This document shows positions 1 through 46,825 of a stretch of 46,825 nucleotides of DNA, piece after piece (the stretch's first letter is position 1; every line of letters starts with the position of its first letter). Made by a program: the position numbers and the translations under genes. A model generated the notes under the pieces. The model had not been told where the DNA came from, searched no databases, and worked only from the letters and a program-made list of their open reading frames with translations. Source of the DNA: Deltaproteobacteria bacterium (GTDB taxonomy: Bacteria; Desulfobacterota; Syntrophia; Syntrophales; UBA5619); contig JAJFTY010000197.1 of assembly GCA_021372695.1 (NCBI GenBank), positions 1 to 46,825 of the forward strand, given 5' to 3'.

Positions 1-602
1 GTCGTATCGTACTCATCCGCCCCGCCGCAGAGCATCGCATCCTGCATGCCGTACTTGACGGCCTCGTAGCCGAAACCGATGGACTGGCTGCTCGTGGTGC
101 AGGCCGTGGAGGAGGAGATGACCCGTCCGGTGATGCCGAACATCTTCGTGATGTTCACGGCCGTCGTGTGGACCATGGACTTGAGGTAATCGACGGCGCC
201 GATCGCAAGGAATTCCGAATGCTCCCCGCTGAAAAAGGTTTTGTAGATCTCCCGCTGAACCGTGGGGCTGCCGTGCGTGGAGCCGAAGGCCACGCCGAAC
301 CGGCCGGAGGTCACGAATTCCGGCGGCAGGCCCGCCTGGCCGAGGACCTCCTTGGCCACCTGACAGGCGTAATAGGCCACGGGACCCATGGTTTTGCGGT
401 GCGTGCGCCGGAAGTCGAACTCCACCGGATAGTCCACCGTCCCGAAGACCTGGGAGTGGATGAGCCTGGACAGAAGGTGGTCCTCTCTGAGGGGCTTGAC
501 GCCGGAGACGCCCCGCCGGAGGCTCTCCACGATCTCTCCGCGCGTGTGGCCGATGGGCGTAATTGCCGAACAAGCCGTAATAACGACTCTTCTTCCCTTC
601 AT
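1..602 (-). CDS. beta-ketoacyl-ACP synthase (FabF-like), 3' end outside window
   Basis: Condenses an acyl primer with a malonyl-ACP-type extender during chain elongation. The reading frame starts at an ATG at 602 behind a GAGGGGAG ribosome site and stays open to the left edge, so only about 200 N-terminal residues are visible. The nucleophile is Cys168 in an SSSTACTTSSQSIGFG context, the classic thiolase-fold signature. The two catalytic histidines would lie beyond the edge. It is the last visible gene of the left lipid operon, 60 bases after an ACP, which suggests the two work together. The family is certain; the substrate is unknown. The downstream part of the operon is not visible and may hold the ketoreductase that is missing from this window. 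Confidence 0.93.
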   Translation of the reverse strand, partial: MKGRRVVITACSAITPIGHTRGEIVESLRRGVSGVKPLREDHLLSRLIHSQVFGTVDYPVEFDFRRTHRKTMGPVAYYACQVAKEVLGQAGLPPEFVTSGRFGVAFGSTHGSPTVQREIYKTFFSGEHSEFLAIGAVDYLKSMVHTTAVNITKMFGITGRVISSSTACTTSSQSIGFGYEAVKYGMQDAMLCGGADEYDT

Positions 603-662
603 CGCCCGGGGGCTCCCCTCTTTTTGCTCCTGATCGGCACGGCGAAGTGCCAAACCGTCGCG

Positions 663-929
663 TTACGCATGCGCTTGCTCCCGAATCCGGACCAGTTTTT
701 CGACATAGTCGACGATATCGTTGATGGTCCGGATCTCCATGGCCATCTTCTTCTCGTCATGGGTCAGTTCGGACCGGAGAAACCGTTCGATTCCGATGAG
801 CAGTTCGATGGCATCCACGCTGTCGAACTCGTAAGTTTCGCGGAGATCTTCGTCGAAGCCAGGGGCTTCGATCTCGAACTCGCGTCTGAAAATGGTGAGG
901 ATCTCCTCTGCAATCTCTTCTCTGGTCAT
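663..929 (-). CDS. acyl carrier protein
   Basis: An 88-residue carrier protein that holds the growing acyl chain on 4'-phosphopantetheine. The attachment Ser37 lies in FDSVDAIELL, a variant of the usual DSL motif, followed by the acidic helix typical of ACPs. Two ATGs (935 and 929) are possible; AGGA at 933-936 suits the ATG at 929. It sits between a B12-radical SAM gene upstream and a ketosynthase downstream on the same strand. With DSV instead of DSL and a basic C-terminal tail, it is probably a pathway-specific carrier and not the housekeeping AcpP (inference). Confidence 0.88.
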   Translation of the reverse strand: MTREEIAEEILTIFRREFEIEAPGFDEDLRETYEFDSVDAIELLIGIERFLRSELTHDEKKMAMEIRTINDIVDYVEKLVRIREQAHA

Positions 930-1014
930 CTGCATCCTATCGTTTTCGATACCCTGTCTGCAATCCGCATACCGGGGGCTTATAGACGTTATTTGCAGCC
1001 ATATCAAGCCCTAC

Positions 1015-2508
1015 TTATCGACGCCTTTCCAGGCCGCGAAAGCGGTTCATCCGCTCCAGGCGGTCCAGATATCTCCGGTACCGGACCTCCCAGCCGATCC
1101 GGCGGGTCTGCCGCTCGACGAAAAATTTCATGATCGGCTTGACCAGATGCGTCCAAAGGGATGTCCATGCCTTGCCGTTCCGCTCCGCGAACGCCGATGG
1201 CTTCCACCACCCCATGGTGGTTTGCCGATGGTACCAGAAAGCATACTGGAGTGCATCCGATTCCAGATGCCTGGTCCTCACATTGGCCCAGAGGCCGTTG
1301 TACCGTTCATAACGGTCCGGGTTGGTGACCAGCCCTTCGGCCAGCAGAAATTCCCGGAGCCTCGTCTTGGGATAGGGGGTGAGGATCTGGCAGTACGAAA
1401 CATCCGCGTCGAGATCTTTGAAGAATTGATAATTCTGACCGATCGCCGCTTCGTCGTCGTCGGGCATTCCGAAGATCAGGCCGCCGATCACCATGATGCC
1501 GTGGCGGTGGCAGATCTCGACGGCCCGTTTCGCCTCCGTTCCGATGTCGCCCTTTTCGATCGTTCGGAGGTTTCGGTTCGAAGCGTTTTCGATCCCCAGG
1601 AAAAGCGATCGGAACCCCGCTTCCGCCATTTTGGCCACCATCGCTTCGTTGTTGGCCACCGACACGCAATCGGCCTGAACGATCAGTCTGAGGTTTCGGT
1701 ACCTCTTGGCGATGATGGCGTCGCAGAGCGTCACCACCCACTTCGGATTCAAGACCATGTTGTCGTCTGTGATGAAGATCATCCGCGTCTTGCGGCGGTG
1801 ATAGATGTCGTCCAGATCGGCGAGGATGCGCTCGATCGGGTAGGTCCGGTAGGAACGGCCGTACATATGGCTGATGCTGCAGAAATTGCAGCTCCGGGTG
1901 CATCCGCGGGAGGTCTCCATGACCTCGATTTTCGAATACATGAAGTGGTATCCGCCCGTCAGGCGCCGATGATCGCGAATGGGCGGTTTGAGGAGGGCCA
2001 GGTCGCAGATCCCCCCCCGTTCATTGTGGACCCACTGCCCGTCCCGCCTGTAGGAGAGAGACGGGATGGCCTCCAGCCGGTCCCCCCCGCTCAGGGCATT
2101 GACGAGCCTTCGGAAGGGCTCTTCCCCCTCCCCCCGGACGATGAAATCGATAACCTCCGATTCCGGGGAGGCCGCAATTTCGCCATGCATCAAGGTCGCA
2201 TGGTATCCTCCGATCGCGATCCGGACATCCGGAAGGATTCCCCGGATGAACCGGACCACGGTCAGGCAGGTCGGAAACTGCCAGGTCATCGCGGAGAGGC
2301 CGATCAGATCGGGGCGGATTCTCTTCAGGGTCTTCTCCAGGTAGGCGGCGACGTTCCGCCTTTTCCGGACCAGGTCGATCAGATAGACCTCGTGGCCCCG
2401 GTCGAGATTCCCACCGATGCTGGCAATGCCGAGGTTGGGCATGTGCAGGGCCATCTCATGGATCACGATCGGGATCGCGTCCGGCATGGAGATCAGCACC
2501 ACTTTCAT
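1015..2508 (-). CDS. B12-binding domain/radical SAM enzyme (left operon)
   Basis: A 497-residue class B radical SAM protein. The N-terminal 150 residues form a cobalamin-binding Rossmann-like domain (it opens MKVVLISMPDAIP and contains GGYHAT near 100). The radical SAM barrel carries the 4Fe-4S motif at Cys203, Cys207 and Cys210 (CTRSCNFC), followed by a GIENAS strand. This family includes methyltransferases and cyclases acting on unactivated carbon (for example BchE and the hopanoid C-2 methylase HpnP). Its ATG overlaps the PlsC stop as ATGA, so it is translationally coupled to a glycerolipid acyltransferase. That points to a lipid or acyl-ACP substrate; the reaction cannot be read from sequence. 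Confidence 0.9.
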   Translation of the reverse strand: MKVVLISMPDAIPIVIHEMALHMPNLGIASIGGNLDRGHEVYLIDLVRKRRNVAAYLEKTLKRIRPDLIGLSAMTWQFPTCLTVVRFIRGILPDVRIAIGGYHATLMHGEIAASPESEVIDFIVRGEGEEPFRRLVNALSGGDRLEAIPSLSYRRDGQWVHNERGGICDLALLKPPIRDHRRLTGGYHFMYSKIEVMETSRGCTRSCNFCSISHMYGRSYRTYPIERILADLDDIYHRRKTRMIFITDDNMVLNPKWVVTLCDAIIAKRYRNLRLIVQADCVSVANNEAMVAKMAEAGFRSLFLGIENASNRNLRTIEKGDIGTEAKRAVEICHRHGIMVIGGLIFGMPDDDEAAIGQNYQFFKDLDADVSYCQILTPYPKTRLREFLLAEGLVTNPDRYERYNGLWANVRTRHLESDALQYAFWYHRQTTMGWWKPSAFAERNGKAWTSLWTHLVKPIMKFFVERQTRRIGWEVRYRRYLDRLERMNRFRGLERRR

Positions 2509-3284
2509 TGAACCACTTTTCCCTCCATCAACGCCCGCGCCTCGTCCATCAGACCGGAGAGGGAAAAGGCGCTGCCTTCGTAATCCGGCTCGATGCGGCC
2601 CGCCAGTTCCACCTCGATGACGATCGCGTCGCGCGTATTGAACAGAAACTTCCCCGGGGGGAAAAGTTTCCCGGTATTACGGATCCGGACCACGCAGATA
2701 GGGGCCGCACGACAGAGCCGGGCGATCTTGAATGCACCGCTGTCGAACGGTCCGATCCGTCCCGTGCGGGAGCGGTGTCCCTCCGGAAAGATGAAGAGGT
2801 TGCCGCCGGCGGCCAGATACGCCTCCATCTTTTTGATCTGGTCCACCATGTTGACCGCGAAGAACCCCTCCGCCGTGGAGGGGATGTATCCGGACCCTCT
2901 CAGAAGCCAACCGTAGACCGGGAGCCGGAAGTAGTCGCTCTTGACAATGGTCTTCTGCTTTTCGAAAAGGGAGATGAAGAGGATCGGGTCGAGGAACGAG
3001 AGATGGTTGGCAACGATCACGCAGGAACGGAGGGCTCTGACCTCCTCCGATACACGCCATTGGACGGTGGGGACCAGGATCCGCAGCAGGGAGAAGAAAA
3101 GACGGTGGTGCTGCCAGTTCACCCTTTGAAAAGTCTCCTCCTTCCTGTCCGGACAGCGGAGGGCCACCCACAGGCAGAGGGGGAGGAACAGGACGAGATA
3201 TCCCAGGATGTAGCAGATCCAGAGGAGGATCGTGATCGCGAAGTCGCGGAGCTCTTCTGTCCGGGCGCCCGGCTGGTTGCTCAT
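2505..3284 (-). CDS. 1-acyl-sn-glycerol-3-phosphate acyltransferase family (PlsC-like)
   Basis: Transfers an acyl chain to lysophosphatidate or a related acceptor at the inner membrane. In the 259-residue protein a hydrophobic anchor spans about 17-42, followed by the catalytic NHLSFLD box (His94, Asp99) and the acceptor-binding FPEGHRS box (166-172, His replacing the usual Thr). A longer reading is possible, but the ATG at 3284 has AGGGATGA upstream and sits one base from the preceding stop. Its end overlaps the radical SAM start by ATGA. Placement among ACP, ketosynthase and radical SAM genes suggests it loads the specialised chain made here. The family is certain; the chain specificity is inferred. 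Confidence 0.92.
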   Translation of the reverse strand: MSNQPGARTEELRDFAITILLWICYILGYLVLFLPLCLWVALRCPDRKEETFQRVNWQHHRLFFSLLRILVPTVQWRVSEEVRALRSCVIVANHLSFLDPILFISLFEKQKTIVKSDYFRLPVYGWLLRGSGYIPSTAEGFFAVNMVDQIKKMEAYLAAGGNLFIFPEGHRSRTGRIGPFDSGAFKIARLCRAAPICVVRIRNTGKLFPPGKFLFNTRDAIVIEVELAGRIEPDYEGSAFSLSGLMDEARALMEGKVVQ

Positions 3285-3285
3285 T

Positions 3286-4779
3286 TCATCCCTGTTTTCC
3301 CGGACCGTTGCGAAGCTCTTCCAGGATCTCTGCGGCGAAACGGTCATGGCCGATCATCTGCCGGACCGCGTAGAAGGAGCCCAGGACGGTCCCCAGAATC
3401 CCCGGCGCGATCGCGTTCTGTCCCGCGAAGAAGAGTCCGTTGCGCGATTTGCGATGGAGTGCGGAAACGATCGACAGCTGCTGCGCCGAGCGCATGACGC
3501 CGTAGGGCGATCCGCAGGGGCTGTCGACCCAGTCCCGGAGGGTCAGCGGGGTATAGGCATCGATGATCTGCGCTCCCCCGAGAGACCCGAAAATCTCCCC
3601 GGCCTGCCGAAGCAGGAGACCGGCCCGGCGCCTCTTTTCCGCTGCATACTCCTCGCCGCGGTGCCCCGTGGTCGTATTCTCCCACCGGCGCCATTCGGAA
3701 AAAGGGCTCTTGGTGATCATCGTGAGCAGGGTCGCACGTGACCCGCCGGCACGGAGCTGATGGAACACGCCGCCCGAAATCCATCCCTCCGGGTCCGTAT
3801 GCAACCGGTAGACGTTGTGAGGCAGCTCCGGCTGGGTCCGGGCATCCAGGGAAGCATAAGCTGAAAAGAGCCCTTCTGTCTCGGCAAGGTCCCGGATCCT
3901 CCGCGCCTGACGGGGAGCGACGCTCCCTTCCGGCAGCATCGAGAGGACCTTCTTCGGGTGAATGGCCGCCACGATACGTGCTCCCGCAAGTTCCCTTCCC
4001 GAGGCGAGCCTCACCCCGGAAACGGTGCCGCCGTCGGTCAGGATTCGCACGGCGGGATCGTGGCAGATCAGCAGCCCCCCGACTCCCGCAAACCGGGCGG
4101 CAAAGGCCTCCGCGAGCTCCGATCCGCATCCCCTGAGGCGCCAGGCGGACGAGAGGTAGGAGGCGAGGGCCAGATGGTGGTAAATCACCGGGCATTCGTG
4201 CTCCGAAAGCCCCATCCAGCTCGACGTGACCGATAGAACACTCCGCAGCCGGGGCGAGCAGTTCAGCTTGGCGAGGTAAAGCGACAGCGGCAGGAAGAGA
4301 TCCGCGTCGGTGAAGGGGAGCGTCGTCGAGGCGAAGAGCGCCCACGAATTCTGCAGATCCGCCATTGCCCGGATATTTTCGATGATCGCCGCGATCGGCC
4401 TGCGATCTTCCGGAAAGGCCTGCTCCAGCGCTGCGGCAAAAGCGTCGATCCCTTCGGGCAGGTCGAATGCGAAATCATCGAAAAGATAGCGGTCGATGGG
4501 GCCTCGTTGCCCCATCTTCTCCGCCGCAACCGCTTCGGTGACCCCCAGATAATCGAACATCTGCCGGAGGGGCTGACCCGTGTCGTAGGACCCGAAATAG
4601 TGCACCCCGACCGGACAGTCGAAGCCACCCCGGACGTAGCCGCGCATCAGTCCCCCCGGCAGGGGGTTCTTCTCGATGACGGCCACGCGCCAGTGCAACC
4701 GGGAGAGGATGATCCCGGTCGAAAGCCCCCCGATTCCGGAACCGAGAATCAGCGCGTCAAAAGGTTTCTCTGCTTCCAT
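3286..4779 (-). CDS. CrtI/phytoene desaturase-like FAD-dependent oxidoreductase
   Basis: A 497-residue flavoprotein with an N-terminal dinucleotide-binding motif GSGIGGL (13-19), the ENNPLPGG-like strand typical of the phytoene desaturase/retinol saturase/carotenoid isomerase superfamily, and a C-terminal GLFFAGQNAIAPGI segment that closes the FAD site. Such enzymes desaturate, saturate or isomerise polyene chains. I take the ATG at 4779, with AGGTG upstream, over a GTG 15 bases earlier. No phytoene synthase or other carotenoid gene is near. The neighbours are ACPs, an acyl-CoA dehydrogenase and acyltransferases, so a fatty-acyl substrate is more likely than a carotenoid (inference). Confidence 0.88.
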   Translation of the reverse strand: MEAEKPFDALILGSGIGGLSTGIILSRLHWRVAVIEKNPLPGGLMRGYVRGGFDCPVGVHYFGSYDTGQPLRQMFDYLGVTEAVAAEKMGQRGPIDRYLFDDFAFDLPEGIDAFAAALEQAFPEDRRPIAAIIENIRAMADLQNSWALFASTTLPFTDADLFLPLSLYLAKLNCSPRLRSVLSVTSSWMGLSEHECPVIYHHLALASYLSSAWRLRGCGSELAEAFAARFAGVGGLLICHDPAVRILTDGGTVSGVRLASGRELAGARIVAAIHPKKVLSMLPEGSVAPRQARRIRDLAETEGLFSAYASLDARTQPELPHNVYRLHTDPEGWISGGVFHQLRAGGSRATLLTMITKSPFSEWRRWENTTTGHRGEEYAAEKRRRAGLLLRQAGEIFGSLGGAQIIDAYTPLTLRDWVDSPCGSPYGVMRSAQQLSIVSALHRKSRNGLFFAGQNAIAPGILGTVLGSFYAVRQMIGHDRFAAEILEELRNGPGKQG

Positions 4780-4809
4780 GGAAGGCACCTGCACGCGATC
4801 GGGTCTTCC

Positions 4810-5067
4810 TCACTTCGATCGATTCTTTTGAACGAATCCGGCCAGCGCCCGGACAGAGGCAAAGGCCTGCACACCCATCTCCTTGTTCTCGATCTTCACA
4901 CCGTAATCCTTCTCCAGCATGAGCACGAGTTCCAACACGTCGATGGAATCGATTCCCAAATCCCCCCCCACGAGTCGGTCTTCGTCGCCGATATCTGCCG
5001 GTGTGACGTCCAGCAGGGAGAGGGTCTCGATGATCCTGATCTTCAATTCCGCTATGAGCGCTTCCAT
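4810..5067 (-). CDS. acyl carrier protein
   Basis: An 85-residue ACP with phosphopantetheine-accepting Ser41 in LGIDSIDVLEL, closer to canonical AcpP than the other ACP of this operon. The ATG at 5067 lies six bases after AGGGG; an ATG 15 bases further upstream has no such site. It is encoded between the acyl-CoA dehydrogenase and the CrtI-like oxidoreductase with gaps of about 30-40 bases, so the two redox enzymes may act on chains tethered to it. That pairing is inference; the ACP call is firm. Confidence 0.92.
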   Translation of the reverse strand: MEALIAELKIRIIETLSLLDVTPADIGDEDRLVGGDLGIDSIDVLELVLMLEKDYGVKIENKEMGVQAFASVRALAGFVQKNRSK

Positions 5068-5106
5068 GTGAACCCCTTCCATATACAGATGATATTCACA
5101 TCTCTC

Positions 5107-6249
5107 CTACAGGCCCAGACGCCGGGCGATGATCCCCCGCATGATCTCGTTCGTCCCCCCCAGGATGCGGGTCACACGGATGTCCCGCCACGCCCGGGCG
5201 ATCGGGTATTCCTCGCAGTATCCGTAGCCGCCGAAGAGCTGCAGGCAGCGGTCCGCGACCCGGAAAGCCATCTCTGTGGTCCAGTATTTGGCCATGGAGA
5301 CCTCGGTCACGACGTCGCCGCCCCGCAGATGATCACAGATGAGCCTGTCGACGAAGGTCCTCCCCAGCCGGATCTCGGTCGCCATCTCGACCAGTTCGAA
5401 CTGGACATGCTGAAACCGGTTCAGGCTCTTGCCGAATGCGCTCCGCTCCCGGCAGTAGGCGACGGTCATCTCGAAGACCATCTCCGCCGCGGCAACGGCG
5501 CTGATGGCGAGCACCAGCCTTTCCGGCTGCAGGTTCCGCATCAGTTTCCCGAACCCTGTCCCCTTCTCGCCCAACCGGTTGGCTCTGGGAATGCGGCAAT
5601 CCTCGAAGAAAAGCTCCGCGGTGTCCTGGCTCCGCCAGCCGATCTTGTCAAGCCGTCTCCCCTTGACGAATCCGGGCGTACCCGCCTCGACGAGATAGAG
5701 ATCGATGGCCGCATGGGAGTCGTCCACGGCCGGGTCACGGGCGGCCACGACGAAGAGGTCGCCGTTGATCGCATTGCTGATGAAGGTCTTCTGGCCGTTC
5801 AGGATGAATTCATCCCCCGCTTCCACGGCCGTTGTCCGGATGGCGGCCAGGTCGCTCCCGGCCTGAGGTTCGGACATGGCGATCGCCGTGATGCACTCCC
5901 CGGAAACGCAGCGGGGGAGATAGTACCGCTTCTGCTCTTCGGTGGCAAAGGCGGTGATGTAAGGGACGACGACGTTGCTGTGCAGCCGGGCGGAAAGGCC
6001 GCAATGGTTGGTGCGCGTCATCTCCTCCACGACGATGACCGTGTAGAGGAAATCCGCCCCTGCTCCTCCGTAAGCCTCAGGAACGTCCGGGCAGAGGAAT
6101 CCCTGTTCGCCCATCTTCTTCCAGGCGCTGCGCGGGACGATCCCTTCTGCTTCCCACTCCTCGACGAAGGGAACGATCTCCCGGGCCAGAAACGCCCGCA
6201 GGGTATTCCGGAAGATGCGGTGCTCCTCCTGATAGGGAATCAGTTCCAT
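5107..6249 (-). CDS. acyl-CoA dehydrogenase, long-chain type
   Basis: An FAD enzyme that introduces an alpha,beta double bond into an acyl thioester. The 380 residues span the whole family: N-terminal helical domain, the beta domain with AMSEPQAGSDLA near 124-135, and the C-terminal domain with RSAFGKSL and LFGGYGY. At the position of the MCAD catalytic base (YEGT) this protein has LGGT, as in long-chain and isovaleryl enzymes, where the base comes from another helix; Glu260 in VFEMT is the likely substitute. It lies 10 bases after the hotdog gene and 40 before an ACP, which suggests a biosynthetic desaturase role on ACP- or CoA-bound chains (inference). Confidence 0.92.
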   Translation of the reverse strand: MELIPYQEEHRIFRNTLRAFLAREIVPFVEEWEAEGIVPRSAWKKMGEQGFLCPDVPEAYGGAGADFLYTVIVVEEMTRTNHCGLSARLHSNVVVPYITAFATEEQKRYYLPRCVSGECITAIAMSEPQAGSDLAAIRTTAVEAGDEFILNGQKTFISNAINGDLFVVAARDPAVDDSHAAIDLYLVEAGTPGFVKGRRLDKIGWRSQDTAELFFEDCRIPRANRLGEKGTGFGKLMRNLQPERLVLAISAVAAAEMVFEMTVAYCRERSAFGKSLNRFQHVQFELVEMATEIRLGRTFVDRLICDHLRGGDVVTEVSMAKYWTTEMAFRVADRCLQLFGGYGYCEEYPIARAWRDIRVTRILGGTNEIMRGIIARRLGL

Positions 6250-6259
6250 GCCGCCCCCC

Positions 6260-6676
6260 TCATCCTTTCTCTTCCGGGCGAAAGGCCTGGATGGTCACGA
6301 CGGCCGCCACCTCGTCCCCGAGGCGTACCGTTCCCTCGAAAACGGCATAGCTTTCCATGGCGTAATTCCTCCGGACCTCGGTCAATAGCGTGGCGGGCAG
6401 GGCAATCCGCGGCCGGCGGAAATCGGCCGACTTCACTCCCACGAGCCACCCCTTGGTCCCGCTCCTGCCGGATCGCTGCCGCTTCCACCCCTCGATCAGG
6501 GCCGCCGTCTGGGCGACGATTTCGATCGTCACGAGTGAATCGACCGACCCGTCGCAATAGAGCGGCCATGCGTCCGTAACCGCAGACGCGGTCGCGGCGC
6601 TGTCTTCATCTACGGCCAGGACCTCACCGATCAGCCGCATCCGGCCGCGGTGGGGAATCAGCGCTTCGATGTCCAT
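6260..6676 (-). CDS. FabZ/ApeP-like hotdog dehydratase
   Basis: A 138-residue single hotdog protein of the 3-hydroxyacyl-ACP dehydratase superfamily. The PHRGRMRLIGEVL segment supplies His9 and the helix VTIEIVAQTAAL supplies Glu52, matching the His/Glu catalytic pair of FabZ and of the ApeP-like dehydratases in aryl-polyene and related clusters. The frame is open 57 codons further upstream, but the ATG at 6676 has AAGGAGTGGGT in front of it and is where the fold starts. It is the first gene of the left lipid operon, with a promoter-like sequence just upstream. Confidence 0.85.
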   Translation of the reverse strand: MDIEALIPHRGRMRLIGEVLAVDEDSAATASAVTDAWPLYCDGSVDSLVTIEIVAQTAALIEGWKRQRSGRSGTKGWLVGVKSADFRRPRIALPATLLTEVRRNYAMESYAVFEGTVRLGDEVAAVVTIQAFRPEEKG

Positions 6677-6697
6677 ACCCACTCCTTCCTCGCGAAC

Positions 6698-6726
6698 CTC
6701 ATAACAGAAATCCCGGGCGGCGGCAA
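6698..6726 (-). promoter_or_regulatory. putative promoter of the left lipid operon
   Basis: On the minus strand, TTGCCG (6726-6721) is followed after 17 bases by TATGAG (6703-6698), with a TG one base upstream forming an extended -10. Transcription would start near 6691, giving a leader of about 15 bases before the hotdog ATG at 6676. Sequence match only. Confidence 0.45.
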
Positions 6727-6762
6727 GGAGGGGTTGGGAATCGATTCCCCCGTAAAATCCTG

Positions 6763-6793
6763 TTGACATTTCGGCGCAGATGAAGGATAGAAT
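6763..6793 (+). promoter_or_regulatory. putative promoter of the aapJQMP operon
   Basis: A perfect TTGACA (6763-6768) is followed by TAGAAT (6788-6793), though with a wide 19-base spacer. It is divergent from the left lipid operon promoter and about 70 bases upstream of the aapJ start. Confidence 0.4.
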
Positions 6794-6865
6794 CGCCGCC
6801 CAAGGTTTTTTTTCAGAAAAGCGCAATTCAACTGGATCAACGATCAACCAAAAAAGGAGAAGGTG

Positions 6866-7885
6866 ATGAAGCTATCAAAGGCAGGATTGCTGGCTGTGGC
6901 CGTTGTCTTTGCATTGTCCGGTATCGCTTTCGCAGGGCCGACCCTGGACAATGTCAAGGCAAAGGGTTTTGTCCAGGTGGGTGTCAACGGGGATTTTTTC
7001 GGCTTCGGAAAGCCGGATGAAAAGGGTGTATGGAGGGGGCTCGACGTCGATACCGGCCGTGCCATCGCAGCGGCGGTTTTCGGCGATGCCAACAAGATCA
7101 AATTCATTCCCCTGACCGCGGTGCAGCGCTTCACCGCGGTCCAGTCGGGAGAGGTCGATGTCCTGTGCCGCAATGCCACGCAGACGCTCGGGCGTGACAC
7201 GGAGCTGGGGCTCGACTTCGCCCAGGTCAACTACTATGACGGCCAGGGCTTTCTCGTCCCCAAGAAGTTGAATATCAAAAGAGCCAAGGAGCTCGACGGT
7301 GCGACGGTCTGCGTTCTTCCCGGCACCACGACGGAACTCAACGTCGCCGATTTCTTCCGGGTCAACAAAATGAAGATGAAGCCGGTGGTCATTGAAAACC
7401 AGGCAGAACTGGCCAAGGCCTTTTTCGCGGGCCGATGCGACGTGCTGACCTCCGATGCCTCCCAGCTGGCCGGGGCTCGGGCCGTGGCCCCGAAACCCGA
7501 CGACTATGTGATCCTTCCCGACATCATCTCCAAGGAGCCCCTGGCTCCGGCGGTACGCCATGGCGACAACCAGTGGAAAGACATTGTCAACTACTCCGTA
7601 CTGGCCATGATCGAGGCGGAGGAGCTCGGCATCACGTCGAAAAACGTCGACGAGATGCTCAAGAGCACGAATCCCGTGATCCAGCGTTTCCTGGGCGTGA
7701 CGCCCGGCAACGGCAAGGCGCTCGGGCTCAGCGAAAAATGGGCCTACAATATCGTCAAGCAGGTCGGCAACTATTCTGAGGTGTTCGAGCGGAACGTCGG
7801 GAAGGGCACCTCGCTGAAACTGGAGCGCGGCCTGAATGCCCTCTGGAAAAACGGCGGTTTGATGTATTCTCCACCCTTCCGGTAG
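6866..7885 (+). CDS. aapJ: general L-amino-acid ABC transporter, substrate-binding protein
   Basis: A 339-residue periplasmic binding protein with a Sec signal peptide (cleavage after residue 23 or so, ALSGIAFA). It is followed by the solute-binding fold of the polar amino-acid family, including GRDTELGLDFAQVNYYDGQGF and CDVLTSDASQLAG. Length and sequence match the AapJ/YhdW branch, which binds many L-amino acids. GTG (6863) and ATG (6866) are adjacent; the AAGGAGAAGGTG site favours the ATG. It heads an operon with both permeases and the ATPase. A strong hairpin separates it from aapQ. Confidence 0.95.
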   Translation: MKLSKAGLLAVAVVFALSGIAFAGPTLDNVKAKGFVQVGVNGDFFGFGKPDEKGVWRGLDVDTGRAIAAAVFGDANKIKFIPLTAVQRFTAVQSGEVDVLCRNATQTLGRDTELGLDFAQVNYYDGQGFLVPKKLNIKRAKELDGATVCVLPGTTTELNVADFFRVNKMKMKPVVIENQAELAKAFFAGRCDVLTSDASQLAGARAVAPKPDDYVILPDIISKEPLAPAVRHGDNQWKDIVNYSVLAMIEAEELGITSKNVDEMLKSTNPVIQRFLGVTPGNGKALGLSEKWAYNIVKQVGNYSEVFERNVGKGTSLKLERGLNALWKNGGLMYSPPFR

Positions 7886-7918
7886 GAGACGGCTTTTGTC
7901 TATCCGCTGATCGCATGC

Positions 7919-7956
7919 GGCTGGCGGCGGGATGAACGCTCCCGGAGCCGTCAGCC
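7919..7956 (+). terminator. hairpin between aapJ and aapQ
   Basis: Arms 7919-7928 (GGCTGGCGGC) and 7947-7956 (GCCGTCAGCC) pair over ten positions with one G-U. A smaller GGGA/TCCC pairing lies inside the loop. No T run follows, so this is more likely an mRNA-stabilising or attenuating structure than a full terminator. Such hairpins after a binding-protein gene commonly raise its level relative to the permeases. Confidence 0.5.
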
Positions 7957-8026
7957 GCCGGCGCGGCTACTGCTCTTTCCCCGTCAGGCAGATGATTAAT
8001 TTTTCTCACGTTCCGGCCGGAGAACC

Positions 8027-9223
8027 ATGAATCCAGGCGATCTTGCATTTCCCACAGGGCCTGCCCCGCAGAAGGGCGCCTGGATCAACGATCCGAAGGT
8101 GCGCGCGATCCTCTACCAGGTCGCGGTGCTCGGCTTCGTCGGGCTGCTCGGCTGGTATCTCTTCAACAACACCGTAGATAATCTGAAAAGGCAATCGATC
8201 GCGACCGGGTTCGGATTTCTGGCCAAGGAGGCCTCTTTCGAAATCGGCGAATCCCTGATCCCCTATTCCGCCGCAGACCTGTACATGAGGGCGCTCCTGG
8301 TCGGGGTCCTGAACACGATCAAGGTTGCCTTCATCGGCATCGTCCTCACGATCATCCTGGGAACCTTCATGGGCATCGCCAGGCTCTCGAAAAACTGGCT
8401 CGTATCGAAGCTGGCGGCCGTGTACATCGAGGTGATGCAGGATATCCCGATCCTGCTCCAGCTCTTCTTCTGGTACTCCTTCTTTTACGATATCCTGCCT
8501 GCGCCGCGGCAGGCCATCGAACCGATGAAGGGCGTCTTCATGAGCAACCGGGGCCTGGTTTTCGCGGCGCCCGAATGGGACCCTGCCTATGCGTACGTGC
8601 TCACAGCCTTTGCGGTGGGCTGCATCGCGGTCCATTTCCTGCGGCGGTGGGCCCGGAAGCGCCGCGAGTCCACCGGAGAGTCCTTCCCCGTATGGACGCT
8701 GTCGCTTGCGATCGTGATCGGGCTTCCGCTCGCGGTCTGGCTGCTGGCCGGAGCCCCGCTCCGGATGAGCGTCCCGGAACTCCGGGGTTTCAATTTCACG
8801 GGCGGTTTGAGCCTGAGCCCTGAATTCGCCGCCCTGCTCCTGGGGCTGGTCCTGTACACCGCCGCCTTTGTCGCGGAAATCGTCCGGTCGGGCATTCAGG
8901 CAATCAGCAAGGGTCAAACGGAGGCGGCGATGGCGATCGGGCTGAAACCGGGTCAGGTCCTGAGCCTGGTCATCCTGCCCCAGGCGCTCCGGGTCATCAT
9001 CCCGCCGCTGACCAGCCAGATGCTGAACCTGACCAAGAACAGCTCGCTTGCCGTGGCGATCGGGTTTCCCGACTTCGTCTCCGTGGCCAGCACGACCATC
9101 AACCAGACCGGGCAGGCCATCGAAGGGATCTCCCTCATCATGGCGGTCTATCTCTGCTTCAGCCTGCTCACGTCGCTTTTCATGAACTGGTACAACAAGA
9201 AAATGGCCCTCGTGGAAAGATAG
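8027..9223 (+). CDS. aapQ: general L-amino-acid ABC transporter, permease
   Basis: A 398-residue inner-membrane permease of the HisM/GlnP type. It has the long insertion between the first transmembrane helices and the ABC core that marks AapQ/YhdX. The EAA loop (EAAMAIGLKPGQVLSLVILP, about residues 304-323) is where the ATPase docks. The ATG at 8027 is preceded by CCGGAGAACC. It pairs with AapM to form the channel; the genes are 8 bases apart. Confidence 0.95.
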   Translation: MNPGDLAFPTGPAPQKGAWINDPKVRAILYQVAVLGFVGLLGWYLFNNTVDNLKRQSIATGFGFLAKEASFEIGESLIPYSAADLYMRALLVGVLNTIKVAFIGIVLTIILGTFMGIARLSKNWLVSKLAAVYIEVMQDIPILLQLFFWYSFFYDILPAPRQAIEPMKGVFMSNRGLVFAAPEWDPAYAYVLTAFAVGCIAVHFLRRWARKRRESTGESFPVWTLSLAIVIGLPLAVWLLAGAPLRMSVPELRGFNFTGGLSLSPEFAALLLGLVLYTAAFVAEIVRSGIQAISKGQTEAAMAIGLKPGQVLSLVILPQALRVIIPPLTSQMLNLTKNSSLAVAIGFPDFVSVASTTINQTGQAIEGISLIMAVYLCFSLLTSLFMNWYNKKMALVER

Positions 9224-9231
9224 AGATTGCC

Positions 9232-10326
9232 ATGGCTCCATCGGAAGAAAACATCATGCAGACGGAGGAATCGAAGGCGCCCGTCATCCATGTCGGCTGG
9301 GTGCAGTGGATCAGGATGAACCTCTTCAACGGTGTCTTCAATTCCATCCTGACGATCATCATGCTCGTTTTCCTGTATCAGGTCATTCCCCCGTTCATAA
9401 AATGGGCGTTCATCGACAGTTTCTGGTTTTCCACGGCAGATCAGTGCCGCGCAGGAGAGGGCGCCTGCTGGTCAGTCATCCCGGCCAACATCCGGTTCAT
9501 CCTCTTCGGTTTCTACCCCCACGAACTGCACTGGCGACCGTTTGTCGCCATGATCATGCTGGTCACCCTGCTGCTTTACAGCCAGAACCGTGACCACTGG
9601 AGCAAATTGCTCGGATACCTCTGGATCGCGGGACTTCTGATCATGGGCATCCTCATGCGAGGGGGCATCTTGGGGCTGACGCCGGTGGAGAGCGATCAAT
9701 GGGGAGGGCTGCCGCTGACGTTGATGCTCTCCTTCTTCGGGATGTTCGCGGCCTATCCGCTGGGGGTTCTCCTGGCCCTGGGGCGAAGATCGAAGATGCC
9801 GGCGGTCCGGACGATCTGCATCCTGTACATCGAGTTGATCCGTGGAGTTCCGCTGATCAGCCTGCTGTTCATGTCCGCGGTCCTCTTTCCCCTCTTCTTC
9901 CCGGAGGGGGTGACCGTCAACAAGATCATCCGCGCCCAGGCGGCGATCATCCTGTTCACGGCGGCCTACATCGCCGAGGTCGTCCGGGGTGGCCTCCAGG
10001 CGATTACCCGGGGCCAGTATGAGGCCGCGGAATCCCTGGGCCTGAACTACGTACAGAAGATGCGGCTGATCATCCTGCCCCAGGCGCTCAAGATCGTGAT
10101 TCCGCCGACGGTCGGCATCCTGGTGACGGCCTTCAAGGACACGTCCCTCGTCGTGATCATCGCTCTCTACGATGTTCTCAAGACCACGAAGTCCGTGCTG
10201 GCCAACCCGACGTGGATGGGATTCAGCCCGGAGGCCTATCTCTTCGTGGCCCTGATCTACTTTGTCTGCTGCTTTGCGATGTCGAACTACAGTCGCCGCC
10301 TCGAACGGGAGTTGCACACCTCCTGA
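9232..10326 (+). CDS. aapM: general L-amino-acid ABC transporter, permease
   Basis: A 364-residue second permease of the Aap system, with an N-terminal extension, several hydrophobic helices and a C-terminal His/Glu/Gln-type permease domain containing an EAA loop ([20 protein letters not shown]). A second in-frame ATG at 9256 with GGAAG eight bases upstream is an alternative start. It lies directly after aapQ and 38 bases before the ATPase gene. Confidence 0.94.
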
Positions 10327-10364
10327 GGCGGACGGCCACTCCACGTGAAGGATGGAAAGAGGTC

Positions 10365-11135
10365 ATGAACGGAGAAGCGATCAAAACCGGCAGGTCCGCT
10401 GAAGACAAAATCATCGAAATCAGTTGCCTCCATAAATGGTTCGGCGACCTGCACGTTTTGAACGACATCAACCTGACCGTCTACAAGGGGGAACGCATCG
10501 TGATCTGCGGCCCTTCGGGCTCCGGGAAATCGACGCTGATCCGCTGCATCAACCGGCTCGAGGAGCATCAGAAGGGGCGGATCGTGGTGGACGGGATCGA
10601 ACTCACCGGCAACCTCAAAAACATCGAGAAGATCCGCGCCGAGGTGGGAATGGTCTTTCAACATTTCAATCTTTTTCCGCACCTGACCATCCTGGAAAAT
10701 CTGTCGCTCGGTCCGATCTGGGTCCGGAAAGTGCCCAGAAAGGAGGCCGAGGAGACGGCCATGCACTATCTGGAAAAGGTGCACATCGCCGAGCAGGCGA
10801 AGAAGTACCCGGGGCAGCTTTCCGGGGGTCAGCAGCAGAGGGTCGCGATTGCCCGGAGCCTCTGCATGAAGCCGAGAATCATGCTCTTCGACGAGCCGAC
10901 CTCGGCGCTCGATCCTGAGATGGTCAAGGAGGTCCTGGATGTCATGATCAACCTGGCCGAGGAGGGGATGACCATGCTCGTGGTTTCCCACGAAATGGGG
11001 TTCGCCAAGAGCGTAGCCCACCGGGTGATGTTCATGGACTTCGGCCAGATCGTCGAGGAGAACACGCCGCAGATCTTCTTCGATCACCCGCAACACGACC
11101 GGACCAAACTCTTCCTGAGCCAGATCCTGCATTGA
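10365..11135 (+). CDS. aapP: general L-amino-acid ABC transporter, ATPase
   Basis: A 256-residue ABC ATPase that powers import through AapQM. Visible motifs are Walker A (GPSGSGKST), the Q-loop region ([11 protein letters not shown]), signature [15 protein letters not shown], Walker B ([14 protein letters not shown]) and the switch His in VVSHEMGFA. The frame is open upstream into aapM; the ATG at 10365, with GGAAAGAGG in front, matches GlnQ-family starts. It is the last gene of the operon. A palindromic repeat follows immediately. Confidence 0.95.
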
Positions 11136-11140
11136 TCCTC

Positions 11141-11182
11141 GTGAAAAGGGACACAGATTCGAAACCTGTTCCCCTTTCTCAC
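11141..11182. repeat. imperfect palindrome after aapP, REP-like copy 1
   Basis: The arms GTGAAAAGGGACACAG and CCTGTTCCCCTTTCTCAC pair imperfectly around an ATTCGAAA centre. The core GGGACA-CAGATT...CTGT-CCCC resembles the perfect palindrome at 43285-43309. These look like two members of one dispersed palindromic family, of the kind mobilised by REP-associated Y1 transposases. No transposase gene is present here. By position it could also terminate the aap transcript. Confidence 0.5.
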
Positions 11183-11192
11183 GGGCATTTCC

Positions 11193-11290
11193 TCATCCTG
11201 TCTCAAGCCGACCGAAGGACTCCCAGACCTCGACGCGGTTTCGCCCGGCGCTCTTCGCGCGATACAGGGCCGCCGATGCCTCGGTCATCT
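11193..11290 (-). pseudogene. remnant of a GGDEF (diguanylate cyclase) gene C-terminus
   Basis: On the minus strand, directly after the TAG stop of the dehydrogenase gene, a frame reads MTEASAALYRAKSAGRNRVE and ends about 11 codons later at a TGA at 11195-11193. The ASAALYRAKSAGRNRVE stretch is the hallmark end of GGDEF domains (ADxALYxAKxxGRNRV). No GGDEF catalytic part precedes it, so it is a stranded 3' fragment. Its position between the dehydrogenase gene and the palindromic repeat suggests a deletion or rearrangement junction. Confidence 0.7.
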
Positions 11291-11297
11291 TCTTCCT

Positions 11298-12302
11298 CTA
11301 GGCTTGGCGACACCAGGGAGACGGCAGATCCTTGACCGTAACCAGCCCGGGAGCCGCAGCGATCACCGCCGGGATGGAGTTGACCAGGATCGCGGCGGTC
11401 GCCTGATCTCCGGCGACGCCGCCTTCGATCCGCACGTTCAGGGCCGGCGTTCCGACGATCCGTATGGAATCATGGGGCGACTCGGCCCCGATATACATCT
11501 TGAGATCGAGACTGACGATCTTTTTCCCCCCGCGGAACCCTTCCCCGATGTTCTGGATGCCCGCGACGTCGCCGGGTTTGAGCTCGAAGTAGTCCGTTTT
11601 CAGGACTTTTTCGGCGATGACCGGCTCGACAGCCTCGCGGATCTCGTCGAAAGCCAAGTTCAGGCGGTCGGCGATCAGCAGAAGTGATTCCCGGAGCCCG
11701 ACATGGCCCATCGCCTTTTCGGCAACTTTTTGCCGGAAGAGCTCCGGCGCCATCCCGGCCCCGACCTTCCGCTGCAGCGGGTAGCGGCGCGTGCCGGCAT
11801 CGACGACGCGCTCGACATGGACCTCCCGGACCTCTTCGCAGACGCCGGTGAGGGTGAGCGGCAGGGCGTCCATGACGAATCCTGGATTGACGCCGGTTCC
11901 CAGGACGGTGACCCCCTTTTCCCGGGCCAGTTTGTCGATCTTTTTCGCGGCTTCGACATTCTCCGGCGTGGGGAAGAGGAGTTCCTCTCCTGAAGAGACG
12001 ATGTTCTTGCCTCCGCGGATGATCTCCTCGATCTGCCCGGCGATCCGGTTCATCCGCGAACCGGCCGTATGGATAACCACGTCGGCTGGCGTCTTGGCAA
12101 ACAGGCGGGCGGCATCATCGGTGACGTGGACGCCGAGGGGTTTGGCCCCCAGGATCTCACCGAGATCCCTCCCCACCATCTCCTTGGAGATATCCACGGC
12201 GCCGACGATTTCCATATCGGTTTTCTTGAGGACGAGTTTCGCGGCGGCCAGACCGATCGGCCCGAGGCCGTAATGAATGACTCTGATTTTCTTCTGTTCC
12301 AT
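11298..12302 (-). CDS. 2,4-diaminopentanoate dehydrogenase / DapB-like NAD(P) oxidoreductase
   Basis: A 334-residue protein opening with a Rossmann fold (RVIHYGLGPIGLAAAKLV, 6-23), a catalytic-domain motif around GTGVNPGFVMDALPL, and a C-terminal part typical of the Ord (2,4-diaminopentanoate dehydrogenase) branch of the dihydrodipicolinate-reductase-like family. Ord deaminates the ornithine-fermentation intermediate; many relatives are uncharacterised amine/imine dehydrogenases. The ATG at 12302 fits the fold start; the longer open frame upstream overlaps the permease gene. As the last gene of the TAXI-TRAP operon, it probably acts on an imported amino or imino compound (inference). Confidence 0.8.
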   Translation of the reverse strand: MEQKKIRVIHYGLGPIGLAAAKLVLKKTDMEIVGAVDISKEMVGRDLGEILGAKPLGVHVTDDAARLFAKTPADVVIHTAGSRMNRIAGQIEEIIRGGKNIVSSGEELLFPTPENVEAAKKIDKLAREKGVTVLGTGVNPGFVMDALPLTLTGVCEEVREVHVERVVDAGTRRYPLQRKVGAGMAPELFRQKVAEKAMGHVGLRESLLLIADRLNLAFDEIREAVEPVIAEKVLKTDYFELKPGDVAGIQNIGEGFRGGKKIVSLDLKMYIGAESPHDSIRIVGTPALNVRIEGGVAGDQATAAILVNSIPAVIAAAPGLVTVKDLPSPWCRQA

Positions 12303-12358
12303 GGGAAAACCTCCATGATCTCTCGAATATGCGGGACTTCTCTTGATGAACCGACTCG

Positions 12359-14371
12359 TCAGGCCCTGCAGGCGGCTGCCTTCACCCGCTTGGCGACCCG
12401 CCATTGGTAGAGGGCGCCCAGCCCGAGCATGACAATGCCGATCACATCGGTCAGCGTGCCCGGATCGATCAGCATCAACCCCCCGACGGCGAACCAGATC
12501 CGCTCCCACCACTTCATGTCGGCAAAGCAGAATCCGATCATGGCGATGCCGACGCCCGCCATGCCCCCGCAGGCGGTCACGAGATTCAGGAAGAGAAGAA
12601 ACGGGGTGGTGCCGATCAGGATCATGGCCGGGTTGTAGACGAAGATGTACGGGATGATGAAGGCCCCGATGGCGAGTTTGGTGGCCGTTACCCCCGTCCA
12701 GAATGGGTTGGCCTTGGCGATGCCGGCGCCGGCATAGGCGGCCAGGGCCACCGGCGGGGTGATGTCCGCGACGATCCCGAAGTAGAAGACGAACAGATGG
12801 GACGCCAGCATCGGCACCCCCAGCATGATGATGGCCGGAGCGGCGATCGTGGAGGTGATGACGTAGTTGGCCGTCGTCGGGACGCCCATCCCCAGGATCA
12901 GGGAGGTGATCATCGTGAAGAAGAGTGTCATGATCAGGCTCCCGCCGGCGATGTCCACCAGGCCGTTGGCCATCTTGAGGCCGATTCCCGTCAGGGTGAC
13001 GACGCCGACGATGATCCCCGCCGTGGCGCAGGCCATGGCCACGCCCACCGCCCCCCGGGCCCCCGCCTGGAGTGCGGTGATGATGTCCCAGGGGCTCATC
13101 CGGGTCGCCTTCTTGAGCATCCCCGCCACGATGGAAAGCCCCAGACCGATCAGTGCGGCATAGGTGGGCGTGTATCCCTCGACCAGAACGTAGATGATCG
13201 CGATCAGCGGGACGAACAGGTGGCCCCGTTCCGTGAGGACCTGGAAGAACTTGGGCAACTGGTCACGGCTCATCCCCTTCAGACCGCACCGTTTGGCCTC
13301 GAAGTGGACTTCGATGAAGATGCCGAAGAAGTAGAGGCAGGCCGGAATGGCGGCCGCTTTCGCGATTTCGATGTAGGGTGTGTTGGTGAACTCGGCCATC
13401 AGAAAGGCCGCGGCGCCCATGACCGGAGGCATGATCTGGCCGCCTGTCGACGCCGACGCTTCGACCGCGCCGGCGAATTCGGGACGGTAGCCGAGCTTCT
13501 TCATCATCGGGATGGTGAAGCTGCCCGATCCGACGGTGTTGGCGACGGAGCTCCCGGATACGGTCCCCTCGAGGGCGCTGGTGATCACGGCCACCTTGGC
13601 CGGCCCACCCGCGGCCCAGCCGGCGATCGAGTCGGCAATGTCGATGAAGAGCTTGCCGATGCCCGTCTTCTCGAGAAAGGCGCCGAAGAGGATGAACAGG
13701 AAGATGAAAGAGGCGGACACCCCCAGGGGGATGCCGAGGATTCCCTCCGTCGTGAAGTACATGTGCGAGACGATCCTCTGTATGGAGTACCCCCGGTGGG
13801 CTAGGAATCCCGGGAAATAGGGGCCGAAATAGGAGTAAATGAGGAAGACCGACGCGATGACGACGATGGGGAGACCCACGACGCGGCGGGCGGCCTCCAG
13901 CGTGAGCAGCACCCCGCAGGCACCCACGATGTAATCCATCTGACTGTACTCGCCGCCGGCCTCCATGATCCGCGTGTAGTTCATGGTGATGTAGCTTCCC
14001 ACGTAGATCGCGAAGGCGACAAAGACGTAATTGTACCACATCAGCTTGTTGATGGTCTTCTTCGTGGTCATGGGGTAGAGGAGAAAGACCAGCGCGAAGG
14101 CGAAGGAGAGGTGGACCGATCGCTGCATCTGTGCGGGAAGCATGCCGAACAGGCCGGTATAGACGTGGAAGCAGGAGAAGGCGACGGCAATCCAGAAAAC
14201 CAGCCAGTGATCGAAGCCGGCGAGTTTGCGGAATGTCGATTCCTTGTCGACCTTCTTGAGGAGGGCTTCCAGTTCCTCCTGGGAGACGTCGGATTTCATC
14301 TCTCCGGTGCTGCCGACGCGTTCCCCGGTCGGCTCTCCATCTGCCTGCTGCCGATCCTTCTCCGTCACCAT
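12359..14371 (-). CDS. TRAP transporter permease, fused DctQ-DctM (TAXI type)
   Basis: A 670-residue polytopic protein. A cytosolic N-terminus of about 55 residues leads into four helices of the small DctQ-like subunit, followed by a DctM-like subunit with GSGSFTIPMMKKLGYRPEFAGAV-type motifs (given in part) and a GMGVPTTANYV repeat. Fused 4TM/12TM permeases accompany TAXI-type binding proteins and import solutes using ion gradients. The ATG at 14371 has GGAG seven bases upstream; it overlaps the DUF1850 gene end by 7 bases. The substrate is unknown; TAXI systems have been linked to glutamate and other organic acids. Confidence 0.93.
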   Translation of the reverse strand: MVTEKDRQQADGEPTGERVGSTGEMKSDVSQEELEALLKKVDKESTFRKLAGFDHWLVFWIAVAFSCFHVYTGLFGMLPAQMQRSVHLSFAFALVFLLYPMTTKKTINKLMWYNYVFVAFAIYVGSYITMNYTRIMEAGGEYSQMDYIVGACGVLLTLEAARRVVGLPIVVIASVFLIYSYFGPYFPGFLAHRGYSIQRIVSHMYFTTEGILGIPLGVSASFIFLFILFGAFLEKTGIGKLFIDIADSIAGWAAGGPAKVAVITSALEGTVSGSSVANTVGSGSFTIPMMKKLGYRPEFAGAVEASASTGGQIMPPVMGAAAFLMAEFTNTPYIEIAKAAAIPACLYFFGIFIEVHFEAKRCGLKGMSRDQLPKFFQVLTERGHLFVPLIAIIYVLVEGYTPTYAALIGLGLSIVAGMLKKATRMSPWDIITALQAGARGAVGVAMACATAGIIVGVVTLTGIGLKMANGLVDIAGGSLIMTLFFTMITSLILGMGVPTTANYVITSTIAAPAIIMLGVPMLASHLFVFYFGIVADITPPVALAAYAGAGIAKANPFWTGVTATKLAIGAFIIPYIFVYNPAMILIGTTPFLLFLNLVTACGGMAGVGIAMIGFCFADMKWWERIWFAVGGLMLIDPGTLTDVIGIVMLGLGALYQWRVAKRVKAAACRA

Positions 14372-14916
14372 AAACACTCTCCTTTGAATGTCTGATACAA
14401 AGACCGCTTTTCCACAAAAAACCGGAGGGCCGCTCCAGGTTCGGCCAGAGAGGTGAAGGGGATCTCCCGGCCTTTGAGGTGCAGCACATGGCCGGCCACC
14501 CGCCCTACGAAGATCCTCACCTCGGGGACCGGGCGGTTGACCGTGTATTCAAGCCGGCCATCTGGCAGGAAACGGAGGGGATTTTCCGCCGTGGACGTCT
14601 CCGGAATGCCAGCGCCGAAAGCGTCGAACCGGGACCGGAGGATCCTGAGCCCGCTCCCCTCGACCCGCAGGAAATCCTGAACAGGACGGCGGTTGACCGA
14701 GTGGGTGTAGGAGATCATCCACTCCTCTCCCTGGATCATCCGTGCGCACAGAACGTTTTTATCCGGTTTGACCGTTCGGACGACCAGAACGGTCTGCGAT
14801 GGGATACAAAAGAACGCGATCATGCCGAGGGCGATCACGGACAGGACCGCCCAAGGCATGACTTTTTTCATGTGTCCGATGCAATTGGAGAGAAGGTGGG
14901 GTGTTCGTTCGCTCAT
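14365..14916 (-). CDS. DUF1850 protein, TRAP-associated
   Basis: A 183-residue protein with one N-terminal membrane helix (about 19-36, ending FFCIPSQ) and an extracytoplasmic domain containing WMISYTHSVNRRPV, the recognisable core of DUF1850. This family is nearly always encoded with TAXI-TRAP transporters, but its role is unknown. It lies between the binding protein and the fused permease and overlaps the latter. The ATG at 14916 is chosen; a TTG at 14934 is the alternative. Confidence 0.82.
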   Translation of the reverse strand: MSERTPHLLSNCIGHMKKVMPWAVLSVIALGMIAFFCIPSQTVLVVRTVKPDKNVLCARMIQGEEWMISYTHSVNRRPVQDFLRVEGSGLRILRSRFDAFGAGIPETSTAENPLRFLPDGRLEYTVNRPVPEVRIFVGRVAGHVLHLKGREIPFTSLAEPGAALRFFVEKRSLYQTFKGECLW

Positions 14917-14934
14917 CCCCGGCGCCTTCCGCAA

Positions 14935-15885
14935 TTATTTCATGAGGCCCTTTTCCTTGAAATACTTCACCGCACCGGGATGGAACGGAATGGAAACACC
15001 GGTGGAGGCGGTTTTCAGGTTCAGTTCCTTGCCTTTGGCATGGGATGCGGCAAGTTCGCTCTGGTTGTCAAACAGGTTTTTCACGAGGTTGTAGGCCACG
15101 TCGTCTTTCACACCCGTGCCGGCGATCAGGACCGCGTTCACGGCCACGGTCTTCACCGCACTGGTCTGGCCCTTGTAGGTGTTGGCCGGAATCGTGAAGG
15201 GGCTCAGGAAGGGGTACTTCTTGGTGATGACCGCGGATTTGTCGTCGGCGATGTTGATGATCCGGACGCTATGCTGCGAGCCGATATCCATGATCGCGGC
15301 GTTGGGGATGCCCGCCGTGACGATGAAGGCGTCGATATGTTTGTCCTTGAACTGCTCGGCGCTCTCCGAGAAGGAGAGGTACTGGGCCTTCACATCCTCC
15401 TTCTTGAGGCCGTAGCCGTCGCAGAGTTGGCGGAAATTGGCCTCGGTGCCGCTACCCGGCGCGCCGACGCCGATTTTCATCCCCTTGAGATCGTCGAAGC
15501 TGTCGATCTTGCTGTCACCGCGGACGACGACCTGGATCACCTCCGGATAGAGCGTGGCCAGCACCGCCATCTTGGTCAACTTCTCCTTGAAATTTTCCTT
15601 GGCATTGAAGGCGAAATCGATCGTGTCGCTCTGCACGAGGGCCAGTTCAGCCTCGCCCTTGTTCACGAGACGGACATTTTCCACGGAGGCGCCGGTCGCC
15701 TGAGCGGTCACGTTCATCCCCGGGATCTTGGAGTTCCAGATCTTGGCCATGGCACCGCCGAAGGGATAGTAGGTGCCCGCGGTTCCGCCCGTTGCCAGAA
15801 CCATCTTGACGTCTGCGGCGGAGACTGTCGAGGTCCAGCCCGCAATCATGAAGAATGCTGCAAAAATCAACAATGCCTTTTTCAT
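14935..15885 (-). CDS. TAXI-family TRAP transporter solute-binding protein
   Basis: A 316-residue periplasmic receptor. It has a Sec signal peptide (MKKALLIFAAFFMIAG, cleaved near STVSA-A), then the TAXI signature ATGGTAGTYYPFGGAMA, the SVENVRLVNKGEAELALVQSD strand and IGVGAPGSGTEANFRQL. It hands a bound solute to the fused permease downstream. The ATG at 15885 is preceded by AAGGAGGGGTT, a near-ideal ribosome site. It is the first gene of its operon, with a promoter candidate about 110 bases upstream. Confidence 0.95.
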   Translation of the reverse strand: MKKALLIFAAFFMIAGWTSTVSAADVKMVLATGGTAGTYYPFGGAMAKIWNSKIPGMNVTAQATGASVENVRLVNKGEAELALVQSDTIDFAFNAKENFKEKLTKMAVLATLYPEVIQVVVRGDSKIDSFDDLKGMKIGVGAPGSGTEANFRQLCDGYGLKKEDVKAQYLSFSESAEQFKDKHIDAFIVTAGIPNAAIMDIGSQHSVRIINIADDKSAVITKKYPFLSPFTIPANTYKGQTSAVKTVAVNAVLIAGTGVKDDVAYNLVKNLFDNQSELAASHAKGKELNLKTASTGVSIPFHPGAVKYFKEKGLMK

Positions 15886-15989
15886 AACCCCTCCTTGAAT
15901 AATCGTGATTGTCCCGAGATGGAAAACACCGGCGTTCGACATGCTGGGAAAAAGCATCATGATCGAAGCCGCCTGTACGCTGGGCGCCC

Positions 15990-16018
15990 ATAATGCATGA
16001 TGATCGCCATGGAGTCAA
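15990..16018 (-). promoter_or_regulatory. putative promoter of the TAXI-TRAP operon
   Basis: On the minus strand, TTGACT (16018-16013) and CATTAT (15995-15990) are separated by exactly 17 bases. Transcription would start near 15983, leaving a leader of about 100 bases before the binding-protein gene. Confidence 0.5.
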
Positions 16019-16043
16019 CAAAGATTTTAGCTTCCTCTACTCC

Positions 16044-16071
16044 TTGACACGCCGGCCTGTTCTGCTAACAT
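16044..16071 (+). promoter_or_regulatory. putative promoter of the 16111 gene
   Basis: TTGACA (16044-16049) and TAACAT (16066-16071) are separated by 16 bases, about 40 bases upstream of the ATG at 16111. It diverges from the TAXI-TRAP promoter. Confidence 0.5.
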
Positions 16072-16110
16072 GCGGCTCGACGGCAGAGATCTCTTCCACC
16101 CGGAAACGAT

Positions 16111-16914
16111 ATGAAACCAACGCAGACCATCAAAATCATGGACCGGAAGCAGACGCCGTGGCAAAAAGCGGCGGCGCTGCCCCGGCGGCTATGGGTCCTC
16201 TTGGGCGCAGCGGCCCTGATTCTCGCGGCCGCCTGGTTTCTGTGGACACCCGGCCCGGGGAACGCGCCGCGAACGCCGCCCCTGGCGGCTGTGGAAACCG
16301 GAGCGTTTCCGGACGCACCTGCCCCCGCATTTGCACTCCTCCCGGAGACCCCGGCGCCCGACGCAGAGCCTGCCTTCATTCAGGCCGTCCGCCTGCAGCC
16401 CGACCGGCCCACCCGCGCGGACCGCCTCCAGGCGGAGGTCGTCCCTGCGCCGGCCGCCCCCAAAAAACTTGCCTACGCCTATCGGTGGAAAGTGAATGAC
16501 CGGATCGTCCCGGAGGCCGTGGGAGATAGCCTGATTCTCGCGTCCTTCAAGAGAGGGGACGTGATCGCCGTAGCCGTCACGCCCAACGATGGCACAACTG
16601 ATGGCTTTACAGTGGAGAGCCCGCTGGTCGCCGTCCACGCCACCGCCCCATCGCTCGAACTCAAAGCCCGGCGCCAGGTGCGAAAACCCGGTCAGCCCGT
16701 CGAACTGGAACTGGTCGGCGTCTCCCCGGAAGGTGGCCCGGTCTCCTTCAGCCTGGAGCCTCCACTCGTGCCGGGCATGACCATCGACCGGGCGTCGGGA
16801 AAGATCACCTGGACTCTCCAGCCCGACCAGAAGGGACCCTTTCACTTCGGCGCCGCCGTCGCGGACAGCCATGGGACGATAGTCACAAAAACATTCGATA
16901 TCACAGCGGAATAA
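16111..16914 (+). CDS. membrane-anchored protein with Ig/cadherin-like C-terminus, unknown function
   Basis: A 267-residue protein I do not recognise as a named family. It has a short basic N-terminus, one membrane helix (about 27-44), a Pro/Ala-rich linker to about residue 115, then two beta-rich segments. The last segment resembles putative Ig (He_PIG-like) repeats: it contains SLEPPLVPGMTIDRASGKITW, here split for reference as PPLVPGMTID and ASGKITW, a pattern common in secreted binding or adhesion modules. It is transcribed convergently towards the right lipid operon and has no operon partner. A structural or surface role is possible, but no specific function can be assigned. Confidence 0.75.
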   Translation: MKPTQTIKIMDRKQTPWQKAAALPRRLWVLLGAAALILAAAWFLWTPGPGNAPRTPPLAAVETGAFPDAPAPAFALLPETPAPDAEPAFIQAVRLQPDRPTRADRLQAEVVPAPAAPKKLAYAYRWKVNDRIVPEAVGDSLILASFKRGDVIAVAVTPNDGTTDGFTVESPLVAVHATAPSLELKARRQVRKPGQPVELELVGVSPEGGPVSFSLEPPLVPGMTIDRASGKITWTLQPDQKGPFHFGAAVADSHGTIVTKTFDITAE

Positions 16915-16931
16915 CGAATTTCTTCACCAAT

Positions 16932-18371
16932 TCACGTTTCGGAATCCGCCATCGGCTCAAAATGGCGGCGCGCGGCGATGAAATCGGGCCAGTGTTTCGC
17001 CATGTGCCAGAGGCTGTGGCGGTGCTCCCAGAGGCGGCCCCGGAAGCGCTTCCGCCAGGCGGGATCGGTGTAGAATCGCTTCACGAATTCATTGTACAGC
17101 CGGTCGAGCCTCTCCCGGGAGACGATGCCCCGGGGAACGAAGACGAAGTTGAGGCAGTTCATCAGGCGCCAGTCTTCCACGAAAGTCCCCTCCTCCCGGA
17201 TCGTCTCCCAGATCGGGGCGCCCGGGAAGGGCGTGAACTTCGTCATATTCATGTCGTCGAGCCCGAGCGAGAGGACAAAATCGCCTGTCCGGCGGATCGA
17301 CGCCTCCGTCTCGCCGGGCAGCCCCATCATGAAGAGTCCCTTGACACGGAGCCCCGCCTGACGGATCATCTCCACCGTTTGCCGGACGGCGTCGAGCGTC
17401 ACGCCGGCCTTGTGCCGCCGGAGCATCTCCGGATCGGCCGACTCGATGCCGAGCGAAACCATCAGGCATCCCGCCTCCTTCAGCATCGTGAGGAGCTCCC
17501 GGTCCGTCTGGCCGACCCGGACGGCGCAGTTGAACTGCACGTCGAGGGGATTGCGGGTGAGCATGCCGCAGAGTCCGGCGATCCGCTTCCGGTTGGCGGT
17601 GAAGAGGTCGTCATAGATGTTCAGGTGGCGGACCCCGAAGCGGGTCCGGAGGTGGCGCATGTGGTCGTAGATGTAGGCCGGGGAGTTCCAGCGGTACCCC
17701 TGCTTGAACACCGAGCGGTCGCAGTAGGAACACTGGTAGGTGCAGCCCCGGCTCGTGATCATCGTGGCGCCGGGAAACCGGATGTAGCTGAAGAGCGGCA
17801 GATTGTACCCCCGGGGGAAACCGGCCAGTTTTTCGTAGGCGGGAAAGGGCAGGCTGTCGAGCTCCGGAATCGCCGGCCGCGCGGCGTTGGCGATGATCTC
17901 GTCTCCGTCCCTCCAAATCAGTCCCGCAATCCGGGCCGGATCTTCCCCCGAGGCGAGTTCGGTCAGGGTCGCCTCCCCCTCCCCGGGGCAGAGATAGTCG
18001 ATATGGGGGAAACGCTCCAGGAGTGTCTTTCCCAAGGCGGAAACATGGACACCGCCGAAGACCGTGACGACGCCGGGCCTCTCGGTCTTCACGGCAGACG
18101 CCATTTCCCAGCCGTCGAGAAATCCCGAAGTCGTCGCGGAAAATCCGACCATTCCGGGATCATGCCCGAGGATGAGGCGGACGTTTTCCTTCACGCCCGC
18201 GATCGCATGCGGCCCCAGGCAGTCGTGAACGAAGACCTCATGGCCGGCGCGCTCCAGGCAGGCCGCGATGGAGAGCAGCCCCAGCGGGGCCATCCGGTTG
18301 GCCGTCGCGGTGATATCCCTCATGCCCGGGACCCAGTTGGACCCGGCGGGGTGGACCAGGACGATGCGCAT
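16932..18371 (-). CDS. B12-binding domain/radical SAM enzyme (end of right operon)
   Basis: A 479-residue class B radical SAM protein. The cobalamin-binding domain covers about 1-160 (it opens MRIVLVHPAGSNW; FGGVHVSA near 105 and PGEGEATL near 129). The radical SAM core has Cys210, Cys214 and Cys217 in CTYQCSYC, then LGIESADPEMLRRHKAG and MGLPGETEASI. It is the last gene of the right lipid operon; its ATG overlaps the stop of the PlsY-like gene (TAATG). Candidate roles are methylation or ring/C-C bond formation on an acyl chain or finished glycerolipid. No substrate can be assigned from sequence. Confidence 0.9.
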   Translation of the reverse strand: MRIVLVHPAGSNWVPGMRDITATANRMAPLGLLSIAACLERAGHEVFVHDCLGPHAIAGVKENVRLILGHDPGMVGFSATTSGFLDGWEMASAVKTERPGVVTVFGGVHVSALGKTLLERFPHIDYLCPGEGEATLTELASGEDPARIAGLIWRDGDEIIANAARPAIPELDSLPFPAYEKLAGFPRGYNLPLFSYIRFPGATMITSRGCTYQCSYCDRSVFKQGYRWNSPAYIYDHMRHLRTRFGVRHLNIYDDLFTANRKRIAGLCGMLTRNPLDVQFNCAVRVGQTDRELLTMLKEAGCLMVSLGIESADPEMLRRHKAGVTLDAVRQTVEMIRQAGLRVKGLFMMGLPGETEASIRRTGDFVLSLGLDDMNMTKFTPFPGAPIWETIREEGTFVEDWRLMNCLNFVFVPRGIVSRERLDRLYNEFVKRFYTDPAWRKRFRGRLWEHRHSLWHMAKHWPDFIAARRHFEPMADSET

Positions 18372-18949
18372 TACCTGCCCTTTCGCCTCTCCGCCCGCAG
18401 GGCGGCGACATTCTTACGGTGGCTGAAGAAGATGAGCAGGACGGTGACCACTGTTCCGGCAATGGCGACCGCCTCCGGTTCGCCCGCCCATACCGTCGCC
18501 CCCCCCAGGACCAGGACCATGACGAAGGAAGCGATGAACGGAATCCGCGCCAGGCCGTAAACGGCAACCCAGACGAAGCACGAAAGCAGGGCGCCCCAGG
18601 GGGAGATCCAGGCGGTAAACCCCAGGTACGAAGCCACCCCCTTGCCGCCCTGGAAACGGTGAAAGCAGGGGAAGCGGTTCCCCGCGACCAGGGACGCTCC
18701 TGCCCAGGGAATCGAGGCGGCCGGCAGGAGCCAAACGGCGAGCGCCGCGATCCCGAGGGCCCGCCCGACGTCGAGGAGCAGGACGACCGCCGCCCAGCCC
18801 AGGCCCGCCTGGCGGTAGACGTTCGTCGTCCCGGCATTCCCGCTGAATTTCGTCCGCGGGTCCTCCTTGTGCAGCAGAGCGAGGAGGATGATGGCGAAAT
18901 TGGCCGAGCCGGCCACATAGGCCAGCGGCAGAAGCCACGTTCCAGCCAT
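18371..18949 (-). CDS. PlsY-like glycerol-3-phosphate acyltransferase
   Basis: A 192-residue polytopic membrane protein with three PlsY landmarks: GSANF at 14-18 (usually GSIPxG), FSGNAGTTNVYRQAG at 35-49 with the conserved Arg46, and QGGKGVAS at 100-107. Bacterial PlsY acylates glycerol-3-phosphate from acyl phosphate. The usual His of the GHxxPxF box is Asn91 here (GNRFPCF), so it diverges from housekeeping PlsY. Encoded between the PKS-type dehydratase and a radical SAM enzyme, it probably places the specialised chain on the glycerol backbone (inference). Confidence 0.85.
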   Translation of the reverse strand: MAGTWLLPLAYVAGSANFAIILLALLHKEDPRTKFSGNAGTTNVYRQAGLGWAAVVLLLDVGRALGIAALAVWLLPAASIPWAGASLVAGNRFPCFHRFQGGKGVASYLGFTAWISPWGALLSCFVWVAVYGLARIPFIASFVMVLVLGGATVWAGEPEAVAIAGTVVTVLLIFFSHRKNVAALRAERRKGR

Positions 18950-18950
18950 C

Positions 18951-19829
18951 CTACACCCCCTCCCGGACCCAGGCGGGAGTGCTCCACTTCCCGCCGAAGA
19001 TGTCCCGCATCGTAAGCCCCCGGATCACCTCGACCGGCCGATGATCGGCGCCATAGAGCCCGATATCGAAACGGAGCGCATTGCCCGCGTCCGCCAGGGG
19101 CGTGATGCGGCAGAGATAGGTTGCTCCGGTCCGGGTCGGCTCCCGGATCTCCCGCTGGTCGAACCCGATCGGGAAGACAACCCGGCTCCGGTATCTCTGC
19201 CCCCAGGCGCACGCCGCGTGCATGGCCGCGTCCAGCGGAAAGGGCGAACCCAGCGGGCCTTCGGCCTCCGGGAAATCCCCCCCGGAGACGGTGGCCGAGG
19301 CGCCCGCCCGGGTGAGCAGGACGCCGCCGCGAACATTGCGGTAGGCCGGCCCGAAAGGAACCAGTTCGTCGTACAGGCGGCTGTCAGAAACGACGAAGGC
19401 CGCCCCTTCGCGCATCTCCGCATCATCCGGTCCCGGAGCCGGCGCCCCCGCGATCCCGGCCACCTTCCCTCCTGTCGGCATGAACCAGACGGTAAGATGC
19501 TCCATCCGGCGGGCGACTTTCTGATTTCCCCCGGAGCGGAGGGTCGTCAGCCGTGAAAAGCAGCGGCCGTCGGCGTACCGCAGATGCTCGTGCAAGGCCG
19601 GGATCTCGTGGGTCTCCTCACCGACGGCCAGGAGATGGTGAAAGCAGGCCAGCTCCTGCAGGCAGGGATCGGCGCTCCAGGCTGCGGGCTTCGACCGCGC
19701 CAGGTTCTGCAGCGCCTCCACAGCCGGCAGGACCGCAAGGCCGCCGACGTGGTGGTCGCGGAGATAGGCTGGCGCTGGAATGGCCAGCGGGATCGCAACC
19801 TGCTCTACGGGTTGGGAAAGGTTTTCCAT
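18951..19829 (-). CDS. stand-alone polyketide-synthase-type dehydratase (double hotdog)
   Basis: A 292-residue double-hotdog protein like the DH domain of modular polyketide and PUFA synthases, here as a free protein. The first hotdog carries DHHVGGLAVLP, the HxxxGxxxxP motif with His26. The second carries PFPLDAAMHAA with Asp199 and His203 (DxxxQ/H motif). LVPFGPAYRNV matches the YGPxF element. The catalytic His/Asp dyad is therefore intact, predicting water loss from a 3-hydroxyacyl-ACP. Its start overlaps the thioesterase gene by 25 bases, and its stop lies one base before the PlsY-like gene. Confidence 0.85.
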   Translation of the reverse strand: MENLSQPVEQVAIPLAIPAPAYLRDHHVGGLAVLPAVEALQNLARSKPAAWSADPCLQELACFHHLLAVGEETHEIPALHEHLRYADGRCFSRLTTLRSGGNQKVARRMEHLTVWFMPTGGKVAGIAGAPAPGPDDAEMREGAAFVVSDSRLYDELVPFGPAYRNVRGGVLLTRAGASATVSGGDFPEAEGPLGSPFPLDAAMHAACAWGQRYRSRVVFPIGFDQREIREPTRTGATYLCRITPLADAGNALRFDIGLYGADHRPVEVIRGLTMRDIFGGKWSTPAWVREGV

Positions 19830-20287
19830 AAATGAACGGTCTTGGGATCGACAGCGGTCGGAATACCTTTGGCGTTCAGGGCGCAGTGCTGCGTGAATCC
19901 ACGGCAGATGTCGGCGCCCGTCTCCGCATGGGTGATGATGTAGTCAAACCGGAGCCTCACCCGTTCAAGCACACCCGGCCGGGTATGGATCCACATGGGA
20001 TCGTCGTACCGCAGCGGCTCGTTGAACCGGACCCCCAGCTCGACGATCGGATAGATGTAGCCGCTCTCCTCGATCTCCCGGTAGGGATAGGCGGCGTCGC
20101 GCATGAGGGAGGCGCGGCCGAATTCGAAATAGCGGAGGTAATTCGCATGATAGACGGAGGCGGAGCGGTCGGTGTCGGCGTAGAGTGTTCGGTTCTGGCA
20201 GCGGTGCCAGATGAGGCCCGTGGTCGCATCGCGGACGTAATGGCCGCCTTCGCCGTAGGCTTCGGGGCGGAAAGGCTTCGGTTTCAT
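19805..20287 (-). CDS. 4-hydroxybenzoyl-CoA thioesterase-family acyl thioesterase
   Basis: A 160-residue hotdog thioesterase of the YbgC/4HBT branch. The diagnostic stretch is LYADTDRSASVYHANYLRYF, with acidic residues at 38 and 40 and His47 in the usual positions. It would hydrolyse an acyl-CoA or acyl-ACP thioester, either releasing the product or removing stalled chains. The ATG at 20287 sits two bases past the ketosynthase stop, indicating translational coupling. An in-frame GTG three codons earlier is less likely. Confidence 0.85.
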   Translation of the reverse strand: MKPKPFRPEAYGEGGHYVRDATTGLIWHRCQNRTLYADTDRSASVYHANYLRYFEFGRASLMRDAAYPYREIEESGYIYPIVELGVRFNEPLRYDDPMWIHTRPGVLERVRLRFDYIITHAETGADICRGFTQHCALNAKGIPTAVDPKTVHLWKTFPNP

Positions 20288-20289
20288 GG

Positions 20290-21555
20290 TCAGCACCCCC
20301 GAAAGATGATGCAGCAGTTGGTCCCCCCGAAGCCGAAGGCGTTGGAGAGGGCCAGTTCATGGTTGAGCCTCCGCGCAAGAGCGGGCACGCAGTCGATGTC
20401 GTCGAAATGGGGGTCGGGCCGGTGATTGACCGTCGGCAGAATGATCCCCCGCTGCATCCCCTCGATCGTGAGCGCCCCTTCGATGGCCGCCGCGGCGCCG
20501 AGGGTGTGGCCGATCTGGGACTTGTTGGAGGAGAGAGGGATCCTCGCAAGCCCTTTGCCGAAGACGGCCCGCAGGCACTCGACCTCGGCCTGATCGCCTT
20601 TCTTCGTGGAGGTTCCGTGGGTATTGATGTATCCGAGGTCCGCAGGCGCAATCCCCGCGTCCGCGATCGCCTCCCGGATCGCCCGGATGATCGTGTCGCG
20701 GTTCGGGCTCGTGAAGTGGTAGGCGTCGGAGGTCCAGCCGACCCCCAGGACCTCGGCCCGCGCCGTCAGCCCATAGCGGGCGATCATCTCCTCCGCCGCG
20801 AGCACGATGACCCCGGCCCCTTCGGAGAGGACGAACCCCTTCCGGTCAATGCTGAACGGGCGGGAGGCCTGTCCAGGATCGGTAAAGGCGCGGTCCCCGG
20901 TCAGCACCTTGATGGTCGCGTTCATGTTGTTGAAACCGTGGATGATCTCCGGCATGATCGGGGTATCCACCCCGCCGGCCAGCACGAAATCGCAGTCCCC
21001 GTCCCGGATCATCCGCGCGCCGATGCCGAGGGCGTGGTTGCCCGAGGCGCAGGCCCCTTGGGGCGAGAAGATCGGCCCGGTGAAACCGAGCAGAATCCCC
21101 GCCTTGCCGGAGGGGAGGTTGGCGCAGAGGTTGGGCAGCAGATAAGGGCTGACCTTGAGGGGACCCTTGTCGCGGAGCTGGATCGCGGCCGCCCGGAAAG
21201 CGTCGGCCCCGTTGATGGCCGAACCGATCAGACAGGCCGTCCGGGGGCCGGTTTCATCGTTCATCGTGAGGCCCGCATGGGCCAGCGCCTCGCGGCAGAC
21301 CGCCATGGTGAGGATCACGAAGCCGGCGTTCCAGTTGCACGCCTCCTTCTCATCGACGAAATCGTACTCACGGGGATTCCAGTCCGGGATCTCCCCGACG
21401 ACGTCGCAGACGGTCTCGACCGCACAGCGGGTCACCTTTCGGAAGCCCGTCTCGCCGCCGACGGCCCGCGTCCACGTCTCGGCAAAGGTCCGTCCCAGCG
21501 GCGTGGCGGCCCCGTAGCCGATCACGAAGACCTTTCTATTCTGTGGCGCTTTCAT
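20290..21555 (-). CDS. beta-ketoacyl-ACP synthase (FabF-like)
   Basis: A full-length 421-residue ketosynthase with an intact triad: Cys169 in GACASGNHAL, His313 in NTHGTSTKKG and His350 in SNKSQIGHTLGA. It elongates acyl chains by decarboxylative condensation. It is adjacent to a second ketosynthase (21568-22818), 12 bases apart. The two are clearly different in sequence, so they may act at different steps or form a heterodimer. It precedes the thioesterase in the right lipid operon. Confidence 0.94.
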   Translation of the reverse strand: MKAPQNRKVFVIGYGAATPLGRTFAETWTRAVGGETGFRKVTRCAVETVCDVVGEIPDWNPREYDFVDEKEACNWNAGFVILTMAVCREALAHAGLTMNDETGPRTACLIGSAINGADAFRAAAIQLRDKGPLKVSPYLLPNLCANLPSGKAGILLGFTGPIFSPQGACASGNHALGIGARMIRDGDCDFVLAGGVDTPIMPEIIHGFNNMNATIKVLTGDRAFTDPGQASRPFSIDRKGFVLSEGAGVIVLAAEEMIARYGLTARAEVLGVGWTSDAYHFTSPNRDTIIRAIREAIADAGIAPADLGYINTHGTSTKKGDQAEVECLRAVFGKGLARIPLSSNKSQIGHTLGAAAAIEGALTIEGMQRGIILPTVNHRPDPHFDDIDCVPALARRLNHELALSNAFGFGGTNCCIIFRGC

Positions 21556-21567
21556 GGGGGCTTCATA

Positions 21568-22818
21568 TCAGGCCAGGCGGCGAAACACAAGAGAGGCGTT
21601 GCACCCTCCGAAACCGAAGGCATTCTTCAGCACGAATTCCTGGTCCAGGGGCCTGGTTCCTTCGGCCACGCAATCGAGGGGGATCTCCGGGTCGGGCCGG
21701 TGGTTGATCGTGGGCAGGATCACCCCCCGGCGCATCCCCTCCATTGCCCAGATCGATTCGATGGCGCTCGAAGCGCCCATGGCGTGGCCGAGCTGCGACT
21801 TGGAGGCCGAAACCGGCGGAACCCGGCCGGCGAACACCTCGATGAGGACATCGGCCTCGACCCGGTCTCCGATTTTCGTAGAAGCGGCATGCGCATTGAC
21901 TGCGTCGACCGCTGCGGGGTCGATTCCGGCATGGCGGATCGCCTCCTCCATGCACCGCTTCACGGTGGCGGGGTTCGGGGCGACCACGTGGTGGGCGTCG
22001 GCGGTCATGCCCCAGCCGGCCAGTTCGATCATGAAGGGGAGTCCATGGGCGGCGGCGAATTCGCGCGAGGCGAGGATGATGCATCCCGCCCCTTCCGAGA
22101 CGACGAATCCGCGCCGGTAAGAGGAGAAGGGGCAGCTGGCGGCCGAAGGCTTCGGGGGCTCCTCGCCCTCCTTCGGGCGGTAGGCCCCGTTCATCGTCGC
22201 GAACCCGGCCACGATCGGTTCCACCAGGGGGAAATCCACGGCCCCGCAAATGGCGACATCGGCCATTTTCTGGGCGATGAACATCGCCCCCAGGATCAGC
22301 GAACTGCTCCCGGTGGCGCAGGCAGTGACGATCGAGGAGATGGGCCCCGTCGCCCCGGTTGCGATCGCAACCTTGCCGCCCACCATGTTGATGCAGGAGT
22401 TGGGGTTCATGAAGGGCGCGGGAAGTTTCCCGGCAGCGACGAGCGTGCGGTCCGCATCGATCAGGGCGTCGAGTCCGCCGATGGCGGAGCTGAAGGTGAC
22501 GGCGACCCGGGGGGAGAGTTCCTTGGAGATCTCTATTCCGGACCGCGCCAAGGCGCGATAGACCACCAGAAGCGCGTGTTTGAAGACCGGAGAGGTCCAG
22601 TGGGCCATCTCACGGGGCCTGAGGAACGGATAAGGCGTGACGTCGATTTCCGGAACCTCGCCGGCAATCCTGACCGGGAACCCTGCGCGCAGGGGAAAAC
22701 GGGTCAGGCCCGCGATGCCGCTCTCTCCCGCCGCGGCCCGGCGCCACTGGTCCTCCATCTCCGTTCCGAGGGGCGATACGCAGTCATATCCGAGGATAAC
22801 GGGCCGAGTTCTGTCCAC
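21568..22818 (-). CDS. beta-ketoacyl-ACP synthase (FabF-like, HAAST variant)
   Basis: A 416-residue ketosynthase with nucleophile Cys167 in VTACATGSSS, His310 in NAHAASTKIG and His345 in SKSQLGHAMGA. The usual HGTST box reads HAAST, but the catalytic His is kept, so it should be active; it is not a Cys-less chain-length factor. It carries a small insertion around residues 212-229 (RPKEGEEPPKPSAAS). Pairing with the next gene, another ketosynthase, is reminiscent of two-ketosynthase systems in which one initiates and one elongates, though that division is inference. Confidence 0.93.
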   Translation of the reverse strand: MDRTRPVILGYDCVSPLGTEMEDQWRRAAAGESGIAGLTRFPLRAGFPVRIAGEVPEIDVTPYPFLRPREMAHWTSPVFKHALLVVYRALARSGIEISKELSPRVAVTFSSAIGGLDALIDADRTLVAAGKLPAPFMNPNSCINMVGGKVAIATGATGPISSIVTACATGSSSLILGAMFIAQKMADVAICGAVDFPLVEPIVAGFATMNGAYRPKEGEEPPKPSAASCPFSSYRRGFVVSEGAGCIILASREFAAAHGLPFMIELAGWGMTADAHHVVAPNPATVKRCMEEAIRHAGIDPAAVDAVNAHAASTKIGDRVEADVLIEVFAGRVPPVSASKSQLGHAMGASSAIESIWAMEGMRRGVILPTINHRPDPEIPLDCVAEGTRPLDQEFVLKNAFGFGGCNASLVFRRLA

Positions 22819-22835
22819 GCTCGCTGCCTCCGAAG

Positions 22836-23840
22836 TTACCAGGGGATGAATCGATACAGCTTGGCGAACATCTCATAAACCTCGATCCAGTTCCGGAGAT
22901 CCTCCGCGGACTGCATGTGCGCCCTCTTGTTCACCATCACCCAGCTCATATGGGCCGCGCCGTCCTTGCAGGTCGAACAGTCCCGGGTGGCGGAGGTGCA
23001 GCAGCGGTGCATCGTCTTGAGATCGGCCGCCCAGCGGATGAACCGGATGAGGCGCTTCGGGCGCGGGGTGCGATTGTCCAGAGGTTCCGTCACGGAGGGG
23101 CATTCGCTCCAAGAAAACGGCCGACCCAGCATCCGTCCGGTTGTGATGATCTCGTGGTAATAGCGGCAGGAGATGACGGTTTGGGGGTAGCGGTCCAGCA
23201 TGGAATCCATCTCGCTACGGATGTCCGCAAGCTGAGCGGGCGTCCAGGAGAATCCGTCCACCCCCTCGTCGTTGGAGAGAAGCTGCATGTGGACCTTGAG
23301 CCCGGCATCGGCGATTCTCCGAATCACCCGCTCCGTGCGGCCGAGCTGCCGGGAGGTGATCGTGTAGAGGTAATAGGCGTCCGGATCGCCCGCGTAGTTC
23401 CGGCTGGAGACGGCGAAGGCGTCCTTCCCCCGGAGAAGTTTCTCGTCTGCCTCGTCGCCCCAGAGGGAGATCCCCACCATCATGCCGGGGAACCGGTCGC
23501 GGGGCACCTTGATCAGGCCGTTCGTCGCGCAATAGGTCGGAAGGCGCTTGTAGAAGGCCTCGATGCGGTCGAGATAGAGGGTTGGCTCGCCGCCGATGAG
23601 AATGGCCAGGTTGACCCCCCGCTCCTGCTCCTTCTCCACGAAGGCCTCCCACCGCGACAGATCCTCCTCTTCCGGTGCCGCCTTGTGCTCGTCGGAGGAG
23701 AAGAAAAAACACCCCTTGCAGCGCAGGTTGCAGCGGTTGGTCACATCGTAGATGGAGCTGCGGATGTTCAGGCGGGAAATCGCCTTGTAGCGCTCATACC
23801 AGTCATGATCCAAGAGTGTGCTGACAGTCTGCATCGTCAT
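22836..23840 (-). CDS. radical SAM enzyme with C-terminal four-cysteine motif (paralogue 1)
   Basis: A 334-residue radical SAM protein without a B12 domain. The 4Fe-4S motif is Cys37, Cys41 and Cys44 (CNLRCKGC), followed by the SAM-binding GGEPTL (83-88). Near the C-terminus, Cys280, Cys281, Cys288 and Cys291 (CCTSATRDCSTC) form a compact cluster like the auxiliary-cluster sites of SPASM/twitch enzymes. The ATG at 23840 overlaps the stop of its upstream paralogue as ATGA. Not matched to HpnH or another named enzyme; probably acts on a carrier-bound or lipid intermediate (inference from operon). Confidence 0.88.
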   Translation of the reverse strand: MTMQTVSTLLDHDWYERYKAISRLNIRSSIYDVTNRCNLRCKGCFFFSSDEHKAAPEEEDLSRWEAFVEKEQERGVNLAILIGGEPTLYLDRIEAFYKRLPTYCATNGLIKVPRDRFPGMMVGISLWGDEADEKLLRGKDAFAVSSRNYAGDPDAYYLYTITSRQLGRTERVIRRIADAGLKVHMQLLSNDEGVDGFSWTPAQLADIRSEMDSMLDRYPQTVISCRYYHEIITTGRMLGRPFSWSECPSVTEPLDNRTPRPKRLIRFIRWAADLKTMHRCCTSATRDCSTCKDGAAHMSWVMVNKRAHMQSAEDLRNWIEVYEMFAKLYRFIPW

Positions 23841-24949
23841 CTCTTCCCGGTTTCTTCTCCCGGGGGGGAAACCATCTCCGCGCAGAGATTCTCCCCCTTT
23901 TCGTATCCCATCACCCAGACGCCCAGATAGGTGTCGACGTAGTCCAGCCAGGCCCTGAAGAGCCGGGGCGCCGTCGCGTGCCGGTAGAGCCGGGCGGTGA
24001 CGACGGCGCTTCCCGCCGCGTAATGCCGGCAGTCGCCGCAATCCGTATCGGGAACGCAGCAGGCGGCGCTCCGGTCCCAGGTCAGGTCGGTCCGGAACTG
24101 ACGGAAAGAACGTCCCAGCCCGATGTCCGTCGAAGGGTTCATCCGGGGATAGGAGCAACCGTACAGTTCGTGAAGCCCCCTCGCCTGCGTGTGGGCGACG
24201 GCGCTGTAAGGGGAAAAGAGCACGCCCTCGGGATGCCGGGCCATCATCTCTCCCATCGCCTCCCGGGTGCGCATCAGCGACTCCGCGTCGTGACGCAGCG
24301 GACCCGCGTAGCCGACGGGCGACGAGAAAAGGTTGAAGGTGACCTTGCACCCCTCCCCCGTCAACCTTTCGACGACGCCCTCGGCCTCTGCGATGTTTTC
24401 CCGGGTGAAGGTGTAGACAAACACCGCCCGGGGGTCGCCCCGGTAGTTCTCGATCTGTCGGTCCAGCAATGCCGAAGCTTTGCGCACGCGGAGGCTGGTC
24501 GCATCGCTTCCCCAGACGGAGATGTGGACCTTGTAGCCGACCGCGGGATCGATGCGGCGGACACCGTTGGTCGCGATGCAGCCCAGCGGCATCTCGGCGA
24601 AACAGACCTCCAGCAGCCCCGGAACCAGAGAGGGTTCCGCCCCGGCCAGGACGACGTAGGTGATGCCTCGCTCTTTCTCCGCACGCATGAGCGACCGCCA
24701 CGCTCCGGCGTCCCCGTTCTCCTCGGCGAACTGCTTTGCCCCCTCGTAGTAATAGCAGCCGTCGCAGCGCAGATTGCAGCGGTTGCTCATGTCATAGGTG
24801 GATTCCCGGAGGAAAAAGTATTTTCGGACCTTTTCCCAGCGGGCCTTCACTGCCGGATTCGTCAATAGTTCTGAAAATTTCCACCGCCGGCCGTCCGTTC
24901 CCATCCGGGAGTCGGCATCACCCCTGCGGCTTTGGCGATCGTCAGGCAT
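23837..24949 (-). CDS. radical SAM enzyme with C-terminal four-cysteine motif (paralogue 2)
   Basis: A 370-residue paralogue of the next gene. It has an N-terminal extension of about 25 residues, then Cys58, Cys62 and Cys65 (CNLRCDGC). LAGAEPSL (101-108) replaces the usual GGEP. Cys297, Cys298, Cys304 and Cys307 (CCVPDTDCGDC) form the C-terminal cluster. The ATG at 24949 overlaps the ACP stop by eight bases; a later ATG at 24904 would remove the extension. Two coupled paralogues sharing an unusual Cys motif suggest a heteromeric pair or consecutive reactions. Same family and same uncertainty about the substrate. Confidence 0.87.
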   Translation of the reverse strand: MPDDRQSRRGDADSRMGTDGRRWKFSELLTNPAVKARWEKVRKYFFLRESTYDMSNRCNLRCDGCYYYEGAKQFAEENGDAGAWRSLMRAEKERGITYVVLAGAEPSLVPGLLEVCFAEMPLGCIATNGVRRIDPAVGYKVHISVWGSDATSLRVRKASALLDRQIENYRGDPRAVFVYTFTRENIAEAEGVVERLTGEGCKVTFNLFSSPVGYAGPLRHDAESLMRTREAMGEMMARHPEGVLFSPYSAVAHTQARGLHELYGCSYPRMNPSTDIGLGRSFRQFRTDLTWDRSAACCVPDTDCGDCRHYAAGSAVVTARLYRHATAPRLFRAWLDYVDTYLGVWVMGYEKGENLCAEMVSPPGEETGKR

Positions 24950-25226
24950 CCTTACCCTTCCCCCCCTGCAGGCGGGATTCCAGATATTCGGCAATCAGTC
25001 GGACGGTCTTCAGTTTCGGATAGTCGTCCTCGTCGATGAAGACGCCGTATTCATCCTGAAGGACCAGGGCCACGGTCGCCAGGTCCATGCTGTCCACTCC
25101 GAGTTCGTCCACCAGATCCAGATCGGGATCAAAGGTCTCCGGCGTGATCTCTTCCAATTTGAGCTCCTCGATGATGATCGAGGCAACCCGGCGAATCCGC
25201 TCCCGGGTCTCCTGGCTCTCCGGCAT
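24942..25226 (-). CDS. acyl carrier protein
   Basis: A 94-residue ACP with attachment Ser46 in LGVDSMDLATVAL. The Asp-rich loop before it (DPDLDLVDE) and the second acidic patch are typical. The ATG at 25226 follows GGGAGG by eight bases. It overlaps the first of the two paired radical SAM genes, so those enzymes may act on chains tethered to this carrier (inference). Confidence 0.92.
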   Translation of the reverse strand: MPESQETRERIRRVASIIIEELKLEEITPETFDPDLDLVDELGVDSMDLATVALVLQDEYGVFIDEDDYPKLKTVRLIAEYLESRLQGGKGKDA

Positions 25227-25260
25227 AGTTCAAACCTCCCACACATAACAGATGGTCGTC

Positions 25261-25278
25261 GCCCCGATGCCTCGGGGC
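25261..25278 (-). promoter_or_regulatory. hairpin in the leader of the ACP gene
   Basis: Perfect seven-base arms GCCCCGA (25261-25267) and TCGGGGC (25272-25278) around a four-base loop, 35 bases upstream of the ACP start. No T run follows on either strand. It might protect or attenuate the downstream message. A TTGACA lies further upstream on the same strand (25325-25320) but has no convincing -10. Confidence 0.35.
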
Positions 25279-25369
25279 GGTCAGTTCAACGCGGTACTTT
25301 CGTTAAAACCCCCCCGGCTTGTCAAGGAATTTTTACCGGGATCCGGGTCGGCATTCACAGCCGGAACGA

Positions 25370-25744
25370 TCAGGGCGAAACGACGGCTGCCGTCAGGATG
25401 CCGGTGCAGACCGCCTCGCCCGCAAGGCATATGGCAAAGGAATAGGCCGGACCTTGCCGGTCTGGGACCCGGGTCACTTCCACGGTGACTGCGTCTTCCG
25501 GTTGGACGGGCAAGCGGAACCGGACACGGCGGACCCCCACGATCGCCACGGATCGACCATCACACCGCTCCTGCTGGACAACCGCTTCCTCCGCCAAGGC
25601 GATCAACGCGATCCCCGGCACGATCGGATTGCCCGGGAAATGGCCCGAAAACCAGTCCGAATCGGCCGGAAACCGCACCGCAGCGGCTGCGCTCGGCACG
25701 CTCTCCGGCAGGGGCATACACTCATGAAAGAAACGCACAGCCAT
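25370..25744 (-). CDS. FabZ/FabA-like hotdog protein lacking the catalytic glutamate
   Basis: A 124-residue hotdog protein. The GHFPGNPIVPG motif (34-44) with His35 is that of beta-hydroxyacyl-ACP dehydratases. In FabZ the partner Glu lies 14 residues after this His; here that position is Ala49, with Glu52 and Glu53 just beyond. ApeI-type proteins of polyene clusters deviate in a similar way. It may be an altered dehydratase or a thioester-binding partner. The ATG at 25744 fits the fold start; the frame continues upstream without domain support. Confidence 0.75.
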   Translation of the reverse strand: MAVRFFHECMPLPESVPSAAAAVRFPADSDWFSGHFPGNPIVPGIALIALAEEAVVQQERCDGRSVAIVGVRRVRFRLPVQPEDAVTVEVTRVPDRQGPAYSFAICLAGEAVCTGILTAAVVSP

Positions 25745-25848
25745 CTTTTTCCATCCCCTCGGCCTTCCGGCCGGCGACCTATCATCCGTTTCAACGCGCT
25801 CCACTACCGTCCCCATGGCGGCAGTGTCAAGAAAAATCAACAGCCGGG

Positions 25849-27198
25849 TCAGCGGAGCAGCAGCTCCCAGAGCGGCCCGGCATGGCCGCGGCTGTGCATC
25901 CGGGCCACGACCCGGTCCGTCGTCTCCCCCCCGTCGCCGCAGACCCAGTTCACCCTTCCCCGCGCCTGCATCCTGACCCTTTCGGCGATCGCCTCCGGCG
26001 CGATGCCCGCGGACCGATAGAAAACCGGTCGGAGCAGCTCCTGATCCGGCTCGACCTGCCCCTCCTCAATGGCCAGGTCATAGAGCGGTGTGTGCGGAAA
26101 GATCCGCATGCCGCAAAAGAGAAAGAATGCCGTCTTATCCAGTTCTTCCATGCGGTTCAGGGTCTCCTCGACGCTTCGGGCATTCTCGCCCGGCCCCCCC
26201 AGCAAAAAATAGTGAGCGATGTTCACCCCCGCTCGCCGGGCGGCTGCGTGTGCGGCGAGTGCCTCCTTCACGCCGAACGGTTTCCCGTACCGCTGAAGCT
26301 GGGAATCGCAGAGGGATTCCGTCCCGAATTCCGCATGGGTCAATCCGGCCTCGGCCAGAAAGCTGTAATAGCCGTCGGGCGGACGCATGGGAGAGAGAAA
26401 TGCCCCCCAGGGGATCGTGAGACCCACGCGGCGGAAAGCCCGGGCAACGGCCAGGCTATGATCGACATCGGCGTTGAACGCGGAATCGGTGATGAAGAGG
26501 AACCGGGCGCCCATCTCCTGAAGCTGCCGCGCCTCCCTTGCGACCTCGTCCGGGGGGACGAGACGCATTCGTCGCCCCTCGATATGGGGGTAGGTACAGT
26601 AGATGCAGCGGAAGGGACATCCCCTCTTCGTCTGGAGGTTCAGAATCCCCCCGCGCTCCAGGTAGAAAAGGCGGTGAGCGTCTCTGGACCTCATCCGCCG
26701 GTCGACGTCGCCCATCCAGGGTACCGGGTCCCCGACGGGCCCCCCGGGGAGCACAACCCCGGGCAATCCGGCCGGGTCCGCCCCGGTTTCGAGGGCCTCC
26801 AGAAGGGGAGCCATCTGCTCCCCCTCTCCGACGACGCCAAAATCGGCGCCCAGCCGGGAGATCAATTCGCCGGGGAAAATGGAAAAACCGGAGCCACCCA
26901 GCACGATCGGGGCCCCGGTACAGCGCCGGATGAGCCGGACCGTCCTTTCGTATCCCGGAATGAAACTCTTCGCGGCCCCGGCGTCGACGTTGTCGATATT
27001 CCGGATGGAGAGGCCGATCACCTCAGGATGGATACGGCACAGTGCGGTCTCCAGGCTCTCCTCCGAACCGGCCAGATTCACATCCCAGATATGAACCTCG
27101 TGGCGCGGCGTCAGGGCTCCGACCAGATAGTCGAGACCCAGGGGATAGACGGGATGCGGGGCGTGGGTCGCATTGGCGGAAATCAGAAGCACTTTCAT
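25849..27198 (-). CDS. B12-binding domain/radical SAM enzyme (first gene of right operon)
   Basis: A 449-residue class B radical SAM protein. The cobalamin-binding domain opens MKVLLISANATHAPHPVYPL and includes IVLGGSGFSIFPGE (98-111) and VVGEGEQM. The radical SAM cluster is Cys194, Cys198 and Cys201 (CPFRCIYC), followed by ITDSAFN. It heads the right lipid operon, about 100 bases before the hotdog gene. The start is uncertain: the ATG at 27198 is where the domain begins, but an in-frame ATG at 27300 has a perfect GGAGG five bases upstream and would add 34 plausible residues. Reaction unknown. Confidence 0.88.
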   Translation of the reverse strand: MKVLLISANATHAPHPVYPLGLDYLVGALTPRHEVHIWDVNLAGSEESLETALCRIHPEVIGLSIRNIDNVDAGAAKSFIPGYERTVRLIRRCTGAPIVLGGSGFSIFPGELISRLGADFGVVGEGEQMAPLLEALETGADPAGLPGVVLPGGPVGDPVPWMGDVDRRMRSRDAHRLFYLERGGILNLQTKRGCPFRCIYCTYPHIEGRRMRLVPPDEVAREARQLQEMGARFLFITDSAFNADVDHSLAVARAFRRVGLTIPWGAFLSPMRPPDGYYSFLAEAGLTHAEFGTESLCDSQLQRYGKPFGVKEALAAHAAARRAGVNIAHYFLLGGPGENARSVEETLNRMEELDKTAFFLFCGMRIFPHTPLYDLAIEEGQVEPDQELLRPVFYRSAGIAPEAIAERVRMQARGRVNWVCGDGGETTDRVVARMHSRGHAGPLWELLLR

Positions 27199-27368
27199 GG
27201 CTTCTGCATACCTCAAAAGCGGTTCCGGCGCCACCAGATTGAAGCCCGTCGCCGTCCCCATGAGTTCATCGAACATCGGCAAGACGCGAAGGACCGTCAT
27301 CCGCGCCTCCAACCGCTCCCGAACCCATATCTCTGTCGTAACTGCGGGATTTTGGCGGTAAAATCTCC

Positions 27369-27397
27369 TTGACTCTCCATGCCCTTCTCCATATACT
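27369..27397 (+). promoter_or_regulatory. strong promoter of the PAS-GGDEF gene
   Basis: TTGACT (27369-27374) and TATACT (27392-27397) are separated by exactly 17 bases, one of the best sigma-70-type matches in the window. The expected start of transcription, about seven bases after the -10, falls on the GTG start codon at 27404. Confidence 0.65.
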
Positions 27398-27403
27398 CGC
27401 CCC

Positions 27404-28696
27404 GTGAAAAGGAAACCCTCGATCAGCAATCGGCAGTTGCAGGCGGTTTTCGAACAGGCTGCGGTGGGAATGGTCATCGTCGACGCAACCCAAAGCCGCT
27501 TCGTGAAAGTCAACCGCCGTTTCTGCGAAATTGTGGGCTACTCGTCCGAGGAGTTGCTGCGAGGGTCCATCCATGACATCACCCACCCCGACGATCTCGG
27601 CAGGGACCTCGGCCACATCGAACAGATCAGCAACGGCACCGCCCACGACACCACCTGGGAAAAGCGTTACCGCAAAAAGGATGGAACCATCGTATGGGCC
27701 CGGGTTTTCGTGACCCCGCTCGATCCCTCCGAAATTCAGCCGACTTTGAGGATCGGGGTGATCGAGGAGATCACCGACCGCAAACGGGCGGAAGAGACCC
27801 TGAGAGAGAGTGAGGAGAAATTCCGCCTCCTGATCGAAAATGCGCCCGATGCGATCTACGTGCATACCGACGGCCGGTTCATCTACCTGAACCAGGAGGC
27901 CGTGAAACTCTTCGGCGCCCGAATGGCCGGGCAGCTGATCGGATCCCCCCTGATGGACCGGTTCCACCCGGACTACCATGCGACCATCACGGAACGCCTC
28001 AATGACCTCTACCGGGAGAAAAAGAAACTACATGTCGTCGAACAGGTCTATCTTCGGCTGGATGGATCATCCGTACCGGTGGAGGTCCATGCGATCCCGA
28101 TCGTCTACGACCATCAAGACGCGGCGCTGACGTTTGCGCGCGACATCACGGACCGCAAGCGGGCCGAGGAGGCGCTCCGGGAGAGCGAAAAGAAATACCG
28201 CGAACTCAGCATCGTCGACGATCTCACCCAGCTCTACAACTCCCGGTATTTTTATCACCAGCTGAAGATGGAGGTCGATCGTGCGGAACGCTACGGGCAG
28301 CCGCTGACCCTCATGCTTCTCGACATCGACGACTTCAAACGCTACAATGATGATTACGGCCATATCGAGGGAGATGAGGTCCTGATGCGCCTCGGGCAGG
28401 TGGTCAAACGCTGCCTGCGTCAGTCGGATACCGCCTACCGTTACGGTGGAGAAGAGTTTGTCATCCTCCTTCCCATGACCACGAGCGCCGACGGCGCCGT
28501 CACGGCGGAAAGAATCCGGACCGAATTCAGGCGGGAGGATTTCTCTCCGCTGCCGGACCGGGAGGTCCACGTGACGATGAGCATTGGCGTGGCGCAGTTT
28601 CGGCCGCAGGAAGAGATGAAGGCCTTCGTTCACCGGGTGGACAAACTCATGTACCAGGGGAAACAGAGCGGGAAGGACAGGGTCTGTTCGGAATGA
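27404..28696 (+). CDS. PAS-PAS-GGDEF diguanylate cyclase
   Basis: A 430-residue signalling protein. Two PAS domains (about 10-130 and 140-255, each ending in a DITDRKRAEE-type linker) precede a GGDEF domain (about 270-425). GGEEF lies at 348-352 and the product-inhibition site RQSD at 339-342, so it should make cyclic di-GMP and be feedback-inhibited. No membrane segment is present, so it is cytosolic. The GTG start has no ribosome site, and the promoter places transcription start on it: likely leaderless. Its stop overlaps the next ATG (ATGA). Confidence 0.92.
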   Translation: MKRKPSISNRQLQAVFEQAAVGMVIVDATQSRFVKVNRRFCEIVGYSSEELLRGSIHDITHPDDLGRDLGHIEQISNGTAHDTTWEKRYRKKDGTIVWARVFVTPLDPSEIQPTLRIGVIEEITDRKRAEETLRESEEKFRLLIENAPDAIYVHTDGRFIYLNQEAVKLFGARMAGQLIGSPLMDRFHPDYHATITERLNDLYREKKKLHVVEQVYLRLDGSSVPVEVHAIPIVYDHQDAALTFARDITDRKRAEEALRESEKKYRELSIVDDLTQLYNSRYFYHQLKMEVDRAERYGQPLTLMLLDIDDFKRYNDDYGHIEGDEVLMRLGQVVKRCLRQSDTAYRYGGEEFVILLPMTTSADGAVTAERIRTEFRREDFSPLPDREVHVTMSIGVAQFRPQEEMKAFVHRVDKLMYQGKQSGKDRVCSE

Positions 28697-29799
28697 CCGT
28701 TTCCATCGACACTTCCACTGGAAAAACGCTGTTTGCCGTCATTATGGCCGGCGGCAAGGGCGTGAGATTCTGGCCCAGGAGCCGCGAGCGGATGCCGAAG
28801 CACCTGCTGGACATCCTGGGGGAGCAGGCGATCATCCGCGAAACGGTGGACCGGATCCGGCCGCTCGTTCCGCCCGAACGCACGCTGATCGTCACCGGCC
28901 GAAACCACGCCGCCGAGCTCATCCGTCTGCTCCCGGAGATCCCCGCGGAGAATATCCTCATCGAACCGGTCGGCCGGAACACCGCCCCCTGCATCGGCCT
29001 TGCGGCGCTCCATGTCGAGCGGCGCTTCCCCGGCGCGGTGATGCTGGTCCTCCCTGCCGACCACCGGATCGGTGATGAGGTGGCGTTTCGTCGCACCCTC
29101 ATCGAAGCCGCCCGGGCCGCTTCCGAGGGGAGCCCCCTGGTGACAATTGGCATCCGGCCGACCGGACCGGAGACGGGATACGGTTACATCGAGCAGGGCG
29201 ACCCTTTTCCGGCCGGCGCCGGAGCCGGGGTCTGCCGGGTCCGCTCCATCCGGGAAAAGCCGCCCCTCCATCAGGCGCAGGAATTCCTGAGGCGGGGCTG
29301 CTTCTTATGGAACAGCGGCATGTTCGTCTGGAAGACCGCTACGATCCTGGAAGCGATCTCGCGCTTCCTGCCCGAGCTTTACCAAGGGCTCACGGAGATC
29401 CACGCAGCGCTTGGAACCGAACGGGAGGAGGAGGTCGTAGGCGAAGTCTATGCGGCGCAAAAAGCGGTTTCGATCGATTACGGCGTCATGGAAAAGGCCG
29501 GGGATGTCCTGGTCGTTCTCGGAGAGTTTGGCTGGTCCGATCTGGGAAGCTGGGATGCCCTCTGGGAGGTCTCGGAAAAGGACGATGACGGAAACGCCGT
29601 CCGGGGCCCCTTCATCGGCGTCGACGCCGGTGATTCCCTGGTTCACAGCCCCGGCAAACTGGTCGCCATCGTCGGGGTCCGGGACCTGCTCGTCGTCGAG
29701 ACAGGCGACGCTCTCCTCATCTGCCGACGGGGACGATCGCAGGATGTCCGGAAGGTCGTCGAGTTTCTCGAAAAGAAGGGGTCGAAGGAATATCTGTAA
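28693..29799 (+). CDS. manC: mannose-1-phosphate guanylyltransferase
   Basis: Makes GDP-mannose from mannose-1-phosphate and GTP for polysaccharide or glycan synthesis. The 368-residue protein is the short form without the C-terminal isomerase domain of bifunctional ManC/AlgA. The nucleotide-binding signature MAGGKGVRFWPRSRERMPKHL begins at residue 18 (20-residue stretch quoted in part), followed by EPVGRNTAPCIGLAAL, LPADHRI and GYGYIEQG. It is translationally coupled to the diguanylate cyclase gene, hinting that c-di-GMP and exopolysaccharide are linked here (inference). Confidence 0.92.
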   Translation: MTVSIDTSTGKTLFAVIMAGGKGVRFWPRSRERMPKHLLDILGEQAIIRETVDRIRPLVPPERTLIVTGRNHAAELIRLLPEIPAENILIEPVGRNTAPCIGLAALHVERRFPGAVMLVLPADHRIGDEVAFRRTLIEAARAASEGSPLVTIGIRPTGPETGYGYIEQGDPFPAGAGAGVCRVRSIREKPPLHQAQEFLRRGCFLWNSGMFVWKTATILEAISRFLPELYQGLTEIHAALGTEREEEVVGEVYAAQKAVSIDYGVMEKAGDVLVVLGEFGWSDLGSWDALWEVSEKDDDGNAVRGPFIGVDAGDSLVHSPGKLVAIVGVRDLLVVETGDALLICRRGRSQDVRKVVEFLEKKGSKEYL

Positions 29800-29901
29800 T
29801 CGGCGGTGCCGCCGTTGAGCTCTTCGATCACGGGCTTCGCAACGCTTTCAGAGAACTCTTTTCCCCTCGTGCGAAGCCTTCACAAAAGAGGGAGCGTCCA
29901 G

Positions 29902-30768
29902 ATGTCCGGGGAGAAGACGCCGCAAACGGGAAGATGGCCGCTCCACGGCTGGATCGGTCTTGCCCTGGCCTCCCTCTTCTGGATCCTGAACTGGTCGCTC
30001 CCCGGAGCACGTACCCACTGGTGCTTCTTCCCGCTCTGGCTCGGTTACAGCCTCTCCGTGGACGCCCTGGCCTTTTGGCGGAAGGGCGACTCCCTCTTCA
30101 CCAGGAGGCCGGGCGCCTGGGCAGGCCTTTTGGGGGCATCGGCCACCGCCTGGTGGCTCTTCGAACTCATCAATCTCCGGACGCAGAACTGGATCTACCT
30201 CGGGGGTGAGAACTTCCCGACCTGGGAATACGCCGCCTTTTCCACGCTCAGTTTTTCCACGGTGATGCCCGCCGTCTTCGGCACGGCGGAGTGGGTGGGA
30301 ACCTGGGGACGGCTGCGGCGGCTCGCACCCGGACCGGTGATCCGGAAGAGTCCTGGAGTGCTGCGCGGTCTGTCGGCCGCAGGATGGCTCATGCTGCTCC
30401 TCCTGCTGGCCTGGCCGGACCTCTTCTTCCCGCTGGTCTGGGGATCGGTCTACTGCATTCTGGAGCCGTGGAACGTGAGGCGGGGAAACCGGTCGCTCCT
30501 CGACGATATCTCCGAAGGCGACTGGCGGACGGTGATCGCCCTTGCCGCGGGATGCCTCATCTGCGGTTTCTTCTGGGAAATGTGGAACTTCTACTCCTGG
30601 CCGAAGTGGGTTTACCGGATCCCTTACGCCGACGTCTTTCACCTCTTCGAGATGCCGCTCGCCGGTTATCTCGGTTACATCCCCTTCTCCCTCGAGCTCT
30701 TTGCCTTCTACAACGGGGTCAGCGGATTTTTCCGCCGGGACAATGCGCGCGGCGACCTCCATCTCTGA
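29902..30768 (+). CDS. polytopic membrane protein, unknown function
   Basis: A 288-residue protein with about seven or eight hydrophobic helices and a strongly conserved-looking aromatic C-terminus: GFFWEMWNFYSWPKW then FEMPLAGYLGYIPFSLE. I have seen this pattern in uncharacterised bacterial membrane proteins but cannot assign a function. An earlier GTG at 29806 is in frame, but the ATG at 29902 has GGGAG eight bases upstream and starts just before the first helix. It follows manC by about 100 bases and may belong to the same transcript. A short inverted repeat (30794-30809) lies between it and the convergent kinase gene. Confidence 0.8.
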   Translation: MSGEKTPQTGRWPLHGWIGLALASLFWILNWSLPGARTHWCFFPLWLGYSLSVDALAFWRKGDSLFTRRPGAWAGLLGASATAWWLFELINLRTQNWIYLGGENFPTWEYAAFSTLSFSTVMPAVFGTAEWVGTWGRLRRLAPGPVIRKSPGVLRGLSAAGWLMLLLLLAWPDLFFPLVWGSVYCILEPWNVRRGNRSLLDDISEGDWRTVIALAAGCLICGFFWEMWNFYSWPKWVYRIPYADVFHLFEMPLAGYLGYIPFSLELFAFYNGVSGFFRRDNARGDLHL

Positions 30769-30800
30769 GGAAGGGACAGTCTTTTGGCGGATTCTGCCCA

Positions 30801-31502
30801 CTAGGGCAGGTAGAGAGAGAAGACCCCCCCGTCGTAAATTCCTCCGTTCAGGGTCTGGATGAAGCCTCCCCTCCCCTCTCGGGTATGAGATCTCGCGACC
30901 AGGACGGAAAAGTACAGTCCGAGACCCGTGCTGCCGGTCAGGAAGGAGACATGGCTTCCGGCGGAGCCTCCGTTCAGGCGGCTGTCCATGATGAAGCGAT
31001 CCGGATACCCCGGGCCGTTGTCTTCCAGCCGGATGATCAGGTACCCCTCTTCTCTTGTCGCGCTCACCATCAGCCTGTCTTTGGTGTACAGATACTCGTT
31101 ATTCAACATGCTGTCGAGAATGCCCATGACGAGTTCCCGGTCGAAAGACCAGAAGAGATCGGCAGGGCACTGCAACTCGATATCGATCCCTTTGGAGGTG
31201 AGGAGGGGCTCGTTCACGACAATGGCCTCATCCAGGCAATCATGGACCGAATGGTAGTCGAGGTTGATGGGGAAGCTGGCCTTCTTGGCCTTGTACAGAG
31301 AGAGCATCCGGATGAAATTATGGTTCAACCGACGCAGTTCATACTGAATCAGAAAGTGGTCTTTCTGGACCGGGCAGCCCTGTTGCTGGCACTCGCTGAT
31401 CATGGTGTCCAGCGTATTGTAGAGCATCCCCAGTGAGTTCTTCGCGTCATGCATGGTCGATGCGAGGATGTCCGAAAACGCTAAAGTGTCGCTGTCATCC
31501 AT
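30801..31502 (-). CDS. soluble histidine kinase without sensor domain
   Basis: A 233-residue kinase made only of a dimerisation/phosphoacceptor helix (His18 in STMHDAKNSLG) and a HATPase domain: N box around NNEYL, DNGPGYP (G1) and GSTGLGLYF (G2). With no sensory or membrane segment it must receive its signal from a partner. Its start overlaps the end of the response-regulator gene by 22 bases, so the two form a pair, probably with reciprocal phosphotransfer. The terminal residues end on the catalytic domain without extension. Confidence 0.88.
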   Translation of the reverse strand: MDDSDTLAFSDILASTMHDAKNSLGMLYNTLDTMISECQQQGCPVQKDHFLIQYELRRLNHNFIRMLSLYKAKKASFPINLDYHSVHDCLDEAIVVNEPLLTSKGIDIELQCPADLFWSFDRELVMGILDSMLNNEYLYTKDRLMVSATREEGYLIIRLEDNGPGYPDRFIMDSRLNGGSAGSHVSFLTGSTGLGLYFSVLVARSHTREGRGGFIQTLNGGIYDGGVFSLYLP

Positions 31503-33151
31503 GATAACGGCTCCTTGGAAATTTCCCGATAGACGATGAGCAGGCCGGGAAGATCCCTGTACTGGGGATCGTTGCGGTATACGCCCTCAAGATATTTCTG
31601 CGCCTTCTGAATTCCTTCCGTGCTCTTCCCGTTCTTTTTCATGTCGAGCATGCAGGCATAGGCGGCATTAGCATTGATCAGCGTGTTGTCGGGCAGACCT
31701 TCCGCGGCCTTGTCGAAGTAGGAGGTCGCCTTGGCCAACTCACCCTCTTTGACCAGCTTGACACCCTGGTTATTCAATTCGGCAACCTCCTCTACGGCGG
31801 CGCTGAGCAGTTCCTGGCCCTCCTCGGCCATGTTGAGCCCTTCGAACATCTTTGCCGTTTCCGCGAGCAGCTCTTCATTCTGATGGTTGCTTTGAATCAG
31901 TTTCCGGACAATCTCTTTGCCCTTCTGGGCGTCGCCGCTCAGGATGAGGGCCTTCGCCAGTTCGAGTTCGACATCGGCAGGCACTTTCACGGGCGATTTT
32001 CCGGTTGCCTTGATCACTCTATTGATGGACTCCCTGGCCTCCTCCTGCCGGTTCAGCTTCTGGTAGACCTGGCTCGCCGCAAGGCCGATCTCGACCGTTG
32101 CGCCGAGATCGCGCGCAAATGTCTGCTGGGCGTCCCCAAGGACGCTGAGGCCTTCCTCGGGTGAATCGGCATCCACCAGGACCTTGGCCAGCGCGGTGTA
32201 ATCGGATGGGGCCTTGAAGGCGGAATTCTTGCCATATTTCACCGCCGACTTGAAAGATTTGACGGCGGTCTTCATATCTGCGTTCTTTTGGGCGATGGTG
32301 CCCAGTTCCCTTTGACGGTCCAGGGTACGGGGCGAAATTTCGGTCGCTTTCGTCAGAACACTCTGCGCCTCTTTGGGGTTTCCCATGGCCACGAGCACCT
32401 TGGCCAGCCAGTCGTACGCGGCCATCACCTTGTCGTTTGTCTGGATCAACAGGGTGAAGGTCTGCTGCGCGTCCTCCAGACGGCCCTGCAGATACTGGCA
32501 CTTCCCGAGGCCGAACAGCGCCCACGGCATCTTGCCCATGGCAGAGACCTCTTTGTAGAACGCCTCCGTCCGTGGATGATCGCCCCTCTTTGCCAGGATC
32601 TCGCCCTTGATCCGCAGGACCTCACCGATGTGTTTCGGGCTTTTGCCGATCGCTCCATCGCATAGGCTCAGGGCCTTTTCGTAATCCATCACCTCTATGG
32701 TCTGCACGATTTCTCTGAGAGCGATCTTCTTCCCCAGAACATGCAGGAGTTTCTTCTCGAGCATCTGCTTGGTGAAGGGTTTCATCAGATAGTCGTCAGG
32801 CATGTATTCCACGGCGCCCATCACCATGTCCATGCTGTTTTCAGCGGTCACCATCATGAAGACGGTCATGTAGTTCACATACTTGAAGTGCTTGGCCTCC
32901 TCGAGAACCTGCTGTCCGTCCTTGCCCGGCCCCAGGTTGTAGTCACAGAGGATGACATCGTATTTCGCCGTCGACATCCGCAGGAGCGCACTTTCACCGT
33001 CGAACGCGTCAACGATATGCGCGACACCGAGGCTTGCCAGCATCCCTTTGACCGTTCTCCGGAAATTGACGAAGTCGTCGACGACCAGGAACTTGAGATT
33101 CTTCAGTCTGTCTATCGTCGGCGCGATGGGGTCTTTATTCAGATATGCCAC
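31481..33151 (-). CDS. response regulator receiver-TPR protein
   Basis: A 556-residue protein: a CheY-like receiver (about 18-140; acidic pocket Asp25/Asp26, phospho-acceptor Asp70 in VILCDYNLG, Thr102 and Lys124 in LMKPF), then a long helical TPR array (about 150-540). No DNA-binding or enzymatic output domain, so output is probably by protein-protein contact through the TPRs. The start is a GTG with AAGGAG nine bases upstream; an ATG between them gives only a 7-codon frame. It is co-transcribed with the sensor-less kinase. Confidence 0.9.
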   Translation of the reverse strand: MAYLNKDPIAPTIDRLKNLKFLVVDDFVNFRRTVKGMLASLGVAHIVDAFDGESALLRMSTAKYDVILCDYNLGPGKDGQQVLEEAKHFKYVNYMTVFMMVTAENSMDMVMGAVEYMPDDYLMKPFTKQMLEKKLLHVLGKKIALREIVQTIEVMDYEKALSLCDGAIGKSPKHIGEVLRIKGEILAKRGDHPRTEAFYKEVSAMGKMPWALFGLGKCQYLQGRLEDAQQTFTLLIQTNDKVMAAYDWLAKVLVAMGNPKEAQSVLTKATEISPRTLDRQRELGTIAQKNADMKTAVKSFKSAVKYGKNSAFKAPSDYTALAKVLVDADSPEEGLSVLGDAQQTFARDLGATVEIGLAASQVYQKLNRQEEARESINRVIKATGKSPVKVPADVELELAKALILSGDAQKGKEIVRKLIQSNHQNEELLAETAKMFEGLNMAEEGQELLSAAVEEVAELNNQGVKLVKEGELAKATSYFDKAAEGLPDNTLINANAAYACMLDMKKNGKSTEGIQKAQKYLEGVYRNDPQYRDLPGLLIVYREISKEPLSWMTATL

Positions 33152-33398
33152 CGGTCATCACTCCTTATCGGCTCTCGAAAAAACGCTCATTTGATGCACT
33201 TCACCACGAACCTGCCGGTTTCACCATCCGCCTCCTTAGTTCCGGACCGGTCTCAATGGTATATTCGGTATTTTCGCGGAGAACTGTAATGATTTTTTTT
33301 GAGATCCGAGCGTCGTCGTTCGGGAAGCCCGGCGATGGTCCGGAAGGCTGCGGGTTTCGAAATGCAGGAGGGGTAAGGAGAAGGGTACGATATCCGTC

Positions 33399-33731
33399 TT
33401 ACGGATGGGGATAGAGCCTCTCCGTTTCAGGGGTCGATCTCCCGGGAATGGCCACGCCGCCCTGGACAAGGGCCTGCGTTATCGCTTCCGGGTCCGTCTT
33501 CCCGTCGTCGAAGGTGATCCGCATCCGGTTTTGGGCGGGACTCATGAACCGGATGATCCCGTCCTTCCCCTTGAGGATAGAACTTATCCTCGCGAAGGGG
33601 CCTCAGGCGGTGCAACCGGGGATGGTCAGCTCAAAGGATTTTTCCGCCGCCGCGAGAGGAGCGGCGAGCGCCAGGATCCAGATCATACCGGCCAGCAGGG
33701 CTACCCGCAAGATTTTTTTCGCGTTCGGCAT
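33399..33731 (-). CDS. periplasmic HMA/MerP-like selenoprotein (UGA = Sec43)
   Basis: A 110-residue protein that becomes visible only if the in-frame TGA at 33605-33603 is read as selenocysteine. A Sec signal peptide (1-29, ending APLAAA) leads into a heavy-metal-associated-like domain. The metal/thiol motif is PGC-T-A-U-GPF, with Cys40 and Sec43 where MerP has CxxC. After the UGA the frame continues as a normal HMA-like region (RMRITFDDGKTDPEAITQAL) to a TAA. The ATG at 33731 follows GGGGG. A bacterial SECIS hairpin sits right after the UGA. Probably a periplasmic metal-binding or redox protein; transport of mercury itself is not shown. Confidence 0.85.
33567..33605 (-). promoter_or_regulatory. 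SECIS element with UGA selenocysteine codon
   Basis: On the minus strand the UGA (33605-33603) is followed by a two-part stem: CCCCTT (33600-33595) with AAGGGG (33572-33567), a CGC bulge, then GAGGATA (33591-33585) with TATCCTC (33579-33573) around the loop AGTTC (33584-33580). All 13 pairs are Watson-Crick. The loop begins 18 nt after the UGA and has G in its second position, as expected for SelB recognition in bacteria. Confidence 0.85.
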
Positions 33732-33758
33732 CGATCCCCCTTACACAAATTCACGTGT

Positions 33759-33787
33759 TTTCTAGGACGGAGCCGGCAAAAAGTCCA
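33759..33787 (-). promoter_or_regulatory. putative promoter of the selenoprotein gene
   Basis: On the minus strand, TGGACT (33787-33782) and TAGAAA (33764-33759) are 17 bases apart; the predicted start of transcription is near 33752, about 20 bases before the ATG. The same TGGACT-17 arrangement occurs before copZ. Confidence 0.4.
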
Positions 33788-34067
33788 GCGGAAATTTTTG
33801 GGTCCCATGATGCCGACGCCGCATCCGGGCGAGAGGGCCGCCTCAATGTTCTTATTGTACGCGGTGATCCGGCCGGCGAAATGGTCCCGCCGCTCACCCG
33901 TGGGATTGCCGGCCCGTTCCAAGGCTCGGCCGCTCCCCCTCGCCAAGACGGGCGCCCCATCAATGAGCTTCGCTGCGCTCCGCAGATTCTTCGAATTCCA
34001 CAAAAGGTTCGCTCACGGACCATTTTCCGCCGACTCTGACGTAGACCTGATCCCGGCGCCGCCGGGC
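33788..34067. other. intergenic stretch without a supported gene
   Basis: Between the divergent selenoprotein and maf promoters I find no gene I can support. Open frames exist on both strands, but none has a recognisable domain or ribosome site. One minus-strand frame (reading VYVRVGGKWSVSEPFVEF near 34010-34060) looks protein-like but stops quickly at 33962; it might be a decayed remnant. Confidence 0.4.
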
Positions 34068-34096
34068 TTGACACCTCGAGGCCGTTCCTCTATAAA
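34068..34096 (+). promoter_or_regulatory. strong promoter of the maf-yggS operon
   Basis: TTGACA (34068-34073) and TATAAA (34091-34096) with a 17-base spacer, the best promoter match in the window. Transcription should start near 34103, leaving a GC-rich leader of about 175 bases before maf. Confidence 0.65.
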
Positions 34097-34278
34097 AAGG
34101 CCACTCCGTGGACCGGATGCACAGCCCGCGAGCAGCCGGACGTGCGGGCGTGATTCCCAGCCATCGAAACGGACGGCCTCCCGCCCTGGCCACGGGCGCG
34201 GCTCCGGAGCGCTTCGGTACGATCGGGGAGGAATCTCGGATCCGCCTCTTTTCCGGGAAAGGAGATCGGGCAACTCGC

Positions 34279-34893
34279 ATGAAGATTTACACCTCGGGAA
34301 GACTCATCCTCGCCTCCGCCTCGCCCCGCCGCGGCGAGTTCTTAAAGACCATGGGCCTCGAATTCGATATCCTGCCGGCCGACATCGATGAGGCCTTCCG
34401 GCTCGAAGAGACGCCGAGGGAGCATGTGATGCGCCTTGCCGGGGAGAAGGCGCTCTCCGTCGCCCGCTTTCACCCCGATGCCTGGGTTCTCGGCGCCGAC
34501 ACGATCGTTCACGTCGCCGGTGAACTCCTGGGAAAGCCCGCATCACCGGCGGCAGCGGCGAGGATGCTCGAAAAGCTGAGCGGTCGGGAGCACGAAGTCG
34601 TGACAGGCTTCAGTCTGGTGCGTCTGGATCGCGAGGTCCGCATCCGGGAGGCCGTGGCCTCTTCCGTTCTCTTCCGGGAAATCACGCGGGATGAGATCGA
34701 CTGGTACACCGGGACCGGGGAGCCTTACGACAAGGCCGGCGCCTACGCCGTTCAGGGAATGGGGGGCTGCTTCGTCCGGGAGGTCCGCGGCTCCTGCTCG
34801 AATGTGGTGGGCCTCCCGTTGTGCGAAGTGGTCCAAACGCTGAAACGCGCCGGGGCGATCCGGTTCAGCCGGCAGGAGCGGTCGGTTTCGTAG
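34279..34893 (+). CDS. maf: Maf-family nucleoside triphosphate pyrophosphatase
   Basis: Hydrolyses non-canonical or modified nucleoside triphosphates (dTTP/UTP or m7GTP class) to monophosphates, with links to septum control. The 204-residue protein has the hallmark LILASASPRRGEFLK (9-23), VLGADTIVHV and the C-terminal GAYAVQGMGGCFV. The ATG at 34279 is where the family begins; the open frame runs further upstream into leader sequence. It is first in a four-gene operon with yggS, a membrane protein and a rubredoxin fusion. Confidence 0.93.
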   Translation: MKIYTSGRLILASASPRRGEFLKTMGLEFDILPADIDEAFRLEETPREHVMRLAGEKALSVARFHPDAWVLGADTIVHVAGELLGKPASPAAAARMLEKLSGREHEVVTGFSLVRLDREVRIREAVASSVLFREITRDEIDWYTGTGEPYDKAGAYAVQGMGGCFVREVRGSCSNVVGLPLCEVVQTLKRAGAIRFSRQERSVS

Positions 34894-34920
34894 GAAAATT
34901 GGACGCTCTGTGGTGAACGT

Positions 34921-34940
34921 CAGCGGGGCCTTCCCCGCTG
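34921..34940 (+). promoter_or_regulatory. hairpin directly upstream of yggS
   Basis: A perfect eight-base stem CAGCGGGG (34921-34928) and CCCCGCTG (34933-34940) with loop CCTT, a few bases before the AAGGAGG ribosome site. No T run follows. It may influence translation or RNA stability between maf and yggS. Confidence 0.4.
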
Positions 34941-34958
34941 AACAAGGAGGAGATGATC

Positions 34959-35645
34959 ATGTCGGTCGCAGAGAACATCCTGCGGGTCCGTGAGGTGATC
35001 GCCGCATCAGCCGCACGGTCGGGCCGCTCACCGGCGGATGTGCGCCTGATGGCCGTGACCAAGACGGTGGACGACGAACGGATTGCCGAGGCCGTTCGGG
35101 CCCACGTGGATATCATCGGGGAGAATTACGTTCAGGAGGCGAAGCGGAAGCTTGAAAAAATGGGGAAGGCGTGCGAGTGGCACCTGATCGGCCGGCTCCA
35201 GACCAACAAGGCAAAGTACGCCGTCCGCCTCTTCGACATGATTCACTCGGTGGACCGGCTGGAGCTTGCGGCGGAGATCGACCGCCGCGCCCGGGAGGCG
35301 GGTCTGGTCATGAAAATCCTGATCGAGGTGAGCATCGCGGGGGAGGAGACCAAGAGCGGCGTCCCGGTCGCGGATGCCGTCCCGCTGATCCGTGCCGTCG
35401 CCCCGCTCGCAAACCTTTCGATTCAGGGACTGATGACCATGCCCCCCTGGTTCGACGATCCGGAAGAGGCGCGCCCCATCTTCCGAACGCTCAGGGGACT
35501 GCGCGACCGGATCACGGCCGAGCGCATACCCCGTGTGGAGATGCAGGAACTCTCCATGGGAATGACCGGGGATTACGCCGTTGCCGTCGAAGAGGGGGCC
35601 ACGATCGTCCGGGTCGGCCGGGGGATCTTCGGCGAGCGCAGTTGA
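34959..35645 (+). CDS. yggS: YggS-family pyridoxal phosphate homeostasis protein
   Basis: A 228-residue TIM-barrel PLP-binding protein that buffers pyridoxal phosphate and affects amino-acid metabolism. The PLP lysine lies in MAVTKTV (about residue 35); HLIGRLQTNKAKY, LSMGMTGDY and VRVGRGIFG match the family well. Two ATGs (34953, 34959) are close; the AAGGAGG site favours 34959. It lies 65 bases after maf and 13 before the membrane-protein gene. Confidence 0.94.
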   Translation: MSVAENILRVREVIAASAARSGRSPADVRLMAVTKTVDDERIAEAVRAHVDIIGENYVQEAKRKLEKMGKACEWHLIGRLQTNKAKYAVRLFDMIHSVDRLELAAEIDRRAREAGLVMKILIEVSIAGEETKSGVPVADAVPLIRAVAPLANLSIQGLMTMPPWFDDPEEARPIFRTLRGLRDRITAERIPRVEMQELSMGMTGDYAVAVEEGATIVRVGRGIFGERS

Positions 35646-35658
35646 GGAGGCCGAAACG

Positions 35659-36450
35659 ATGAAGAAATCCCTCTGGCAGATCGAGCTGGGCGTGATCCTG
35701 GTCGCCCTGTCGGCCCTCTTCTACGGGATCCACTATGCGATCTTCCGGGACGCCCACCACATTCTTCTCTACCTCATCGGCGATATCGCCTTCGTCTTCA
35801 TCGAGGTCATGCTGGTGACCCTGATCATCCACGAGGTGCTGAGCCTCCGGGAGAAGCGGGCTCTCATGGAGAAGCTCAACATGGTGATCGGGGCCTTCTT
35901 CTTCAGTGAAGTGGGGACGCGGCTGCTCGGCGAGTTGGCCGCCTGCGACCCCGGAGTGGAGAAGATCCGCCGGGAGCTTTTCGTGACCGGACACTGGACG
36001 AAGGAACAGTTCGCCCGGGCCAAGCAAACCATCCTCAGCCATGAGTGCAAGATCGACTCGAAATGCGCGAACCTCGTCGCCATGCGCGAAACCCTGCTCG
36101 TCCAACGCGAATTCCTGCTCCGGCTGCTGGAGAACCCGAACCTGCTGGAGCACGATACCTTTACCGGCCTGCTGATGGCCGTATTCCATCTGACGGAGGA
36201 ACTCGTCTCCCGGCAGGATGTACGGCAGCTTTCCGAGGCGGATCAACTCCACATCGCGGTCGATATGAAGCGTGCCTACGGCCTCCTGATGGCGGAATGG
36301 CTGGACTATATGCAGCACCTGCGCGGGAATTACCCCTATCTCTTTTCCTTTGCCATGCGGATGAACCCCTTCGATCCTTCGGCGACGCCCGAGATCGGAG
36401 GCCCGTCCGCAGGCATCCACCCACTTCAAACGGAGGAGAACAGCCCATGA
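35659..36450 (+). CDS. membrane protein with cytosolic helical domain, unknown function
   Basis: A 263-residue protein I cannot assign. Two membrane helices (about 8-28 and 34-61) are followed by a long, mostly helical cytosolic domain containing a Cys pair in [13 protein letters not shown] and several charged segments. It starts behind GAGGAGG and overlaps the rubredoxin-fusion ATG by four bases, so its level should be tied to that gene. Position suggests a role linked to redox or stress handling, but nothing in the sequence proves it. Confidence 0.78.
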
Positions 36451-37145
36451 ACAAGTCTGCTTTTCACAAGATCAGTTACGGCCTCTACGTGGTCACATCC
36501 GGAAAGGAGGGACGGTTCAACGGTCAGATCGCCAACACCGTTTTCCAGGTCACTGCGGACCCCCCCACCATCGCAGTCAGCATCAACAAGCAGAACTACA
36601 CCCATGAATGCATCATGGAGAGCCAGCGGTTTGCCGTCTCGATCATCGAAGAGGCGACGCCGATGACCATGATCGGACTCTTCGGCTTCAAATGCGGCCG
36701 GGACATCAACAAGTTCGAGGGGACCGGCACGCGGAGCGGAACGACCGGCGTCCCCATCGTCACGGACCACGCCGTCGCCTTCATCGAGGCGGAGGTGGCG
36801 GGTGAACTGGACTGCGGGACCCACACGATCTTTCTCGGCCGGGTGGTCGACTGCGACGTCCTTGGAGCCGGAGAGCCGATGACCTACGCCTATTACCGCG
36901 CGGTCAAGGGGGGGAAGTCGCCGAAGAACGCCCCTACCTATCAGGAGCCGGCGCCGCAGAAACCCGCCCCGGCCGCGGCTCCGGCCGCACGATACGTCTG
37001 CACGGTCTGCGGTTATATCTATGACCCGCAGAAGGGCGATCCGGACGGGAATGTGAAACCGGGAACCCCCTTCGAAGAGCTGCCGTCCGATTGGGTCTGC
37101 CCCATCTGCGGCGCCGAGAAGGACAAGTTCGGAAAGGAGGCGTAA
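36447..37145 (+). CDS. high-molecular-weight rubredoxin (flavin reductase domain-rubredoxin fusion)
   Basis: A 232-residue two-domain electron carrier. The N-terminal part (about 1-160) is an FMN-binding flavin-reductase-like domain ([32 protein letters not shown] in part). An Ala/Pro-rich linker leads to a C-terminal rubredoxin with [10 protein letters not shown] and CPICG iron ligands. In anaerobes such fusions pass electrons from NADH to flavodiiron proteins that reduce O2 or NO. No flavodiiron gene is in the window. The start overlaps the previous stop (ATGA). A strong terminator follows. Confidence 0.92.
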
Positions 37146-37175
37146 CTGATCTCACGCTCCTCCCACGACACAATG

Positions 37176-37210
37176 CGGACGAGCCCCCAACGGCGGCGGG
37201 GGCCCGTCCG
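37176..37210 (+). other. long hairpin downstream of the rubredoxin gene
   Basis: Interrupted arms CGGACG/GCCCCC and GGGGGC/CGTCCG pair around a GGCG-rich loop. It has no T run and lies just before the stronger terminator at 37231, so it may protect the 3' end of the operon message. Confidence 0.35.
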
Positions 37211-37230
37211 ATGACGACGTGAAGTCCACA

Positions 37231-37264
37231 AAAAAAGGCAGGACCATTTCTGATCCTGCCTTTT
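37231..37264. terminator. bidirectional intrinsic terminator
   Basis: Perfect eleven-base arms AAAAGGCAGGA (37233-37243) and TCCTGCCTTTT (37254-37264), flanked by A's on the left and ending in T's, work on both strands. It ends the maf-yggS-rubredoxin transcript. A second perfect nine-base hairpin (GCTGAAACC/GGTTTCAGC, 37294-37318) follows. Confidence 0.8.
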
Positions 37265-37400
37265 CCCCCCCTCTCCACGCCGATACCATCCCTGCTGAAA
37301 CCTGACCAGGGTTTCAGCTCTCTGCATCTTCCCCGTCACTGGGCAGTTCCAAGGAGGCCAAGAGGCAGCATGGCGGTGGACTAAAGGGATGCTGGACGGT

Positions 37401-37664
37401 CTATATACGACAAAAAAAATTCCGTTCCTTCAAGTACGATCCGGGCAGGCCGCAGTAACCTGTCCCTTCGGCGTCCGGCTGTTCGCTTCCGTCTCCGGAG
37501 ATCCGAGGAATATCATCACCGGAGGATGCTCCCGACGGAGGAGACCATACACACCACATCATGCAGTTCGGGCCGATGCACTTATCAACCGTGTTCCTTC
37601 CCGGAGAAGCCGTGCCTCCCATCGGGCACCATTTTTCTTTCGCATCTTTTACGGATAAAATCAT
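37401..37664 (-). CDS. small cysteine-rich protein, conserved hypothetical
   Basis: An 87-residue protein with seven or so cysteines, arranged EKWCPMGG, DKCIGPNCMMWC and GYCGLPG. This recurring layout (KWCPM...CIGxxCMxW...GYCGLAG) is familiar from small conserved proteins in proteobacterial and prophage genomes, whose function is not known; metal binding is plausible. The frame is open further upstream, but the ATG at 37664 matches where the pattern starts (MILSVKDAKEKW). No clear ribosome site. The AT-richer flanks differ from the surrounding DNA, which could mean recent arrival. Confidence 0.65.
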   Translation of the reverse strand: MILSVKDAKEKWCPMGGTASPGRNTVDKCIGPNCMMWCVWSPPSGASSGDDIPRISGDGSEQPDAEGTGYCGLPGSYLKERNFFCRI

Positions 37665-37824
37665 ATCAGCCGAACCGCCTCGACGCACAGGCTCTGTAGA
37701 CACCGGGTCTGTTCTTGTATCGTATCGCACACTTCCAAGGAGACGACCTGTTTGCGCCAACCTATCATCACTGGTTATCGAGTCAATATTGAATAATTAT
37801 GTATGAAATATGTATATGAATACG

Positions 37825-39540
37825 TCAAACGAGAGCAAGCAGATGGGATCTGAGGTTGGTCTTCTGTTTCCTGACATTGAGCTTTTTCCTGATGTTGTTT
37901 CGGTGGGTATTGACCGTGGCGACGGATGTTCCCAGCATGGCGGCAATGTCCTTGGAATTCTTCCCCTGCCGGATCATCTCGGCAATCTGCATCTCTTTGG
38001 GGGTCAGACCCGGATACTTCCCCGACACGTTCTTCACAAACGGGGAGAGGATGCTCTTTAGGTTGGATTCCAGGAGGTCGAGATAGTGTCGATCCCGGTC
38101 TTCCATGTTGGCCCGATTCAAGGATCGGATGAACGGAAGGATGATGTCGTTGACATTGGCCTGGATTTTTTCTTCGATCATTTTTTGATCTTCATCCCGG
38201 CGGGCGAGGACGACCCGCAGGGCGATATTGGCTTCCTCAAGGCTTCTTGCCAGGGTTCGGGACTCCTCTTCCCGCAATTTCAATAATACTTCCGAGCGCT
38301 TCCTGTCGGTGATGTCGTAGAGAAGGCCGAGGACCTTCTTCTCTTCGCCGTCCCCGATGAGGGCCGCCGAATAGAGGCCATCGCGAAGCTCTCCGGTCTT
38401 GGTTCTGTATTGAATCTCCTCATTGTCGATTGTGTTTTTTGCTGAAAAGACCTTGCGTAATTGTTCCAAGGTGACCGGCTCCAGCAAGCCCAACTCGCCA
38501 ATGGTATGGCCGAGGACCTCTTCTCTCTGATAGCCGGTGTACTGGATGAACGTCTGATTGATCTCGAGGAACATGCGATCGCCGAGACGGTGGATGCCCA
38601 TCATCATCGGACTCATCGAAAAGGCATTCTTGAACAGCAGTTCGCTGTTCCTGAGCGCCTTCTCCGCCCTGCTTCGATCGGTGACGTCCCTAAACGACCA
38701 GACCCGTCCCTTGATGAGGCCGTCACTCAGGATCGGGTAAGAGTAGCGTTCCACTATGCGCCCGTCTTTAAACAGGACCGTGTCATGGTCGGCGGCGGTC
38801 GTCTGGTACAGCTTCCTGACTTTTTCGAGGAACGACTCCGGATCGGCCAGACTGTCGAGAACGTACGTCAGCAACGCTTCGTCGTTGTCCGTTCCCATCA
38901 AAACGGGCGGGATATTCCAGAGCTCCGCGAATCTCCGGTTCGACAGGATGACCCGTCCCGTATGGTCCACCGCGAGAATGCCTGCTCCCGTGGATTCGAC
39001 AACCGCCCGGAGTTCGACCTCTTTGAGACGCAGATTCTCATCCCGGATCTTTTGATCGGTCACATCGCGGGCAATCATCATCACCCCCGACGGCTTCCCG
39101 TTCTCAGTCAGCATGGAAGAGCGCACGTCCATGACCATGTGTCTGTGGTCATCAGGCCTGAAGAGATCCCACTCAAAAGAGTAGACCTTGGTGACGCCCT
39201 CTTTTCGCGTCTGGAGGAGTTCTTCATGCCTTTTGATCTGGTCCGGGGAAAGGATGTCTCGCATCCGCAGGCCGATCAGGCTCACCGGAGAGGCGAGGGC
39301 GAGCGCAGCACGATTTGCGAAGCGGATCATGCCGTCCAGATCCATGAACAGAATGCAGTCAAAAGCATTCTCCACCAGTTGCCGGTATTGCTCTTCAGAC
39401 TTCTGCAATGCGCTCAGCCCAATTTCTTTCTGCGCTTCGGCATCACTCCTCGCAGCTTCAGTTTGTTCCAGCTCCGTGATTCTTCGTCGCAGAGAAGCCA
39501 GTTCTTCGGTCAAAGCCTGATTTTTTCTGGAAGCAGCCAC
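37825..39540 (-). CDS. three-PAS sensor/transcriptional regulator with LuxR-type HTH
   Basis: A 571-residue cytosolic regulator. A coiled-coil N-terminus (about 1-50) is followed by PAS domains near 50-170, 175-290 and 300-420 (DVTDQKIRDE, DVTDRSRAE and DITDRKRSE linkers). A helical region leads to a C-terminal LuxR-type HTH (GLTPKEMQIAEMIRQGKNS; ATVNTHRNNIRKKL). It probably binds DNA in response to a small-molecule or redox signal. I choose the GTG at 39540, nine bases after GGAGG and downstream of a promoter; the ATG at 39633 lies upstream of that promoter's -10. Confidence 0.88.
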   Translation of the reverse strand: MAASRKNQALTEELASLRRRITELEQTEAARSDAEAQKEIGLSALQKSEEQYRQLVENAFDCILFMDLDGMIRFANRAALALASPVSLIGLRMRDILSPDQIKRHEELLQTRKEGVTKVYSFEWDLFRPDDHRHMVMDVRSSMLTENGKPSGVMMIARDVTDQKIRDENLRLKEVELRAVVESTGAGILAVDHTGRVILSNRRFAELWNIPPVLMGTDNDEALLTYVLDSLADPESFLEKVRKLYQTTAADHDTVLFKDGRIVERYSYPILSDGLIKGRVWSFRDVTDRSRAEKALRNSELLFKNAFSMSPMMMGIHRLGDRMFLEINQTFIQYTGYQREEVLGHTIGELGLLEPVTLEQLRKVFSAKNTIDNEEIQYRTKTGELRDGLYSAALIGDGEEKKVLGLLYDITDRKRSEVLLKLREEESRTLARSLEEANIALRVVLARRDEDQKMIEEKIQANVNDIILPFIRSLNRANMEDRDRHYLDLLESNLKSILSPFVKNVSGKYPGLTPKEMQIAEMIRQGKNSKDIAAMLGTSVATVNTHRNNIRKKLNVRKQKTNLRSHLLALV

Positions 39541-39624
39541 GATGATTGACCTCCATTGCCCTGGAACGATGACGTTCTGAAAAGAAGAGTGATGCCTTTG
39601 TCGGAGATGCTTTGAGCCTTGGGG

Positions 39625-39653
39625 ATAGTGCATCGTCTACATAGGGATGTCAA
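39625..39653 (-). promoter_or_regulatory. putative promoter of the PAS-LuxR gene
   Basis: On the minus strand, TTGACA (39653-39648) and CACTAT (39630-39625) are separated by 17 bases; the start of transcription would be near 39619. The rest of the 39541-39848 interval holds no supported gene. Confidence 0.5.
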
Positions 39654-39848
39654 ATGAAAATGTGGGCTTATGCTGGCGCGCGTATATTCGCCGGAATCGG
39701 TCTTTCGGGAGGAGGTCTTGCCGAAGCGCTTCGAAATCGCGTCTTCCGTTGCGATCCGCGGGGAGGCGGCGGAGTTTTTTCTTGCGGTCTCATCGACGGA
39801 AGGTTAGAAATTCGACGAGGTCAAAAAACAAAACACACGGAGGTCAAC

Positions 39849-40538
39849 ATGGAACGCAAGATACAGCGAAGGGAATTTCTGAAAGCTTCGGCGGCGACGG
39901 GAACGATTCTATTGGCCGGGAATGCCGTCCTCTCTTTTCCCGACATCGCCATGGCCGCCGAGCCGCAGTCAATTCAGCTCTCAAAACCTCAGCCTCAAAC
40001 CAACGGCAATCCCGCGCTGCTGCTGTTGCAGAAGAGGGCCTCTTCGCGGGAACTCAGTCCCCGGCCTCTGCCGGCCGAGATTCTTTCCGAACTGCTCTGG
40101 GCAGCCTTCGGGATCAACCGCGCCGACGGCAGGCGCACGGCGCCAACGGCCAGCAACAGGCAGGACATGGATATCTACGTGATTCTGGCTCAGGGCTGCT
40201 ATCTTTACGACGCCAAGGCCAACCGGTTGAATCCCGTGGCGGCGGAGGATCTGCGCGGACTGGCCGGCACCCAACCCTTTGCCAGGGATGCCCCGGTGAA
40301 CCTGATTTACGTCTGCGATTACTCCCGGATGAGCAATGTCCCGGAGGAGACCAAGATCCTGTTCTCCGGGACCCATACGGGCGCCATCGCCGAGAATGTG
40401 TACCTTTATTGTACAGCCAGGGGATTGGCCACGGTGGTACGGGCGTCCATCGATAGAGCAGCGCTCGCAAAGGCGATGAAACTGAGGCCTGAGCAGAAGA
40501 TCACGCTCGGACAGCCCGTCGGCTACCCCAAAATGTGA
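39849..40538 (+). CDS. Tat-exported nitroreductase-family protein
   Basis: A 229-residue FMN-dependent nitroreductase-like protein (SagB/NfsA-type fold). It has an N-terminal twin-arginine signal (RREFLKASAATGTILLAG, 7-24; the DIAMAA cleavage region ends near 37), then LLQKRASSRELSPRPLPAEILSELLWAAFG in part, ASNRQDMDIYV, and the C-terminal AENVYLYCTARGLATVV. Export through Tat implies folding with FMN in the cytosol first. The ATG at 39849 follows CGGAGG. It stands alone, divergent from the PAS-LuxR gene, which may control it. Substrate unknown. Confidence 0.9.
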   Translation: MERKIQRREFLKASAATGTILLAGNAVLSFPDIAMAAEPQSIQLSKPQPQTNGNPALLLLQKRASSRELSPRPLPAEILSELLWAAFGINRADGRRTAPTASNRQDMDIYVILAQGCYLYDAKANRLNPVAAEDLRGLAGTQPFARDAPVNLIYVCDYSRMSNVPEETKILFSGTHTGAIAENVYLYCTARGLATVVRASIDRAALAKAMKLRPEQKITLGQPVGYPKM

Positions 40539-40556
40539 GGATGGCTTCGAGCCGAA

Positions 40557-42827
40557 TCAGGGCCGGGCCAGGACGCGGCGCCAGCGGCGGCGCAGGCGCA
40601 GGGAGTTGCTGACGACCGAGACGGAGCTCATCGCCATCGCAGCCGCGGCAAACTCCGGATTGAGCAGGATCCCCCAGAGAGGATAGAGGACGCCTGCGGC
40701 AATCGGGATCCCGATCACGTTGTAGATGAACGCCCAGAAGAGGTTCTGGCGGATCGCCCGCATCGTCTCGAAGGAGAGGCGGATCGCCCGCGGCACCGCG
40801 AAGAGGTCCTCCTGCATGAGCGTGATGTCGGAAGCCTCGATTGCCACGTCCGTCCCGGCGCCGATCGCGATCCCGATGTCCGCGGCCGCGAGGGCCGGCG
40901 CGTCGTTGATCCCGTCCCCCACCATGGCCACGACCTCGCCCGCTGCCCGGAGGCGTCTGATCTCCGCGGCCTTGTCGCCCGGCAGCACCTCCGCGAGAAT
41001 CCGGTCGATGCCGAGGCACTTTCCCATCCCCGCCGCCGTCGCGGCGTTGTCCCCCGTGATCATCGCCACCTTGAGCCCCATCCGCTTCAAGGCGGCGACG
41101 GCTCCCTCCGCGGAGGGCTTGGGCTGGTCGGCGAATCCCAGGAACCCGAGAAGCCTGCCCCCCTCCGCAACAAAAACGGAGCTCTTGCCGTCTGCGGCCT
41201 GTCTCGCCGCTGCCGTTTCCATGCCGCCAAGGTCGATGCCTTCCCCTTCCAGAAAACGGCGGCTGCCGAGGAGGACGTCCTTCCCGTTCCGGACCGCCTT
41301 CACCCCCAGGCCGGAAACGGCTGCGAACCCCATGACTGTGGCAGGCGTGAGGCCATCCCGTTTGGCCCGCTCCAGAACGGCCCGGGCGAGCGGGTGCTCC
41401 GAGACCGCCTCGATGTCACAGGCGGTCTGTAGCAGCTCGGCCGGCTCGATCCCGGAGGCGGGGACGATATCCGTCACCTCTGGCTCACCCCGGGTCAGGG
41501 TGCCGGTCTTGTCGAAGACGACCATCCGCAGGCGGTAGGCATTCTCCAGGCTCTCCCCTCCTTTGATCAGGATCCCGTTTTCCGCACCGATTCCCGTCCC
41601 GACCATGACCGCTGTGGGGGTGGCAAGCCCCAGGGCGCAGGGGCAGGCGATCACGAGGACGGAGACGAAATTGAGCAAGGCTCGGCTGAACACCGGGTCG
41701 GGAACGATGAAATACCAGACCGCGAAGGTGACAAGCGCGATCCCGAAGACGACCGGGACGAAGATCGAGGCGACCTTGTCCGCGAGACGCTGGATCGGGG
41801 GTTTGGAACCCTGCGCCTCTTCGACGAGGCGGATGATCCGGGCGAGAGCCGTCTCCGCACCGATCCGCGTCGCCTCGAACGTGAAGCTTCCGGTGCGGTT
41901 GAGCGTCGCGGCAAAGACCTCCGCCCCCGCCTCCTTGGCGACCGGCATGCTCTCTCCGGTCAGCATCGCCTCGTCGACGCTGGAACTTCCCGAGAACACG
42001 ACCCCGTCCGTGGGAACCTTCTCTCCCGGCCGGACCACGACCATATCGCCCAGAAGAAGCATCTCGATGGGAATATCCGCCTCGACGCCTGCGCGGACGA
42101 CGCGTGCCGTTTTCGGCTTCAGCCCGACCAGGCGCTGAATCGCCTGGGAGGTCTGCCCCTTGGCTCGTGCCTCCAGGAGCCGGCCGAGGATGATCAGGGT
42201 CACGATGAAGGCGGCCCCGTCGTAATAGACGTGCGGCATCACTTCCGCCGCGGAGAAGAGCCGCGGGAAGAAGGTGGCGAGCGACGAGTAGAGCCAGGCC
42301 GAAAGCGCCCCCACGGCGACCAGCGTGTTCATGTCCGTGGTCTTCTGGCGGGCCGCCTTGAGCGCCCCGATGAAGAACCGGCTTCCCACCCAGAAGACAA
42401 CGGGCGTGGTCAGGAAGAAGAGGGCGATCAGGAGCGGCCGGCGGGGGATCCCCATCAGAAACGGGAACCAGTGCTGCATAGAGCCGAGGAAGATCACGAC
42501 CGAAAGGGCCATGCCAACGGTGAAACGCGTCCGGAGGTCCCGGATCTCCCGCATCCTGGCTGCCCCGATCGGGTCCTCGCGGGCGTCGTCGGGAACCCCC
42601 AGGAACTCATACCCCTGATCGACGATCACCTGACGGAGCGCTTCGGTACCGGCCCAGCCCGCGGCGTGCGAGACGGTCGCCCGGCCGGTGGCGAGGTTCA
42701 CCGCCACCTCCATGACCCCCGGGAGCTCCCGGAGGGCGTTCTCCACCCGGCGGACGCAGGCGGCGCAGCTCATCCCGCCCACGGAAACGGTTGTCTTCAG
42801 GGTCGGCCCGCTCGGTTCAGTCGGCAA
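40557..42827 (-). CDS. copA: copper-translocating P1B-type ATPase
   Basis: Exports Cu(I) across the inner membrane. The 756-residue protein has one N-terminal metal-binding domain (GMSCAAC, Cys21 and Cys24), the TGES actuator motif, membrane CPC (ACPCALG), phosphorylation site [15 protein letters not shown] and [10 protein letters not shown]. No ATG exists before the GMSCAAC region; I choose the TTG at 42827, which has AGGG eight bases upstream and overlaps the copZ stop by 11 bases. It forms a two-gene unit with copZ. Silver transport is possible as well. Confidence 0.94.
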
Positions 42828-43017
42828 CTTTGAACCCTGCCTTTTCGATCCGCTCCCGGACCAGGGCCGGGTCCACGGGCTTCTCCTCCGTGTAGGAGGC
42901 CTCGGCCTTCTCCAGATCCACCTTGACGTCGCCAATTCCGTCGATATCGACCAGCGCCTTGGTCACTGCCATGACACAGTGCTTGCAGGTCATTCCCCTC
43001 ACCCTGATGGTAGGCAT
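42817..43017 (-). CDS. copZ: copper chaperone, heavy-metal-associated domain
   Basis: A 66-residue cytosolic metallochaperone of the HMA fold that hands Cu(I) to CopA. The metal-binding loop GMTCKHC starts at residue 8, followed by the usual beta-alpha-beta-beta-alpha-beta pattern ending in [12 protein letters not shown]. The ATG at 43017 has AAGGAGAG upstream. Its 3' end overlaps the copA start, so the chaperone and the pump are translationally coupled. Confidence 0.93.
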
Positions 43018-43068
43018 CGTTTTCTCTCCTTATTGGTTGTTCCGTCGTTGAACAAAACGGGTGCAAAT

Positions 43069-43097
43069 CTGATAACACATCCCCTCTGATAAGTCCA
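43069..43097 (-). promoter_or_regulatory. putative promoter of copZ-copA
   Basis: On the minus strand, TGGACT (43097-43092) and TATCAG (43074-43069) with 17 bases between, and a TG one base before the -10 (extended -10). No CueR-type long spacer is present, so control by a MerR regulator is not suggested. Confidence 0.45.
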
Positions 43098-43189
43098 TTT
43101 CCCGCAGACCTTTCCGCCTGGCCCGGACGCAAGAGGCTTTGACCCTGCTGCATCGGTGACGTGACGGTCCCGATGAGTCCGATTAATCC

Positions 43190-43218
43190 TTGACAGGAGG
43201 AGAGCGACCGGATATTTT
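43190..43218 (+). promoter_or_regulatory. putative promoter of the HD-GYP gene
   Basis: TTGACA (43190-43195) and TATTTT (43213-43218), exact 17-base spacer. The start would be near 43225, giving a leader of about 260 bases that contains the palindrome at 43285-43309. The 43098-43487 interval holds no supported gene. Confidence 0.5.
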
Positions 43219-43284
43219 ACCGCGAAACATGACAGGTTACAGGTTTTCGGCCGTGCAGTCCGCTTGAAACACGGCCTGCGATTC

Positions 43285-43309
43285 GGGGACAGATCTAAAA
43301 TCTGTCCCC
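43285..43309. repeat. perfect palindrome, REP-like copy 2
   Basis: Ten-base arms GGGGACAGAT (43285-43294) and ATCTGTCCCC (43300-43309) around CTAAA. The same core, less perfect, lies at 11141-11182. Palindromes of the form GGGGACAGATT-AATCTGTCCCC are scattered in many proteobacterial genomes, often near Y1-type transposases; no transposase is visible here. Confidence 0.65.
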
Positions 43310-43487
43310 CGTTTCATGAGCCGTTCGGCGCTCTGCAAAGGCGCCCCCGGCTTTGAGCTATCGGGCGCCGCGCATCCGGCCAACCTATATCCTGCACGGG
43401 ACAAGCTTCGGACGACCATCAGGAAGGTTGTTTTCGGTCGGGTGTTGAAGGCAGAACCGGTCGCAGGGATTCTTCAAGCCTGCCACC

Positions 43488-45041
43488 ATGACGTTGAGGC
43501 CCATGACTGCATCCTCGTTACAGAAAAGACCGCGCCGCCGCTCCTTGATCGCCGCATTGCTCGCACTGGTCATTCTTCTGCCGGCCTGCTGGTGGGGTGG
43601 ACTCCGGTTCCAGGAACGGCTGATCGCCGAGAAGCGTGCCCAGGTCGCCGAAGCCCTGACCGTTCAGAGCCGGATTCTCGGCGCGGAAATCAACACCCGC
43701 ATTGCCGTCCTCAGGGCGCTCAGGAACTTCGTGGAAGAACGCTTGAGCGCGAATCTCGCGATTGCGCAGGCGGAATTCACCGCCTTTGGTGCAGGGCTCA
43801 GCAAGGGGATGAGCGGTATTCGCAGCCTCTCGATCGCCCCCGGCGGGGTGACCCAGTTCATCTACCCGACTGCGAGCACCGAAACCCTGACCGGGCAGGA
43901 TCTTCTTCACGACACCCGACCGCAGATCCGTGTGGATGTTCAGCGCGCGATCCGCACACATCGCACCGCGGTCAGCGGCCCCTATGCGCTTCGCCCCAGG
44001 GGGCTGGGACTCGTCGCAAGGCAGCCCATCTACAGCCGGGAAGGCGGCCTCTGGGGGCTGGTCTCCGTCGTTCTGGACCTTCCCCCCATCCTCGCCGAGT
44101 CGGGTCTCGATTCCGAACAGGGGCTGCGGATCGCCTTGCTGGACGGCTCCGGCCGCCTGTTGCACGGCAAGAAAGAGGTGCTGGATCAAGAACCCGTTTC
44201 CGTCCAGGTTGACCTTCCCGACGGATCCTGGAAACTGGCGGCGCTGCCCAAGGAGGGGTGGACCGCGGCCGTGGCGAAACCTCTCCTCCGGTTCCGCGTC
44301 GCCGCCGCGGTGATCGCCCTCCTGATCGCTCTGGTGATCGCCCTCGCCGTCGGTCACCGGGCGCGCCTGACGCTGGCCGTCCGGCAGCGGACCGAAGCCC
44401 TGCAGCGCTCCGTCACCGATGCCCGGGAGGAGGACGAACGGCTGAACCGCACCCTGGATACCCTGCGTCAAGCCATGGGAGCGACGCTGCGGACCCTGGC
44501 TCTGGCGATCGAAACGAAGGACCCCCACTCCGCGGGACATCACAAAAGGTCGGCGGACCTGGCCCGGACGATCGCCATGGAGATGGGGCTCCCCGATGAG
44601 ACGCTGGAGGGAATCCGGACGGCAGCCACCTTCCATGACATCGGGAAGATTTCGCTTCCGTCGGAGCTTCTGGGGAGGGCATCGAAACTGTCGGAGGCGG
44701 AGATGCATCTGATCAAGACGCATCCCCAGACGGGATATGACATCCTCAAGGAGGTCGAATTTCCGTGGCCCGTGGCGCGGATCGTCTGGCAGCATCATGA
44801 ACGGATGGACGGTTCCGGATATCCCCTGGGGTTGAAGGGGGAGGAAATCCTGATGGAGGCGCGCGTGCTGGCCGTGGCCGACGTGGTCGAGGCCATGTGC
44901 TCGCACCGCTCCTACCGGCCGATGCCGGGGCTGGACAAAGCGCTCGAAGAGATCGGAGCGCAGCGGGGGGTCCTTTACGACCCGGCCGTGGTCGACGCCT
45001 GCCTGCGCATCTTCCGGGAGAAGGATTTCCATCTGTTGTAG
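43488..45041 (+). CDS. CHASE-like sensor with HD-GYP domain
   Basis: A 517-residue membrane protein. An N-terminal helix (about 20-40) leads into an extracytoplasmic sensor of about 220 residues resembling CHASE domains, then a second helix (about 270-290), a coiled linker and an HD-GYP domain. His383/Asp384 are in TFHDIGKI and HHERMDGSGYP begins at 436, so both catalytic motifs are intact. It should degrade cyclic di-GMP in response to an external signal, opposing the GGDEF protein at 27404. A second ATG at 43503 is an alternative start. Confidence 0.9.
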   Translation: MTLRPMTASSLQKRPRRRSLIAALLALVILLPACWWGGLRFQERLIAEKRAQVAEALTVQSRILGAEINTRIAVLRALRNFVEERLSANLAIAQAEFTAFGAGLSKGMSGIRSLSIAPGGVTQFIYPTASTETLTGQDLLHDTRPQIRVDVQRAIRTHRTAVSGPYALRPRGLGLVARQPIYSREGGLWGLVSVVLDLPPILAESGLDSEQGLRIALLDGSGRLLHGKKEVLDQEPVSVQVDLPDGSWKLAALPKEGWTAAVAKPLLRFRVAAAVIALLIALVIALAVGHRARLTLAVRQRTEALQRSVTDAREEDERLNRTLDTLRQAMGATLRTLALAIETKDPHSAGHHKRSADLARTIAMEMGLPDETLEGIRTAATFHDIGKISLPSELLGRASKLSEAEMHLIKTHPQTGYDILKEVEFPWPVARIVWQHHERMDGSGYPLGLKGEEILMEARVLAVADVVEAMCSHRSYRPMPGLDKALEEIGAQRGVLYDPAVVDACLRIFREKDFHLL

Positions 45042-45073
45042 GTTCGAAAACCGATTCGAAAGAGGGAAAGGGC

Positions 45074-45907
45074 ATGCTGGTCCGCTGCTGGGGGGCAAGG
45101 GGATCCATTCCGGTTTCGGGCAGGGAGTATCTGCGCTACGGTGGAGACACCCCCTGTGTGGAGGTGCGCACGCAGGACGACAGCATCGTCATCATCGATG
45201 CCGGATCAGGGATCCGCAGGCTGGGTAACCGCCTCATCGACGAAAAACGCGGCGACTTTACGATGTTCTTCACCCACGCCCACTGGGACCACATCATGGG
45301 ATTCCCCTTCTTCAAGCCCATCTACCGGCGCGGGACAAAGATCTCGCTTTTCGGCTGCCCATTCGCCCAGGTATCGGTCCGGGAGCTCATCTCCCACATC
45401 ATGGCGCCGCCCAACTTCCCCGTGCATTTCGACAACATCACGGCGGATATCCGGTATCACGAGGCCTGTCAGGCAATCTTCCGGATCGGGGGGCTGACCA
45501 TCACCCCCATCCCGATCAGCCACCCAAACCAGGGGATGGGATACCGTCTCGAAGAAGACGGGAAATCCTTCGTCTTTCTGACCGACAACGAACTGACCTA
45601 CCGGCATCCGGGCGGCCTGGCCTACGACGATTATGCGTCCTTCGCGCTGGGGGCCGATCTGCTCATCCACGATGCCGAATACTGTCCCGAGGACTACCGC
45701 ATGACCCGAGCCTGGGGACATTCCGTCTACACCGACGCGCTGCGGCTTGCCTCCGACGCCGGGGTCCGGCGGCTGGGCCTTTTCCATCACAACCAGGAGC
45801 GGACGGACGACGACGTGGATGGGATGGTTGCAGACTGCCGGCGGATCGCCGCGGGCAGTCCCCTGGAGTGCTTCGCGGTCGCGCAGGATATGGAGATCGT
45901 CGTCTGA
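45074..45907 (+). CDS. metallo-beta-lactamase-fold hydrolase
   Basis: A 277-residue MBL-fold protein of the PhnP/RNase Z-like type. The metal motif HAHWDH (68-73) is preceded by IDAGSGIRRLGN, and further ligands lie in ISHPNQGMGY, LTDNE and HDAEYC. Proteins of this branch hydrolyse phosphodiesters, including cyclic nucleotides. The gene follows the HD-GYP gene by 32 bases, with GAGGGAAAGG in front of its ATG. That context makes a role in cyclic-nucleotide turnover plausible, though not shown. Its end has no coupled partner. Confidence 0.9.
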   Translation: MLVRCWGARGSIPVSGREYLRYGGDTPCVEVRTQDDSIVIIDAGSGIRRLGNRLIDEKRGDFTMFFTHAHWDHIMGFPFFKPIYRRGTKISLFGCPFAQVSVRELISHIMAPPNFPVHFDNITADIRYHEACQAIFRIGGLTITPIPISHPNQGMGYRLEEDGKSFVFLTDNELTYRHPGGLAYDDYASFALGADLLIHDAEYCPEDYRMTRAWGHSVYTDALRLASDAGVRRLGLFHHNQERTDDDVDGMVADCRRIAAGSPLECFAVAQDMEIVV

Positions 45908-46018
45908 AGGCGGGTGGACGGAAGCATGACGAATCAACACGCGGAATGGCCAAACGCGGCCGTGAAACCCTTTCGGCCAATCCCGGCCGGATAACCGCAT
46001 GACAAGGAGAGAAATGAG

Positions 46019-46471
46019 ATGACCATCACCAAATCCATCACTGTCCCGTGCCCAGATGCGGGACGTTCGCGGGCAGGCCGTGCACGAATCGGAAGGCGGG
46101 GCATCCGGTGCGGCAGCGCCGTCGTGGCCTGCATCGGGATCGCGCTTCTCTTGACCCTGCTTCCCGCACTCTGCGCAGCGCACCCCCCCAAGGAGGTTGT
46201 CCTCACCTACAACCAGCCCAAACGGATGCTGGAGGTCCGGATCACGCACGACACATCGGAGCCGACCAAACACTTCGTCTCCAGCGTCGAGATCAAAAAA
46301 GATGGCAAGACGATCTCCCGCAATCAATACCGGAGCCAACCTGGACAGCCGACCTTCGTCTACTCCTATCCCCTGGAGCCCTTTCCCGATGGCGCCATCG
46401 AGGTCACGGTGACATGCAACGTCTCCGGGTTCATGACCGAAAAGCTCGATATGCGGAAAATTCCCCGTTGA
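46019..46471 (+). CDS. exported superoxide-reductase-fold-like protein, unknown function
   Basis: A 150-residue protein with a long, Arg-rich N-terminus and a hydrophobic export segment (about 32-53, ending ALCAAHPPKE). The mature part has the order of desulfoferrodoxin/superoxide-reductase domains: a KHFVSSVEI strand with an upstream His, and a C-terminal CNVSG where SOR has CNxHG. The His ligand after the Cys is missing, and His spacing in the first motif is longer than usual, so the iron site is probably altered or lost. This is a fold-level suggestion. GGAG lies nine bases before the ATG. Confidence 0.6.
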   Translation: MTITKSITVPCPDAGRSRAGRARIGRRGIRCGSAVVACIGIALLLTLLPALCAAHPPKEVVLTYNQPKRMLEVRITHDTSEPTKHFVSSVEIKKDGKTISRNQYRSQPGQPTFVYSYPLEPFPDGAIEVTVTCNVSGFMTEKLDMRKIPR

Positions 46472-46482
46472 CCGCAAAGGCG

Positions 46483-46825
46483 ATGTTCATCCCCGCCACC
46501 CCCGAGGAAGTCCGGGCTCTCGGCTGGAGCCGGCTTGACGTCATCCTGGTTACCGGAGACAGCTACGTCGACAGCCCCTTCGTCGGCGTATCCGTGATCG
46601 GACACCGCCTGCTGGCCTCCGGCTACCGCGTGGGGATCATCCCCCAGCCGGATACCGCATCCCCGGCGGACATCACCCGCCTGGGAGAACCGGCGCTCTT
46701 CTGGGGCGTCACGGGCGGCTGCATCGATTCCCTGGTCGCGAACCGTACGGCCTCCGGAAAGAGGCGCCGTGAAGACGACTTCACCGCCGGGGGGCTCAAC
46801 AGCCGCCGTCCCGACCGGGCGGTGA
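46483..46825 (+). CDS. YgiQ-family radical SAM protein, 3' end outside window
   Basis: The frame runs off the right edge after about 114 residues. It opens MFIPATPEEVRALGWSRLDV and contains LVTGDSYVDSPFVGVSVIG, GYRVGIIPQPD, FWGVTGGCIDSLV and NSRRPDRAV, all typical of the N-terminal domain of the UPF0313/YgiQ family; the radical SAM cysteines lie beyond the edge. The function of the family is unresolved. The start could also be a TTG at 46468 overlapping the previous stop; I choose the ATG because family members begin at this point. Confidence 0.85.
   Translation, partial: MFIPATPEEVRALGWSRLDVILVTGDSYVDSPFVGVSVIGHRLLASGYRVGIIPQPDTASPADITRLGEPALFWGVTGGCIDSLVANRTASGKRRREDDFTAGGLNSRRPDRAV

Follow-up and report, generated by a model that had tools for sequence, protein, structure and literature searches.

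The minus-strand reading frame 33731-33399 of the window, by which we mean the whole 46,825-nucleotide stretch of DNA analysed here, is very probably a genuine selenoprotein gene, a member of a small exported family of HMA/MerP-like proteins that is found in the Syntrophales and neighbouring orders, appears to stand as its own unit and most likely serves soft-metal handling. The recoding of its single in-frame UGA as selenocysteine is strongly supported by sequence comparison, which brings together a constant UGA, a covarying hairpin behind it and the decoding machinery of related genomes. A first-pass annotation of this DNA had already proposed a selenoprotein at this place and had named what would speak against it, namely a genome without sel genes, a lack of homologues with Cys or selenocysteine at the aligned position, and random substitutions after the UGA; none of these was encountered in the relatives searched, and the identification is supported.

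Results

Reading frame and predicted fold

The gene comprises 110 codons, as delimited by its frame and its homologues, and reads MPNAKK...PLAAAEKSFELTIPGCTA-UGA-GPFARISSILKGKDGI...LYPHP-TAA on the minus strand, its sole break being the UGA at codon 43 (33605-33603), which comparison with homologues indicates is read as selenocysteine, and its end the TAA at 33401-33399. An RBS-like AAGGGGG is found 4 nt 5' of the ATG (33736..33742, minus strand), the first 29 residues (MPNAKK...PLAAA; 33645..33731, minus strand) resemble a signal peptide, and the UGA stands in the context IPGCTA-UGA-GPF, with 67 codons from there to the TAA. This confirms the arrangement described in the first-pass annotation, an in-frame TGA between a signal-peptide-like start with PGC-T-A and a C-terminal half. 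The coordinates 33399..33731 given there also hold, but they came without a strand; the frame lies on the minus strand, and a plus-strand reading yielded nothing. Rfam, at gathering thresholds, and ARAGORN returned no matches across the window.

With the UGA taken as selenocysteine, the frame would encode a signal-peptide-like start followed by an HMA/MerP-like domain that carries the motif PGCTAU. The hydrophobic N-terminus ends PLAAAEKS and is probably cleaved near AAA/EKS, to judge from these residues, and the AlphaFold2 model places a helix at residues 4-22, within the signal-peptide-like region. That model, with Cys substituted for selenocysteine, is HMA-like (mean pLDDT 82.5, pTM 0.60), and profiles, AlphaFold2 and Foldseek delimit an HMA-fold domain at about residues 30-92 (33456..33644, minus strand), modelled as beta-alpha-beta-beta-alpha, in which Cys40 (33612..33614, minus strand; alignment A2) opens the CxxU motif. 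The nearest solved chains in Foldseek are CopA (1oq3) and MerP (1osd, at 6.1e-4), a profile comparison to MerP 1osd reaches 1.7e-10, and a ferredoxin-like HMA fold is accordingly what modelling predicts.

Curated families capture this resemblance at low scores. The best NCBIfam match of the window protein is MerP TIGR02052, for which it scores 30.7 bits where 92.55 would be needed to pass; ten other members score 25.2-56.8 bits against the same family, none of the members scanned singly passes any curated cut-off, and no Pfam family, PF00403 included, is matched by the window protein at E <= 10. Among 70 members scanned, matches at E <= 0.01 were obtained to MerP TIGR02052 for 69, to NF041115 for 31, to HMA PF00403 for 23 and to NF045683 for nine; alignment A2 likewise holds 70 rows, chosen by length, start and identity. 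The MerP-like character claimed in the first-pass annotation therefore stands as a resemblance, which nearly all scanned members share, but not as membership of MerP, given a score far below the cut-off and no adjoining mer genes as far as tested.

The protein shares with MerP (TIGR02052; PDB 1osd, 1afi) the signal peptide, the single HMA domain and a TFDD.KT-like stretch, and its selenocysteine aligns with the second thiol of the metal loop, in keeping with the earlier proposal of a selenocysteine in place of the second thiol of a MerP-like metal motif. It differs from MerP in having CxxU instead of the CxxC pair, in falling below the curated cut-off, and in apparently forming its own transcription unit near Maf and guanylyltransferase genes in an order where MerT is found in 2 of 155 genomes. 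An HMA-type domain with selenocysteine in the metal loop is also common to NF041115 (UxxU metal-binding (seleno)protein) and NF045683 (MerT/CopZ-fusion-like selenoprotein), but the former has two selenocysteines (UxxU) and a 95-bit cut-off, of which the ten members scanned singly reach 24.7 bits at best and for which the window protein is not listed even at E <= 10, and the latter is a longer fusion of 235 positions with a cut-off of 375.

Homologues and the constancy of the UGA

The nearest named relative in a scan of genome contigs, L001 from Syntrophaceae bacterium UBA6112 (genome G001), is 72% identical over residues 22-109, shares the TGA position and has a hairpin top identical to that of the window. 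In the order around G001 (155 genomes; match threshold E <= 1e-3), 103 genomes carry 110 matches, 106 of which contain exactly one in-frame TGA and four of which contain no stop and have Cys at the aligned place; wherever the frame is interrupted the codon is TGA (106/106) and never TAA or TAG. Homologues with Cys or selenocysteine aligned at position 43, the absence of which would have weighed against the first-pass annotation, thus make up the whole set. Among the 112 rows that we read (the 110 matches, L002-L111, together with the window and L001, which is the same gene as L002), UGA is present in 108, as CxxU in 97, as CxU in nine, with Tyr for Cys in one (L098) and in one that is cut short (L017). 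Two Cys forms, L099 and L104, read GCADC, the other two, L097 (CDC) and L109 (CAC), belong to the CxU branch, and three further Cys homologues come from the database (P0016, P0034, P0035).

The tree was built on 107 columns for 112 rows and its bootstrap is unsettled; for these reasons only its starred forks were used. In it L099 and L104 nest inside the CxxU clade, with support of 98/95 and 99/89. Four other Cys rows, L109, P0016, P0034 and P0035, sit beside CxU rows. Past the UGA, at +48..+150, dN is 0.337 against a dS of 0.883 among nine near relatives, a pattern at odds with random substitution; in one genome, G131, the homology stops right after the UGA. Taken with the 106 of 110 matches, the dN/dS ratio indicates that the in-frame UGA is conserved and that the sequence is coding both before and after it. 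Five loci of the CxU branch (L060, L065, L075, L084, L094) are HMA selenoproteins with a C-terminal thioredoxin-like fusion, in which the motif is WCxxS or WSxxS without a second Cys.

Beyond this order, an evenly drawn sample of 395 genomes of the phylum gave profile matches at E <= 1e-8 in at least 39, a number that is a floor because at most 12 candidates per genome were scored and that includes in part ordinary copper-pump domains. In the order around G438, 22 of 85 genomes carry 27 matches. A single TGA is present in 24 of these, which divide into 13 with CxU, three with CxxU, three with CU, two with Cys only after the selenocysteine and three without a neighbouring Cys (L124, L164, L166); one gene of this order (L159, in G547) has no TGA and a Ser at the selenocysteine place, in a genome whose SelB match is weak. 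Four of 12 genomes match in the order around G276, three of them (G276, G303, G450) with a TGA that is preceded by Val-Val and no Cys. All told, seven selenocysteine genes from three orders (L098, L124-L127, L164, L166) have no Cys up to three residues before the selenocysteine or directly after it. Since the Cys shifts (CxU, CU, UC) or vanishes in the two further orders, it is the UGA, and not the Cys, that constitutes the constant part of the family.

A conserved hairpin behind the UGA

RNA folding predicts a 13-pair hairpin of 6 + 7 pairs at 33567..33600 (minus strand), a candidate bacterial SECIS, and alignment and covariation single out its conserved core at 33573..33591 (minus strand), a 7-bp stem with the 5-nt loop AGTTC (33584-33580) and an invariant G at 33583. 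The first-pass annotation had reported 13 pairs and a loop starting 18 nt after the UGA, and both are correct for the window; relatives, however, conserve only the upper 7-bp stem and the loop and not the lower six pairs, as exemplified by L001. Considered alone, the window hairpin stands out only modestly: its z is -1.95, and when a 53-nt stretch is shuffled with its dinucleotides kept, 8 of 200 versions fold at least as well. Against codon-preserving, GC-matched shuffles its -17.9 kcal/mol compares with -9.24 kcal/mol (z -2.9; 0/100 as low); it can be regarded as beyond chance because it is conserved in relatives.

Our RNA test set retained 97 of the 108 UGA rows; those taken out were near-duplicates, rows of insufficient length, and L106, L108 and L111. 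Over +3..+44 these non-redundant rows average -11.17 kcal/mol against -7.61 kcal/mol in codon- and GC-preserving shuffles (mean z -1.51), and for three stretches taken from these genes as controls the mean z values are -0.03, -0.01 and -0.04 in codon-preserving shuffles; singly, only 42% of the 97 hairpins reach p <= 0.05. Alignment A1 contains 89 of these 97 rows without gaps, the eight CxU rows, which are one codon off, being left out. In it 97.1% of the 623 cells of the upper 7-bp stem hold a standard pair, with slid versions of the stem pairing in 25-49% of cells, and two-sided changes affect six of the seven pairs in a total of 45 cells; five measures were compared with 500 shuffles, and no shuffle attains the observed value of even one of them. 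In 15 of the 89 rows the outermost pair does not form, and the second loop base (alignment column 23) is G in all 89.

The same constraint is visible in the codons, as the stem Arg codon is AGG in 85 of 88 cases, against 15% elsewhere in these genes, the stem Ile codon is ATA in 66 of 67, against 20% elsewhere, and dS amounts to 0.504 in the hairpin versus 0.992 before and 0.883 after it. The hairpin is gone in all four Cys forms (L097, L099, L104, L109). The bSECISearch programme looks for a stem-loop that follows the UGA at a short distance and has a G among the first bases of its apical loop; the spacing of 18 nt to the loop, the invariant G as second loop base and the covariation describe a hairpin of that type.

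Selenocysteine machinery

Of the sel genes that the first-pass annotation proposed to look for, SelB, SelD and tRNA-Sec were sought in relatives and found in most. In G001 two SelB matches, of 376.9 and 373.9 bits, clear the cut-off of 242.25, and tRNA-Sec scores 79.2 bits where the gathering score is 47. Across the order of G001, 142 of the 155 genomes pass for SelB and 137 for tRNA-Sec at these thresholds; tRNA-Sec also passes in all eight genomes tried from the orders around G438 and G276. SelD was searched in nine genomes and not found in G001; the other eight pass, each with a hit that itself carries one TGA. On our reading of the match list, ten of the 103 family genomes have no better than weak or partial SelB matches, and in four of these (G020, G057, G058, G138) the tRNA-Sec matches are weak too, and three genomes of the order around G438 (G535, G543, G558) combine a TGA gene with a weak SelB.

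Three side observations may be recorded. The two full-length SelB matches of G001 (G001:C54, G001:C41) may represent either a real pair or a mixed bin. In several of the genomes G032, G033, G035-G044, G047 and G050, a tRNA-Sec match lies some 10-20 kb from the family gene on the same contig. Within the window, a 621-aa ORF at 22839-24701 (minus strand) has weak radical SAM matches; that to the (seleno)protein TrsS ranks first, with 30.5 bits where 490 are required.

Genomic neighbourhood

The flanks available to us span 1.5-3 kb and are often cut. Within them at least 71 of 110 loci have a divergently oriented Maf gene upstream, at least 69 have a convergent mannose-1-phosphate guanylyltransferase gene downstream, and at least 61 have both. 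The window, of which 20 ORFs were scanned against families, keeps both Maf (34279-34890) and the guanylyltransferase (28693-29796), the latter 3.6 kb away. This neighbourhood suggests that the gene is transcribed on its own and lacks a partner for metal resistance. MerT was found in 2 of the 155 genomes of the order, and the family is present in only one of these (G092); such near absence of MerT speaks against a classic mer system. A CopA-like sequence occurs in the flanks of 2 of 110 loci. HgcA is commoner in genomes with the family (60/103) than in those without (15/52; Fisher p 6e-4, kinship not corrected for), and G001 itself is without HgcA.

Elsewhere in the window, a copper-exporter-type P-type ATPase with an HMA domain (40560-42935, minus strand; TIGR01511, 613 bits, over cut-off) lies about 7 kb from the gene and adjoins a SagB-like ORF (39654-40535, plus strand) that scores below cut-off. 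A response-regulator/TPR protein (31484-33151, minus strand) stands between the gene and the guanylyltransferase, and is found near the gene in 1 of 110 loci.

Earlier records of the family

Ordinary gene finding misses the gene on account of its UGA. The first-pass annotation called it unannotated, and the database bears this out, in that the entries we found are either fragments on one side of the UGA or have W in its place: two pieces end at the UGA (P0006, P0007), six start past it (P0004, P0005, P0057, P0058, P0060, P0065), among which P0060 is called hypothetical and has 22 member sequences, and four entries (P0003, P0008, P0009, P0012) show W at the selenocysteine column. Families of this kind were reportedly first listed in a 2007 study of Olavius symbionts.

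A 2008 survey of the Global Ocean Sampling data lists, in the portion consulted (PMC2398784, Table 2), a selenocysteine-containing "Mercuric transport protein MerP" with two sequences, one sample and no Cys homologues. That entry places a selenocysteine-containing MerP as early as 2008, and therefore this kind of protein is not wholly new; its two sequences may belong to the present family, neither motif nor domain being given in that portion. The part consulted of a 2026 inventory of 119 prokaryotic selenoprotein families (PMC13188914, Table 1) includes a MerT-type and a UxxU protein and contains no MerP or PF00403 CxxU entry, and a 2006 list of 19 Syntrophus aciditrophicus selenoproteins holds no such protein in the part available. 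A term search of PMC8318568 for a prior report gave no matches, and the search of the literature also extended to parts of PMC9312934, PMC12013277 and PMC1794560.

Discussion

Our results outline a family in which a UGA occupies the position of the second thiol in the metal loop and would be decoded as selenocysteine with the aid of a short hairpin just behind it. The product would then be exported and its signal cleaved, the selenolate in the metal loop would act as the reactive centre, and the nearby Cys would be a helper that may be moved or lost. A soft metal ion, e.g. Hg(II) or Cu(I), could be held in the periplasm by the selenocysteine together with this Cys or with an outside thiol, and the gene would be transcribed on its own, no mer operon being visible around it. 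We favour soft-metal binding because the selenolate sits in the metal loop, and we give such a periplasmic role about an even chance; the scarcity of MerT and of CopA-like sequences in the flanks and the partner Cys that is not fixed all tell against it.

The strongest competitor, somewhat less probable but to be taken seriously, is that these are redox selenoproteins: their selenocysteine, together with the Cys in members that have one, would form selenenylsulfides or act on disulfides or peroxides of the periplasm as a reductant, and the HMA fold would be a scaffold only. CxxU, CxU, CU and UC motifs are familiar from thiol oxidoreductases, and it is precisely as CxxU, CxU, CU and UC that the partner Cys appears here. 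A redox role is thus kept open by the Cys that moves or is missing and by the five thioredoxin-like fusions, one of which (L084) matches PF14595 at 1.3e-8. Nevertheless, Pfam recognises the fused domain in only one of the two fusions scanned, and the seven selenocysteine genes without a neighbouring Cys imply that an internal Cys-Sec bond cannot be general. Some role other than metal binding or thiol/selenol redox appears unlikely.

Readings that dispense with selenocysteine fare far worse. That nothing is recoded, the gene being a short secreted peptide that ends at the UGA or else a pseudogene or a sequencing error, is highly improbable: the separate short ORFs that the database holds on either side of the UGA and the homology in G131 that ends after it would suit such a reading, but it has to contend with purifying selection past the UGA, a TGA that is never TAA or TAG, a covarying hairpin and nested Cys homologues. 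A pseudogene, a sequencing error and two separate genes were rejected on the grounds of TGA conservation among homologues, hairpin folding and covariation, dN/dS and the tree. Equally improbable is a UGA read as tryptophan by an alternative code or suppression, since the four W entries are consistent with gene calling under a code in which UGA = W, the residue in TGA-less genes is Cys (4/4, first order) or once Ser (L159, second order) and never W in the DNA that we read, and the hairpin and the sel genes would be without a role.

As regards the recoded protein, its function is at present a guess, that of a periplasmic selenol handling a soft metal or thiols. A bolder proposal, which we advance tentatively, is that the HMA metal loop came to rely on selenium for its entire task, the selenocysteine and its hairpin being kept as the partner Cys moves or disappears, turning a two-thiolate clamp into a single-selenol site in the periplasm of sediment anaerobes; no description of single-selenol chemistry in HMA proteins was found in the literature searched. 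If our interpretation is true, an abundant exported selenoprotein of the Syntrophales and their neighbours, present in 103 of 155 genomes of one order, is stored as fragments or with a wrong tryptophan. It would likewise provide a single hairpin in more than 100 naturally occurring versions, which follow a clear rule in the loop, for testing bacterial recoding signals, along with natural controls in the form of Sec-to-Cys replacements in one clade. Finally, it would raise the question of what task a selenol has in a fold known to bind copper and mercury through a pair of thiols, in bacteria that in many cases possess hgcA, the gene for mercury methylation.
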